Of a stretch of 64,000 nucleotides of DNA, positions 1 through 64,000 are shown piece by piece. The DNA is taken from contig JAPDOI010000900.1 of assembly GCA_029168955.1 (NCBI GenBank), positions 117,001 through 181,000 on the forward strand. The letters run 5' to 3'. Under the pieces are notes generated by a model. It ran no database searches, was not told the origin of the DNA, and saw only the letters and a list, made by a program, of their open reading frames with translations. The stretch comes from Aplectana chamaeleonis (Eukaryota; Nematoda; Chromadorea; Rhabditida; Cosmocercidae). Positions within the stretch are counted from its first letter, which is position 1, and each line of letters opens with the position of its first letter. Both the position numbers and the translations under genes were made by a program.

Positions 1-96
1 ACTCATACCTTGCAAAAATGTGGTCTTCAAGTTTTGTATCTAGCCATTTACTAGTGTGTTTTTCTATACATTTTAAGTGACCGGTTTTCCGCGTCT

Positions 97-1040
97 CTCC
101 TTCGGATTCTCCTGTTAAGGGCCGGAATGGAGAGGAATCCTGGACCCGCTCAGAAGTACCTATGCGCCACGTGCGGCAAGGATGTTACCAGGAGACATAC
201 CAGCGTCCAGTGCTTCGGATGCCAAAGGTGGGTGCATCTCTCCTGTTCGGGTCTCAGCTCTGTGAGGCATCATAACTCTGCTTTTCGCTGTGTTTTATGC
301 TCTTCACCTACCAACTCTGAATCCTCTTCCTCAAATCGCCCCCTTTCCATTGTACCTATCAATCTCAACGGCCTTCGTGCCAAACTTTCTGAGCTCTATC
401 TCTTCGCACGTACTTACCATCCAGACGCGATCATGGTTCAAGAAACCAAACTCTCTCCATTACCTACCCGTCCTCATCCTAATATCCCGGCCTACACTGC
501 CTTCCATGCTCCAAGGTCAGCTCTTGGCGGAGGAGTTTCAACCTTTAATTTATCTTCTCTCCCCTCCCACCTCATACCAAGCATCCCACGGATGGTACTC
601 TCGAGTACCTTTCAATCCATCTCCCCCTTAACACTCCCCTTTCTCTGTTCAACATCTATATTCTCCCTAGCACCTCCATGCCCCTCCTCCTACAATCCCA
701 TTCCTCTTCTCAAACAACTTAACGATTATTCCCTCTCATCATCAGTTGTTTTTGCGGGCGACTTTTCGCCCACACCTTCTGCTCGTCCCTTGGTTCTAAT
801 GCTAGAGGAGAAGAAGTCGAAAAATTGGCTGAGTGCGACCTGGTCATCTTAAACTATGATCAGCCCACTCGTCTCCCTGCCAACGGCCGATCTTCTACTC
901 CAGACATAACTCTAGTCTCTTCCAACCTTTCCAACGCTTGCTCATGGTCTACCTCAACAACATTGTCTAGTGATCATGTTCCCGTCTTTGTGCACATCGA
1001 TCTCTCAAATTCTCTTGCCCCATATTCTAGTGTTCGTTAA
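97..1040 (+). pseudogene. CR1-A ORF 5' part: 2A-like, PHD finger, endonuclease
   Basis: The frame opens before the ATG at 127 and reads ..AGMERNPGP, a 2A-like motif. A C4HC3 PHD-type zinc finger follows (CATC..CFGC..WVHLSC..CVLC), then an exonuclease/endonuclease/phosphatase (EEP) domain: INLNGLRAKLSEL, the catalytic Glu context VQETK, GGGVSTF, and a damaged GDF-N motif (FAGDFSPT). The frame slips near 800. The rest of the domain, with the SDHVPVF motif, continues at 825-1040. In this family the endonuclease nicks target DNA to prime reverse transcription. A single continuous protein is no longer encoded. Confidence 0.8.
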
Positions 1041-1130
1041 CATTCTTATTTTAATTAAGGCCAAGCAGACTGGTGCCTGTTCAGTGAGGTTGCGCTACGC
1101 CTAGCGGCTAATTACCCGTGGAATGGCAAT

Positions 1131-3041
1131 GTGCACCAGAAGGAGCATCACTTATCTGATGCAATTCGCAGGGCCATGAAGGCGGCTATCCCTGTTGGCC
1201 GAGTTAAGACGTTCTATCCAAACGTCACCAGAGAAATTCTTAAGAAAATCAGGACTAGAGATGCCAGAAGAGCAGTTGACCATCTAGACCCTGTCGTCGC
1301 TCAGCTGGATGGTGAGATCAGAAAAGATCTCGACCAGCACAAGAAAGAACAGTGGGAAAAATTCACAGAACAGTTGAATTTCAAGACGGACAGTGGACCT
1401 ACTTGGAAGGTTCTTCGGAAACTATCGGGAAAGAGCTCGCCAGCCACCATCTCCACTATTGAGTTCGGTAATAACGTTTTCAAGTCAGGAAAGGAAGCCG
1501 CCTACTCTCTCGGTAAAAGTTTTTTTAACCTTTCGCTAAGGTAGCTGAAAAGCTCATTGTCAAGGGTCTAGTGGAGCACAACGAGAAGCAGTTGCTTCAA
1601 CATGGGTTCAGGAGGCTACACTCCAAAACTACGGCTTTGCTAGAAATTATCAGCTATGCTATCGACGGGTTCAACTTTAACAAGCCATTGAGAACTGTAG
1701 CTGTTGCGTTGGATCTCACCAAGGCATTTGATACGGTTAACCTTGGAGTCCTGTCAAGCAACATATTGGAGTCGTCAATACCATCTTGGCAGAAGCGCTG
1801 GATATCGGCCTTTATTGAAGGTCGACGAGCAAGAGTCATGTTTCACAACCATGTCTCCAACAGTATTCCTATAGCAGCTCGAGTCCCTCAGGGCTGGGTT
1901 CTATCGCCAGCCCTCTTCAGTCTGTACCTCGATGATATGCCTGAGCCTCCACAGGACATCAAGGTCGCCGTGTATGCTGATGACATAACAAGCATGTGTC
2001 GAGATCGGGACTTACAGGTAGCCACCAATAAGATCAACGAGTACCTGATCACACTAAAGAGCTTTTTCAACCGCAAGATGCTAAGGATCTCTGCAGCCAA
2101 GTCGTCAAAGTCCGTTCTCACGACGGACCCATCCGAGCACAGCGCTCATCCGGATGTCGTGTGGGATGGAGACCGTTTGCCTGCTGCTCGCTTTCCAAAG
2201 CTGCTCGGTCTTGTGCTCGATCCGTCACTCAAGTTTCATAAGAATACAGAGAAGAAGCAGGCAGTCGTTAAAGCTAAGCTCAACGTTATCAGAGCCCTGG
2301 GCGGCACCTCGTGAGGTAGCATCAGGGAGACTATACTCACAACGTATACGGCGATCTTCAGCCCGCCCTGGAGTACGCCGCACCGGTATGGCAGCATCTC
2401 GTCTCAGAATCCTCCTGGACAAAGATGCAACGAATACAAAATGCTGCTCTCCGTATCGCCACCGGATAAGCAAGGAGTTCCCCAATCGAGCACCTGCATG
2501 CAGAGACCCGGTTATTACCGGTGAAGGAGCACTGTCAACTCCAGGCCCAGCAATTCCGCATTAACATTATAATGCAACCAAATCACCCGTCGTGGAGAGT
2601 GCTGTACCCCGTTAGAGAGAGAAGTATAAGGAAGCCATTCGCCGATGCTTCAAACAAAATCAATTTGCAAAGATGGCACGACTCACAGCAAGAACGACTC
2701 CGTCTTTTGCGCGAGGAGCACACCAAGTTCGTACGTTGTCATCTTGTGAAGGCGGCCATAAATCCTATACTAGGAGATATACCGCCCCCCGTCTGCACCT
2801 CAAAGTCTCAACTCGAAGAAGAGCGAGATGCACGCTCGCATCATTACGCTGTGGTCACTCTACAATGCTAATGTCTTATGTCAGCAAGATTGACAGCAGC
2901 AAATCTGATGTGTGCCCGGACTGCGGTACCGTCGGCCATGATACCGCACATTTATTCAACTGTCCGGTGAGACCTACCACGCTGACACCAACGGACCTAT
3001 GGACGAATTCACTACTGGTTGCCCAGTTCCTCCGCCTATGA
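1131..3041 (+). pseudogene. CR1-A ORF 3' part: linker, reverse transcriptase, C-terminal finger
   Basis: The segment 1131-1535 is the linker (HQKEHHLSDAIRRAMKAAIP). After an internal deletion, 1571-2314 encodes the RT with HGFRRLHS, VALDLTKAFDTV, RVPQGWVLSPALFSLYLDDM and the catalytic VYADDIT. The G of PQGG is changed to W, which would be expected to impair the palm. A stop at 2312 and frameshifts follow. The C-terminal domain at 2673-3041 retains the CPDCGTVGHDTAHLFNC finger and the ending DLWTNSLLVAQFLRL shared by all copies here. It cannot be translated as one protein. Confidence 0.85.
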
Positions 3042-3080
3042 CAAAACCCTCTATGTGGCTGCAAAGAAGAAGAAAAAGAA

Positions 3081-3758
3081 GACCAGTTTTTCTCTGAAAA
3101 CATACTTATTTCTTCAATACATCTTGTCGCCTTCTCCAATCACTTCATCCCATCCACTTTTCTCTTCCGCTCCATTCCGTAGCTTCCAATCGGGTCTTAT
3201 TTACAATTCAATTCGCGACTGATCTGAATACACGCCCAGAACCTATGTGCCTCATAATCCACCGTAGGAGAGCTTTACTATAGTTTTAACCTATACTAAA
3301 ACCTAATTACAGCAAGGTATCATGTTAATTAGACAGGATTATCGAAATCTCCGCATGGATATCCACACTCCGAGCTAAGGCTCCAATGCACTCAACAGCG
3401 AAACAGTCGTCATTTCTATAGCATATACGCATGGTAGTGCAATGGTTCAGGTGGTCACGTCTGCTGCGGAAGACGGCTGCATCATCGTCTCAGGAACCTT
3501 CCGGAATTGGAGGAGAATAACCAATTCCCATTATGAGCGCGAGGAGAAGAAGACTGCATGATATGGTTAGCGGTTGGTTAAACGGTTGGTTAGCAAAAGC
3601 AAAAGGACCATGATGTTTAAACCTTTTTGCAAGGAGCATGGTCCTGATTCGTCATATTTAGGAACGAATTTACTCTATTTACTGCGAACCAGGGCGAAGA
3701 GAGGAAAACAGATCGCGAGGGTGCGTGAGGAGAATAAGAAAGCGGCATACGCTCGCAC
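3081..3758. other. Intervening region between CR1-A and CR1-B
   Basis: No transposon signature is recognised. A minus-strand open stretch at 3325-3489 contains MRICYRNDDCFAVECIGA and reads like protein code, but it lacks a convincing splice acceptor and ends in TAA. It could be a decayed exon. A small hairpin (AGGACCATG / CATGGTCCT, about 3599-3645) lies just before CR1-B. Confidence 0.3.
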
Positions 3759-3886
3759 GCTGCCGAGATGTCGTACGTTCATGCCGTGGCAATGTGGAGG
3801 AAAGAAGACCGCCTCCGTGCAAACCAACGTCAATCCCTCCGCGGAAAGTGTTTTTGCCATGGGAGAGGTGTTGGCTGGCTACAGCT

Positions 3887-4855
3887 CTCCTGAGGGTTCT
3901 TCTACAAGAGGTCTGCGTCGAAAGGAACCCAGGGCCAGCTCAGGAGAAGTTACCATGCGCCACATGCGACAGAAAGGTTTTTTTGTGAAGTGGAACCAGC
4001 ATCCAATGCTTTGGATGCCAAAGGTGGGTGCACTTCTCTTGTTCGGGTCTCAGTTCTGTGAGACACCACGATTCTTCCTTTCGTTGTGTTGTATGCTCCG
4101 CCTCCAGCAACTCTAATCATTGACCAAGCGCCCCCTATGTGTTGTACACATCAATCTCAACAGCCTTCGCACCAAACTCTCTGAATTATCTCTCTTTGCA
4201 CGTACTCATCACCCGGATGTTATCATGGTTGAGGAAACCAAATCTCTCCCTCTGCTTCCTCTCGGCATCCAAACATCCCGGGTCATACTGCTTATCATAC
4301 TCCTAGGTCATCTCAAGGAGGCGGAGTCTCTTCTTTTGTTCTATCCTCCCTCCCTCTCACTTATTCTCAAATACTCCAAAAAATGGTACTCTCATGTATA
4401 TCCCAATCCAGCTACCTCTTGAAACTCCACTCTCTCTCTCTTTTCAATATATACACTCCTCCCTCAACATCCTGTCCATCAACATATAACCCTCTACCAC
4501 TTCTGAAGCAGCTGTTTGACTGCTCTCTCTCTCCCTCAACTGTCTTTGCCGATGACTTCAATGCTCACACGTTCTGCTCGTCGCTTCTGATAGTAGAAGA
4601 AAAGAAGTCGAAGAGTGGGCGGAAGAGTGCGATCTGGCTATCTTAAACGATGGCCAGCCCACTCGCCTCCCTGCCAAACACCGATCATCTAGCCCAGACA
4701 TCTCCCTTGCCTCTTCTAATCTCTCTAATGTCTGCTCTTGGTCTACCTCCACAACACTTTCCAGTGATCGCATTCCTGTCTTTGTCAATATCGATCTCTC
4801 TAACTCTCTTGCTCCCTATACTGGTATTCGTCATCGCTGTTATCCTAATTTAGGT
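3887..4855 (+). pseudogene. CR1-B 2A-like, PHD finger and endonuclease
   Basis: The 2A-like sequence here is CVERNPGP, preceded by the Leu-rich stretch LLRVLLQ. A Cys/His-rich PHD segment follows, broken by frameshifts around 3985. The endonuclease continues at 4120-4422 ([32 protein letters not shown]) and in another frame at 4383-4646, with the SSPDI and SDRIPVF regions near 4650-4850. The domain order is complete but split over three frames. Confidence 0.75.
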
Positions 4856-4912
4856 CCTGCAGACTGGAGCCTGTTCAGTGAGGTTGCACTCCGCCAAGCG
4901 GCCGGTGCGGAA

Positions 4913-6017
4913 ATGGAAACGAAGGAAATGTGGAACTCTAGAGCTGTTGGCCTTGATGGGATATGTCCTGCTGTCTTGAAGAAGATACCCACTGACCTAC
5001 TACCGCCTCTCACTGATGTGATAAACACCTGGTTCAAGTCGTGTACTATCCCGCAGAATTGGAAGACGGCTAACGTCGTGGCGCTGCCCGAGCCTGGCAA
5101 ACCCAAGCTTCAATCAAGAAATATCGTCCCATTAGTTTGCTGTCGTCTTTTGCTAAAGTAGCTAAAAAGCTGATTGTTGAAGACCTGGCTGAGCATAAAG
5201 AGAGACAGGTGTTTCAGCAAGAATTCAGAGAAATGCGTTCCACCACGACAGCTTCGTTAGAAATTACTAGCTATGCCATTGATGGTTTGAACGCCAAGAA
5301 GCCGCAGAGAACTGTAGCAGTGGCCTTGGATCTCACTAAGGCTTTCGACACAGTGAATCCTGGGATCTTGTCAAGCAACTTACTGGAGTCATCAATCCCG
5401 CCGTCGCAAAAGCGTTGGATAGCTGCATTTACTAGGGAAGACGAGCTAAAATGATGTTCCAAAATCACGTCTCCAACAGCTTTCCGATTGCAGCTGGTGT
5501 CCCGCAGGGCGTCGTATTGTCGCCCACCCTCTTCAGTCTGTACCTCGATGATATGCCCGCCATTCCCCAGGATATCAAGGTGGTAGCTTACGCCGATAAC
5601 ATGACCGTCGTGTGTCGTGATCGGGACATAAATGTGGCCGCCACTAAGATCAACGAGTACTTGATCACGCTGAAAAGTTTCTTCGACCGCAAAATGCTGA
5701 AGATTTCTGCGTCAAAGCCGTCGGTATCCGTACTCACAACGGACCCATCTGAACACAGCGCACATCCGTATGTCGTATGGAATGGGGATCGTTTGCCTGC
5801 GGCCCGCTTCCCAAAACTTCTCGGACTCGTGCTCGATCCATCGCTCAGGTTCCATAAGAACACGCAACAACATAGACAGCAGCAAATCAGATGTTTGCTG
5901 CATCGGCCCTGATACTGCACAGCTGTTCAACTGTCCGGAGAAACCCACCACGCTGACGGTAATGGATTTATGGACGAATCCATTACTCGTGGCCCCGGTT
6001 CTCAACCTTTACAAAAC
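4913..6017 (+). pseudogene. Reverse transcriptase remnant of nested CR1 N1
   Basis: Three frames together encode the RT: 4913-5161 (DVINTWFKSCTIPQNWKTA), 5137-5454 (LEITSYAIDG to the AFDTV motif) and 5451-5912 (palm and thumb). The YADD aspartate is replaced by Asn at about 5600, so the enzyme would be inactive. The finger domain at about 5880-5935 is collapsed by a deletion. It is a dead copy. Confidence 0.75.
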
Positions 6018-6032
6018 CCGCAATGTGGCTGC

Positions 6033-6296
6033 AAAGAGGAAGAAGACGAAGAAGGAAGAAGAAGGAAGAAGGAAGAAGGAAGAAGGAAGAAGGAAGAAGG
6101 AAGAAGGAAGAAGGAAGAAGGAAGAAGGAAGAAGGAAGAAGGAAGGAGGAAGAAAGGAGAAGGAAGAAGGAAGAAGGAAGAAGGAAGAAAGAAGAAGGAA
6201 GAAGGAAGAAGGAAGGAGGAAAAAGGAAAAAGGAAAAAGGAAAAAGGAAAAAGGAAAAAGGAAAAAGGAAGAAGGAAGAAGAAGGAAGAAGAAGAC
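6033..6296 (+). repeat. (GAAGGAA)n / (GGAAAAA)n microsatellite at a CR1 3' end
   Basis: About 260 bp of almost pure purine repeat starts immediately after the family's terminal GTGGCTGCAAAGAGGAAGAAG. Sister copies stop after only 10-20 bp of the same AAG-type tail, so this is an expanded retrotransposon tail. All frames in it are open, giving spurious Lys/Arg/Glu-rich or Phe/Leu/Ser-rich proteins. Confidence 0.95.
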
Positions 6297-6303
6297 GCGG
6301 TCG

Positions 6304-8616
6304 ATTCTCCGTAGAATGGCCATGTACACCAGAAGGAGCGCCACCTATCTGAAGCTATCAGGAAGGTTACGAAAGCTGCAATCCTTGAAGGTCGCGTCAG
6401 CACCTTTTTTCCCAATGTCACCAGGGAGACACTCCAGAAGATAAGGACAGGCACGCAAAGAGAGCTGCAGATCATCTTGACCAGACATCGCTGAGCTGGA
6501 TAATGAGATCGGGTGGAACCTAGGAAGGAATCTTGGGAAAACTTCACTGAGAAGATGAACTTCAAATGTGATGCCGCAGCAACGTGGAAAGCTTTGAGAA
6601 GGATATCCAAAGTTTACTTCCGCTAACAATTTCAACATTGAATTTGACGGTGGAGACTTTAGGTTTCGGAAAAAGAAGCCGCAAATGCTCTTGGAAAGCA
6701 TTTTTTCATCAATCATTAGAATGAAAAGAGAGAAGCAGAATAGAATAACTGTACGAGAACTCTGTAAATTGCGACTCATGGCTGATGATGAAGCAGTCAC
6801 GCTCGCGAAGGTTGAGAAGGTTATCAAGGAGATGAGTATTTCAAAGGCAGTAGGACCACATGGTTTGAGCCCAGCAGTTCTAAAGAGACCGCCGAGTGAA
6901 CTCCTAGCCCTACCCGCTGATGTCATCAACTCATCGTTTCGAACATGCACATTAACCCAAGATTGGAAGGCGGCTCGCGTCATCCCACTACCAAAACCGG
7001 GTAAATCACCATCTAATGCGAAAGGATACAGGCCAATCAGTCTTCTCTCACCTATTGCCAAAGTTGCGGAAAATTGGTCCTTTCGAGGAGCTTGCCGAAC
7101 ATAACAGCATACAAAAGAGCCAAGCGTTTTGCGATCAACTCAGCACCTTGTGTAATCAGCATACAAAAGCATAAACATGTTTTCCGCAAATTACATTCCG
7201 CCACTACGGCCTCGTTGGGAATTGTGAGCTATATCCTGGACGGCTTCCACGCCAAGAAACCTCAACGCACCGTAGGTGTAGCCCTCGACCTGACGAAGGC
7301 TTTTGACACTGTTAACCTGGGCATATTGTCAGAGTCTGTTAAGGTCTACCATTCCGCCCTGGCAGAAGCGGTGGATAACCGCCTTTACCTGAGGACGTCG
7401 GGCAAATTTGCTTTCTCAAGGACACGTCTCCAATAGCATCGCTATTGCGGCCGGCGTACCTCAAGGAGGAGTTATTTCGCATGCTCTTTTCAGTCTTTAT
7501 ATTGAAGATCTGCCCGTTCCCCCTCGAGACATCAAGGTCGTTGCGTGTGCGGATGATATCACTATTCTGTGCCGGGATCGCGACACAAATGTAGCCGCCA
7601 CTAAGATCAATGGCTACTTGATCGAGTTGAAATGTTTCTTCGATAGCGAGATGCTCAGAGTCTCTGCCTCTAAATCATCCGTTCCCGTCTTTTCCATTGA
7701 TCCTGCGGAGCACAGTGACCATCCTATGGTGAAATGGGACGAAACTCAATTGCCGGCCGCCCGTATCCCTAAGCTACTAGGACTCGTGTTGGACATGTCG
7801 TTGAAGTTTCATAAGAACACTTACCAGAAGTAAGCCACAGTGAAAACAAGACTCAAAGCCCTGCGTGCTCTCTGGAACGTCTTGGGGGTGCAGTGAAAAA
7901 AACTATCCTGACCACGTAAAAGGCAATTGTGCAATCTGCCTTGGAGTATGCTGCCCCAGTCTGGCAGCACATCGTGTTGGACACTTCTTGGTCCAAGCTG
8001 CAGCGCATCCAAAATGCCGCTCTGCGAATCGTAATAGGCTGTTCTAAAAGCTCTCCAGTACAGCACTTACACGCCGAAGCTCGCATTCTGCCAGTAAGAG
8101 ACCATTCCGATCTCCAGGCACAACAGTTGTACATACACTTTCTAAAGCAGCCAAGTCATCAGTCGCGAAAAGTATTAGATCCCGTGAGAGAGAGAGATGT
8201 ATAAGAAGGCCATTTTCTGATGCTCCCTCGAAGATCAATGCACAGAGATGGACCAACAACAACAAGAACGCCTCCGTCTCTTGCGTACAGAGCACACCCA
8301 ATTCGTTAAGGATCACTTGTGCAAGGCCGCCGTAAACTCCGTTCTTAGAGTCTGGTCACCTGCGGTTAGCGAAGCCAAGATGGAACTCAGTAGGCGTGCC
8401 AGGTGCACCCTTGCCTCCTTGTGCTGTGGGCACTCCCCTATGCTCATGCCCTATCTGCATAAGATCGACAGCAGTCGACCTGACGAGTGCCCGGATTGTG
8501 GTAATCAAGGGCATACTATTGCGCACCTTTTCAACGGCCCAATGAGACCGACTTCATTAGCGACAAGGGATCTCTGGACTAATCCCACGCTGATGGCCCA
8601 GTTCCTCAACCTATGA
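6304..8616 (+). pseudogene. CR1-B linker, reverse transcriptase and C-terminal finger
   Basis: This is the 3' half of copy B after the nested insertion. It holds the linker (VHQKERHLSEAIRK, 6325-6660), RT fingers at 6685-7104 (SISKAVGPHGLSPAVLKR, PLPKPGKSPSNAKGYRPISLLS), the AFDTVNLGILSES motif near 7290-7330, AGVPQGGVISHALFSLYIEDL at about 7450, and ACADDIT in place of YADD. A 52-bp insertion bounded by the direct repeat CAGCATACAAAAG (7105-7117 and 7157-7169) breaks the HGFRK motif. The last 122 codons (8248-8616), with CPDCGNQGHTIAHLFNG, are still open. Confidence 0.8.
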
Positions 8617-8660
8617 CAGGACCCTCTCTGTGGCTGCAGAAGAAGAAAATACGCTCGCAC

Positions 8661-9573
8661 AAGCACGCGATGGACCCGAATTAATTTCGACCAGAAATTA
8701 AATGCATACAGAATAAACAAGGAGATTAAATCTTACCGCTTTGCACCTGCAATCTCTGGTAGTCGGAGACATATATTCTGCAAGGGCTCTTCACTACGGC
8801 CAACCTTCTTTAATTTAGGCGAGTTGACCACTTCCACGTCCCATGCACATTCTAAAACACTACTACTCAAACAAATCCTGTCACATTGCATTCGATAGAT
8901 GGAGGGATTTTCCCCGGTATAACCCTTTATAGTTCCCACGAGATGTCTCCCCATTCAGCATTCTCGCCGAGTTTCAAATGTACAATTTCTTTTGATAGGT
9001 ACCATGGAAGCAACTTGAGCTGTCCTCTCCAATACACCATCGGGAAGCAGGGCCACTTGGTGGACGCGTTGTATAAACACCTATCGAAACCAACTCAAAC
9101 GCTATGACAAAATTGTTTTTTTGCGATATAAGCACAAAAAGCGGGTCGCAGCAAACCTATCGATGGTTTTTGAAGCAAAAGAAGCCGACGGCGAAGCAAA
9201 TCATTTAGTATGGATGGATGTAGTGGTTTTTTATGATGATAGAGGAACTGCTCGAAGACGGTATAAGGTCTTTCTAAAACGTAGCGAGTCGCAAATATTC
9301 AGCACATCTCGTACGAAAGGAACATTGTCTTTCTCAGGCGCGTACGCTTCTCATGACACCAGCCCAGAACGTAGCACCGGCTATGATGACAAATACGCAT
9401 TTCATACGCTGTTTCCGGGGTCCACTTGCACTCAGTTTTAAAATTCACTTCGCAAAAATTTTTACAACTTCTTAAAATGTCTTGAAATAACAAATAACGG
9501 GAAGACGAAAATGGATAAGAAAAATCATTGCTGTTGCGACACTCACGGCCGCAACGCGTCCGTAATCATGATC
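8661..9573. other. Gap with one exon-like segment; otherwise no recognised element
   Basis: It lies between CR1-B and the MITE at 9.57 kb. The minus strand holds an exon-like open frame (8737-8954, listed separately). The 106-codon plus-strand frame at 9121-9441 has no recognisable motif and no supporting signals, and I treat it as chance. Confidence 0.3.
8737..8954 (-). CDS. Possible first exon of an unidentified host gene
   Basis: From an ATG at 8954 the minus strand encodes MGRHLVGTIKGYTGEN.. through ..NICLRLPEIAGAKR and then meets a good 5' splice site, GCG|GTAAGATTTAATC, at 8736. An in-frame stop directly precedes the ATG. The peptide has a natural amino-acid composition, but I recognise no domain. 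CR1-B lies 80 bp downstream and would sit in the following intron if the gene continues. An alternative acceptor (GTGTTTTAG) lies inside it. Confidence is low because only one signal and one open frame support it. Confidence 0.25.
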
Positions 9574-9950
9574 TTAGGGCCATTGTTATACCAAGAATTT
9601 GCAACCGCGACAGGTGCGGTCATCTGCAACGAATCGTGCTAGGACCAGGCCGACATAGCAGAAAAATGCTGTCGCAAGAACAGTTTGCAGCACCTGTCGC
9701 GGTCGCTGGCTCGAAAGGGGATGTTATACCTGAAATGTGGAAATCGTGCGGTATTCGGTCGCTGCCGCAGCTGTCCGTCGCAGTGCAGTGCACTGCGACG
9801 GGTTTCAGCGACAGCGACCCAGCCAATTCCAGTACCTTGCCGGGTGTTTCTTGGCCCTAAGCGACAGCGACGGCCGACCCTCAGAGACAGCAGCGTAGTA
9901 GTGCTCTACGACCACGACAGGCCTGTCGCGGGGTATTACAATGGCCTAGG
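9574..9950. mobile_element. MITE-like inverted-repeat element
   Basis: The ends TAGGGCCATTGTTATACC (9575) and GGTATTACAATGGCCTA (ending 9949) are inverted copies with few mismatches, and both are bounded by TA. The interior is rich in CTGTCGC/GCGACAG words and contains a 27-bp near-perfect palindrome at 9775-9801 (CCGTCGCAGTGCA, one central G, then its complement). There is no coding content, so it is a non-autonomous element. Confidence 0.6.
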
Positions 9951-10474
9951 ACAAGTCGTTCATAAGCGTCACTTATTGTCTATGTCGTTCTAGCTTCTTC
10001 CTCCGTCTCCCCACCACCCTCTCGCTGTCTATACCATCAGCTCCGCACACGCCCGCGAAGGAACCATGAGAATTTTGTTTTCATGTATACTGTACGTCAC
10101 GTGCACGGGAACATAAGTAACTACCGAAATTCCCAGCAGCAAATTCTTGCAGAAAAAGCTCCTACACAGTGTAAACCAACCTTCAGAATCGTCCACTTGG
10201 TCTGGCGGATCTCAGACCCCCTCCGCAGCGCAGACCCACCCCCGTGGAGCTCCACACCTAGCGCCGAACCCTGTGTGATGCTATTAATTGTTTTTTGGCA
10301 TCTTAAAACTTGTTTTAATTTTGCGTGCAGTGTTTCCTTCCGAAAAACGTCCATAAGGCGTCCTACCTTTTCCATTTGTTTTCTGTTCCGTATAAATCGT
10401 TGGAGGGAAAGACTCTGACCCACTGACTAAATGGGAATCGGGGTAAAAATACAAAATTAGCTTGGGGTTGTTTT
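9951..10474. other. Non-coding gap
   Basis: I see no element ends, tandem repeats or plausible exons here. It contains a GC-rich stretch (about 10200-10270) and an A/T-rich remainder. Confidence 0.3.
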
Positions 10475-10816
10475 TCACCTACTTTCTGAACAAAAAACTA
10501 CTTTTGGTAACACTGTCCGACTTTGCGGAATCAAAAGCACAACATATTTGGTGACAGGATAAAAAGCCCAATCTGGTGTAAATAAAGAATAGGCCATTGA
10601 AGCATGTAGAAATTCATTACCGAAAAATTCCTGAGCGTGAATAGGCCTTCCCAATCGTAGAACTCGTGAAGGAATAAGCGCTGACATGATCGCATTGTAC
10701 CACTCAGCATTTTGTCGGCCTTCATCTCCACCTTTGACGCCTGCATCATCCACTTTCAGACAAAGCGTCTCATCAGGCTCCATTAAGCATACACATCTTT
10801 TCAGCTTGGGATCAAA
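10475..10816 (-). CDS. Possible exon of an unidentified gene
   Basis: A strong nematode-type acceptor (CTAGTTTTCAG, minus strand) sits immediately upstream of an open frame beginning FDPKLKRCVCLMEPDET and continuing through DDAGVKGGDEG and NAEWYNAIMSALIPSR to a stop at 10475. Donor-like GT sites (AAA|GTAGTT, GAAA|GTAGGT) occur near the end, so the true exon may stop earlier. I do not recognise the family. The same strand carries two further exon-like segments upstream (11458-11567 and 11705-11932), consistent with one gene read right to left. Confidence 0.35.
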   Translation of the reverse strand, partial: FDPKLKRCVCLMEPDETLCLKVDDAGVKGGDEGRQNAEWYNAIMSALIPSRVLRLGRPIHAQEFFGNEFLHASMAYSLFTPDWAFYPVTKYVVLLIPQSRTVLPKVVFCSESR

Positions 10817-11457
10817 CTGAAAACTAGTGAATTACCGGGTTTTCATACTGAAAGCAACACGGCAAATGCCACTTTTTCGAGCTAAGGCGAAACCAGCCTT
10901 CCGCTATATGTACTAACTAGGGAACCTCGCTAGCGATCTATGGACTTTTGAGAATCTGAGGATGTTTCTTGGTAAATTCGGACACGCTTTTTCCAAATCT
11001 GTCGGGGGATTTTGCAAAACACCCCAAGTTAACCAGTTATTACTGATTAAAGTTACTACTTTGTAATTCATGGTTTTTTCGATTCATGGTGTGGCCAGCC
11101 AACGCTTTGTGCCTCTTACAATAGTGCATTGGAAAGGGTAGATTTCGGTTTACAGAAACCTAGCCTGGCGGCCGCGTAGCAAAAATGGGCAGGGCTTGGC
11201 GGAGGCTCGGGTTAGGATGCTTGCCGAAATGTCGCATTTTCAAGCATTCATAAAACCTTTTGAAAAAAGTCGGCACACTCCATCGGACTACTTTTTCATG
11301 TGCAGGAAGACAAGAAGAACACTTTCAGCCCAAAATACGGAAAAATTCGTTCACTATCACTAAAAATGAAAATGCATGGGGAAAATTGAAGAATTTGTTT
11401 TTCTCGGAATCAATGCAGGGCAAGCTCGTTTAAAAGCCGATTCAACAAAGTTCTATT

Positions 11458-11567
11458 ACTCGATCTACAGCGTGATTCACCAAAAACTGCTCGGGAGAGC
11501 TGGGGTGGTACCCTTCTGCAGGCATTTTATATGGCAACAATGCACAAATTTGACGATAATAAGTCGT
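11458..11567 (-). CDS. Possible short exon of the same unidentified gene
   Basis: The minus strand reads TTYYRQICALLPYKMPAEGY.. and ends at GATCGA|GTAATAG, an acceptable 5' splice site at 11457. The overlapping frame from 11705 is also open through here, so which frame is used is undecided. No convincing acceptor is seen, so support is weak on its own. Confidence 0.2.
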
Positions 11568-11704
11568 TTACTCAGCATTGGTGGTACGTTGCAAAGAAGT
11601 GAACAAAACAGATATGACGTTCTCACTCCGCAGGCTGGTTCCTGACAACCCATTTCATAGCAGTCGATCATCTCGACTTTGAAAAGGTAATCTACTAGAC
11701 TTAC

Positions 11705-11932
11705 GAAAAACCCGGGATGGTGGTCAGCGTATTCGGCTTTGTGCCACGAGTGCTTCAGCAAGTTGACCAAGCGATATCGATTAGTGGTTTCTGATGAGCG
11801 GTCAAACTGTATAATTTTAGGCGCACTTTGATATGATAGAAAGTACTTTGAAATGTTCTCAATTTTTGAATGTTCTGTATTTGTGAGGCTAATTCGGTGG
11901 ACGAGTTGTCCCAGGCCCGTATTTTTCTTCCT
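11705..11932 (-). CDS. Possible exon of an unidentified gene
   Basis: About 75 codons encode NTGLGQLVHRISLTNTE.. and ..NLLKHSWHKAEYADHHPGFF, followed exactly by GTAAGTCTAG, a consensus donor. The upstream acceptor is poor. A stretch of about 110 bp around LGQLVH is also present inside the TTAA-flanked MITE at 50.8-51.2 kb, so this may be transposon-derived, or the MITE may have captured it. No family is recognised. Confidence 0.3.
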
Positions 11933-12108
11933 TTACAGTAGCTGCATGAGAACGAGGCAGAATGAGGGCATCTACTTCCTATGGTGTGAGAAAGGAGATG
12001 CGGTTGAAATTCATCTATCCCTGTAGCCGCGATTGAGTTCGAAAGTCAGGAAGAGTGTGTGGCCCGTGGTGATGAGTGAAGGGAGTCGGGCCTCTTGTGG
12101 TCGCTTAA

Positions 12109-12568
12109 AGGCATCGTACGCGCAGAAAACCGTATATTATTTTTTCATGTTTTTGTGTAGCTTGGCCTCTCTAGTGAACGAAAATGTCGAAGGAGCGCAT
12201 GAAAAACCTTCATTTGTAGAGAAAAGTCAATAGGAACACATTGTAAATACGAATTTGAAATTCGCGCCAAAATCCTTTATGAAGTTTTTCTGCTTTCGGA
12301 GGCCTCGTCACTCTCATTTTCGGAGTTTTTCTGCATGTGGAGTTCGTGCCGTAACTATTTTTCATGTTGTCTTACGGTCGCACCAACATTCTAGGAAAAA
12401 GTGCTAGATGACTGGTGAAAATTGGTGGCGGATCTTCATCTTTGACACCTTCCAACCTCATTGCCCAACGTTTTTGACGCACCAAAGTTTACCAGTGTGG
12501 TCTACCGGGCTCAATCATGAAATTGAGCCTGAAAAAATGAAAATTGATTTCCAGCGCAAACGATGCCT
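12109..12568. mobile_element. TTAA-flanked MITE, copy 1
   Basis: TTAA lies on both sides (12105-12108, 12569-12572). The ends AGGCATCGTACGCGCAGAAA and the complement of TTTCCAGCGCAAACGATGCCT form terminal inverted repeats. The TTAA target is the hallmark of piggyBac-type insertion, although the terminal bases differ from classical piggyBac ends. The 460-bp body has no coding capacity. Relatives are at 50.8, 51.9 and 52.4 kb, and an internal fragment at 27.3 kb. Confidence 0.75.
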
Positions 12569-12580
12569 TTAAGTCGGACT

Positions 12581-12680
12581 CATACTTCCTGCGACCAGCG
12601 ACAGTGCATTTCACACATATCGATGTTCGGTCGATAATGATGGAAAACATTGCTTCGCGTCGCTCGTCGCTGGAAGTATG
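12581..12680. repeat. Small hairpin
   Basis: CATACTTCC..CCAGCGAC (12581-12603) pairs with GTCGCTGGAAGTATG (12666-12680). It lies between the TTAA MITE and the hAT element. It is probably the remnant of another inverted-repeat element, into whose right flank the hAT element inserted. Confidence 0.5.
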
Positions 12681-12720
12681 ATCTCGGCCTTATATCTCGC
12701 TTATTTGGAGGAATTGAGAT

Positions 12721-13548
12721 CAGGGGTGTGCATTTTCCGTTTACCGATTTACCGGATTTACCGGTGTTTTTCGGTAAATTTGAATTTACCGATTTACCTA
12801 TTTTTTCTCGAAAGTTACCGAAAAAGAAAATTGGGCGTTTTTCGCCCAATCGCCCTACTCCTTACTCGTATTTCTTGGGTTTACCACTGTTATAGTACGC
12901 TTTTGGCGCGATATCCTCCTTACTTTTTGGATATTCAAACGATCTCTTCACCTTTTGTGTCACGTGTTTTCTTTTTATCGAGATACCACTCCGAAAAATA
13001 CATATTTTATTAAGAAATGTACGCAGGTTTGCAACGCAGCAGAGTCCTGAAGCAAAAATATCAGGAACTGGAAAAAATCTTTTCGAAGCACCCTGACACA
13101 ACACTGGATCCACTTCAGTCCTGGAACGACCCCATTGTGAAAGCGTCGTACCGGCACCTTTCCTCACTGACCAATAAGTACTTTTGCGCGCCTCCTGGCA
13201 CAGTTGAGGCGGGAAGGATGTTTTCCTCAGCTGGCCTGTATTTCAGTCACTACAGAAAGGCCTTGACGACAGAAAATTTTGGAATGTTACTTTTTCTCAA
13301 AGTCAACGTTCCGCTTATCCAGTTCAGCCTTTGAGCTCACTTTAGTATGTAAAACTGACTCATTATTTGCACTATCCTCATGCACTATTGAAAATGATAG
13401 ATAAATATTATGGTTCGTTTGTGCTATCGTATAGGATATGTGCCGAAGTCAAAGTCAGAATTTTTCCCGAATTTTCCGTTTTTACCGTATTTTCCGAGAA
13501 AAAATTTCGGTAAAAAATCTACCGAAAATAATTTCCCGCACACCCCTG
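12721..13548. mobile_element. hAT transposon deletion derivative with exact 8-bp TSD
   Basis: The termini CAGGGGTGTGC and GCACACCCCTG are perfect 11-bp inverted repeats of typical hAT form. The host sequence ATTGAGAT is duplicated exactly at 12713-12720 and 13549-13556. Both sub-terminal regions are packed with short TTACCG/CGGTAA motifs in opposite orientation, as expected for transposase-binding repeats. Inside, 13017-13334 keeps the C-terminal dimerisation part of a hAT transposase. The element is 828 bp and non-autonomous. Confidence 0.95.
13017..13334 (+). pseudogene. hAT transposase C-terminal (dimerisation) fragment
   Basis: The 105-codon frame contains WNDPIVKASYRHLSSLTNKY, FCAPPGTVEAGRMFSSAG and LLFLKVNVPL. 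These match the hAT family C-terminal dimerisation domain, whose usual pattern is a Leu-Ala-Tyr-Leu helix, P-(A/G)-(T/S), E-R-x-F-S and a Leu-rich helix. The BED finger, the DDE catalytic core and most of the insertion domain are missing, so it cannot catalyse transposition. It lies wholly inside the 12721-13548 element. Confidence 0.9.
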
Positions 13549-13556
13549 ATTGAGAT

Positions 13557-14626
13557 CACGCACTTAGCACGTCTTATACAAGAGGAGTCTGCTACACAAC
13601 AGAACCAACATCACAACATTCATATCTGAGGGTATACTGTGCCTTTCTATTGCGGAGTTTCCGGGCGACCTTACCACAGTTTGTAGAGGACAGGCAGGCC
13701 TGGGACGAAAAGAATATCTTCTCTGGCAAACGGGGTAGCAGCAAGGGAGGTAGGTCCGCCTCTAATCCCACCCCTACAAAGGTTCAGCAGCAAGTCTAGA
13801 GCGGCCGGCTTGCTGCCGTGAAAATTCTGATTGGTCAGCTGCGGAAGTGGGCGGACACTGGGCGGGGACAAAAATCCGCCCTTGGTGCTGCGAGCGAGCG
13901 AGCTCGGAGATGTCCGCCCTTTGACCTGCAGCGCGAGAGTCGACGCAAACGCTCCACCCTCCTCGCCTGCTATTGGTCGAATTCAAATGCCGCTTCGCGC
14001 AATCGACCTTTCGACGGCATCGATCGGTCAGAATTCAACCAAACGGCTTCAGGCCGCTTTTTTCCATTATTTTTTATTTTTTCATGTAATTTTGCTTGAT
14101 TTCTAACTTTATGTGTCTCTCTTCATCTCCTCCGTAGTCAAGCGCTAGAAAAACGTCAGGACTACCCCATTTTGAGCTCTCACCGTACTTCCCTTACAGT
14201 TTTATGCTTTTTCGTGTTATTTGAAATTTTTCTTGTGTACATACTAAAGACATCAGCTGCATTTTTATCGTGCACACGATTTACAGTTTACGATTTTCAG
14301 AAGTCTTTCTCAAAAAATTCGTTTGCAGCATGGAATATTTTTCACATCCTTGAATTCGTTTTCCCAGCTTGTGAACATTTCTCACTCCTGATTTGCTGTT
14401 TTCTGCTTGTTGATCTCTTCATCCGGGTTTACATGAGTTTGAAATGCTTGCTGTAGCATAAATTGAGTTTTATGTAGTGGAAGTGCATCAATGCAAAAAA
14501 TGTATATAAGAAATTGGATAAGAAATGAGAGGAAATCGATTCGTAGATTTACTGGAAATATTTTCCACTCATCTACATTTTCACAACCTTTTGCCAATTA
14601 TTTTGAAATGTCAAAAATTTTGGGAA
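13557..14626. other. Non-coding gap with repeat fragments and CCAAT-like motifs
   Basis: Sequence at 13570-13650 (AAGAGGAGTCTGCTACACAA.. CATATCTGAG) recurs in divergent form at 58215-58290, so it is a dispersed repeat. The stretch 13780-14040 is GC-rich, with repeated GGGCGGAC words and two inverted CCAAT boxes (ATTGGTC at 13831 and 13974), which could be a promoter, though no gene start is recognised downstream. The rest is A/T-rich and shows nothing. Confidence 0.35.
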
Positions 14627-14630
14627 TTAA

Positions 14631-14859
14631 AGTCTGTCTGAATGAGTGTCCGCCCAGGCGGTCGGCGTGCGTGTCGAACAGGAGTGGAGAGGGCATTTGT
14701 TGGACATGAGAATCGATTAACACGAATATTACACGAGGAAGGAGTAATATTCCAGTCGGCTGCTTGCAGCCCCGACAAGACTCTTCCAAAAAAGGCTACA
14801 AGACGGCCGTTCAACATGCACGCCGACCGCTTGGGCGGACATTATCATTCGGGCAGACC
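14631..14859. mobile_element. MITE with long inverted ends, TTAA-like flanks
   Basis: The left end (AGTCTGTCTGAATGAG, then TGTCCGCCCAGGCGGTCGGC) is matched by the inverted right end (..GCCGACCGCTTGGGCGGACA, TTATCATTCGGGCAGACC). TTAA precedes it (14627-14630) and TTAC follows (14860-14863), suggesting a mutated TTAA duplication. It is about 230 bp long with no coding content. Confidence 0.65.
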
Positions 14860-15018
14860 TTACATGTACTGTTCAGAAATGTTGTTTAATGTTGAACTCC
14901 GTTTTCGTAACTTCTGGAGTTTTACCGTATTACACGCATTCCCATTCCTAATGTTTGAAAAGTGCAGTGATCGTGAGCTTGTCGTCGACTATTCCCAGAA
15001 TGCTTTCCCGCAGACTGA

Positions 15019-15289
15019 CGCTGGCTGGAGGTGTTGGGTGTTGAGATTGTGGAGGATAGGCCAGGTGCTGCACAAGATCTCCGTTACTTGTGGAGCTACA
15101 AAAAACTGGAGGTCAGTTGTTACATGCAAGCAAGACTCTCACATGAACATGATAAGTTGTTTTAGACAAGAAAGAATGTTTTTTCAGACTCTGCACATCG
15201 AATCCTGCTCGATTTCGAACGACGATATTGCTGCGATCCTGCACCCTGCTCCGTCCGTGAAGTACGTGTGCCTGAGGAGCGCCCAATGA
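15019..15289 (+). CDS. Possible last two exons of an LRR-like host gene
   Basis: Segment 15019-15111 encodes RWLEVLGVEIVEDRP.. and ..LWSYKKLE. A 76-bp intron follows (GAG|GTCAGT at 15112, GTTTTTTCAG at 15187), then 15188-15289 encodes TLHIESCSISNDDIAAIL.. to a TGA. The joined reading (..KKLE-TLHIESCSISNDDI) has leucine-rich-repeat character, as in nematode F-box/FTH-type proteins. The phase is consistent across the intron. Upstream, the frame is closed by TGA at 15016 and no clear acceptor is seen, so it may be a pseudogene. An AAATAA lies 15 bp after the stop. Confidence 0.4.
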
Positions 15290-15490
15290 GAGTTTTATTG
15301 CAAATAACTTCTCAAGTAATTGGTTTTAGACTGTTCTATGTGATGGTTTTTTTAAACGTGTGATTAACGATGTGAACGCGCCGCCATCTTGTCTTGTCGT
15401 CGGGGGAGTCATCGGAAAGACGGCTTAGAGTCCTGTCGATCAGACGTCGAGCTCAGACCATTTTGGGAATGTGAGTTGTGATATTCAGTG

Positions 15491-15683
15491 AGCAACTTGA
15501 ATGTCTCAAGTTACTTACTCATAGCATACAAGTCACATACACAATGTGGTAAGTAACTTACCCGAGGAAAACTTTCACAGGGTCGCCTCGGGTAACTTGC
15601 TTACCACATTGTGTATGTGAATTTTATGCTATGAGTAAGTAACTTCGGACGTTCAAGTTACTTATTGCTTACCACAAGTTGCT
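15491..15683. repeat. Hairpin element (60-bp arms, 18-bp loop)
   Basis: The arm 15508-15567 and the arm 15586-15645 are inverted copies with only a few mismatches. Outer words AGCAACTT (15491) and AAGTTGCT (ending 15683) extend the symmetry. GTAACTT/AAGTTAC words recur through it, and GAATGTCTCA is shared with the element at 20.8 kb. It is a foldback MITE with no coding content. Confidence 0.8.
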
Positions 15684-16137
15684 CTCCCGAATTTTTCAGA
15701 ATTTTTTTGTATTTTTTGCGTTGTATATGCTTTTGACTTTTGTTTTTCTTGTTCTGCCCCGTTACTCTGCCTACGGTTCGATCAAGATGCATTAAATTGA
15801 ATTTATCTCACTTTTATTGCAGTGTCATTCCGTAGTGTCATATCTTTCTATCTGCTCATCATTCCGAACCCGGTTACCTCTAAACCAATCTCATGGATAC
15901 TGAAACTAACTCATTTAAGCTTTGTAAACATTGTGGTCGTCATGCATATATTCTGTTGTAGTGTTCTGACATAGTCTTGACTGAGTTTGGCGAAGCATGG
16001 TTTTCTTTTTGCATCTCAAACATCAGATCATCATGAAGTGCCTTCAAAGGCTTTCTAGTCACACGTTAAACCTCTATTGTATAAGCAATTCCGAGAAATA
16101 AATTTGCATCTGTTACTACCTGCAGTTTTTATTATAT

Positions 16138-16273
16138 GTTGCTCCAGAATTCTTTAGCGGGCTCACTCAAGAGCCAGGTTGTAATGGAGCGATTTTGGAT
16201 TTACGGCAAATTCAAAAGGTCCTCTACTACAACCTGGTCTTAGGTGAGGCCGCTAAAAAAGAATTTTTGAGCA
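16138..16273. mobile_element. Short hairpin MITE
   Basis: The left half (TTGCTCCAGAATTCTTTAGC.. GAGCCAGGTTGTAATGGAG) is repeated inverted in the right half (CTCTACTACAACCTGGTC.. GCTAAAAAAGAATTTTTGAG). About 135 bp form almost one continuous imperfect hairpin. Confidence 0.65.
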
Positions 16274-17063
16274 GTACGGGTGTTGGAGAAATTGTTTGCA
16301 AGGGCGTATTAGGGCAGGATGAAGGGCGAATATAGAAATTTGCGGCAGCAAGGGCATAGTTTCAGGATGGACAAGCAGCCCTGGCAAGGCCGGTCACCGC
16401 CCGTGCAAGGCTAGCCACCTGCCTTTCCCCTCGGACTAAAGTGGCTGGTTTTCCCTGAAGTGTACTGCTTTGAACGGACGGAGCACGGACGGAGGCTCCG
16501 CCCCAAACACGCCCCTTTCCGACTATCAAGGGTGGGGCCCGAAACGTGAACCTGCCCTGCGCCCTCCTTCCTGCTGCCCCGTTTGCCAGAGTTTAGCATC
16601 TCAGGGTTTTCTTTTTGACAGAAGAACCTGCGTTGTCCCGCTTCGGCCGAAGGCGCGGTTCCGGTCAACGGTATTGCACACCGAGAAAACTGGTTTTAGG
16701 CGATTTTTTGCGCAACTCTGAGGTTATGGGAGGGGTGTAAGGTATAAATTTGCAGATAATTTCACGGAAATTTTTAAATCTTTTTTTTAATTACAGGGGA
16801 TGTACGTTGTCTACGAAGTGAATGATTAAAGCGTTAACAGGCTCTACTAATGCATGCATTTTGTCTGAGAGTATGTAGTACGAGCTCAAACTTGAGCTAA
16901 GGTCTAAACAGGCTACGGCGCGAGGTGTGATACAACCCAACATTAGTCCGACCCCCCACCCAAGTCAAGCGATCTGCTCAGCCCCCCCCCCCCCCGGGGG
17001 GAAAATGATGGCGACGACCGGGGGGGGGGCTCATTTCGTAATTTTTTATTTTATTTTTTTTAA
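16274..17063. other. Non-coding gap with C/G homopolymer runs
   Basis: It holds GC-rich sequence (16440-16680) with no recognised element, then a half-copy of the 17.4-kb palindrome (AGGTGTGATACAA, 16923-16935) and long C and G runs around 16983-17025. Open frames here lack motifs. Confidence 0.4.
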
Positions 17064-17433
17064 CGCACACAAAATTTTATTGATGGAGGTTCAATCCGAA
17101 CAGCGCTACATAGGCTGGGGGGGGCCTGTTTTCACGCCCTGAGGGTACATAGGGGCGGTTTCAGGTATCAAAACCATATTTAGTAATTGGCTATTCGGCT
17201 GTGAAAACGCACCCGAAATTTCACGGATGCAGCTTCAAGTCGAACAGCGCTACATAGGATGGGGTCCATGAAAAAATGTGCGTCCGGATTTGTGAAATAT
17301 TTACAAGTATTTAGCGAATTGTTAATTAGGGAGTTTCGCGTTGCTACAACATGCGGAAAACCTAGTCACGGACCCAATTAATCAATTTCATTCTTTTACC
17401 CGGTTAAAATCGGTGTTTGAAGACCCACTTCTA

Positions 17434-17461
17434 GGTGTGATACAATCGATTGTATCACACC
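17434..17461. repeat. Perfect 28-bp palindrome
   Basis: GGTGTGATACAATC followed by its exact complement (GATTGTATCACACC), centred on ATCGAT. A second copy starts 14 bp further on. Confidence 0.95.
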
Positions 17462-17474
17462 CAATTCGTATAGA

Positions 17475-17510
17475 TTTAGGTGTGATACAATCGATTGTAT
17501 CACACCTAAA
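17475..17510. repeat. Perfect 36-bp palindrome
   Basis: TTTAGGTGTGATACAATC followed by its exact complement, containing the same 28-bp core as the neighbouring palindrome. The half-site AGGTGTGATACAA also occurs alone at 16923, so the motif may be an element terminus that became duplicated head to head. Confidence 0.95.
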
Positions 17511-17689
17511 AATGGGTCATCAAAGACCGTTTTCAACCGGTTAAAAGAATGAAATTGATTACTTGGGTCCGTGACTAGGTTTTCCGCACGTTGTAGCAAC
17601 GCGAAACTCCCTAATTAAAAATTCGATAAATACTTGTAAATATTTCACAACAATTCCGGACTTGGAACATTTTTTATAGACCCCATCCT

Positions 17690-18110
17690 ATGTAGCGCTG
17701 TTCGGCTTGAAGCTGCGTCCATGAAATTTTGGGTGCATTTAACATCCGGATAGCCAAATACTAATGTGGTTTTGATGCCTGAAACCGCACCTATGTGCCC
17801 TCAGGGCATGAAATTAGACTCCGCCCACCCTATGTAGCTCTGTTCGGATTGAAGCTGCATCCATGAAACTTTTGGGAGCGTTTTCACATCCGGATAGCCA
17901 ATTACAAAATGTGGTTTTGATGCCTGAAATAGCACCTATGTGCCCTCAGGGCATGAAAAAAGGCTCCGCCCACCCTTTGTAGCGCTGTTCGGATACATGC
18001 TGCATCCATGAAACTTTGGGAGCGTTTTCACATGCGGACATTCGTATTCAAAATGTGGGTTCCCCGCCCACAACCGCTCCTATGTGCCCTGAGAGCGTAA
18101 AAATCGAAAG
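17690..18110. repeat. About 145-bp tandem units (three copies)
   Basis: TGTAGCGCTGTTCGG..GCTGC.TCCATGAAA (starting near 17690, 17832 and 17977) recurs with ..GTGCCCTCAGGGCATGAAA at the end of each unit. The left arm of the foldback carries two inverted units (17098, 17242). The array therefore makes up part of the arms. Confidence 0.75.
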
Positions 18111-19880
18111 GCGATTTCATTAAGGAAATTGCGAGATATAACAGTGAACAATGCTCTTCTCATACAGTCAACTATCCATTATTTCTCAGAATTGCGAAAT
18201 TTTTATATTTAGCGGGATCGAACCTGTGAACTCTATATCGCCTAAGAATGCATGTTAGATTACGAAATTCCAGAACATCTATGTCATTTTGTTGACAGGA
18301 TAGTCCGCTTGTAATGACCTCGATGACATCGAATACTCAACACCGCTGCTGCTGACATATCCAGTCGCGCTTTGACGACACATTTCACCTTTCCAAGAAT
18401 CCTCCATGCCAGAGTCATTAACGATGGCCGCGCTACCGTCGTCAATTGTCTTGCATATTTTATCACCAGTGAATTGTGAACTCTTCTTGTGTGTTCCTGC
18501 CTCATTTTTACATCCCCATTTCATGTCTTGCCTCATTTGTTTTTTCGCAAATGTTTCTCACTATTCAGTTTCTTTTTTAATCTCCTGTCTCATTTTGCTC
18601 TCTCAGTATAATCTCCAGTTTTAATTTGACCTTTTATTGTGATCTCATTTTGCCGTCATTTTTATACTAACGGTATGGTTCTCAACCCCCCCCCTCCGGC
18701 CTGATAGAAAACCATCCTGTTTCTCGGTTGACCGAAGGTCCGACCCCCCATCCCACCGGATGTCGATGGGTCCAACCCCCCTCTGTGATACATCACAGCT
18801 CACGCCGAACCCAGGGTCAAGAATACTGCTATTACATAGTTATAGCCTATCTCCCTCATCTTGAGCCGGTCGAAGTGAGGCTTATCGAACTTATCACGTC
18901 AAAACTTCCTTATCACTGTCAAAATTACCATGAGCGACCGCTCCGCTGCTTACTCCGCCTGGACTCAACCAAGCTAGGCTTTAAGTAGAGAGAAGTTGCT
19001 CACTCGTACTGCTAAGGAATTGGTACTGTTCATTTTAACCTTTTCCCAATAAATATGCCTTCATTTTTGTCAGAATTTTTGTTATCTAACTTTGGCAGAA
19101 GCTTTTTCTCCAATAATAACACCACCTATTCTTTAATAATCTAGCCCGGAATTTTTAGGACCCTCCCAAACAAGTACAAATATTGGAAAAAATTATGCCA
19201 TCCCCGTTGTCCGGCCGAACAACAACTGGCTGACTCTGGTTTTCTTGCACTAATAAATGCCTCGTTTTTTTTCCTCAGCTCTTTGATCCAAAACCTTGAC
19301 CATTGTTTTCTGTGCCTGTTTCATCTTACTTAACTTCACAATAATATGAAACTGTTCTCATCTGGTTGATTGCTTTTGTCTACATCTTCATCAGATACAT
19401 TTTTAGCGTAGTTTCTCTTCTGATTTTCGATTGAGGCTCTCTTCTTTCTGCTGTCCGCCTGGTATTGTATCCGTTTCCCTTTCTCGTTAATGATGTCTCG
19501 TTTCACTATGGATATAAAGCAAATTGCTATCGCCGTGAAGAAGTTTCGGTGGGGTTGGCGGACCAACTAAGCCGGTATCCGGAGTCGCTTCGTCCACAAA
19601 TTACAGTGCTAGCCACCTACTGCCCTTCTCCACCAATCGACATGCTTTCATTTCTGGCTCACGTATTGCTGTAGTATCTTATAATTAGCACATTATTGTG
19701 TTAATTGCTTTATTTCGCATTTCTACTGGCACATGTACCTCTTTTACGTTTTATTGCATTGGTTTGTGATGAGTTTCGATTGTAAATTAATGAATAAGTG
19801 CATTTGAACAAATTTAACAAAGGTGTTCGGTTTGCCATTGCGGACCTAGGTTCGCGCATTGCGGCAGCATTTCTTTCCCA
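18111..19880. other. Mostly unassigned region
   Basis: No transposon ends are recognised. Two minus-strand hydrophilic frames could be exon remnants: 18279-18536 (..IVNDSGMEDSWKGEMC..) and 19336-19566 (..KRDIINEKGKRIQYQ.. to ..SNQPDENSFILL). Neither has clear splice signals or a known domain. A pyrimidine-rich stretch with C runs lies at 18685-18785. Confidence 0.25.
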
Positions 19881-19889
19881 CGACCTGTT

Positions 19890-20180
19890 ACTCTGAGTTT
19901 TAGGCGAGAAATGGCCGCGAAATGCCTGCTTTCCGTGTTAAAAGCCGAGAAATAGCTGGACGCCGCCAAATAGCCCAGAAGAAGACGCCAAACAATGCTC
20001 GCCGCGAAATAGCCACGGAAAGCCTGCTTTCCCCGTAATTGCAGAGAATTAGCGGGGAAATGGCTGGTTGCCGCCAGATAGAAGACAGACAGCCGAGAAA
20101 AAACCGCCAAATAATGCTGGATGCGAAACGGGCACCAATAAATGCTCGCCGCAAAATAGCCGAGGAATAATGCTCTCCAG
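19890..20180. repeat. Degenerate repeats of a CCGCGAAATAGCC-type word
   Basis: Words like CGCCGCGAAATAGCC and CGCCAAATAGCC recur irregularly with mismatches and in both senses. Both strands stay open by chance (133- and 95-codon frames). It is probably an old, decayed tandem or inverted array. Confidence 0.4.
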
Positions 20181-20409
20181 GACGCATTCCAGAGGCACGA
20201 TTCAGATGTCAACACCTACGTCGGTTCAGTTACCTATGTCTAAGGTATTTGTGCCTCGCTCAGTTTCTGAAGACCTCGCTCAAACGCTGGCGGTCCCAGA
20301 TGGAGGCTCAGCAAGCGGCAGCACCAAAGTTATTTTTAAATACTTCTCATTATTTTTCCGCTGTTCCTCCGCTATTTCTTGTCTATTGCATGAAAAAACC
20401 GGGAGATGA

Positions 20410-20462
20410 CCGAGAAATGGTCCACCAGGAGCCACTGCGGAGCCTGGTGGGCTATTTCTCGG
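20410..20462. repeat. Hairpin (20-bp arms)
   Basis: CCGAGAAATGGTCCACCAGG (20410-20429) pairs with CCTGGTGGGCTATTTCTCGG (20443-20462), separated by 13 bp. There are two mismatches. Confidence 0.7.
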
Positions 20463-20770
20463 GCGAAATTCTCAAAGGGTGAATCCATACGACCGTGGCG
20501 AGGATGATGTCCTTGCCACGGACTGTGGTGGATGACCCCTTGCTGCGGGCCGTGACATACAGTATCCTTGTTGGGGTACACCAGCTCACGTCTACGGGGT
20601 GGGACCGCGCCCCAGCGCCACGTGCTTCTATTAAAAGACGACGTGCTGCCGCGTGGGAAACGTGGGTACGGCAAAAGTTTTGCCTCTCTGCGCCACGTAT
20701 TCCTATCGAGCAGGCCACGTGCTCCTCGGAGCAGCAAGTGCTGCGTTTTCGTTCCCCTGAACTTGTACTC

Positions 20771-21242
20771 GGAAAAATGAAAACAAGTTACTCGTAATAT
20801 GGATGTAACTTATTTGAATGTCTCATGTAACTTACATTTATATTACATTAAGCTACCGTGAATGCGTCCACACGTATCCCAGACCACAAGCTACGCAAGA
20901 AGCGCAGTGGGGGTCTTCTCTGCTAGTGTGGGATAAAGAACCATAAACTTGGGTAATTGAACCGACAACAACACCAGTCTTAAGCGTTACTCTAGAAGCG
21001 CGTCGTATAATTCCCTTGGGAATACCTCTTGTCCGATTTAAGTTACTTGCGACTTATCCTGTACCATTTAAGTTACATGTGAATAAATGTAACATATGTA
21101 ACACGCAATACCCCGTCGATATGTTGTATGCAACTTAGATGACCTGAGATAAGTCGCAAGTAACTTATATCGGGTCAGATACGTTACAAGCAGCTTGTTT
21201 TCGGTCTTTTATGTTACAAGTAACTTTTTTTCATTTTTCTGA
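20771..21242. mobile_element. MITE with GTAACTT-rich ends
   Basis: The left end GGAAAAATGAAAACAAGTTA and the inverted right end (complement: AGAAAAATGAAAAAAAGTTA) form about 30-bp terminal repeats. Inside, AAGTTACTTGCGACTTATC (21040-21058) and its exact complement (21148-21166) give a perfect 19-bp inverted pair. It shares GAATGTCTCA and AAGTTAC words with the 15.5-kb hairpin, so both may belong to one family. A target duplication is not clear. Confidence 0.65.
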
Positions 21243-21427
21243 GTAGGTATCGTATACAGGAAGCCTATCGTGGCTGAATCGGACCTCTCCAGTCTTTGAG
21301 ATGAGTATTTTTCAGTCACACCTGAAAAGATTTCCAAACGCTTCCAGAAACACCTTAATTACATAAGAACGCTCAACACACAAGAAGAAATACAGGAAAA
21401 GAGCGCATCGCCCTGCTCAGGGAGGTT

Positions 21428-22387
21428 GCACTCCGCCAAGCGGCCGAATATCCGTGGAACGGCGATGTACACCAGGAGCGCCACCTGTCTGATGATATCC
21501 TCAAGGCTTTAAAAGCTGTGATCCCAGAAGGTCGCGTCATGACCTTCTTTCCCAATGTCACCAGGAAGACACTCCAGAAGATAAGGACAAGGGACGCAAA
21601 AGGAGCTGCAGATCACCTTGACCCAGAAATCGCTGAACTGGATAATGAGATCAGGAGGGACCTAGACAGACACGAGAAGGGATCCTGGGAAAAGTCCACT
21701 GAGAAGATGACCTTCAGGAGTGAAGCTGCAGCAACGAGGAAAGCTTTGAGAAGGATCTCCGTAAAGTTCACCTCCGCCAGCAATTCCACCATTGAAGTCG
21801 ACGGTGGAGTATTCAAGTCAGGGAGAGAGGCCGCAAATGCTCTTGGGAAGCATTTTTTCATCATTAGAATGAAAAGAGAGAAGCAGAATAGAGTAACTGT
21901 ACGGGAACTCTAAAAATTGCCACTCATGGTTGATGATGAAGCAGTCACGCCCGCTCAGGTCGAGAAGGTTATCAAAGAGATGAGTAATTCAAAGGCAGTA
22001 GGACCAGATGGTATGAGCCCAGCAGTTCTAAGGAGACTGCCGAGTGAACTCTTACCTCTGCCCGCTGATGTTATCAACTCATCGTTTCGTACTTGTACTT
22101 TACCCCAAAATTGGAAAGTCGCACTGCCGAAGCCGGGAAAATCACCAACCACGGCTAAAGAGTACCGGCCGATCAGTCTACACTCACCCATTGCAAAAGT
22201 ATCCGAAAAACTGGTTGTAGAGGAGCTGGCCGAACACAACAACAAGCAACAGCATCAGCATGGTTTCCGTAAAATGCATTCCACCACTGCGGCCCTGTTG
22301 GAAATTGTAAGCTATGTCCTGGACGGCTTCAATGCCAAGAAACCTCAACGCACCGTAGGTTTAGCCCTCGACATAACGAAGGCGTTT
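21428..22387 (+). pseudogene. CR1-P linker and RT fingers (5' segment)
   Basis: Frames at 21518-21913 and 21917-22380 encode the linker (MIPEGRVMTFFPNVTRKTLQKI) and RT fingers (NSKAVGPDGMSPAVLRRLPS, ALPKPGKSPTTAKEYRPISL, HQHGFRKMHSTTAALLEIVS, LALDITKAF). A stop at 21911-21913 separates the two blocks. The frame then runs into the antisense tail of the inserted element M1, giving the spurious ending LLLLCSHVEGS. Confidence 0.85.
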
Positions 22388-22399
22388 CTTCTTCTTCTT

Positions 22400-23388
22400 T
22401 GCAGCCACGTCGAGGGTTCTGTCATAAGTGAGGAGCTGGGCGACCAATAATGGATTCGTCCATAGGTGCATTGTGGTCAGCGTGGTTGGTCTCTCCAAAC
22501 AATTAAACAAATGTGCCGTATCGTGGCCGTGGCATCCACAGTCCGGGCAAACGTCCAATTTGCTGTTGTCAATCTTGCTGACGTAGGTCATAAGCATAGC
22601 AGAGCGACCACAGCACAGCGATGCCAGGATGCATCTGGCCCTCCTTCCGAGTTGAGACTCGAGTGTGCAGACCCGGGGCGGCACCACTCCCTGGATGGGA
22701 TTCACCACAGCTTTCTCCAGATGACACCGTACGAACTGTGTGTGCTCCTCGCGCAACAGACGGAGTCGTTCTTGCTGTGAATCGTGCCATCATTGCAAAT
22801 TGACTTTGCTAGGAGCATCGGCGAATGGCTCTCTGATGTCTCTATCCCTGACAGGGTTCAGCACTCTCCATGAGGGGTGGTTGGGTTGCTTCATGATATT
22901 GTATAAAAATTGTTTGGCCTTAAGATTACAGTGCTCCTTTGCTGGCCGAAGTATGGCATTGTATGTCCTGGGAATAGTTTCCTTGCTACTGCCCCATGAT
23001 ATACCGCCTAGGGCCCTGAGCACATTAGGCTTCGCTTCGACGACGGCCTGCTTCTGCTCGGTGTTCTTATGAAACTTGAGCGATAGATCGAGCACCAGAT
23101 TGAGCAGTTTGTGGAAGCGAGCGGCAGGTAATCGATCTCCGTCCCATTCGACATGCGGGTGGGCGCTGTGCTCTCATGGATCCGTTGTGAGTACGGATAC
23201 CGACGATTTGGATGCAAAGATCCTAAGCATTTTGCTGTCAAAAAGCTTTTCAGTGTGACCAGGTACTCATTGATCTTGTAGGCGGGCACATGTATGTCCC
23301 GATCCCGACACATGATTGTCATATCATCGGCATAAGCGACCACCTTGATATCCTGCGGAGGGTCGGACATGTCTTCGAGGTACAGACT
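22400..23388 (-). pseudogene. M1 RT palm/thumb and C-terminal finger (3' part)
   Basis: Reading leftward from 23388: LYLEDMSDPPQDIKVVAYADDMTIMCRDRD (catalytic YADD intact), the connection and thumb, then 22361-22756 with DVCPDCGCHGHDTAHLFNC and DLWTNPLLVAQLL. Several frameshifts separate the blocks. The segment joins precisely to ..GGVLSPALFS at 28771 on the other side of the foldback insertion. Confidence 0.85.
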
Positions 23389-23400
23389 CTCAGACAATGG

Positions 23401-23925
23401 GATGGACCGACCGCGGACATGTTCCGTACCGACCGCGGACAGGTTGCGTACCGACAGCGGGATGGGCGACGTTTGGAACGCATTTCGCACGCGGTCGGCA
23501 CGCAAATTAGCGCGGTCGATACGCACGGCCACGCGGTCAGTACGAAATGCCACGCGGTTAGTACGCATCGCCACGCGGTCCGTACGTGTTGCCACGCGGT
23601 CGGTACGCATCGCCTCGCGGTTCATACGCACTGCAACGCGGTTAGTACGCATTGCCACGCGGTCAGTACGCAATGCCACACTGTCGGTACGCATTGTCGA
23701 GCGGTCGGTACGCACTGCCACTCGTTCAGTACGCATTGCCACGCGGTCGGTAGACATTGCTGCGCGGTCGGTACGCACTGCCACGTGATCAGTACGTCTT
23801 GTCACGCCGTTGATACGCATTGTCACGGGGTCGGTACGCAGTGTCACGCTGTCGGTACGCATGGACACGCTGTCGGGACGCATTGCCACGCGGTCGATAC
23901 AAATGTTGCTCGTAGGATTGACCGC
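23401..23925. repeat. 21-bp tandem array, left arm of the foldback
   Basis: About 20 units of consensus ACGCGGTCGGTACGCATTGCC. The period of 21 bp keeps frames open, giving spurious 7-residue repeat proteins (293 codons on minus, 213 and 147 on plus). The first units (23401-23460) read GTACCGACCGCGG, the inverted orientation. Confidence 0.92.
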
Positions 23926-25915
23926 GGTTAGTACGCACTCAACCGCGGAAGGCTCGATTTTATCACGCGGGCAGTACGAAACATTTTTAGACGGCCGCTA
24001 TCAGTACGCATGCACGTGCGGCAGGTAATCATTGCTTCCAATAAAATGGCGCTCTTTCGAAACGCATTAATACTCGGATGCAGGGTTTGTGGTCCCAAAT
24101 AATTGGAAATAAGCAAACGTTGGAAGTAGGGATGGGGCTTGGGGTAACGCACGAACAAGTTGAAACAGCCCAGAACCGCTGGCTTTCAAACAGCAAAGGA
24201 CGAGCTTTTTCAATCAACAACATCTAAAGTCTAGTTTGATTAGAGCCAGCAGACACGCTCAAAATGGTATCGATTTTATGACATAAATCAAAGGTTTGGA
24301 GCTGGTTGTATTGGGAACTGACGAAAAAACGGATAACGGGTAATTTCTTATCAGGTAAAAGTGGACGAGTCTTGCGGCGCGCGGTTGAAACAGAGAATAT
24401 TAGCAACAAGACGGTTGAAATAGAGAAGCCGATATACTATTACAGCCTATACTGAAAGGTTCACCTCATTGGAAGCATCAAAAACCAGCCAAAGTGGCCG
24501 TATTAGTACTATCAATCTGGACGATTTTGTATTTAGGGGCGGGGTTGCAGAGATTTTTCGATTTGTGTTGCTGGCATTTAGTAGTTTTGACTCGTTTTTG
24601 ACGCCTCCAACGGCGTGAGCAGTTTACTAGGAGCCATGCGGCTTCAGAAACGTAGTTATCTAAACAACTTTTTTGAGCGTGTCTGCTGCTTTTGAATGAG
24701 CCTCGGCGGAGCAAGCAGAGAAGCGATCGGTCATGGCAAAATAAGGATATCTCGACATGATAAACCCAATACGCCATACTTCAACCGGCTCTAAATGAGT
24801 GAGCTAGGTCCCTGTCAGAATTGGATGAAAAAATCGCCGTAACCCGCCTTGGCCGACCCGGTCGAAACGTATGAAAAGCATGGACGATGGAGGTTGCAAA
24901 AAGCACTCGGGGTCGTATTCGCCATCAACCCGCCGGGAAGTAGAAGGAAATATGGGGTGATATTTCAGTACGAAATGCGCGCCCCACGGCCCCCTCTCGC
25001 CTCCCTTGGCTTCCCTCGCGACCGCCGGAGTTTTTCGCATCGGATCGCTGGAGAGTACTCGCTTCTCGATAGAACCTTCATCTTTCCGCAGTGATATCGC
25101 TACGTAACACAGTTTGTATTTCCATAATACACAGTGTAAGATGGGTTGATCTGTTGCTCTGCCGCGCGCGGTATCAACCCTTGCGTTTCCTTCGACTTCT
25201 CTCGGCGGGGTGTTGGCGAATACGTTTTTAAGCCCACCTCATTCACGTCTTTCGTGATTATCGACCGGGCTGGCTACGGCGATCGGCCAACTATGATCGA
25301 GGCCCTAGCCGTTCCAAGCCTACCGCGTGTTTAGCTCAAAATCGCCCCAGCCGCGATCCAGCTGGAGAGGTGTGGTTTTGTTAATTTCATGTTAATGAAA
25401 AACAAGGTGCACACTCACGCCGCTTTGTGGCGTACCTGTAGGCACGTATTATGACGCATCGAATGATGGAATCGTTGCCAAATGAGTACTTAGATATTAT
25501 CGTTCCTCGAAACCCAGTCCGGTCCCACACACTTTCACCTGGGAGCGATGCATACCTGCTGCGTGCTTACCAACCGTCGTCATTTTCAAATAAAACTTTC
25601 GTGTTAGGAGGAATTTTACTACATTTCTTCAGCCTAAGAAGACATTTCTTGTATGTATTTTACAATATTCCGTTTCTACTCTCGCACTTCCTTCCTTTGT
25701 CTTTTTCCTCATCCTTCTATAAAATTCAATGTGTTAATCGCGTTGTGAGCTTAGTACTCGTGTTCTATTTAACGAATTCCCATGGGATCGAACGTTCTCG
25801 TTGAGAGTGATTGTGGACCCTTTTTAATGGCATACGCCAGCTGTTGAAACTGATTGTACTGTCATTATCGGGCTGAAAGTCCGCTCCACGATTGCGACGA
25901 GTCGCTGTTTCAGCA

Positions 25916-26003
25916 CGCAGCACAATTATAATCGTGCTGGGAGAAGGGGTAATTGTGTCGGGACCCGCTAGTCCAGCACGATTATAGTCGTGCTGCCACC
26001 GCG
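25916..26003. repeat. Hairpin with ATAATCGTGCTGG core
   Basis: GCAGCACAATTATAATCGTG pairs with CACGATTATAGTCGTGCTGC across about 40 bp. The word ATAATCGTGCTGGGAGAAGG is shared with the neighbouring MITE at 26.4 kb, so the two are related. Confidence 0.7.
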
Positions 26004-26334
26004 TCTGTCCGCAACTATCCGCTGATAAACTCGCTCTTCTCTGCAAGAAATATTTTTATTTGAGTCCACGTGAAAGGACATTTGTCGATGAGTTCCGCAA
26101 AAATTGAAACCATCAAATTTTGACTATTATTACTGAACCGTTCATAGGCATTACTACACCAAATTGAACAAGAAGATGAACAATAGCATAAATCAGAAGG
26201 GCAAGACGATCGAGATCAAGACAAAGAGCAAGAAATAGTAAAAGATCGAGATCAATAAACAGAAGGCAAAAAGAGAAATATTGCCTTGACAGCCAAATAA
26301 ATAATTGCTTTCAAAAAATCAATAATTAAGTAGT

Positions 26335-26525
26335 GTCGTTCTCTGAGCTAAATTCCGGACCGCGACTGCGGACTACGACTGTTGCATCATGAGACACGTG
26401 ATAATCGTGCTGGGAGAAGGGTGAATCGTTACGGGAAAAAGCGGCCCCAGCACGGCTAACACGTGTCGTATGATGCAATAACCGTAGTCCGCAAATGCGG
26501 ACCGGAATCTGATCCAGAGAACGAC
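26335..26525. mobile_element. 191-bp hairpin MITE
   Basis: The left half (GTCGTTCTCTGAGC.. GCGGACTACGACTGTTGCAT) and right half (ATGCAATAACCGTAGTCCGC.. CAGAGAACGAC) are inverted copies over about 85 bp per arm, with mismatches. There is no coding content. It sits at the edge of a TAAA-rich tract. Confidence 0.8.
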
Positions 26526-26715
26526 AATAAATAAATAAATAAGTAAACAAATCAATTAACAAATAATTAAATAAATAAGTAATTAAATAAAAAGTGAATA
26601 AATGAGTAAATATAATAGTAAATAAATAAATAAGTAAATAAATGAATAAGTAATTAAATAAAAAGTGAATAAATAAATAAATAAAATATTAAATGAATAA
26701 ATAAGTAGTTATTAA
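26526..26715. repeat. (TAAA)n-like low-complexity tract
   Basis: AATAAATAAATAAGTAAATA-type sequence continues for about 190 bp, immediately after the 26.4-kb MITE. Confidence 0.9.
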
Positions 26716-27279
26716 ACTGAAGAAAAGTTTCACATTAACAAAGAGATGAAAACGAGGAGAAGAAAAAAGTATCTGGAGTTGCAAAGAATGATAAGAGAGT
26801 GAAGAAGATAAAAAGAGAGCAATAGGAGAAATTGGAAAGTAGGAAGAAAAACCCATGCGACATGAAGGGAATCGCTATTTTGTAGTTCACTTTCTTGGGC
26901 ACTCCGGTGGGGACGGGAGAAAAAGTTTATGGGGTCGCCACTGGCGTGTTCGATAGTGGGGTGATCAAGGAGGTCATAGAGGTTTCGGGTGACGAAGAAC
27001 TCGTTAGGGATATCAATTCTGGCCAGTGGAGATTCGAGCATTTATTTGAATCGTGCGTGATTGTGATCAAGGTAGCCTCTCCCGTGTTATCAACTTTGCT
27101 AGCATCATTTTCAATTTTTTTTGCACAATTGAGCCATTCGGGCTAGGTGACATCACCCACAAAACTTGAGCCAGAGGACTGCTGTGGGGTCGATCAAATA
27201 GCACTTCTGTATCGATCATCTAACACTTTTTCGATGATTTTTTATACAACCGTCGAACAACATAGAAAACTTTTTTGGC

Positions 27280-27480
27280 GCAAAAATTCCTCAAAAATGA
27301 CAGTGACGAGCAGATGCAGAAAAACGCCAAAAACGATTTTGACGCGAACATCAAATCAAATTTAACAATGAATTCAGACTAGTTTTTCTTCACAAATGAA
27401 GGTCTGTCAGAGGCCCTTTTGACAATTCCGTTCTTTAAAGAGACCAAGCAATACAAAAACATGAAAAAATGTTTAGATTT
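27280..27480. mobile_element. Fragment of a TTAA-flanked MITE
   Basis: Read on the minus strand this resembles 12140-12320 of MITE copy 1 (TTTTTTCATGTTTTTGT.. CCTTCATTTGT.. TTTTTCTGCA). The terminal inverted repeats are absent, so it is an old fragment. Confidence 0.5.
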
Positions 27481-27999
27481 TTGATTTCGATTTTCTTTTA
27501 TTTTAATTTTTGTAGATTTAGATTTTCCTCATAGCTCAAAAATCTTGTGGTGCACAGATAACTCAAAATTGATATTTGACCCTCACTATGGCGAAAGTCA
27601 GCAAGAGCCCAGGACAAAAACACACAAAACAGCTCATAACCGGCTATAATTGAAATCACTCCGCCCGTTCATGTTGTTGCTCCATCCTCGAATAACGATT
27701 TTTTCAAGAGCACTAACTGTTTTGAAGAAAACGAAATATAGGCTTGGGATAGATGAAGCCAGATGTGTGAATAAAATTGTGTTGCTCCATTTCAGCGGTT
27801 CTCGTCGAATTCTCAGTTCCAAAATGCAGCTGTCACAGAGACCAACCCATCTGACTCTCTACAGGAACAACAAGGTCAAAACTTCTCAGGAAAACCCTGC
27901 CTCTGAAGAATCGATAGGCTAAATGTGCAAACGCTCGAGATTTCGTTGTTTACTAAGCACGTGCATTTGCGTATGTACCACACTCACGGGTTCACTTGC

Positions 28000-28757
28000 T
28001 TACAAAATGCGTGCGATTGCGTGTCGGCAGCGCAAACTTACAAAACGACCTCGCCTCCGCAATTGCTCGCGTACCGAACGCGGGCGATTCCGTACTGCAC
28101 GCTTGTACGTAGCGAACACATCCGTGCCTACCGCGCGGACTGACAAACTGACCTCGCCTATAAAATTGCTTGCGTACTGAACGCGGGCGATTGCGTACTG
28201 CACGCTTGTACGTAGCGAACACACCCGTGCCGACGGCGCGGACTGACAAACTGACCTCACCCACCAGTTTTCCTGCGTACTGAACGCGAACACTTGCGTA
28301 CCGACCGTGCACACTGACAAACCTATTTCCCTCACCAGTTTGCCTGCGTGCTGAGCGCGGGCGCGTGCGTACTGAACGCCAACAATTTCGTACCGACCAC
28401 GTAAACTGACACAACGACCTCACCGACAAGTTTTCTAGCGAGCTGATAGCGGGCGGTTGCGTGCTGAACGCGAGCTCTTGCGTACTGACTGCGTGTGATC
28501 ACGTACCGACCGCAGCGAAAAGTCATGTTTCGTACTGACCGCGCGCAAAGATGACTGCGCGCGGTTAGTACGCCTCCATGGAAAATCGCAAACGGTTGGT
28601 ACGGAGCTCAGGCGTATCGACCGCGTGCACTATTTCGTTTTCGCGGTCAGTACGCAAATGCCCGCGTTCCGTACGGAATACATTTCTTGCACGCGGTCAG
28701 TACGATAGTGGCACGCGGTCGGTACGAGAAGCGATTTTTCGCCCGCGGTCGGTCCAC
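28000..28757. repeat. 21-bp-type tandem array, right arm of the foldback
   Basis: Most units read TGCGTACTGAACGCGGGCGA, the inverted form of the left-arm unit, with more divergence and spacers of 30-60 bp. From about 28560 to the end the orientation switches (CACGCGGTCAGTACGATAGT), mirroring the switch in the left arm. Frames of 145 and 111 codons are artefacts of the period. Confidence 0.85.
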
Positions 28758-28770
28758 CCCATTGTCTGAG

Positions 28771-31040
28771 CTGAAGAGGGCAGGCGATAAAACGCCGCCC
28801 TGCGGCAATAGGAATACTATTCGAAACATGGTTCTGGAACATAACTCCAGCTCGCCTTCCCTTAGTGAAGCCGATATCCAGCGCTTCGGCCACGGCGGTA
28901 TTGAAGAATCCAGTAGGTTGCTCGGCAAGACTCCAAGGTTCACTGTGTCGGAAGCCTTAGTGAGATCCAAGGCGACAGCTACAGTTTTCTGTGGCAGTTT
29001 TCTGTGGCTTCTTGGCGTTGAACCCGTCAATGGCAAAGCTAGTAATTTCCAGCAAAGCTGTCGTAGTGGAATGCAGCTTTCTGATTCCATGCTGAATCAC
29101 TTGCTTCTCATTAAGCTCCGCCAAGTCCTTCACGATCGATTTTTCAGCGGCCTTTGCGAAAGTGGACAGCAAGCTAATGGATCTGTCTTCCTTGACTGAA
29201 GCCTGAGGTTTCCCCGGCTTGGGCAGCGGCACAACGTGAGCTGTCTTCGAATTTTGGGGGACGGTGTAGGAACTGAACGAGGTGTTTATCAAATCAGTTA
29301 GAAGCGGAAGGATTTCATTCGGTATCTTCTTCAAGACAGCAGGACAGTTCCCGTCTGGACCAGTAGCTTTTGAGTTTCGCGTTTCCTTTATAACCTTCTC
29401 AACTTGCGTCGTAGAGAACGCTCCGGCCGTGCTCATAAGCGGGAGGCGGCACAGTTCTCGTACAGTCATTCTATCCTGCGGACCGCGTTTAGAACTGGTG
29501 ATGAAAAAACTCTTCTCGAGCGCATAAGCGGCTTCCTTTCCTGATTTGAATACACCGTTGTCGAATTCGATTGTGGAGACGGTAGCAGGCGAGCTCTTAC
29601 CCTAGAGCTTCCGAAATACCTTCAAAGTAGCTGCACTATCCATCTTCAAATCCAACTGCCCGATGAACTTTTCCCACTCTTCTTTCTTGTATCTGTCCAG
29701 ATCCTTTTTGATCTCACTGTCAAGCTCAGCAACCACGGGGCCCAGAAGATTAACCGCTCTCCTCGCATCTCTCGTTCAAATTTTGTCGAGGATTTCTCTG
29801 TTGACAATTGGAAAGAGCGTCTTGACGCGACCGGTAGGAGTAGCCGCATTCATGGCCTTGCGGATTACGTCAGATAAAAGGCACTCTTTCTGGCGCACGT
29901 CGCCATTCCACGGGTAATTTGCCGACAGGCGAAGCGCAACTTCACTGAACAGGCTCCAGTCTGCTCGGCCTAAATTAAGATAAGAACGTTGACGAACCCC
30001 AGAATAAGGAGCGAGAGAATTGCAGAGATCGATATAGATAGACGGGGACATGGTCACTTGACAAAGTAGCTGAGGTGGACCATGAGCAAGAGTTAGAGAG
30101 GTTGGACGAGGCAAGAGATAAGTCTGGGCTGGAAGATCGGCCGTTGGCAGGGAGACGAGTGGGCTGATCATCGTCTAGGATGACTACGTCGCATTCCTCC
30201 GCCTAATCTTCGACGTCATTTCCTCTAACATCAGAGCCAAGAGACCAGCAAAATGTATGAGCAATAGAATCGCCCGCAAATACAGACGAAGAAGAGAGGG
30301 AGCAGTCGTTAAGCTGTTTAAGGAGGGAACAGGATCATAGGATGGGGGGCATGAGGCGGTAGGGGGAATATAGATGTTGAAGAGAGAAAGGGGAGTTTTA
30401 AAGGGATATGGACCGGGAGGTACTCGAGAGTACCGTCTGTGAGAGTGTTAGGTCTCAGGTGTGAAGGAAGAGTAGATAATATGAAAGTGGAAACTCCTCC
30501 GCCGAGAGCTGACCTTGGAGCATGGTAAGAAATATAGCCTGGGATATTGGGATGAGGATAGGTAGGGGATGGACAGAGCTTGGTTTCTTAAACCATGATC
30601 ACGTCTGGACGGTAACTACGTGCAAAGAGAGAGAGCTCAGAAAGCTTGACACGAAGGCCGTTGAGATTTATATGTACAATGGAAGGGGGGCGATTGGAGT
30701 TCGAGGAAGAAGAGGTGGTAGGTGAGGAGCACAAGACACATCGAAAAGAAGAGTTATGGTGCCCCACAGAACTGAGACCCGAACAGAAGAGATGCACCCA
30801 CCTTTGGCATCCAGAGCATTGGACGCTTTTCCCTCTCCAGATGACATCCTTGCTGCATGTGGCACATGGGTACTTCTGCACGGGCCCAAGATTCCTCTCC
30901 ACGCCGGCCCTTAGCAGGCCAAAGGAGAGCTGCGGCCGGCCAGCACCTCTCCCAAGACAAAAATCCTTTTCGTGGAGGGGATGACGTAGGTTTGCACGGA
31001 GGTGATCTTCTTCCCTCCACACTGCTACGGCACGAACGTA
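28771..31040 (-). pseudogene. M1 2A-like, PHD finger, endonuclease, linker and RT fingers (5' part)
   Basis: From 31070 leftward: ..LLRAGVERNLGP (2A-like motif with Pro changed to Leu), a PHD finger (CATC..CSGC..WVHLFC..CVLC), then endonuclease start INLNGLRVKLSEL. The endonuclease middle (30590-30180) is in broken frames, with SDH region remnants at 30171-29776. The linker (KECLLSDVIRKAMNAATPTG) and RT fingers (28957-29469; SKATGPDGNCPAVLKKIPNE, PLPKPGKPQASVKEDRSISL) follow. An ATDTVNLGV-type palm motif and GGVLSPALFS reach the foldback junction. Many stops and shifts are present. Confidence 0.8.
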
Positions 31041-32729
31041 ATAATAATAATAATAATTCATTACGACCATAGAAGACAGTCGTGAGAAAAAAGAAAACCA
31101 AAAAAAAACACAACGCGATTACACACTAAATCAAGCAACAACACTTAATCCAAAAAAACGTTCCTAGCAAACCTCTTGAATGATCCAAAATTGATGAGGG
31201 AAGGAATGATAGAACTTTTCAATGCTACATATTTCGAGCCAGCCCTGACAGTGAAAGAACGAGCTCTCGTATTGGATTTCGGCCTAGGATACCATATTTT
31301 GAACTGAATTCCTCTTGTTCTTGAGGGTACGAGCTTATAGAACTTTGAAGTGTTGATTTTGATTTTACCAGACAACATTTTGAAAACATAACAAACATCT
31401 GTTACCGCCCTACGTGAAGACAGAGAACTCAAACCAAGAAATTTGTTCCTGATTTTAGACCCTGGTACGCCGGTGTAAAAAAAGCCATTGTACCGCAAAA
31501 TTAGTTTTCTAGTATAATTATTCTGCACTCTTTCAATCATCAGTATATCTTTTTTCTTGTGAGGGGAAAATACTGCTGTGCCACTTTCTACTATTGGTCT
31601 AACATAGGTTTTGTAAGCCCTGAGTAGCACTTCCTTATTCTTGGTAGAAAGTCCTTTGAATATCTGGTACGTTTTCGTAATCCCCTTTCTACATATTTGT
31701 CTATAATGATCCGTACAGTCCAATTTCCTATCATAGCTAAAGCCTAAATCTGTGACCTTACTCACTTTCTCAATTGGAATCCCGTTCAACGTATAATCAG
31801 AAGAGATACTCGATTTTCCGATCCTCATAAATTTAGTCTTTTCTGGACCTAAGGGTAGTTGCCACGTAATGGACCAATCGTGAACGAAATTGATACCCTG
31901 TTGAATTCTAGGTCGATTTTCATCGCTGAGTTCGCAATAGATCTTGAGATCATCAGCAAACTGCTTACATACCACTGATGAATTATCGAAAATGGTCGGA
32001 AGATCAGCTGTATAGAGATTAAAAAGCAACGGAGAAAGTACACCTCCCTGAGGAACACCACTCGTAACTGACCTAACAGTAGACAGCTCATTATTCACCT
32101 TCACCTGAAACGTTCTGTTCGAAAGATAGTCGATCAACCAACTTTGCAGAAGTGAATGAAGACCGATTTTGCTAATCTTGTATAAGAGTTTCTGATGACT
32201 TACCCTATCAGAATGCTTTCGAAAAATCGAAGTAGATGACATCGCAACTTTTCTGCTCATCTAGTAACTCTGTCCAGTCATTTAAGCACTCAATTAAGTT
32301 TGTCTCCACTGATTTCCCCGCCATGAAACCATGTTGTGCAATAGGAATGATGCAGTTTACTTCGAAATGCTCGATTATGATTTTCTTCATCATTTTCTCA
32401 AAAACTCTGCAAAAGAATGACGTCACGCTGACAGGTCTATAATTATTTGGGTCCCTTGCTGGTTCCTTTTTCAGGAGAGGTGTGACGTAAGAATGCTTCC
32501 ATCTTGCAGGAACTTGGGAAAACATCAATGACTGGTTACAGATATAAGTAAATGGCTTGGCAATCACATGAGCAACATTTCTTAGGAAAATCAAGGGAAT
32601 GTGGTCAGGAGTTACTGCATAAGAAGCTTTCCAATTGTTAATGACATCGAAAACATCCTTCTCATTAAACCAGGGACACGAAATCATAGGATTTTCCACA
32701 TGAACCTCAAAGGCAGTACGACATACGAC
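31041..32729 (-). mobile_element. Non-LTR retrotransposon J (second family), inserted in the 5' end of M1
   Basis: A 5'-truncated element with RT and a (TAA)n-type 3' tail (TTATTATTATTATTATTA, minus strand) at 31041-31060. The duplication AACGTA (31035-31040 and 32730-32735) flanks it, and removing it restores M1's 5' terminus (GCACGAACGTACGACATCTC in plus sense). The encoded RT differs clearly from the CR1 family of this window and lacks its C-terminal finger. Confidence 0.88.
31145..32729 (-). pseudogene. Reverse transcriptase of retrotransposon J (one frameshift)
   Basis: Segment 32208-32729 encodes RT fingers: NNWKASYAVTPDHIPLIFLR, ARWKHSYVTPLLKKEPARDP, NNYRPVSVTSFFCRVFEKMM, QHGFMAGKSVETNLIECLND and YFDFSKAF. 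A single-base insertion near 32215 shifts the frame. The second frame, 31145-32260, continues with DRVSHQKLL, VTSGVPQGGVLSPLLFNLYT, KQFADDLKIYCE (catalytic F-ADD intact) and a 200-residue C-terminal domain ending at a TAA at 31145. Apart from that shift and 5' truncation it is well preserved, so it is younger than its CR1 hosts. Confidence 0.88.
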
Positions 32730-32753
32730 AACGTACGACATCTCGGCAGCAAC

Positions 32754-32922
32754 GAAGTTTTTTGACCCTTATAACATGGGCATATTATCGGAGAGTCTGT
32801 TAAGGACAACCATTCCGCCCTGGCATAGGCGGTGGATAACCGCCTTTACCAAAGAACATCGAGCAAATAAGCTTTTTCAAGGTCACGTCTCCAATAGCAT
32901 CCCTATTGTGGCAGGCGTACCT
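32754..32922 (+). pseudogene. CR1-P RT middle segment
   Basis: A short stretch of the outer element between the two nested insertions. It encodes MGILSESLLRTTIPPWHRRW and NKLFQGHVSNSIPIVAGVP, which lies between the AFDTV and PQGG motifs of the RT. Beyond 32922 the frame runs antisense into M2. Confidence 0.85.
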
Positions 32923-32939
32923 CTTCTTCTTCTTCTGCA

Positions 32940-35195
32940 GCCTCAAAGTGGTTTTTGTCATAGGTTGAGGAACTGGGCGACCTTCACCGGATTCGTCCAA
33001 AGGTCCATTGTGGTTAAGGAGGTAGGTCTCTTCGGGCACATGAACAAGTGCGGCGTGTCGTGTGCGGGAGCACCACAGTCCGGGCATGCGTCTGGTCGGC
33101 TGCTGTCGATCTTGTTGACGTAAGACATGAGCAGAATAGAGTGACCACAGCGCAGCTAGGCAAGAGCACATCTGGCTCGTCTGCCGAGTTGAGACTCGGA
33201 CTCGCAAACCCGAGGCGGTACTGTTCCCAAGATAGGATTCACAGCCGCCTTTGTTAGATATCCTCGAACAAACTGGGTGGGCTCCTCACACAGAAGACGA
33301 AGCCTTTCCATGTTGGAGTCGACCCATCTCTGTACATCAACTTTACGAGGAGCATCGGCGAACGGCGTCCTAATCGACCTCTCTCCTATGAGCTTCGTGA
33401 CTCTCTTTGTCGGATGATTCGGCTGTCTCAGGACATTAATATACATCAGCTGTGCCTGCAGTTCACAATGCTCCTTGGCCGGTTATATGCGGGCCTCCAC
33501 GTGAAGATGTGCTATTGGGGAGCTCCTTGCACAACCGGTCGCAATTCTAAGCGCAGCATTCTGTACACGCTGCAGCTTATTCCAGGAGCTGTCAGACACC
33601 AGGTGCTGCCACACTGGTGCCGCATATTCCAGAGCCGGCTGAATTATTGCTCTGTAGGTTCTCAATATAGTCTCTCGGCTGCTTCCCCATGATGTTCCTC
33701 CGAGAGCTCCCAAGATATTAAGCCTAGCCTTGACGACTGTTTGTTTCTGTTCCGCATTTTTGTGGAACTTCAGTGACGGATCAAGAATAAGGCCAAGCAG
33801 CTTGGGGAATTTTTCTGCTGGCAACAGGTCACCATCCCATTTGACAACTGGATGGGCACTGTGTTCCTTGGTGTTTGTTGTGAACACTGAAACAGAGGAT
33901 TTTGCGGCAGACTGTGAGCATCATATTATCGAGGAAGAGCTTCAACTCGACGAGATAGGCGCTGATCTTGTTAGCGGCTATCTGCAGGTCACGGTCCTGG
34001 CACATGATGGTGATGTCGTCGGCATACATAACAATCTTTACAACATTGGGAGGCTCGGGAATGTCCTCAAGATACAAGCTGACTAGGGCAGGGGACAACA
34101 CTCCGCCTTGCGGAACACCGGCTGCTATTGGAATGCTATCGGATACGTGATTCTGGAACAGAACCTTAGCCCGGCGGCCTTTCGTGAACGCTGCAATCCA
34201 TCGCTTCTGCCATGATGGTAGCGACGACTTGAGCAGTTTCTCGGACAGCAGTCCCAAGTTAACAGAGTCAAACGCTTTGCTCAGGTCGAGGGCGACGGCC
34301 ACCGTTCTCAGGAGCTTTCTCATGTTGAACCCATCGACCGCAAAGCTCACGATCTCCAATAGAGCAGTAGTAGTAGAGTGAAGTTTCCTGAACCCATGCT
34401 GATGCTGCTGTTGCACATTTTGATCAGCCAGGTCCGTCACGATCAACTTTTCAGCTAATTTAGCGACGGGCAATAACAGGCTTATTGGTCGAAAGCCTTT
34501 TGCCGTGCTTTGGGACTTGCCTGGCTTTGGCAACGGTATCACATTGGCTGTCTTCGAAGCTTGGGGTAGAGTGCAAGTCCAGAAAGAAGTTTAATTATCT
34601 CCGCAAGCATCGGTAGAAGTTCCGTGGGAAGCTTCTTCAGGATGGCTGGGGAGATACCGTCAGGTCCGATAGCCTTCGAATTCCGCATTTCTTTGATAGC
34701 CTTCTCTACTTGTGTGAGCGTGAGAGTAAAGGCCTCAGAAGCGTTCATGAGCGGCAACCGGCTCAGCTCTCTAAATGTGACTCTATTTTGCACGCCTCGC
34801 TGGGTACGTGTGATGAAAAAATTCTTGCCGAGTGCGTAAGCAGCCGCTTTCCCTGATTTGAAGACGTTCTCCTCGAACTCAATAGCGGAGCTCATCGGGG
34901 GAGCGGACTTTCCGGAAATTTTCCTCAACACTTTCCACGTCGTAGTTCCGTCCGCCTTGAAATTCAGCTTTTCAGTGAACTTCTCCCAGCATTCCCTATT
35001 GTTCTTATCCAGATCCTGCTTGATCTCATTATCCAGCACAGCAATCTTCGGGTCTAGATGGTCTGCGGCTCTCTTCTCATCTCTGGTTCTTATCTTCTGC
35101 AGTATTTCCCTGCTGACATTTGGAAAAAAAGGTCTTGACACGACCCTCAGGAATTGCTGTTTTCATGGCCTTGCGGATGGCCCTTGTTAGATGGC
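32940..35195 (-). pseudogene. M2 linker, reverse transcriptase and C-terminal finger
   Basis: From 35195 leftward: linker (HLTRAIRKAMKTAIPEG, 34539-35190), RT fingers (NSKAIGPDGISPAILKKLPT), then a 237-codon frame 33829-34542 with PLPKPGKSQSTAKGFRPISL, HQHGFRKLHSTTTALLEIVS, VALDLSKAFDSV, AGVPQGGVLSPALVSLYLED and YADDITIM. The thumb is at 33483-33887. The C-terminal region at 33446-32960 retains MPGLWCSRTRHAALVHVPEE in a shifted frame. Breaks are few compared with the other CR1 copies, so M2 is one of the younger ones. Confidence 0.85.
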
Positions 35196-35241
35196 CCTCC
35201 TTCTTCTTCTTCTTCTTGTCAGCCATGAACAGAGCATCGCA

Positions 35242-35574
35242 TCAGAGGCGTAGGAAGTTAGCCACTTCACACGGTCTGTACCATAGATCTCGAGCAGATA
35301 ACATTGTAGGTCTGGCGGGACATGAAAATAGATGCAATGATTCATGTCCAGCACATTCACAATCAGGGCATCTATCAGGGACTGACTGATCAATCCGATG
35401 GGCGTAGGCCTTCAGATATGTGGAGTGACCGCATCGCAGACCAGCGAGAATTGATCGGGTGCGTCTCGGTAGATCGGCTTCGCCGTCGTCGACTCGTGGG
35501 GGTACGCCGCCATAAATTGAGTTGGGCTGAGCATCAGACAGGTACTCTGCCACAAAGCGCGTATGCTCAGCCAT
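35242..35574 (-). pseudogene. M3 C-terminal Cys/His finger
   Basis: This frame starts MAEHTRFVAEYLSDAQPN and carries RSILAGLRCGHSTYLKAYAH and PDRCPDCECAGHESLHLFSC, ending DLWYRPCEVANFLRL. That corresponds to the family's C-terminal finger. It is offset by one frame from the RT block. Confidence 0.85.
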
Positions 35575-36937
35575 CTGGAGTCTTCTGCGGGAGAGCTCGG
35601 ATGTAGCCTAGCGTTGTTGATCGACAGCAGACAGGGAAGCATTGAGCGGCGTGCGTATACTTCTTGATTGGGGGCCGGACGACAGAAGACGGCAGTTTGG
35701 ATGGGTCGGGCTCTTGACAATACTTATGAGAAACTGCTGAGAGTAAGCAGTGCTGTTTTACGGGGAGTAGGCCGGTTTCCTGATGAAGATGCGAAATAGG
35801 CGTCGACTTGTGACATCCAGTAATAAGCCTGAGGGCAGTATTCTGTGCTCTCTGCAACTTGCACCAAGAGGATTCAGAGAGATGTCTGGTCGAAATAGGG
35901 GCGCCATATTCCAAAACCGGCTGGACCATGGCTCTATAAGTCGTACGTAGTACTTCTTTCGTGCTGTCCCACGAAGTTCCAGCCAAAGCGCGAAGAATGT
36001 TGTTGCGCGAGTTGGCAGCGGCAGCTCGTATACGCGTGTTCTCATGGAATCGTAAAGAGGGGTCCAGGAAAACTCCCAATAGTCGAGGATGCTTAGACAG
36101 TGGCAGCTCGTGACCATCCCAGACGACTTTGGGATGTAGTCGATGTTCGATAGTAGCTGTCGTACATAGTGTAGCACTTGATTTGGAGGCAGAGACAGTC
36201 AGCGACTTTGATTTAAGATATGCTGCCAGGGTCCGTAAGTAGTCATTCATGGCAGCAGTGGCTCGATCGATAACTGAGTCCGCGCAAGCGATTGTGATGT
36301 CATCGGCGTACAGGCACAGATGAATACCAGTTGGTGGCTCAGGAATATCAGACAGAAATAGCGAGAACAGGCTCGGGGATAACACCCCGCCTTGCGGGAC
36401 ACCGGCTTTCAAAGGGACCGAAGACGATAGATGTCCGTCGAACTTCACACGAATGGACCGGTTTTTGATAAAGCTTTTAATCCATCTTTTAGACCAACAG
36501 GGCATATCCGATTCCAGTATGGATTTCGATAGAAGCGAGATACTGACGCTATCAAACGCAGCCGTGAGATCAATAGCAACGACGAGGCTTCTACCAGCCG
36601 GAGTCTTGCGATTAAATCCAGCAATGATATGCTCGGTGATTGACGCCAGGGCAGTGATGGTGGAATGCTCCTTCTTGAAACCATGCTGGTGAGTGTTGTG
36701 CTGCCACGCGTTTTGGAGGAGCGGATTGACGACTTTTTCCGCAAGCTTGGCAAGGGGAGAGAGAAGGGAAATGGGGCGGTGGGAGGCAGCCTTATCCGAC
36801 GGTTTGCCTGGCTTGGCGATGGGGATGACGACAGCTTGTTTCCAGCGGGCCGGAATAACACCAGAACTGAATGACGAATGAATAAGATCAGAGAGCAGTT
36901 CGTAACAGGGATCAGGAATATGCTCCAAGGTGTTCAA
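35567..36937 (-). CDS. Reverse transcriptase of M3 (456-codon open frame)
   Basis: Domains in order: RT fingers from residue 1 (HIPDPCYELLSDLIHSSFSS, AVVIPIAKPGKPSDKAASHR), HQHGFKKEHSTITALASI at about residue 95, VVAIDLTAAFDSV at about 130, AGVPQGGVLSPSLFSLFLSD at about 185, catalytic LYADDITIACAD at about 215, then thumb and connection to residue 456. The catalytic Asp residues are present. The endonuclease and zinc finger are missing through 5' truncation, so it cannot move alone. The C-terminal finger continues in another frame at 35242-35574, implying a frameshift near 35570. Confidence 0.88.
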   Translation of the reverse strand: MNTLEHIPDPCYELLSDLIHSSFSSGVIPARWKQAVVIPIAKPGKPSDKAASHRPISLLSPLAKLAEKVVNPLLQNAWQHNTHQHGFKKEHSTITALASITEHIIAGFNRKTPAGRSLVVAIDLTAAFDSVSISLLSKSILESDMPCWSKRWIKSFIKNRSIRVKFDGHLSSSVPLKAGVPQGGVLSPSLFSLFLSDIPEPPTGIHLCLYADDITIACADSVIDRATAAMNDYLRTLAAYLKSKSLTVSASKSSATLCTTATIEHRLHPKVVWDGHELPLSKHPRLLGVFLDPSLRFHENTRIRAAAANSRNNILRALAGTSWDSTKEVLRTTYRAMVQPVLEYGAPISTRHLSESSWCKLQRAQNTALRLITGCHKSTPISHLHQETGLLPVKQHCLLSAVSHKYCQEPDPSKLPSSVVRPPIKKYTHAAQCFPVCCRSTTLGYIRALPQKTPDG

Positions 36938-37096
36938 CCTACGCGTGGTGGATCTGTGGAGTCGACGTATGGAGGCTCATCAAACGAACATCAATCACTC
37001 CATGTGGAGTTTTTTCGTATTGGGAGTGTAGATGGCTGGCTGCTACACTCCTCTGTATTCTACTTCTACGAGCTGGCGTCGAGAGGCGCTCCTTCT

Positions 37097-38200
37097 GATG
37101 CACATCACCATTCCATGGATAGTCGACCGCATGGCGGAGTGCAAAATCTCTGAACAGGGTCCAGTCTGCTAGGCCTAAATTAAGATAAGTACGATGACGA
37201 AAACCAGAGTAAGGGGCAAGAGAGTCAGAGAGATCAATATTGACAAAGACGGGAATGTGATCACTGGTGAGAGTTGTGGATGTAGACCACGTGCAAGCAT
37301 TAGAAAGATTGGATGACAAAAGAGAGATATCTGGGCTAGAAGGTCGGCTGTTGGCCGGGAGACGAGTGGGCTGGTCATCATTGAGTATAACCAGGTCACA
37401 CTCCTCAGCCCATTCTTCGACATCTGCCCCTCTGGCGTCAGAATCAAGAGCGGAACAGAACGTGTGAGCATTGAAGTCACCCGCAAAGACAGCTGAAGGG
37501 GAGAGTGATCAGTCGTACAACTGCTTAAGGAGGGAATAGGATTATAAGAGGGGGACAAGATGATATAGGAGGAATATAGATGTTAAATAGAGATAAAGGG
37601 GTTTTGAGGGGGAGGTGGACAGGAATGTACTCGAGAGTACCGTCCTTAGGAGTTTTAGGGATAATATGAGAAGGTAAGGCAGATTGCACGAAAGTAGACA
37701 CTCCGCCCCCAAGAGCTGTCCTTGGCATGTGATAGGCGGTGTAGCCCGGAATGTTAGGTTGGGGATAAGTGGTAGATGGAGAGAGCTTGGTTTCTTGAAC
37801 CATGATAACATCCGGGTGATGAGAACGTGCGAATAGAGAGAGTTCAGATAACTTGTTGCGAAGGCCGTTGAGATTAATGTGAACAATGGAGAGGGGGCGG
37901 TTGGTAATTGAGGAATCAGAGTTGTTGGGGGCAGAGCATAGAACACAACGAAAGGATGAGTCATGATGCCTCACAGAACTGAGGCCCGAACAGGAGAAGT
38001 GCACCCACCTTTGGCATCCGAAGCACTGGACACTTGTTTTATGCCAGGCAACATCCTCGCCGCAAGTGGCACATGGATACTTCTGTGCTGGACATGGATT
38101 TCTCTCGACGCCGGCCCTTTGTAGTAAAATCCTCAGGAGAGCTGCGGCCGACCAGCACCTCTCCCATGACAAAAACCCTCTTCTCGGAGAGGTTGACGTC
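37097..38200 (-). pseudogene. M2 2A-like, PHD finger and endonuclease
   Basis: The 215-codon frame 37525-38172 begins [20 protein letters not shown], passes the 2A-like motif GVERNPCP (the final Gly changed to Cys), a complete PHD finger (CATC..CFGC..WVHFSC..CVLC) and the endonuclease start ([47 protein letters not shown]). After a frameshift, 37175-37558 and 36939-37319 hold the remaining endonuclease with LTSDHIPVFVNIDL, up to the M3 insertion. Confidence 0.88.
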
Positions 38201-38211
38201 GGTTTGCACGG

Positions 38212-39259
38212 AGGCGTACCTTAAGGAGGAGTGCTTTCGCCTGCTCTTATCAGTTTTTATATTTAAGATCCGCCCGTTCCCCCTCAAGACATCAAGGTCG
38301 TTGCATATGCGGATGATATCCCTATTCTGTGCCGGGATCGCGACACAAATGTAGCTGCCAGTAAGATCAATGACTACTTGATCGAGTTGAAATGTTTTCT
38401 CGATAGCGAGATGCTCACAGTTTCTGCCTCTGAATCATCCGTCACCGTCTTTTCCAGTGATCCTGCGGAGCACAGTGTCCATCCCATGGCGAAATGGGAC
38501 GAAACTCAATTGCCGGCCGCCCGTATCCCTAAGCTACCAGAACTCGTGTTGGATCCGTCGTTGAAGTTTCATAAGAACACTTACCAGAAGCAAGCCACAG
38601 TGAAAACAAGACTCAACGCCCTGCGTGCTCTCGCTGGAACGTCCTGGGGATGCAATAAAGAAACGATCCTGACCACGTATAAGGCTATTGTGCAACCCGC
38701 CTTGGAGTATGCTGCGCCAGTCTGGCAGCACATCGTGTCGGACACTTCTTGGTCCAAGCTGCAGCGCATCAAAAATGCCGCTCTGCAAATCGCGGCAGGC
38801 TGTTCGAGAAGCTCTCCAATCGAGCACTTACACGCCGAAGCTCGCATATTGCCAGCTAGAGACTACTGTCAAATCCAGGCGCAACAAATGCACATTAACA
38901 TCAACAAGATCGTATTCGTCTCTTGCGCGCGGAGCATACCCGATTCGTGGAGGAACACTTTAACAGAGTCGCCATAAACTCCATCCTGGGAGTCGCACCT
39001 CTGAAGGTCACCGAGACAGAGATGGAACCTGGCAGGCGTGCCAGGTGCACCCTTGCATCGCTACGCTGTGGACACTCCCCATATGCTAATGTCATATTTG
39101 CAAAGGATCGATAACAGCAAACCCAACGAGTGCCCGGATTGCGGTAGTCAAGGGCATACTACTGCGCACCTGTTCAATTGCCCGAAAAGACCGACTACAT
39201 TGACGACAATAGATTTGTGGACGAACCCAACGCTAGTGGCCAAGTTTCTGAACCCGTGA
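38212..39259 (+). pseudogene. CR1-P RT palm/thumb and C-terminal finger (3' segment)
   Basis: It starts in the PQGG region after the M2 insertion. It continues with the palm (AYADDIPILCRDRDTN, catalytic YADD present), the 199-codon frame 38378-38977 (MLTVSASESSVTVFSSDPAE, ALRALAGTSWGCNKE, LEYAAPVWQHIVSDTSW), a deletion of roughly 150 bp near 38905, and the final finger CPDCGSQGHTTAHLFNC with DLWTNPTLVAKFLNP ending at 39257. Confidence 0.85.
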
Positions 39260-39302
39260 CAGAACCCCTCTCTGTGGCTGCAAAGAAGAGAAGCGTATCG
39301 CC

Positions 39303-39952
39303 GTCCGCTCCCAGTTTTTTGAGCACCGAAATTTTACTACCATTTCTTTTGTAACCTTATTTGATTTTCGGAAGATTACGGCGTTTTTCGGGACAAACAA
39401 CAGCTACCGTAAGTAACGATCATCATACCACTAAAAACATAGAACCAGCAGCTCAGGTCGAGCTAATACACGATGTTACTATAACGAACCAGAAAATCCT
39501 AGCAATACAATTCGTTTTCGCGAATGCGCTTGACGCTCAAGACACCACCCTTGTGGGGTGCTTCCTCCATGTGAGAGAGATTTTCAAGAGTGAAGCCTAG
39601 CTAGCTGGGATGAATCCGGGCGGAGTAAGCAGCGGAGCGGTCGGTCATGGCAGTGATAAGGAGATTTTGACATGATAAGCCCGATAAGCCTTACTTCTAC
39701 CGGCTCAAAATGAGAAAGCTAGGCTATAAACCCGCGCTATAGAATTGTGATATGATAGCACTTTCACACGTTAATACCAAACATCCCGTGCATGACTTTG
39801 TAGATCATTTTCAGGTCAATTCGCTTTCTTGGCCGCTCAAGTTTTGCAAAATGAGGCTTCAATAATTTCAGGGTATGGAGTTTTCATACGAAGGTAAGCC
39901 AGAATCGTTTTGATGACAGCAATAACTGAGTGATAAACAAACACGTGCACGG
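39303..39952. other. Gap with a dispersed repeat
   Basis: Segment 39608-39727 (GGCGGAGTAAGCAGCGGAGC.. CCGGCTCAAAATGAG) is a second copy of the repeat at 24712-24810. The 79-codon frame at 39361-39600 has no recognisable feature. Confidence 0.4.
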
Positions 39953-39963
39953 TAGAGTGAGGA

Positions 39964-40330
39964 TCGAATATTCGAGGTCGAATAAATAATCGAATTTTTC
40001 GAACGAATTTTCATTCGAACATTCGAATGAATATTCGAAAAGTGTGAATATTCGAACATTATTCGAATTCGACTATTCGCAAAAGGTGAATATTCGAATA
40101 TTATTCGAATTCGACCATTCGGAAAAGGTGAATATTCGAATATTATTCGAATTCGACTATTCGGAAAAGGTGAATATTCGAATATTATTCGAATTCGACT
40201 ATTCGGAAAAGGTGAATATTCGGATATGATTCGAATTCGAATATTCGGAAGAGGTGAATATTCGAACATTATTCAAATTCGATTATTCGCAGAGGCGAAT
40301 ATTCGAACGTTATTCGAATTTGAATACCCG
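39964..40330. repeat. 42-bp AT-rich tandem array (left end)
   Basis: GGTGAATATTCGAATATTAT-type units recur exactly every 42 bp (40086, 40128, 40170, 40212, 40254), with degenerate units on both sides. Every unit is self-complementary around GAATTCGAA/TTCGAATA. Confidence 0.93.
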
Positions 40331-40734
40331 AGCTGATTTAACAGAAAATATGAAAATCAGCTTTAATGTATGAAGGAATCGACAAACCTTTCAAGACTGA
40401 ATTCATTTTATTCACTACTCCATTGTTCCATTTTTCCGAACGCAAGAGCTAAATTTTTCCCACACCGTCTGATGAGGCCACTAGGGCGGTTTTAACAGGG
40501 GGAGCCACATGGCAATCAAACTCGGCCACGCCCATTTTTTCATGCCGCCGCGCAATGATAACACCAACCATAGCTTCGTTAGGTGGAGCCATGTACTCCA
40601 CCAACCTTCACCCCTGGGCAGATGAAGTGGGGAACCTACATCATTGGGAGAACCGGTGACAACCGGTGAAACGCCCCGAAAAAGAATGAAAGTGACCCAA
40701 CACTCATGCAAGTCATTTTCAAGATTGGGTGGGT

Positions 40735-41760
40735 GTCACTGCAGGTTTTTCGTCCATAACTTTTTTGTGCTCAGAGATAGACCTTTGGTGAAGGTTGTTT
40801 TTGGTATTCACATACAATTCTGCATTGAAAAACGCTTTCAGTTTTGAAAATAAGTTCTCCTTCTTCCAGCCGAATTCAGTTTATAAAGTGTTTTTTTAGC
40901 CTGAAATTATTTGTTTTTTTGTTCATAACCTTTTTGTGCTTGGAGAGACCTTTGGTGAAGCTTGTTCTCAAAATCTCGATGGAATTCTGCGTCAACTTGT
41001 GCTTCCAGTTTGGAAAAGTATTTTCTCGATCCTTCAGCCTAATCCATTTTACGAAGCACCGGTTTTCCGCCTATAACTCTTCAACTTTTGGAGATAGGAT
41101 TTTGGTGAACGTCGTTTTTGAAATCTACGTAAAATTCTGCGTCGAATGACATCTCGGGTTCCTAACTTTGCTTGCTTCATAAGCCAGCCAGGTCGGTTGA
41201 GCCGATCCCCGTTGTTGGCTCCGGCAGAACTCTGCGTCCCCCACTTAAACCATAGAGGCGAGAGCACCCTATGGAGATAACTACGAAAATCGGTTTCACC
41301 GACCTGGCTGACTTACGGGGCAAGCAAAGTTTGGAAACCGATATATCACTCGACGCCGAATTTTACAGAGATTTCAGAAACTACCTTCACCAGAACCCTA
41401 TCTTCAACGGTTAATGAGTTTTAGGCGGAAAACCGGTGTTTCGTAAAATGAGAAAGGCTGAAGGATCGAGAAAATATTTTTCCAAACTGCAAACGCTAAT
41501 CGATGCAGAATTTTATGGGGATTCCGAAAACAACCTTCACGAAGGGCTGTCTCTTAGGGTAAAAAAGTTATGGACGAAAAACTGATTGCTTTTAGTGAAA
41601 GAAACGTTAATTCATATATTGAAATCAGCTGAGAGAATGGGAGCGTATTTTCTCAAATTGAAAACGTTATGTGACGCAAAATTTCATAAAGATTTTGAAA
41701 ACAGCTCTGTTCAAAGATACATCTGAAAGGGTAAAAACGGTATGAGCGAAGAACAGGTAG
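40735..41760. repeat. About 1-kb foldback with about 165-bp units per arm
   Basis: The symmetry centre is at about 41247. AACTTTGCTTGC (41164) pairs with GCAAGCAAAGTT (ending 41331), and CCAGCCAGGTCGG with CCGACCTGGCTGG-like sequence. Each arm contains three units starting TT.CGTCCATAAC-like and running to CAGTTT.GAAAA. Copies start near 40745, 40916 and 41063 and appear inverted from 41400 to 41760. Nothing is coded. Confidence 0.8.
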
Positions 41761-42068
41761 TTTTTCGAAAATCGCTTGAAGAAATTTTCCGACAGCTTTT
41801 GACTCCAAGACAGCTTAAAGGAAATTAATCATGACCTACGCAGATCATTTCATTAAGAATAGTGAATTTCTAAAGGAGGTCATCTAACGGAAAAAAAATG
41901 TTTCAAAATTAATGATTAAAAATAAAAATACATTGAATGCAAGAAAAAGAGGATAAAGAAAACGTCAAATTTTGAAGTTTCAAGTCTATAGAGAACCTTC
42001 ACCAATCTCCACTCAGTTATCCTAAACAACCTCCACCTCTCGGAACGTTGTCTCCACCCCAACGAACC

Positions 42069-42355
42069 TATGACACCAACCCGGGGTCTTCCTTCCCTTC
42101 CGAAATCGTTGCGGCGCGGAGAAATAGGGGTGGTCAAGGGGCAGCTATAACAAGCCTTGGGGGTGCTAAGCACAGATTTTACATCCGTTTCCGGTGTTAC
42201 GGAAGGTTGCGGCACAGTGCCGTGGTTTGTCGACGTTTAAGATTTGGCCGTGCTATCTCGCCAGTCGGGGCCACTTGTCCACTGCATATGGTCACACCAA
42301 TTTCTCCACGCCGCAACGCTTCTGGCAGAAGAGGAAACCCCGGATTGGTGTTATA
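42069..42355. mobile_element. TA-bounded hairpin MITE
   Basis: TATGACACCAACCCGGGGTC on the left is matched by the inverted right end (complement TATAACACCAATCCGGGGTT). Pairing continues through GTTGCGGCG.GGAGAAAT over about 65 bp. It is 287 bp with TA at both ends and non-coding. Confidence 0.75.
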
Positions 42356-42401
42356 ATTGCGCGGCGGCACGGAAAGATGGGCGAGCCCTAGTGGGATGAC
42401 A

Positions 42402-43420
42402 ATTGGTCCTCCCCCCCCTCCCCCCCCCCTCCTAGTGACTGCACCGATTTGGCTTAAATTTTTTGAGCAGTGGATTGAGAATCTCTTATTCTTTTCGAAA
42501 TTTTTGGAGGATTAATGGCTCAGACGAAACCGCGCTCCACGCCCCGCTGAAAGCCGCCAGCGGGATAGTGACCGTGGAGCGCAAAATCCGAAGTTTTGTC
42601 GCCCACGGTAGTAGCTATCGCGGGGGCGGTAGCGACTGTCGTGGGCGAGTAGCTGCTTCCTGCTCTGGTGATAAGCCCCTCTGAGCTTTTTGTTTTCAAC
42701 AATATACTCACGCACCGGTGCACGACGCGGTCGCACGCCAACACGCGACTCGGCCAGTGTACCGAGCACCAACTGGGGCCACCAGCGATTGAGCAGGGCC
42801 TTCAGCGTCCAGGCGGAGCCAAGTACCGCGAAATTGAGCAATTGAACAGACGGCTCTGCCTTCATCCAAGTCCTGGCTCAGGACCGCGTCGTATGCCTCC
42901 CTTGGAAACTAGCGTCTTGAGCATCTTTTCGGGGGCACGCTTTGCCCGTGATGGGCACGCTCTCGTGTCAGGAGGGCAAGCACTCGCCTATATCGTGTCT
43001 CCGGGAAAGTGGCAAGATCGGAGTGAGCGTCGAGCTCCTTTTTATCTGAGAAGGTTTAGGGGTAGGTTCTCTAGACAAAATTTCAGTCATATCGGAGATT
43101 TTAACGATATAATTACCCTATACTTACCGTGATCTTTCGAAGCACAGAAAGTGGACCTCTTATTCATATTCAGCACCTCGAGTAAGCTCCTTGGGCTAAG
43201 TTAGAGCGGAAAAAATGATTTTGTAGCATTCTTTGCATTGTAGCCCGTACAGGTTTAGAGATGAGTCGTGCCTTATTAATTTGATTTGTAGGTGGAAATA
43301 AAGCTTTAGAAGAAGAATTCAACTACATAATTTCATTTGTAGGTGGAAATTAAGCTTTAGAAGAAGAATTCAACTAGTTATTGCCGCTCACTTCGTAGTT
43401 GCGCGATATTGCTATGGATG
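42402..43420. other. Interior of the hAT-like element, unassigned
   Basis: C runs at 42410-42430, then a GC-rich part (42520-42720) with short internal hairpins (CGCCCACGG.. / ..GTCGTGGGCG; GCGCTCCACGCC.. / ..GTGGAGCGC). The frames at 42512-43132 carry no recognised motif. A 50-bp duplication (AGGTGGAAAT.AAGCTTTAGA) occurs at 43290 and 43342. Confidence 0.35.
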
Positions 43421-43439
43421 CTTAAATTATTCGTCATTC

Positions 43440-43600
43440 GAATTTCGAATAGTCGTTCGTTCGAAATAAAAAATGAACGAATTTATTCGAAATTCGTTCT
43501 TTCGAAATAAAAAATGAACGAATTTATTCGATATTTGTTCGTTCGAAATAAAAAATGAACGAATTTATTCGAAATTCGTTCGTTCGGTCTCTTTTTTAAA
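43440..43600. repeat. 41-bp AT-rich tandem array (right end)
   Basis: TCGAAATAAAAAATGAACGA begins at 43461, 43502 and 43543, i.e. every 41 bp. It is directly followed by the right terminal inverted repeat of the hAT-like element. Confidence 0.9.
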
Positions 43601-43613
43601 AGTCCTCACTCTA

Positions 43614-44007
43614 GAGCACGGCTACAATTTCGGAATAGGCAAATTAACTTGAACGGCCCAATTCCAATTAACTGTAGGCATTCATAGGAAAAACAGGGTG
43701 AGACCCCCAAAACGAAGAGAAAAAAACTCACATGATCATTATGAAGATTGAATGCTTTTGAGAGATCGATGAGATGCCGAGCAGATTTTCGCTTCCGATA
43801 TGTTTTCTCATTGTCATACAATTCCAAGGCACGTTCACAAAGCACCGCATAGTAAGACTTGCGGGATTTCTGGAAAACCATGAATTATGTTTTCATAGTA
43901 TTGCCTCAGTTTCAGAATCAATACTAGATGACGAGGAAAACGCATATACTCCGTTTTAAAGAAGGTGGTTATCCGAGAGCGCAGAGTCGGGGGAAGGGGG
44001 GAGGACT
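43614..44007. other. Non-coding gap
   Basis: A minus-strand 91-codon frame (43606-43881, ..ARHLIDLSKAFNLHNDHVSF) faintly resembles a retrotransposon palm (DLSKAF), but surrounding motifs are missing, so I do not call it. Nothing else is seen. Confidence 0.3.
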
Positions 44008-44525
44008 GTGGCCGTATTCATGAAACCACGGGTGCAGGAAGATGCGGAACCCTCCCCTGCCCGGCGTATGGCAACCAATATTGTGCCTTCTCTGTCCAAA
44101 TTTCATTAGTGGCGGCCCCCTCTTCGCCACCAGTGAGAATAGAGACAGGTATGGGTAGCCACCCGCAGAGGCGGAGAGGAGACCGGCGGGTAGAAGGCTG
44201 CTGTCTCTCAGCGCCGTTAGCAATGGATTCCGGCGGGCATAGCCTACCCGACCCCAACTGTGGAGGTAGACAGGAAGTGTCCGCACTGCCTGTCATCAAG
44301 ATATTGATCATTCTCTGCTGCGTGAGGTCGAAGTAGCAGGCAGCCAAAGCGCTCTCCGTTTACCCGCTAGGTGGCTAGCAAACTTCCTATCCACCAGCCA
44401 GGTAGCCGAGAACATTCCTGTGTACCTGCCGAGTACCAAGGAAGGTGCAACATCGAAAACTCGTCCAACAGCGGATCGACTTTGTACCTTCCCGAGAGGC
44501 TCCCAACGCTTCATGAATACGGCCA
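44008..44525. mobile_element. 518-bp MITE-like element
   Basis: GTGGCCGTATTCATGAA (44008) and its complement TTCATGAATACGGCCAC (ending 44525) are perfect 17-bp inverted ends. The interior is non-coding, with overlapping short frames and no motif. A target duplication could not be decided. Confidence 0.65.
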
Positions 44526-44859
44526 CTCTGAACAGCATGCGATCGCAGAATTCTGGGGGGGGGGGTTCGAGGGATCGTAGGTTTGTGGGAAGATTTTTTT
44601 TTCATAAAATTTTGCTGTCAGTTAACCAAAAAATGAAAAAAAAGTAATAGGTTTTTTATAGTTTGTTCTCTAAGACTATAACAGTATATATTAGCTCGAA
44701 TATATTTAACAAAGTTTGGGTGACGAGGCTTTAAAAAACGCCACTAACTTTTTTTCAAAATGACTTTAGGCAGCTGTGAAGGGCATTTTCGTACTCTAGG
44801 TCGAGAAGTGGTTCTAGAACAGTACATTTCATTCGGAATGGCCAGGCTGACTAAAGGCC

Positions 44860-44995
44860 TCAGCATAGCGGGAAAGGTGCAAGCGAGCAATGATGAGGGA
44901 TGGGGAGCGCTACGCAGTTTGACCGCGCATGCGACCGCTTTGCGTAGCTCCCACTCCTCATCATAGCTCGCTCGACTTTGCCGTTAAGCCGAAGG
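44860..44995. repeat. 135-bp hairpin
   Basis: AGCGAGCAATGATGAGGGAT.. GCGCTACGCA pairs with TGCGTAGCTCCCACTCCTCA.. TAGCTCGCT around a GCGCATGCGA centre at about 44930. The arms are about 65 bp with few mismatches. Confidence 0.75.
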
Positions 44996-45003
44996 CGTCA
45001 AAA

Positions 45004-45113
45004 ATGTTCCCTTGTCACTTCTGTGTAGCATCACGACTCTTCTTTTCGTTGTTCTGTGACCGTCTCCAGTAACTCCAATTCCTCATTCACCACCCCCCTC
45101 CCTTTGTTGTACA
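45004..45113 (+). mobile_element. CR1 fragment (end of PHD finger)
   Basis: CTTCTGTGTAGCATCACGAC.. to ..TTGTTGTACAT corresponds to 61670-61770 of copy D (..CAGTTCTGTGAGGCACCACG.. ..TTGTACAC). It is about 110 bp, cut at its right side by the MITE starting at 45114. Confidence 0.7.
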
Positions 45114-45262
45114 TAACGTCGGCATGGATCGCGAAGAGACTTCGCGTTCACTGTTGAGGGTTGGCGCAAACTCGGTGCCATGTGCTATAGCATAGGTGCG
45201 CCGGGTTGGCGCCAACCTTCGACAATGCACGCGAAGTCTCTTCCCGATCCATGCCGATGTTA
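45114..45262. mobile_element. Hairpin MITE (related copy at 60.5 kb)
   Basis: TAACGTCGGCATGGATCGCG.. GGTTGGCGCAAACTCGG pairs with ..CCGGGTTGGCGCCAACC.. CGATCCATGCCGATGTTA. The ends are TA-bounded. A partial extra unit (CGGCATCGATCCTGAAGAGA) follows at 45267. The same element, diverged, lies at 60489-60629. Confidence 0.75.
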
Positions 45263-45299
45263 ACTTCGGCATCGATCCTGAAGAGACTTCGAGTCAGGG

Positions 45300-46007
45300 C
45301 TGGGCACGCGTCCCAGTTAACCTTAGGGGGGTACATATAAGACGTTGCAAAGAGGGCAAAGGGGGGTGCCTAAACCGGGCACAAAAAAACGAAGTGCATG
45401 TTCTGTTAAATATCAGAAGAAAAATAATACACGACTCTCTTCTGGTTTGCCATATCTTCTTCTCCGCTTTTTAAGGCAAACATTTACAGAATTAAAATTA
45501 TTGATAAATATGCAATTTGTGTCCCCATTAATTCATAGTTGTTGTCGAAGTTTTTCATTAACAAATCTATTATTTGGAGATCATACATATGTGTTTGTTT
45601 TGAGGAAGGAATAAACACTACTCTGTTATCTTGTAGCAAGTAAGGATTGATGTGGTGTCATATTTCTTTGGAGCAACATTCAGTGATTGCGCGGGTGGTT
45701 ATCGATTCGAGGCGAAGAAACCAAGACAGCGCTCAGAAGCGCTATTGTTCACGTTAAGTAAACGATTAGCGAACTGCTGTATTATGACAGACTAAAAATA
45801 CAGATATCACAGTCAGTATAAAAACTAGCCAACGAATCCTCGTCCATGAGAATGACTTATGAAGAGACCCGACTGTAAAAATTGAAGACTGCAAGTTCCA
45901 GTGAAAGAAGCAAATAATCGTATCTTCCTACTTGAGAGAAGTGCCCCGTACATAAAAACCCGAATTTCATCCAGCTTGAATGCCGCGATCCCGGGTCCGT
46001 ACCATTA
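45300..46007. other. Non-coding gap
   Basis: A/T-rich sequence without element ends or plausible exons. The 89- and 92-codon frames at 45196-45614 have no motif. Confidence 0.3.
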
Positions 46008-46392
46008 GGCACCCAAAAAGGGTTTGCCGCCAGTACCAGTTTGCATGTTTTATGGTGGGGAGAGAGATAATTGCACCTCGCCTCGTTGGGGACGGCAGAT
46101 CGTCGACGCCGCGTTGCGGAGAAGACTGTCGCGCCGGCCGCGAATGGGTTGAGCTCCGTCTCGAGCTGCTATCAGGGGCAATGAAGCTGAAACTGAACAA
46201 ACGAACTCCAGCAGACCTGAGCTTCACCCTCAAGCTGTATATCTTGAAGCTTCACGTTAGAAACCTTGAGATTCTACCAGAAATCTGAAATTTTTTGTTC
46301 CCTTGTTTACTGACCAAATATGCAGCAGAAATGGGTCCTTGGGATTCAACTTGACTTACTTGACTTAATCGGTTGGCTTTCGCCTGACGCGG

Positions 46393-48337
46393 TCATTCCG
46401 CATCTTCACCGAGGTGTGCCGTCCTAGTAGTCAGCCGTGTCCATTTTTCACGGTCTTCAGCCACAATTTGAACACATTCCATCCAGCTGTCACTATTCCA
46501 TTTCCTGCGAAACGAAACATCGCGCCTGAACTGTCTTTCGATGCCGAGTGACTTTAAATCCTCTTTAACCACATCCGTCCAGAACTTTCGCCTACGCCCA
46601 GGTGGCCGTTTCAGACAGGATTTGGAAGCATTTTTAAAGCGTGTTGTACGAGACGATCCGGCGTTCTTCTTAGTATATGCCCGGAGCAGTCGAAGTCGAC
46701 TTTCCATTGCTGCTTGAGATGGCGTTAGGAGATGCTGGCACCTCCTCGTGTCAAGCGTTGATGTACTGCGTCGATTTCCTTGTAAAGGTCTTCGTTATGG
46801 CATACACGCGGCCAGAAATATCCAAGCAAACGCCTAAAAGCTTCCTCTCCGTGCAATCCAACCTTTCCATCTGCGTTTTCGGTGCTGCCCACGTCTCCGA
46901 TCCGTACATCATGATAGGGCGAATAGCGGATAGGTAGACGCGCAACTTGACTTCCTTCGCGATGGTGGTAGACCACAAACACTTGGTTAGAGAATTGAAT
47001 GCAGACGTAGCTTTCGCACATCGTTGTCGAATATCCGCTGCATAACTACCATCGTTCTTCAGCAAACAGCCCAAATAACAGAAATCGTCCACCAGTTCGA
47101 TACGTTGTCCGTCCACACACAAACTCCAGTTGAAGGCCTCTGAGGAGACCCACATCTGCTTGCATTTGTCGGGACGAAGACGAAGTCCATAGGCTGCGGC
47201 ATACTTCGAAACGAGGTTCACAACTTTGCAGTTTTGCGTTGTTTTCAGCGAATAACACAATGTCGTCGGCGTACTCCAGGTCGACAAGGGAGCGTCCTGA
47301 TGGTGTTAGGATCACATCCGCAGAAAACTGTTCTGCAACTCTACGCATGATGTCATCAACGGCGAAGTTGAAAAGAAAAGGTCCTGCAACGGCTCTTGCC
47401 TTACTCCTGTTTTCACCTCGAAAGCTGACGTAAATCCGACAGGTGTACGAACTGCTGCTGTTGTTCCTTTGTTCATGTCCTCGATTAACCGAACATACTT
47501 TTCCCGACTCCATCTGCTCGCAGAGCATTGAGCAATCGATCACGATGAGGAGAGTCGAACGCGGCTTCAAAGTCCAAAAAGCAAGCTGTAATGGCTTCGA
47601 AAACCGCTGCCACGATTCAATTACTCTTCTCACGACGAACACTTGGTCGATGGTCGATCTTCCAGGTCGAAAACCGGCTTGCTCATCTCTGGTCGTTCCT
47701 TCACGATGTTTGATAAGTCGCTCGAGAATGATACGTTGCCCTAAAACCTTGTACATGACACGAAGTAGAGAGATTCCTCTGTAGTTCTTAGGATCCGTGA
47801 CGGATAGCTTCTTGTGAAGAGGTACGATGATCGCATGTCTCCACGAATCGGGTATCCTTTCGCTCATCCATATGGCACGGATGGTGTTGGTCATTTCACG
47901 AATCCCAGCCGGAGGAAGAGCTTTCAGCTTTTCAGCGGTGATGTTGTCATCTCCACCTGCCCTTCCATTCCTCATTTTCCGGACACAATCCAAAACTCCA
48001 GACTCAGTCGGCGGTGCCTCACTCACATCGTAATGTGTGCTCTCTGAACATGCGGGAGCTCAGGTACTGATGGCGCTGGACGATTCAGTAGTGAACTGAA
48101 GTAATCCTTCCATATTGGCAGCGTCGCATCACCAACTGCAACTCCATTGGTAGTGTTCAAGACAGGAGAACATCTCTTCATCTTCTTCCCGCTATAATGT
48201 CGCAGCAACGTGTAGGCTTTCCTCGGATTCTTCTCCTCCCAAGCCTTCTCGAACTCCTTAGCTCTACACGTCCACTCTCGTTCGCGGTCACTTTTAAGCT
48301 GCCGACGCAACTTCCTCCTCAGACGCTTCTCCTCCAC
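46393..48337 (-). pseudogene. RTE reverse transcriptase and C-terminal domain
   Basis: Frame 48023-48337 is the pre-RT linker (RRQLKSDREREWTCRAKEFE). Frame 47046-48026 holds RT motifs: MRNGRAGGDDNITAEKLKAL, DSWRHAIIVPLHKKLSVTDP, KNYRGISLLRVMYKVLGQRI, DEQAGFRPGRSTIDQVFVVR and LEYADDIVLFAENNAKLQ. The QLAFLDFEAAFD region is scrambled (frameshifts near 47480-47570). The C-terminal part follows in frames 46751-47287 and 46393-46707 (RPPGRRRKFWTDVVKEDLKS). A one-base loss at about 46835 shifts the frame after CTERKLLG. Confidence 0.88.
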
Positions 48338-49418
48338 GAAGTTTCCTGCAGTTCGGAGAGCACATACTCTGTTGTAGGTAGATGTTGTTTCTTCTGAGAC
48401 GTAGGCGAACTTCTTCTAGGCTGTACAACCGGGAGTGCCTCTTTCGAAGCGTCCTGGATGCATTTGACAAACGAATCCGCGTCGCAAAGTTTCTTCTTAG
48501 TCCGTACTCCGATGTGAATAGAAACGCGTTGTCGGAAATTCCTTCTGCACTCTTCATCTCTGAGACTTGTCATGTCAATCCTCTGGAGAGGCTGAGCCCC
48601 TCGCTTCCTCTTATGAATCCTCGCAGTGAAGTTCAACAACAGAACAGGACGGTGATCCGAATCGAATGCGACATCCCACACAGCTCTAGATTCGAATGTC
48701 CGATACTGGAATATTCCTCGTCAGGACATAGTCAAGCTGTAGTTTCAAAGTTGTCATCTTCCGCTTCCGCTGCTCTTCTGGAGATAGCCGGGTTGGTCCC
48801 TGCCACGTAAGCTGATGGCGGCGATGATTCCTCTGAATGTCGATGCAATAATCAGACCACTGCGTTCACAAAGTCGACAAGGCGGTAGCCATTGTCCGAT
48901 GTTTGCTCCACTGGGTAGAACCATTTACCGAGTACTTCGGATTCCTGATCAAGTCCCATCTTCGCATTTGCGTCAATCCCCACGACAACAGCATGTTGAC
49001 AAGGTATCCTGGCCAGCAACGTATTGAGTTCCTCATAAAACGCATCCTTCGAATTGTCTTCGGCGGTTTCAGTGGGCGCATGAGCACTCACTATCCACAG
49101 ATTGAATCCTCTGTGATCCCGCAGTCGTACGAATGCATTCCGACACGACGTTGAGCCGAACTCCTTGACCATACCATTGAAATCCTTCCTTACAGCTATT
49201 GCACAGCCTCCCACTCTCCTATCGTCAGCGTTGCCGCAGTAGATGGTGTACTCTCCGACGCTGATGACGGGTCTATCCTTGAGGCGGGTTTCCTGCAAAG
49301 CAGCAAACGGTGCATGGAAATAGCTCAGAAGTCTGGATAGCGCAGTTTTTTGGATATCACTCGACAGCGATCGACAGTTCAGGGTGGCGAAATTGTGGCT
49401 TGTGGCCAAAGACTCCAT
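48338..49418 (-). pseudogene. RTE endonuclease domain
   Basis: Frame 48852-49418 reads NFATLNCRSLSSDIQKTALS, AALQETRLKDRPVISVGEYT, GGCAIAVRKDFNGMVKEFGS, WIVSAHAPTETAEDNSKDAF and VVVGIDANAKMG, which are the N, E, H-P and D-x-N motifs of EEP nucleases. It stops shortly after LVDF. The rest is in another frame (48319-48681), with VAFDSDHRPVLLLNF providing the final Asp-His pair. A gap of about 170 bp between the frames contains no motif, so at least one shift or deletion is present. Confidence 0.88.
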
Positions 49419-49915
49419 GACTCCCTAGGTACGGATCCTAAGGTGTTATGGACCAGAGGCCTTAGTGTGCCGGACGGCGACACCTTTATGCAATGTGCGG
49501 GATACTTTCGCGATATAGTTGTGCACGCTATATCGCTCGAACGTTCCCTGTGTACACTCAAACGTCTGCTGGGTTCAGTAGAAGCAGGGGCACCAACGAG
49601 CAGGTACCAACAGACTTGTATACACACCCCCGGGGATTCAACAAGATTCCAAACCAGTCAGCTTCAGGTAGAAGCTGAAATTTAAAAATTTCAATTTCTA
49701 CCCTGAAGAGCGAAAATACAATTTTCTGGTTTTAGGACTGGTGAAGAGGTTCAAATATGTCGTTGAGACTCTACCAGGTTCAAACCGGTCAGCTTCACGC
49801 AGAAGCTGAAATTCAAAAATTTAAAATTTCTCCATGAAGACAGAAAAAATCATTTTACTGGCTTCAGGACTGGTCATGAGGTTTGGATGTGTCGTTGAGC
49901 TTATTTTTATTATTA

Positions 49916-50754
49916 TTTGCCGCTCGTCGTGGGCTAATATGCGGTGTGAATTAACATGCCATTGAGGTTGACCTTATACAGAGCTTATGGGCTGATGAGG
50001 ACCTGCGGTGCAGTCGACGCAGAGTCTTGAACTGTACATGTTTCTACGATGTCGACTGGAGACGTTAGCTGACGACTACGCAACTAAATTATGACGTTTT
50101 CTAGTGATTTTTAGGCAGGCACCTGTGTTGAGTTCGCTTTATCCATATTAAAATTCAATATTCATATCACAATACATATATTTTCAGTCAGAATCGAACC
50201 TTTCAGGTGAAATTGTCTAGATATTTATTTTGCGAATGCATGTTTCATCATTGCGTAATCTCACTGAACGTTTATTCAAGAATTCAAAAAAAAAACTTCA
50301 CCTGCCTTATAGTTTCTGCTTCCCGTAAAATTTGATTGCTTTCAATTTACACATTTAAATCTAATATGCGATTTCAGCGCTTCTTAAATTAGTTCCCCAT
50401 AGGCTTGTGACCGAATATAATATTTTTCATATAATATCAAATACCAATAATTTGAATATTCGAGTACTCGATTTTTCGATTCATTCGAAAATTTCAACTT
50501 TTTTCAATCTTTCAAACTTTCCGGTTTTCAACAATTCTTCTGATTTCGAGAACTAAATTACTAGGTCTTCCTTATACTCCATTCGTTCGGGAATTCAAAA
50601 AATCAGTTTTTTCTCTTATTATCAGGGTTTATTCGGAAAACTGGATACTCGGCATTTTAAAAAATCGACCAGATTCGGGTCACGAGATTCGTATATTCAG
50701 CCTTCGAGAAAAAAAATGTAAAAAGTTTTTTTCTAGTTATCCGGAAATGGTTAA
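49916..50754. other. Interior of the inverted-repeat structure, AT-rich
   Basis: Around 50450-50700 and again at 51245-51500, imperfect GAATATTCGA/TCGAATATTC words resemble the array of the 40-kb hAT-like element, so remnants of a related element are likely. They are split by the TTAA MITE at 50.8 kb. No coding sequence is seen. Confidence 0.4.
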
Positions 50755-51239
50755 AGGCAGTGTTCACGATAAGAATCGTTTTTCTGCTTTTCCGCCTATC
50801 TTGAAGGCGGTCCCATGCTGATTCCAATGATCTTTTTGGAATCGTACAAAACCTTCTGGGAACGGAGTTATGGTCCCTCAAAGATTGAGCTAAGGAAACA
50901 TGGTGGACGAGTTGTCCGAGGCTTGTAACTTCCATCTTTTGCAGCTGATGTATGCGAGCTGACCTGAGTAAAGACAGAAGTTGAGAATGAAGGGAAGAAC
51001 GGCTCTATTGTTCGGAAACCATCGCTCATCTCATGATCTCGAGCATTCATTTGTTCAAGCCGGTGGGCGTGGAAAGTGCATCTGGGTGTGACGAGCTGAC
51101 GGGTGTCCAACTTTGGGGCCGAAGGGGACCGTTCCAAGCTCATTTTTCTTAGTTTTTTAAACGTTGGGGTTGCGCTAGGCCCCGCAGCTGCCGATCTCCA
51201 CCAAAAAGTTAGACATGGTTTTTATCGTGGACACTGCCT
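50755..51239. mobile_element. TTAA-flanked MITE, copy 2
   Basis: TTAA (50751-50754) precedes AGGCAGTGTTCACGATAA, and the inverted end TTATCGTGGACACTGCCT is followed by TTGA (51240-51243, one change). Its interior shares about 110 bp with the exon-like segment at 11.9 kb (GTGGACGAGTTGTCC.AGGC). Confidence 0.8.
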
Positions 51240-51917
51240 TTGAAGAATTCGAATATAACAAGTTTAAAGAATCTGAATAAAGTTCCCGAATATTCATTTC
51301 AATCGAATAAATTGCACGTTTTTAATATTAAAAAAACGCCATATTTAAAAAATCAATCACTCGGAAGTTTTGAAAACGCCCCATTCAAATTCATTCGCTC
51401 AAGGTAAATTTAAAAGGGGGCTATATTTGAAAAGTCTGAAATTCGAGAACTTTAAGAAGGGATTATTCGAATGATTCAATCATTCGTTTTTTTTTTCTAA
51501 AAAAAATACAATATTCATTTAATACAATACCCTTTGCTTTCAAATGTGAAATCCGAAAGGGTTCTTAATTTATGGAATGAAACAAAAATTAGACAGATGA
51601 AGAAATTTTCTCGAATCCTTGAGTCGGCTTTTAGACAAATGGTCAGTGAGATTGCGCCATGATGAAGAAGTGCATTTGCAGAACAAATGTCAAGTGAATT
51701 TCACTTTCACCGAAAGGTTTGATTCTGAGAGAAAATGTGTGTAGTGTGATACGTATAAAACTGGAAGGTTGGACTGGTTTAGTTTGGAACCTGGTACACC
51801 CGCGTTACGACCTCATGACAGATCTTAAAATATGAAAATCGGAAATTTAGTCTTCGGAGTGAAAATTGAAAATCTGAAATCTCAGTTTCTACGTGAAGCT
51901 GATCAGTTACGACTTAA

Positions 51918-52358
51918 AGGCAGGGTTCGCGATAAAATCGGTTGTTGTGCTATCCCCATGGAAAGGTAGATCTGGGCATCACAAAAGTGAAAATAAGTAA
52001 AAAATTGAATAAAAAACGCTCAGGAACAAGTTATTGCTTGGTGTCCTCCCGCCTCCAATTATCGGGATTTCTATAAAAGCCTGTTTTGTTAACTTTTATT
52101 TTTTTCTTAAGTAATTTATGTACACTTCTGGAGACCACTGACTATTTTGACAGCAAAATCAAAGGCGGATAAACAGGCGTTAACGAAAATCTCGTTAATT
52201 AGGGGGCCGGCCGACACCAGTAATTAGCCGTTATACCTTGTTTTTGAGCGTTTTTCCTGCGAAATTCCGGTTTTTTCACTTATTTTTACTTTTGTGATGA
52301 CCCAATTTACATTCTCATGAAGAGAGCTCAAAACTCGTTTTTATCGCGAACCCTGCCT
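51918..52358. mobile_element. TTAA-flanked MITE, copy 3
   Basis: Perfect TTAA on both sides (51914-51917, 52359-52362). The ends AGGCAGGGTTCGCGATAAAA and TTTTTATCGCGAACCCTGCCT are exact inverted repeats over about 19 bp. It is 441 bp and non-coding. This is the cleanest copy of the family. Confidence 0.88.
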
Positions 52359-52403
52359 TTAATACACCCTCCACGACACATTTCAACCTCATCATGAACT
52401 TAA

Positions 52404-52958
52404 AGGCATCGTTCGCGCTGAAAACCAGTTTCCAGTTTTTTTAGCTCAATTTCATGAATGATACCGGTGGACCACGTCGGTGAAGTTTTGAACGTCAAAA
52501 ACATATGGTTCTGAAGTTGGGGTGATTCAAAATGACGATCCGCCACCAGTTTTTACCAACCATCCAGCACAAGGAACATAAGTGCCATCACAGGCGCACA
52601 TGATTCAGCATTTGAAATTTTAATTCGGAAAATTCTAACTTCCAAACTTGCCCAATGGATTTTCCTTTTTTTAAATAAGTTGCAGTGAACGAAAGGCGAG
52701 ATGAACTCACCGACCTAATAAGTTTAAAGGAAAAAACACATCCGACGTTTGTGAAAAAAAAACTTCCGACGTATTACACCTGACACACCGACATTGACGG
52801 AGTGGTGAGGAGTGATTAACTCGAGACGTTTTAAAACGAGCCTTTTTGCCAAAATTTATGGTTTTGTGAAGCCTTTCCAATCTTATTCTGTATGTCAGAG
52901 AATCGCCTGAGCAAAAACATGAAAAAATGAGATACGCGTTTTCGCGAGTAGAATGCCT
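52404..52958. mobile_element. TTAA-flanked MITE, copy 4
   Basis: TTAA (52400-52403) then AGGCATCGTTCGCGCTGAAA. The right end reads GCGTTTTCGCGAGTAGAATG, CCT, then ATAA (52959-52962). Internal blocks (CCGCCACCAGTTTTTACCA, AAAAACATGAAAAAATGAG) match copy 1 in inverse orientation. The right terminus is degraded. Confidence 0.7.
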
Positions 52959-52969
52959 ATAACACCAGA

Positions 52970-53340
52970 AAAAAGGAGAATTTCATTTTTCGAAGTGAAC
53001 TTCAAAATTTTTAAATTTCAGCTTCTGCATGAAGCTGACCAGTTCGGAACCTTGTAGAAGCTCAACGACTCATTCGAACCTTATGACCAATCCTGAAACC
53101 AGTAATTTGATTTTTTTCGGTCTTCAGGATGGAATCTTAAATTTTTAAATTTCAGCTTCTCCCTGAAGCTGACCAATTCGGAAGTTGTTAGAATCTCAAC
53201 GACACATTCGAAACTCATGACTGGTCTTAAAACCAGAAAATTGAATTTTTCGGTCTCCAGGATGAAAATTGAAATTTTAAAATTTCAGCTTCTGCGTGAA
53301 GCTGACCAGTTCGGAACCTTGTTAAATCCCAAGGACACAT
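52970..53340. repeat. About 118-bp tandem units (right arm)
   Basis: Three units contain AATTTCAGCTTCTGC.TGAAGCTGACCA.TTCGGAA and AA.CTCA.GAC.GGTCTTAAAACCAG. The same units in the opposite direction lie at 49643-49915, and a single unit at about 51815-51912. Confidence 0.8.
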
Positions 53341-54205
53341 TTCTACTGCATATTTGATCAGTAAACAAAGGAACAAAAGTAGCAGTTGTATTGTTGAATT
53401 GAACCACGAGGTTGATAGATCTTTTATTGCCGCAGCTATACAGCTCGAGACGAAGCTCAACCCATTCGCCGCCGGCGCGACAGTTGACAGACCTGGAGAC
53501 TTTAAGGAACAAAAAATTTCAGTTTTCTGGAAGAATTTCAAGGTCTGAAACGTGAAGCTTTAAGATATAACAGCTTGAGGGTGAAGCGCAGGTCTGCTGG
53601 AGTTCGTTTGTCCAGTTTCAGCTTCATTGCCCCTGATAGCACCGGCGCGACAGCCTTCTCCGAAATGCGGCGTCGACGATCTGCCGTCCCCAACGAAGCG
53701 ATGTGCAATCATCTCTCTCCCCACCATGAAACGTGCCCACCGGTACTGGCGGCCAACCCTTTTCGGGTGCCTAATGGCCGCCCCCCCCCCCCGCATTTCC
53801 TCAGAGACTGGGCTTGCCGTGCGATATGGTGTTTGTCCGCAGCTACATAGCACACACTGAAGTGGACGCGCGCACACTATTAATTAAAAATGTGTTTCAT
53901 TACAGAACGGGGAAGAGAAAAGGAACGAAACTGGAGTAAATGAAAGAAGGCGGAAATGATACTTTTAATGTATCCATTATAGAAATTCAATGTAAATTGT
54001 GGTGCGCGCGAAGCGCGCACCTGATTTGGAAAAGGATTGCTTCTGCGCAAACCCCTCCCTCGTTGCAGAATCTCGATTTGAAAGATAGTTCCGAACTTGG
54101 CATTTTCACAAAATGTAGAGCAGTAAAGGTTCTTAACACTGCCCGAATTTCAGAAAAATCCGCTTTGTGGTTCTCGAGATATGGAAATATTTGTAAATTT
54201 TAAAA

Positions 54206-54367
<162 letters not shown>

Positions 54368-54504
54368 TCCGGTGAAACTTTTGAATGATAAGAAACATGA
54401 TTGTCCATTTGAGAGAAACGGAGTAGATTGCGATAAGATTGAATTGCTTGCAAGCGTTAGAGTAGGTCTCCTTTACGTCTGTCAGGAACCCTATCCACAC
54501 CGTT

Positions 54505-57500
54505 TATTGCGGGACGCATCTAGAAGTGCGCGAAGCTTCGGGAACGTGTGCGGAACCCAGCTATAAGTGCGCCAAGTGCCGGGGAACGTGTGCAGGACCC
54601 AAGTAGAGGTGCGCCAAGGGGAGGAGAACGTGTGCAGGACCCAACTAGAAGTGCGCCAAGCGCCGGGTAACGTATGCGGGACCCAACTAGAACTGTGCTG
54701 AGCGCCGGGGAACGTGCGCGGGACCCAACTAGAAGTGCGCCAAGCGCCGAGAAACGTGTGCAGAACCCGAATCTAAGTGCGCCAAGCGACGGGAAACGTG
54801 TGCGAGACCCAAACAGAAGTGCGCGAAGCTTCGGGAACGTGTGCGGAACCCAGCTGTAAGTGCGCCAAGCGCCGGGGAACGTGTGCAGGACCCAAGTAGA
54901 AGTGCGCCAAGCACCGAAAACGTGTGCGGGACCGAACTATAAGTGCGCCAAGCGCCGGGGAATGTATGCGGGACGCATCTAGAAGTGCGCCAAGCGCCGA
55001 GAAACGTGTGCAGAACCCAAGTAGAAGTGCGCCAAGCACCGAAAACGTGTGTGGGACCGAACTACAAGTGCGCCAAGCGCCGGGGAATGTATGCGGGACC
55101 CAAACAGAAGTGCGCCAAGCGCCGAGAAACGTGTGCAGAAGCCAAGTAGAAGTGCGCTAAGCGCCGGGAAGGTGTGCGGGACCCGAATCTAAGTGCGCCA
55201 AGCGACGGGAAACGTGTGCGAGACCCAAACAGAAGTGCGCGAAGCTTCGGGAACGTGTGCGGAACCCAGCTATAAGTGCGCCAAGCGCCGGGGAACGTGT
55301 GCAGGACCCAAGTAGAAGTGCGCCAAGCACCGAAAACGTGTGCGGGACCGAACTATAAGTGCGCCAAGCGCCGGGGAATGTATGCGGGACGCATCTAGAA
55401 GTGCGCCAAGTGCCGGGGAACGTGAGCGGGACCCATCTAGAAGTGCGCTAAGCGCCGGGAAGGTGTGCGGGACCCGAATCTAAGTGCGCCAAGCGACGGG
55501 AAACGTGTGCGAGACCCAAACAGAAGTGCGCGAAGCTTCGGGAACGTGTGCGGAACCCAGCTATAAGTGCGCCAAGCGCCGGGGAACGTGTGCAGGACCC
55601 AAGTAGAAGTGCGCCAAGCACCGAAAACGTGTGCGGGACCGAACTATAAGTGCGCCAAGCGCCGGGGAATGTATGCGGGACGCATCTAGAAGTGCGCCAA
55701 GCGCCGAGAAACGTGTGCAGAACCCAAGTAGAAGTGCGCCAAGCACCGAAAACGTGTGTGGGACCGAACTACAAGTGCGCCAAGCGCCGGGGAATGTATG
55801 CGGGACCCAAACAGAAGTGCGCCAAGCGCCGAGAAACGTGTGCAGAAGCCAAGTAGAAGTGCGCTAAGCGCCGGGAAGGTGTGCGGGACCCGAATCTAAG
55901 TGCGCCAAGCGACGGGAAACGTGTGCGAGACCCAAACAGAAGTGCGCGAAGCTTCGGGAACGTGTGCGGAACCCAGCTATAAGTGCGCCAAGCGCCGGGG
56001 AACGTGTGCAGGACCCAAGTAGAAGTGCGCCAAGCACCGAAAACGTGTGCGGGACCGAACTATAAGTGCGCCAAGCGCCGGGGAATGTATGCGGGACGCA
56101 TCTAGAAGTGCGCCAAGTGCCGGGGAACGTGTGCGGGACCCATCTAGAAGTGCGCTAAGCGCCGGGAAGGTGTGCGGGACCCGAATCTAAGTGCGCCAAG
56201 CGACGGGAAACGTGTGCGAGACCCAAACAGAAGTGCGCCAAGCGCCGGGGAACGTGTGCAGAACCCAAGTAGAAGTGCGCCAAGCGCCGGGGAACGTGTG
56301 CAGGACCCAAGTAGAAGTGCGCCAAGCGCTGGGCAACGTATGCGGGACCCAACCAGAAGTGCGCCGAGCGCCAGGAATGTGTGCGGAACCCAGCTATAAG
56401 TGCGCCAAGCGCCGGGGATTGTGTGCAGGACCCAAGTAGAGGTGCGCCAAGCGCCGGGGAACGTGTGCAGGACCCAAGTAGAAGTGCGCCGAGCGCCAGG
56501 AACGTGTTCGGAACCACAGTAGAAGTGCGCCAAGCGCCGGGCAACGTATGCGGGACCCAACTAGAACTGTGCGGAGCGCCGGGGAACGTGTGCGGGACCC
56601 AACTAGAAGTGCGCCGAACGCCAGGAACGTGTTCGGAATCACAGTAGAAGTGCGCCAAGAGCCGGAGAACGTGTGCGGGACCCATCTAGAAGTGCGCCAA
56701 GCGCCGGGAAGGTGGGCGGGACCCAAATTTAAGTGCCCCAAGCGCCGGGGAACGTGTGCAGAACCCAACTAGAACTGTGCTGAGCGCCGGAGAACGTGTG
56801 CGGTGCCCAACTGGAAGTGTGCCAAACCCCACAGAACGTGTGTGGGACCCAACCATAAGTGCGCCAAGCGCCGGGGAACGTGTTCGCGACCCAACTAGAA
56901 ATGTGCCAAGCGACGGGGAACGTGTGCGAGACCCCAAATAAAAAGCGCCGATTGCCGGAAAAAGAAAGAGAAAGTGTGCGGGACCCAATTGGGAGCGCTC
57001 CAAGCGTCGCGGACAGTGGGCGGGATCTAACTGGGAGCACGCCAAGCGCCGGGGTAAGTGTGCGGGACCCAACTGGGAGCGCGCCAAGCTCCGAGGAACG
57101 TATTCGTGACCACACTGGGAACACGCCAAGCGCCGGGGAAAGTGTGTGGGACCCAACTGGGAGCGCGCCAAGCACCGAGGAACGTGAGCGGGCCCCAACT
57201 TCGGGTGCGCCAAGCGCCGAGCAAAGCGTGAGGGACCCAACTGGGAGTGCGCCAAGTGGCGGGGAACGTGTGCGGGACCCATCTAGAAGTGCGCTAAGCG
57301 CCGGGAAGGTGTGCGGGACCCAAATTTAAGTGCGCCAAGCGACGGGAAACGTGTGCAGAACCAAAGTAGAACTGTTCTGAGCGACGGAGAACGTGTGCGG
57401 TGCCCAACTGGAAGTGTGCCAAACCCCACAGAACGTGTGTGGGACCCAACCATAAGTGCGCCAAGCGCCGGGGAACGTGTTCGCGACCCAACTAGAAATG

Positions 57501-58105
57501 TGCCAAGCGACGGGGAACGTGTGCGGGACCCCAAATAAAAAGCGCCGATTGCCGGAAAAAGAAAGAGAAAGTGTGCGGGACCCAATTGGGAGCGCTCCAA
57601 GCGTCGCGGACAGTGGGCGGGATCTAACTGGGAGCACGCCAAGCGCCGGGGTAAGTGTGCGGGACCCAACTGGGAGCGCGCCAAGCCCCGAGGAACGTAT
57701 TCGTGACCACACTGGGAACACGCCAAGCGCCGGGGAAAGTGTGTGGGACCCAACTGGGAGCGCGCCAAGCGTCGGGGAACGTGTGCGGGACCCAACTTCG
57801 GGTGCGCCAAGCGCCGAGCAAAGCGTGAGGGACCCAACTGGGAGTGCGCCAAGCGCTGGTAAAAGTGTGCGGGACCCAACTGAGAACGCGCCAAGCGCCG
57901 GGGAACGTGTGTGGAACCCAACTTCGGGTGCGCCAAGCGCCGAGCAAAGCGTGAGGGACCCAACTGGGAGTGCGCCAAGCGCCGGGGAAAGTGTGTGGGA
58001 CTCGAATTATAAAGCGCCAAGTGCCGGGGAAAGAGGGCGGGACCCAACTGCGAATAGGCCAAGCGTTACGGATCGTGTGTTCGACCCAACTGGGAGGACC
58101 GGCAA
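54505..58105. repeat. 42-bp GC-rich minisatellite with higher-order structure
   Basis: About 85 units of a 41-43-bp repeat, AAGTGCGCCAAGCGCCGGGG then AACGTGTGCGGGACCCAACTAG. The left two-thirds (to about 56750) use this form. From about 56940 a second variant dominates (GGGAGCGCGCCAAGCGCCGG). Blocks repeat at a larger scale: 54924-55160 recurs at 55631-55867 (707 bp apart) and 56859-57280 at 57456-57880 (597 bp apart). The 42-bp period leaves frames open on both strands (up to 259 codons); these are not genes. Confidence 0.95.
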
Positions 58106-58292
58106 GAGAGTGAAAATCGAAAACGCGGTTGTGATTCATCCGTTCATCTAGTCGTTATTGGGTTTGGAAACCATGAAAAAGGGTGTGAACTGTGGGGGTA
58201 CTACAAGGGGTGGGCAAGTGTTATGCAAGAGGGGTCTACTACACAACTGCATGAACATTTGAAAGGTCATATCTGAGAGTGTAATGTGCCTT

Positions 58293-58445
58293 TAAAGCCT
58301 CTTTCACACTTGCCCGACCGACGTCGGACGACTCGTTATCGAATGTGTAATATCTATCTACCCTACCCTACCCATCTTATCTATCTTAACTTATCAAATT
58401 TGATAACGAGTCGTCCGACGTCGGCCGGCAAACTATGGAAGGGGC
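58293..58445. mobile_element. Hairpin MITE with TTAA-like flanks
   Basis: CCGACGTCGGACGACTCGTTATCG (58320 region) pairs with its complement at 58398-58423, and GCCTCTTTCACACTTGCC with the right end. TTTAA lies to the left and TTAAAA to the right. It is 153 bp with an AT-rich loop. Confidence 0.7.
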
Positions 58446-58482
58446 TTAAAAGGAAACCTTTGCTAAAATAAAGTGAAAATAT

Positions 58483-59093
58483 CTAACTGTTTTGCTTTGC
58501 TACGGATTAATATGATTTGGAAATGAAACATTTTTGAGAAACTCGTTAAAAGAAGTGAAATGTCTTATGCTACTGATTTGGCATGGGAATAAACTCGAAA
58601 GAAGCGCTAAAAACTCAGTGAAATGACTCATCGTTGATTTGGCTGTGCACTTGTTTACTAAACAACAAAAATTGAGTGTGAGATTGAAAAACCAAATCAC
58701 GCACTTCTCTTCTGAAATCAACCTAACGCTTGCAGTTTAGGTTAACAAGTCTCAGGTCCTTGCAAAATTATGTTGTGTTCCCATGAAAGTGGAAATAACA
58801 TCACGTAGTGAGTTAATGCGAATGTCGTCAACTAAGAGAACTGCTGTCACACGAATACATAAATTCTCAGTAACAAGTGCGTGATTTGGTTTTTCAATCT
58901 AACACACAATTTTTGTTCTTTAGTAAACAAGTGCACAGCCAAATCAACGATGAGTCATTTCACTGAGTTTTTAGCGCTTCTTTCGAGTTTATTCACATGC
59001 CAAACCAGTAGCATAAGACACTTCTTTTAACGAGTTTCTCAAAAATGTTTCATTTCCAAATCATACTAATCCGTAGCAAAGCAAAACAGTTAG
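58483..59093. mobile_element. 611-bp hairpin element with 223-bp near-identical arms
   Basis: The arms 58483-58705 and 58871-59093 are inverted copies with few differences, starting CTAACTGTTTTGCTTTGCTA and ending with its complement. All anchor pairs share a centre at 58788. The 165-bp loop is unrelated single-copy sequence. Such high arm identity suggests a recent insertion or ongoing arm conversion. Confidence 0.88.
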
Positions 59094-59127
59094 ATTAAAC
59101 TAAATTGGAGCAGGGTGAATTTTTCGG

Positions 59128-59462
59128 ACTTGATAAGGTTCATTCAAATGAACCTTGCTGATTAAAAACAGCATTAACCATGAGAACTACTAGCATTGGG
59201 AGAAAAAGGAGAATCTGACAAACATTTTAGTAACGAAGGGTTTGATAGTCAATGTGACTTAAGGACCTTAAACCTCGTCCCGGTTTTGTCCCGATTTTCG
59301 GGGTAAATCCGGGACGAGATTTAAGGTCCTTAAATCACATTAAAATCGATCCTATTGAATCTAAAATGTTTGCAAGGTTCTCCTCTTTCCCAAAATATCC
59401 TTTGCTCGCATGTTTAATGCTACTTTTGATCAACTAGGTTCGTTTGAATTAGCCTTGTCACG
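59128..59462. mobile_element. 335-bp hairpin MITE
   Basis: The inner arms TGACTTAAGGACCTTAAACC.. TCGTCCCGG and CCGGGACGAGATTTAAGGTC.. are nearly exact. The outer parts (GACTTGATAAGGTTCATTCA.. and its complement ending 59462) are more diverged. It is one long imperfect hairpin. Confidence 0.75.
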
Positions 59463-59740
59463 GCTAAATACTTACCCCTGCTTCAACTTTGTTTATTTAC
59501 ATTACATTTATAAAATGGGTACATCCAGCATGAACAATTTTTATCATCTTCCATTTCCATCAGTTTCAATCCTTTTTTCTACCCCGTTCTGTAATAAAAT
59601 ACATTTTTTTTATTAATATTGTGTGCGCGTCCACTCCCGTGTGCGCAGTGTAGCTGCGTACACACACCATATGTCATGACAAGCCGATTCTCTAAGGGAT
59701 TGCGGCATTCTAGGTGGGTAAACATCGGGTTTTCCACTCC

Positions 59741-60042
59741 TTACTCAGAACCTGATACCGGGCGACCAATCGCTGCTCGTCCGGGTCGCCCGAAATGGTG
59801 AATCTGGTCGCGAGAAAATTTGTACATTGTAGATCCGTAACGTACATTCACACGCAAATTCGCTGCACCGGGAAGGCAATTTTCGTCATCCGGGTGGCCT
59901 GGTAACAATCGAGGGGTTAGCGGGTCGCCCGGAAAGGTTGGCGGGTCGCCTGGAACGGGATCTGGCCCCGATTTTGAGTGTCCGGGTGGCCCGAAACGCA
60001 GTTTTTTTTGCACCGGGAAGGCCGTAACGAAGTTCTGAGTAA
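59741..60042. mobile_element. Inverted-ended element with internal CGGGTCGCCCGG repeats
   Basis: TTACTCAGAAC (59741-59751) and GTTCTGAGTAA (60032-60042) are perfect 11-bp inverted ends. Inside, words like CGGGTCGCCCGGAAAGG and CCGGGTGGCC recur 6-7 times, and CACCGGGAAGGC occurs twice. There is no protein. Confidence 0.65.
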
Positions 60043-60488
60043 GTATCTCATCAATCCTAACATGGTTCCACAACACAAAACAATTTTGATTGATTTCTTC
60101 ATCAGAACGATCAAACACGGATTAATCATACATACATAGGTTCATGAAAATATTCGACAGAAAACATTACTGCAATAAAAGTAGCTTTGTTATTGTTTGT
60201 AATTGCTGAATTGTATTGAAATAAAAACTTTTATCTTTTGTTACAACCTGCCGTCTTACTAAAAATTTTCTCCATAAGATTGTTCGGAAGTTTAGAAATT
60301 GCACTACCTTTTTTGTAGACATTTTCGGAAATTTCTTTCTTCAGTGCTTTTTTTATACTCTGGTTTATCAAAATAAGGAAGTCAAGATCATGGCTGTTGT
60401 GCTCGACTTCTCGGATAACAGCCGATTTCGATTTCCCATAGGAGGTGCCTAAAATTTACCGAGCTAAGGGGGGGTGCATATTCAAAAT
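60043..60488. other. Non-coding gap
   Basis: A/T-rich sequence. No element ends, hairpins or exon-like frames are seen. Confidence 0.3.
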
Positions 60489-60629
60489 CGTCATGCCGGG
60501 ACGTGCTTCGCGTTCACTATTGAAGTTTGGCGCAAACTCGGTGGCATATGCTATAACCTAGGTGCTACGAGTTTGCGCCAACCTCCGATGGAAACGCAAA
60601 GTCTTTCCACGATCCATGCCGATGTTATA
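60489..60629. mobile_element. Hairpin MITE, second copy of the 45.1-kb element
   Basis: CATGCCGGGACGTGCTTCGC.. TTTGGCGCAAACTCGG pairs with ..GAGTTTGCGCCAACC.. CGATCCATGCCGATG. It is clearly related to 45114-45262 but more diverged. Confidence 0.7.
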
Positions 60630-60828
60630 AATCTAGATTAAGTGAGAACTGGTCCGCCCCGCGATTTCGTAGGCTCTGGTACTTGGTATTACATTCAGAC
60701 AGAAAACATGATTTTGTGTGAAAAATTCACTTCTTAGGACAACAAACTCTCCCGATTTTGGAGGAGGAGGGTAACCCCGGGTTGGCGCGGTTTTACGAGG
60801 GGAAAAATAAGACGCGGACCAGTTCTAC

Positions 60829-61141
60829 GGCCTTGGAGCCAAACTTTCTGGACTCTCTCTCTCTCGCTCTCTCTCTCTTCGCAAGTGTTCACCACCCGGA
60901 TGTCATTATGATTCAAGGGACCAAGACCTTTTTCTCTACCACCTATTCCCAGCCTATAATCCGGGCTGTACAACCTATCACACTCGGAGGTCAGCTCTTG
61001 GTGGTAGCGGAGTTTCCAGTTTGGTCCTTTCTACTCCCTCCTTCTCCCATCTTATTCCAAATGCTCCTAAGGACGGTACTACAGAGCGCAATCCTGTCCA
61101 CCTCCCTTTCAAAACCAATTAATCTCTATTCGATATTTACA
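60829..61141 (+). mobile_element. CR1 endonuclease fragment
   Basis: GAGCCAAACTTTCTGGACTC.. to ..TCTCTATTCGATATTTACA encodes a degenerate endonuclease start: SLFASVHHPDVIMIQGTK and QPIIRAVQPITLGG, where the catalytic QET has become QGT. Both ends are truncated. It is the most diverged CR1 piece of the window. Confidence 0.75.
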
Positions 61142-61373
61142 TAAGGGTACGGCGAGAGGTGTGAGGTGTTTCGATACTGGTCAGGTTTTGGTACCAACTA
61201 ATCCGACAGTAACACCGGTCGGATCGCGGGCCGAGCAACGTCCACCCCGCGACCCCACCGCCATCGTCCTAGGATGAACCCGGCATGGAGACAATGCTTT
61301 CTCTAACGATGGCCGCGATCCCACCAAAACTTCAATGGCTTACTTCGATTCGACCAGCACCTTAGCATCCTCC
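61142..61373. other. Unassigned 230-bp segment upstream of CR1-D
   Basis: GC-rich sequence (GGTACGGCGAGAGGTGTGAG.. CTAGGATGAACCCGGCATGG) with no recognised repeat or gene. Confidence 0.3.
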
Positions 61374-61408
61374 GCTGCTGAGATGTCGTAGGTTCGTGCC
61401 GTGGCAGT

Positions 61409-62299
<891 letters not shown>

Positions 62300-62426
62300 C
62301 TGCTCTCTATCTCCCTCAATTGTCTTTGCTAGTGACTTCAATGCGCACACGTTCTGATTGATTCTGATGCTAGAGGAAGTGACGTCGAAGAATGGGCGGA
62401 GGAGTGCGATCTGGTTATCTTAAACG

Positions 62427-63115
62427 ATGGCCAGCCCACTCGTCAAAGCGGCTGATTATCCGTGGAATGGCGATGTACACCAGAAGGAGCGCCACCTATC
62501 TGATGCTATCTTGAAGGCTATGAAAGCTGCGATCCCTGAAGGCCGCGTAAAGACCTTCTTTCCCAATGTCACCAGGGAAACATTGCAGAAGATAAGGACA
62601 AGGGACGCAAAGAGAGCTGCAGATCATCATGACCCAGACATCGCTGCGCTGGATGATGAGATCAGGAAGGACTTTGACAGGCACAAGAAGGAAACTTTGG
62701 AAAAGTTCACTGAGAAGATGAACTTCAGAAATGATGCAGCAGCAACGTGGAAGGCCTTGAAAAGGATCTCCGGAAAGTTCACCTCCGCCAACAATTCCAC
62801 GATTGAATTTGAAGGTGGACTCTTCAAATCAGGGAAGGAGGCCGCAAATGCTCTTGGGAAGCATTTTTTCATCACTGGAACCAAAGAGAGAAGCAGAATA
62901 GAATAACTGTACGGGAACTCTGTAAATTGCCTCTCAAGGATGTAGATGAAGCAGTCACGCCTGCACAGGTCGAGAAGGTGATAAAGGAGATGAGCAACTC
63001 GAAGGCAATAGGGCCAGACGGTTTGAGCCCTGCAGTCCTGAAGAGACTGCCCAGTGAACTACTGTCCCTTCTTGCTGACGTCATAAATACATCGTTTCGT
63101 ACCTGTACATTACCC
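62427..63115 (+). pseudogene. CR1-D linker and RT fingers
   Basis: Frame 62427-62906 encodes HLSDAILKAMKAAIPEGRVK, FFPNVTRETLQKIRTRDAKR, KFTEKMNFRNDAAATWKALK and EAANALGKHFFITGTK. Frame 62927 onward reads VEKVIKEMSNSKAIGPDGLS, PAVLKRLPSELLSLLADVIN and TSFRTCTLP. The palm and the rest are absent because RTE sequence follows. Confidence 0.85.
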
Positions 63116-64000
63116 CTAACACCATCAGGACGCTCCCTTGTCGACCTGGAGTACGCCGACGACATTGTGTTATTCGCTGAAAACAACGCAAAACTGCAAA
63201 GGATTGTGAACCTCGTTTCGAAGTATGCCGCAGCCTATGGACTTCGTCTTCGTCCCGACAAATGCAAGCAGATGTGGGTCTCTCAGAGGCCTTCAACTGG
63301 AGTTTGTGTGGACGGACAACGTATCGAACTGGTGGACGATTTCTGTTATTTGGGCTGTTTGCTGAAGAACGATGGTAGTTATGCAGCGGATATTCGACAA
63401 CGATGTGCGAAAGCTACGTCTGCATTCAATTCTCTAACCAAGTGTTTGTGGTCTACCACCATCGCGAAGGAAGTCAAGTTGCGCGTCTACCTATCCGCTA
63501 TTCGCCCTATCATGATGTACGGATCGGAGACGTGGGCAGCACCGAAAACGCAGATGGAAAGGTTGGATTGCACGGAGAGGAAGCTTTTAGGCGTTTGCTT
63601 GGATATTTCTGGCCGCGCGTATGCCATAACGAAGACCTTTACAAGGAAATCGACGCAGTACATCAACGCTTGACACGAGGGAGGTGCCAGCATCTCCTAA
63701 CGCCATCTCAAGCAGCAATGGAAAGTCGACTTCGACTGCTCGGGCATATACTAAGAAGAACGCCGGATCGTCTCGTACAACACGCTTTAAAAATGCTTCC
63801 AAATCCTGTCTGGAAACGGCCACCTGGGCGTGGGCGAAAGTTCTGGACGGATGTGGTTAAAGAGGATTTAAAGTCACTCGGCATCGAAAGACAGTTCAGG
63901 CGCGATGTTTCGTTTCGCAGGAAATGGAATAGTGACAGCTGGATGGAATGTGTTCAAATTGTGGCTGAAGACCGTGAAAAATGGACACGGCTGACTACTA
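63115..64000 (+). mobile_element. RTE-type retrotransposon, 5'-truncated second copy
   Basis: It begins at TAACACCATCAGGACGCTCC and encodes RSLVDLEYADDIVLFAENNA, KYAAAYGLRLRPDKCKQMWV and WSTTIAKEVKLRVYLSAIRP. It then carries the same one-base loss after CTERKLLG as the 46-kb copy, and the C-terminal domain in another frame (RPPGRGRKFWTDVVKEDLKS) up to the window end. Sequence identity to the 46-kb copy is very high. It has a small deletion after KQMWV. Confidence 0.92.

Follow-up and report, generated by a model that had tools for sequence, protein, structure and literature searches.

The question raised by this locus is what kind of element interrupts a CR1 copy at positions 23389-28770 of the window (the whole 64,000-nucleotide stretch of Aplectana chamaeleonis DNA that was analysed) and what kind of enzyme moves it. 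The insertion is a complete DNA transposon and a new variant of the foldback transposon: the foldback form is already known and the length of the target duplication differs. We consider it probable that it is a non-autonomous cut-and-paste element of foldback form that is moved in trans. The initial annotation called the element undescribed, and no description of it appeared among the listed titles and abstract openings of the literature searched, which included few subscription journals, with Repbase and Dfam outside the comparison. A 12-base end occurs in five papers of that literature, and the four listed are chance matches, judged by their titles.

Boundaries and architecture of the window copy

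The ends of the element were determined from the CR1 copy that it interrupts. When the flanks are joined and one CT is removed, they align gap-free at the junction to two other CR1 copies, at window positions 5835-5239 (78%) and 2219-1622 (76%). Because the joined flanks align across the junction to these uninterrupted copies, the boundaries and the 2-bp CT duplication are exact to the base, as the initial annotation had read them. The termini of the window copy are CT..AG, set independently by the empty CR1 site; CT..AG was also found in 50/50 aligned ends, which had been selected by that sequence. The ends had been described as near-perfect, and 27 of the 28 terminal bases are paired as inverted repeats. 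The pattern CTCAGACAATGGGRTGGACC matches both ends of the window copy with 0 mismatches, and even when 3 mismatches are allowed it has no further match in the window (chance expectation 0.01). Two weaker matches to the joined flanks, judged by their coordinates, also span the junction.

Allowing up to 3 mismatches, the core GCGGTCGGTACG has 55 occurrences in the window copy, of which 51 lie in the arms; a single shuffled version contains 3. Both arms had been described as arrays of a 21-bp unit. This holds for the left arm, where repeat detection delimits the array to 23511-23900 (18.6 units), and for the most part not for the right arm, a higher-order repeat of 103-bp and 92-bp units that carry the same core. 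The mirrored switch in the orientation of the outermost units, also described beforehand, is present in both arms (Table 1). The interior is 98% identical in copy L020, which carries ~356 bp extra in the middle. With its long inverted arms of repeat units and a variable middle in which no transposase was found, the element belongs to the foldback structural class.

Table 1. Features of the window copy, in window positions.
Feature	Position	Strand	Basis
Target duplication CT, left copy	23387..23388	.	Flanks of fetched pairs; empty CR1 site
Left terminal inverted repeat of 28 bp, with CTCAGACAATGGGA as its outer 14 bp	23389..23416	+	End pairing and pattern search
Outermost three cores, resembling CGTACCGACCGC, opposite in orientation to the remaining left arm	23403..23458	-	Core search
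Left arm array, ~20 units of 21 bp, core GCGGTCGGTACG	23491..23910	+	Repeat analysis and core search
Last three left-arm cores, spacing irregular	23924..24008	+	Core search
Interior	24020..28035	.	Transposase not found
Interior palindrome, 92-nt arms 77% complementary, 31-nt loop; adjoins AATA-rich tract	26323..26537	.	
Right arm, core-bearing 103-bp and 92-bp units	28036..28489	-	Repeat and core search
Outermost right arm, 7/8 cores switched, mirrors left arm	28561..28756	+	Core search
Right terminal inverted repeat; inward reading CTCAGACAATGGGGTGGACCGACCGCGG	28743..28770	-	End pairing and pattern search
Target duplication CT, right copy	28771..28772	.	Flanks of fetched pairs

Copies in the genome and related families

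The initial annotation had made the proposed family depend on other copies with these ends, and a search of the genome for the 20-bp end gave 952 exact matches, against 0 for the reversed control. One hundred of the 952 were listed in contig order, and all 24 correctly oriented pairs less than 12 kb apart among them were fetched; they all derive from the first contigs, so the sample, which numbers 25 with the window copy, is non-random. Identical 2-bp duplications flank 25/25 copies, and shifted offsets give 1-4/25; the third flanking base matches in 1/25. The comparison of many flanks, which had been recommended for defining the duplication, gives 2 bp of free sequence, with TA in 8 copies, AA/TT in 7 and other dinucleotides in 10.

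The window copy and L020 are 98.1-98.2% identical across the whole window copy, and the element is abundant and, it appears, was active recently. Arm length varies among the copies, with a left array of ~1.2 kb in L018 and an array of ~4.5 kb in L33_34. The smallest copies, L014 (222 bp) and L015 (462 bp), both carry duplications, pointing to the ends as the site of the sequences required in cis. Two further pairs were rejected as single elements: the +/- pair 29.6 kb apart on C2 (L035-L037), where the adjoining dinucleotides differ, and the C628 pair (L055/L056), where the junction flanks differ and, by eye, resemble each other in inverted order. In the viral sequence collection no such end was found.

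In related families the 14-bp terminus is retained next to different subterminal sequence, and the G form of the terminus listed in Table 1 is common to them. One related element of 1877 bp (C1:2442310-2444186) holds an intact mariner transposase. This mariner, 1234 bp in length, has its own ends (25/28 paired) and TA flanks, and the host element without it and one TA would measure 641 bp. Copies of subfamily B contain a broken mariner sequence (HTH_48 match) that, by eye, follows a TA and a mariner-like end. Mariner was rejected as the partner since the intact copy has its own ends and TA flanks and the subfamily B sequence is broken and nested.

Search for a transposase

The interior had been described as free of a transposase, and a six-frame Pfam scan of the interior of the window copy found none. 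Pfam scans also took in all six frames of L031 and L032, five frames of L033, L057 and L058, and the three plus-strand frames of L019 and L027; L034 and the remaining copies were examined as open-frame lists only. The autonomous relative with the same ends and a transposase that the initial annotation proposed to look for did not appear among the scanned copies: these few copies gave no partner transposase, and the nested mariner was the sole transposase sequence reported by Pfam. A clear coding signal was absent from the codon-phase counts. A DUF5075 match in a read-through frame of L032 (23.4 bits against a cut-off of 22.6, which no single stretch reaches) was taken as noise. The RVT_1 reverse transcriptase frame in L029, and the reverse transcriptase frames seen by eye in L022, L042, L043 and L045, were assigned to nested or neighbouring retroelements.

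Profile searches of the genome gave 0 matches for PF02992 (CACTA) and 0 for PF06918, which we tentatively take to be the model for animal CMC proteins; the control genomes were silent for both, so that these zeros are weak evidence against a CMC enzyme. PF25273 also gave 0 matches, with a silent control. At least 143 matches were obtained for PF13359 (DDE_Tnp_4), and none lies within 10 kb on the inner side of a listed end (by eye). The nearest cases are a weak match on C1921, with six stops, at a distance of 14.7 kb on the inner side of an end, and a match on C637 that lies ~10 kb beyond an end on its outer side.

Candidate enzymes and mechanism

In form and duplication length the element resembles most the CACTA/EnSpm and CMC (EnSpm, Mirage, Chapaev) transposons. 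From these two features our leading guess, held tentatively, is that the enzyme may be a CACTA/CMC-like transposase. CACTA elements are likewise described as having a short terminal repeat and, behind it, 10-20 bp units in both orientations that extend over several hundred bases (PMC8978399); the arms described here are longer in some copies. The 2-bp duplication falls within the 2-4 bp given for CMC elements (PMC4482050). The termini differ, as CMC termini are CA..TG in most cases (PMC12730594) and CT..AG here. The DDE transposase of this group, marked by the motifs C(2)C and H(3-4)H, is the protein sought with the PF02992 and PF06918 profiles, which were silent in this genome and in the controls alike. 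It is also conceivable, though rather doubtful, that the enzyme belongs to an unrecognised DDE superfamily whose elements end in CTCAGACAATGGGG and duplicate any 2 bp of target. No known group checked fits the terminus, duplication and arms jointly, one terminus is common to several families, and the Pfam scans gave no transposase beyond the nested mariner sequence, an absence that is weak evidence as few copies were scanned and CMC subgroups such as Mirage may be without a Pfam model. With similarly limited likelihood, this would be a new cut-and-paste superfamily, in which one enzyme acts on the 14-bp terminus CTCAGACAATGGGG and arrays of GTACCGACCGCG-like sites, leaves free 2-bp duplications and gave rise to several related foldback families, with copies of more than 11 kb among them, within a single large genome.

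The initial annotation compared the element to Drosophila FB, and the likeness stands for the form and not for the duplication. Galileo (Drosophila, P superfamily) has a P-type enzyme and a target duplication longer than 2 bp. Its inverted repeats are likewise long and internally repetitive, and they are described as containing many enzyme binding sites. By their descriptions, the Drosophila foldback elements FB and Tetris share internally repeated arms and a variable non-coding middle domain, and Tm1 of root-knot nematodes (Mutator/foldback) shares composite inverted repeats of variable length and MITE-like as well as larger forms. Tetris duplications are however 8-10 bp, and those of Tm1 are 8-10 bp, mostly 9 bp, in 45/53 elements. 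Against the 2 bp in 25/25 copies here, a Mutator-type or P-type enzyme is highly improbable despite the shared outline and the occurrence of Tm1 in nematodes. Because only two bases are duplicated, the enzyme probably belongs to a group other than that of these similar elements. Mariner-type MITEs are also non-coding with a 2-bp duplication, which in them is TA only whereas any dinucleotide is duplicated here. A Tc1/mariner-type enzyme that is less strict about its target could draw on TA being the commonest single dinucleotide and on the mariner sequences within the relatives, but 17/25 duplications are not TA and both mariner sequences look like nested insertions, so that we regard it as unlikely. 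A Harbinger/PHIS enzyme seems very unlikely: the genome has at least 143 DDE_Tnp_4 matches and one PHIS group makes 2-bp duplications, but those matches are distant from the inner sides of the listed ends, and the targets of Harbinger, ISL2EU, Spy, Pangu and Nuwa (AT, TWA, ANT, CWG, TNA or none; PMC4482050) differ from the free dinucleotides found here.

For the non-autonomous foldback transposon that we favour, a transposase encoded elsewhere in the genome would recognise the 14-bp terminus and the core motifs, the latter serving as an array of putative binding sites, and would make a 2-base staggered cut in the target and move the element in trans. Slippage or unequal exchange may lengthen and shorten the arrays; this would account both for the variability of the arms and for the 222-bp copy, which retains little beyond its two ends. 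This high-copy, apparently recent clan with 2-bp duplications would represent a further origin of the foldback form, under a different enzyme. Because the ends are fixed while size ranges between 222 bp and almost 12 kb, the copies constitute a natural test of whether arrays of binding sites drive amplification.

Insertion site, copy number and target duplications

The foldback element in the window (the window copy) interrupts a CR1 copy. Its inverted terminal sequences are paired at 27 of 28 positions, and the only two matches to CTCAGACAATGGGRTGGACC in the window are the two ends of the element (≤3 mismatches allowed; 0.01 in shuffles). The element is flanked by ACAGA-CT on the left and CT-GAAGAG on the right. 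Two further CR1 copies in the window (78% and 76% identical) align with the flanks joined by a single CT, and these alignments are gapless where the flanks meet; two weaker matches also cross this junction. The insertion, its limits and the 2-bp duplication are therefore exact, as the initial annotation had proposed.

A search for other copies with such ends in the 1.04-Gb genome returned 485 + 467 exact ends, and the end pattern read backwards returned none. The 100 ends listed included 24 pairs in the correct orientation and less than 12 kb apart, every one of which was fetched; for the other 52, no exact partner stood within 12 kb or the partner was wrongly oriented. The 2-bp flanks were identical in all 25 copies (the fetched pairs and the window copy), the third flanking base was identical in one of the 25, and comparisons offset by 1 to 3 bases gave 1 to 4 identical flanks. 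The duplicated dinucleotides were TA (8), AA/TT (7), AC/GT (3), CA/TG (3), CT/AG (2), GA/TC (1) and AT (1), and because of this spread the target is a free dinucleotide that leans to A and T. Exact ends, duplications and the empty site show insertion as DNA, and the copy number is high with some copies near-identical. In one fetched piece (L038) two family ends stand back to back with 35 bp between them and seem to belong to two separate insertions.

Features located in the window and in fetched pieces
Feature	Sequence	Position	Strand	Description
Foldback element	window	23389-28770		5382 bp, bounded by 28-bp inverted ends
Similar to element interior 27282-27470	window	12139-12330	-	74% identity, outside element
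Similar to element interior 24705-24808	window	39619-39723		83% identity, outside element
Related element	C1	2442310-2444186		1877 bp
Broken mariner fragment	L032	~3990-4555	-	also in L019 and L027, beside ~500-bp palindrome
Reverse-transcriptase frame	L029	4494-5738		414 codons, weak RVT_1 match, inside element copy
Spliced leader-like, then GT	window	20223	+
Spliced leader-like, then GT	window	20942	-
Spliced leader-like, then GT	L040	3696
Spliced leader-like, then GT	L042	5235
Spliced leader-like, then GT	L059	85
Spliced leader-like, then GT	L025	5146
Spliced leader-like, then GT	L017	2317
Array, GC-rich 42-bp unit	window	54508-58049		3.5 kb, 84 copies; higher-order periods 83 bp and 125 bp
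Array around TTCGAA	window	40032-40320		unit 42 bp
Array around TTCGAA	window	43444-43586		unit 41 bp

Arms and subfamilies

The window copy has 55 matches to the core motif GCGGTCGGTACG (≤3 mismatches), of which 51 fall in the arms; one shuffled version of the copy had 3. In the left arm, ~20 units of 21 bp form an array. The initial annotation had described both arms as 21-bp arrays with a mirrored orientation switch; the switch is real, since the three outermost cores are inverted in the left arm, and in the right arm 7 of the 8 outermost cores run opposite to those further in. The right arm, however, consists of units of 103 bp and 92 bp, each type carrying the core. Arm length varies among copies, with a left array of ~1.2 kb in L018 and an array of ~4.5 kb in L33_34.

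An A-type and a G-type end were combined in 13 of the 25 copies and two G-type ends in 12. Along its whole length the window copy shares 98.1-98.2% identity with L020, which has ~356 bp of its own; identity with L011 is 88-91%. A second subfamily, B (L019, L31_32, L33_34, L016 and L027), has a largely different interior. Within it, L31_32 is 95-97% identical to L019 and L027 over two long stretches in the middle and 86-91% over most of the remaining long ones, 83-95% identical to L016, and 86% identical to L33_34 in one stretch and 77-80% elsewhere. Two short copies (L014, 222 bp; L015, 462 bp) are barely more than ends, with the duplications still present. Reverse-transcriptase frames were also seen by eye inside the copies L022 and L043.

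Related termini and the search for a transposase

The genome has 152 ends in which CTCAGACAATGGGG is followed by a base that is not T (control 0 and 1). Of eight sampled, four (L049, L050, L051, L053) continue with CGGACTTA or CGAACTTA and a different subterminal sequence, two (L055, L056) belong to the main family, and two (L052, L054) may be chance matches. CTCAGACAATGGGGCGRACTTAYCGC gave 34 exact ends in the genome (control 0), and one copy of this type, the related element on C1, has GC duplications and a right end one base off the 14-bp terminus, the outer part of the terminal repeat. These ends and this copy establish at least two families with one common terminus, and there are probably more than two.

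The initial annotation's interior without a transposase was borne out: with the interior of the window copy read in six frames, no Pfam family exceeded its cut-off, and no transposase was found in the element copies scanned. In subfamily B interiors, Pfam recognised nothing transposase-related except the DNA-binding part of a mariner. This fragment has a broken reading frame and is preceded by TA and, judged by eye, a mariner-like end; a nested insertion is therefore the most likely reading. An intact mariner transposase (337 residues) is present in the related element on C1. It was rejected as the partner enzyme, as it lies in a complete nested mariner of 1234 bp with its own 28-bp ends (25 of 28 paired) and TA on both sides, within a host element of ~641 bp. 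Genome searches with PF02992, PF25273 and PF06918 gave no matches; control searches were equally silent, so this is no proof of absence. PF13359 gave at least 143 matches, and by eye none lay less than 10 kb inward from a listed end.

Comparison with known groups and other repeats

Among Mutator-type elements, the duplications are described as 8-10 bp in Tetris and mostly 9 bp in Tm1; because those of this family are 2 bp, its strongest measured feature excludes the Mutator type. For PHIS elements fixed targets are described, unlike the free dinucleotide of this family, and for CMC elements duplications of 2-4 bp (PMC4482050). In CACTA elements, units of 10-20 bp that run in either direction come after short terminal repeats (PMC8978399). 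By duplication length and short units running both ways after the terminal repeat, CACTA/CMC is the best match in form, although ends in the CMC group are described as mostly CA..TG (PMC12730594) and those of this family are CT..AG. A transposase supplied from elsewhere would bind at both the terminus and the core motifs, and insertion would involve a 2-base stagger. A copy with arrays of binding sites might compete better for the enzyme, and the variable arms would follow from slippage or unequal exchange within the arrays.

A nematode spliced leader-like query gave 10 matches with ≤5 mismatches in the 362 kb examined. Seven are followed by GT, one (L059) is free of mismatches and two lie in the window; some followed by GT also lie inside copies of these elements. 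Rfam called no spliced-leader RNA on L049, L059 and L057, pieces of the related C1 locus. The host is probably a nematode. The matches followed by GT are perhaps dispersed leader-RNA pseudogenes. A (TG)80 run stands shortly before the GC-rich 42-bp array in the window.
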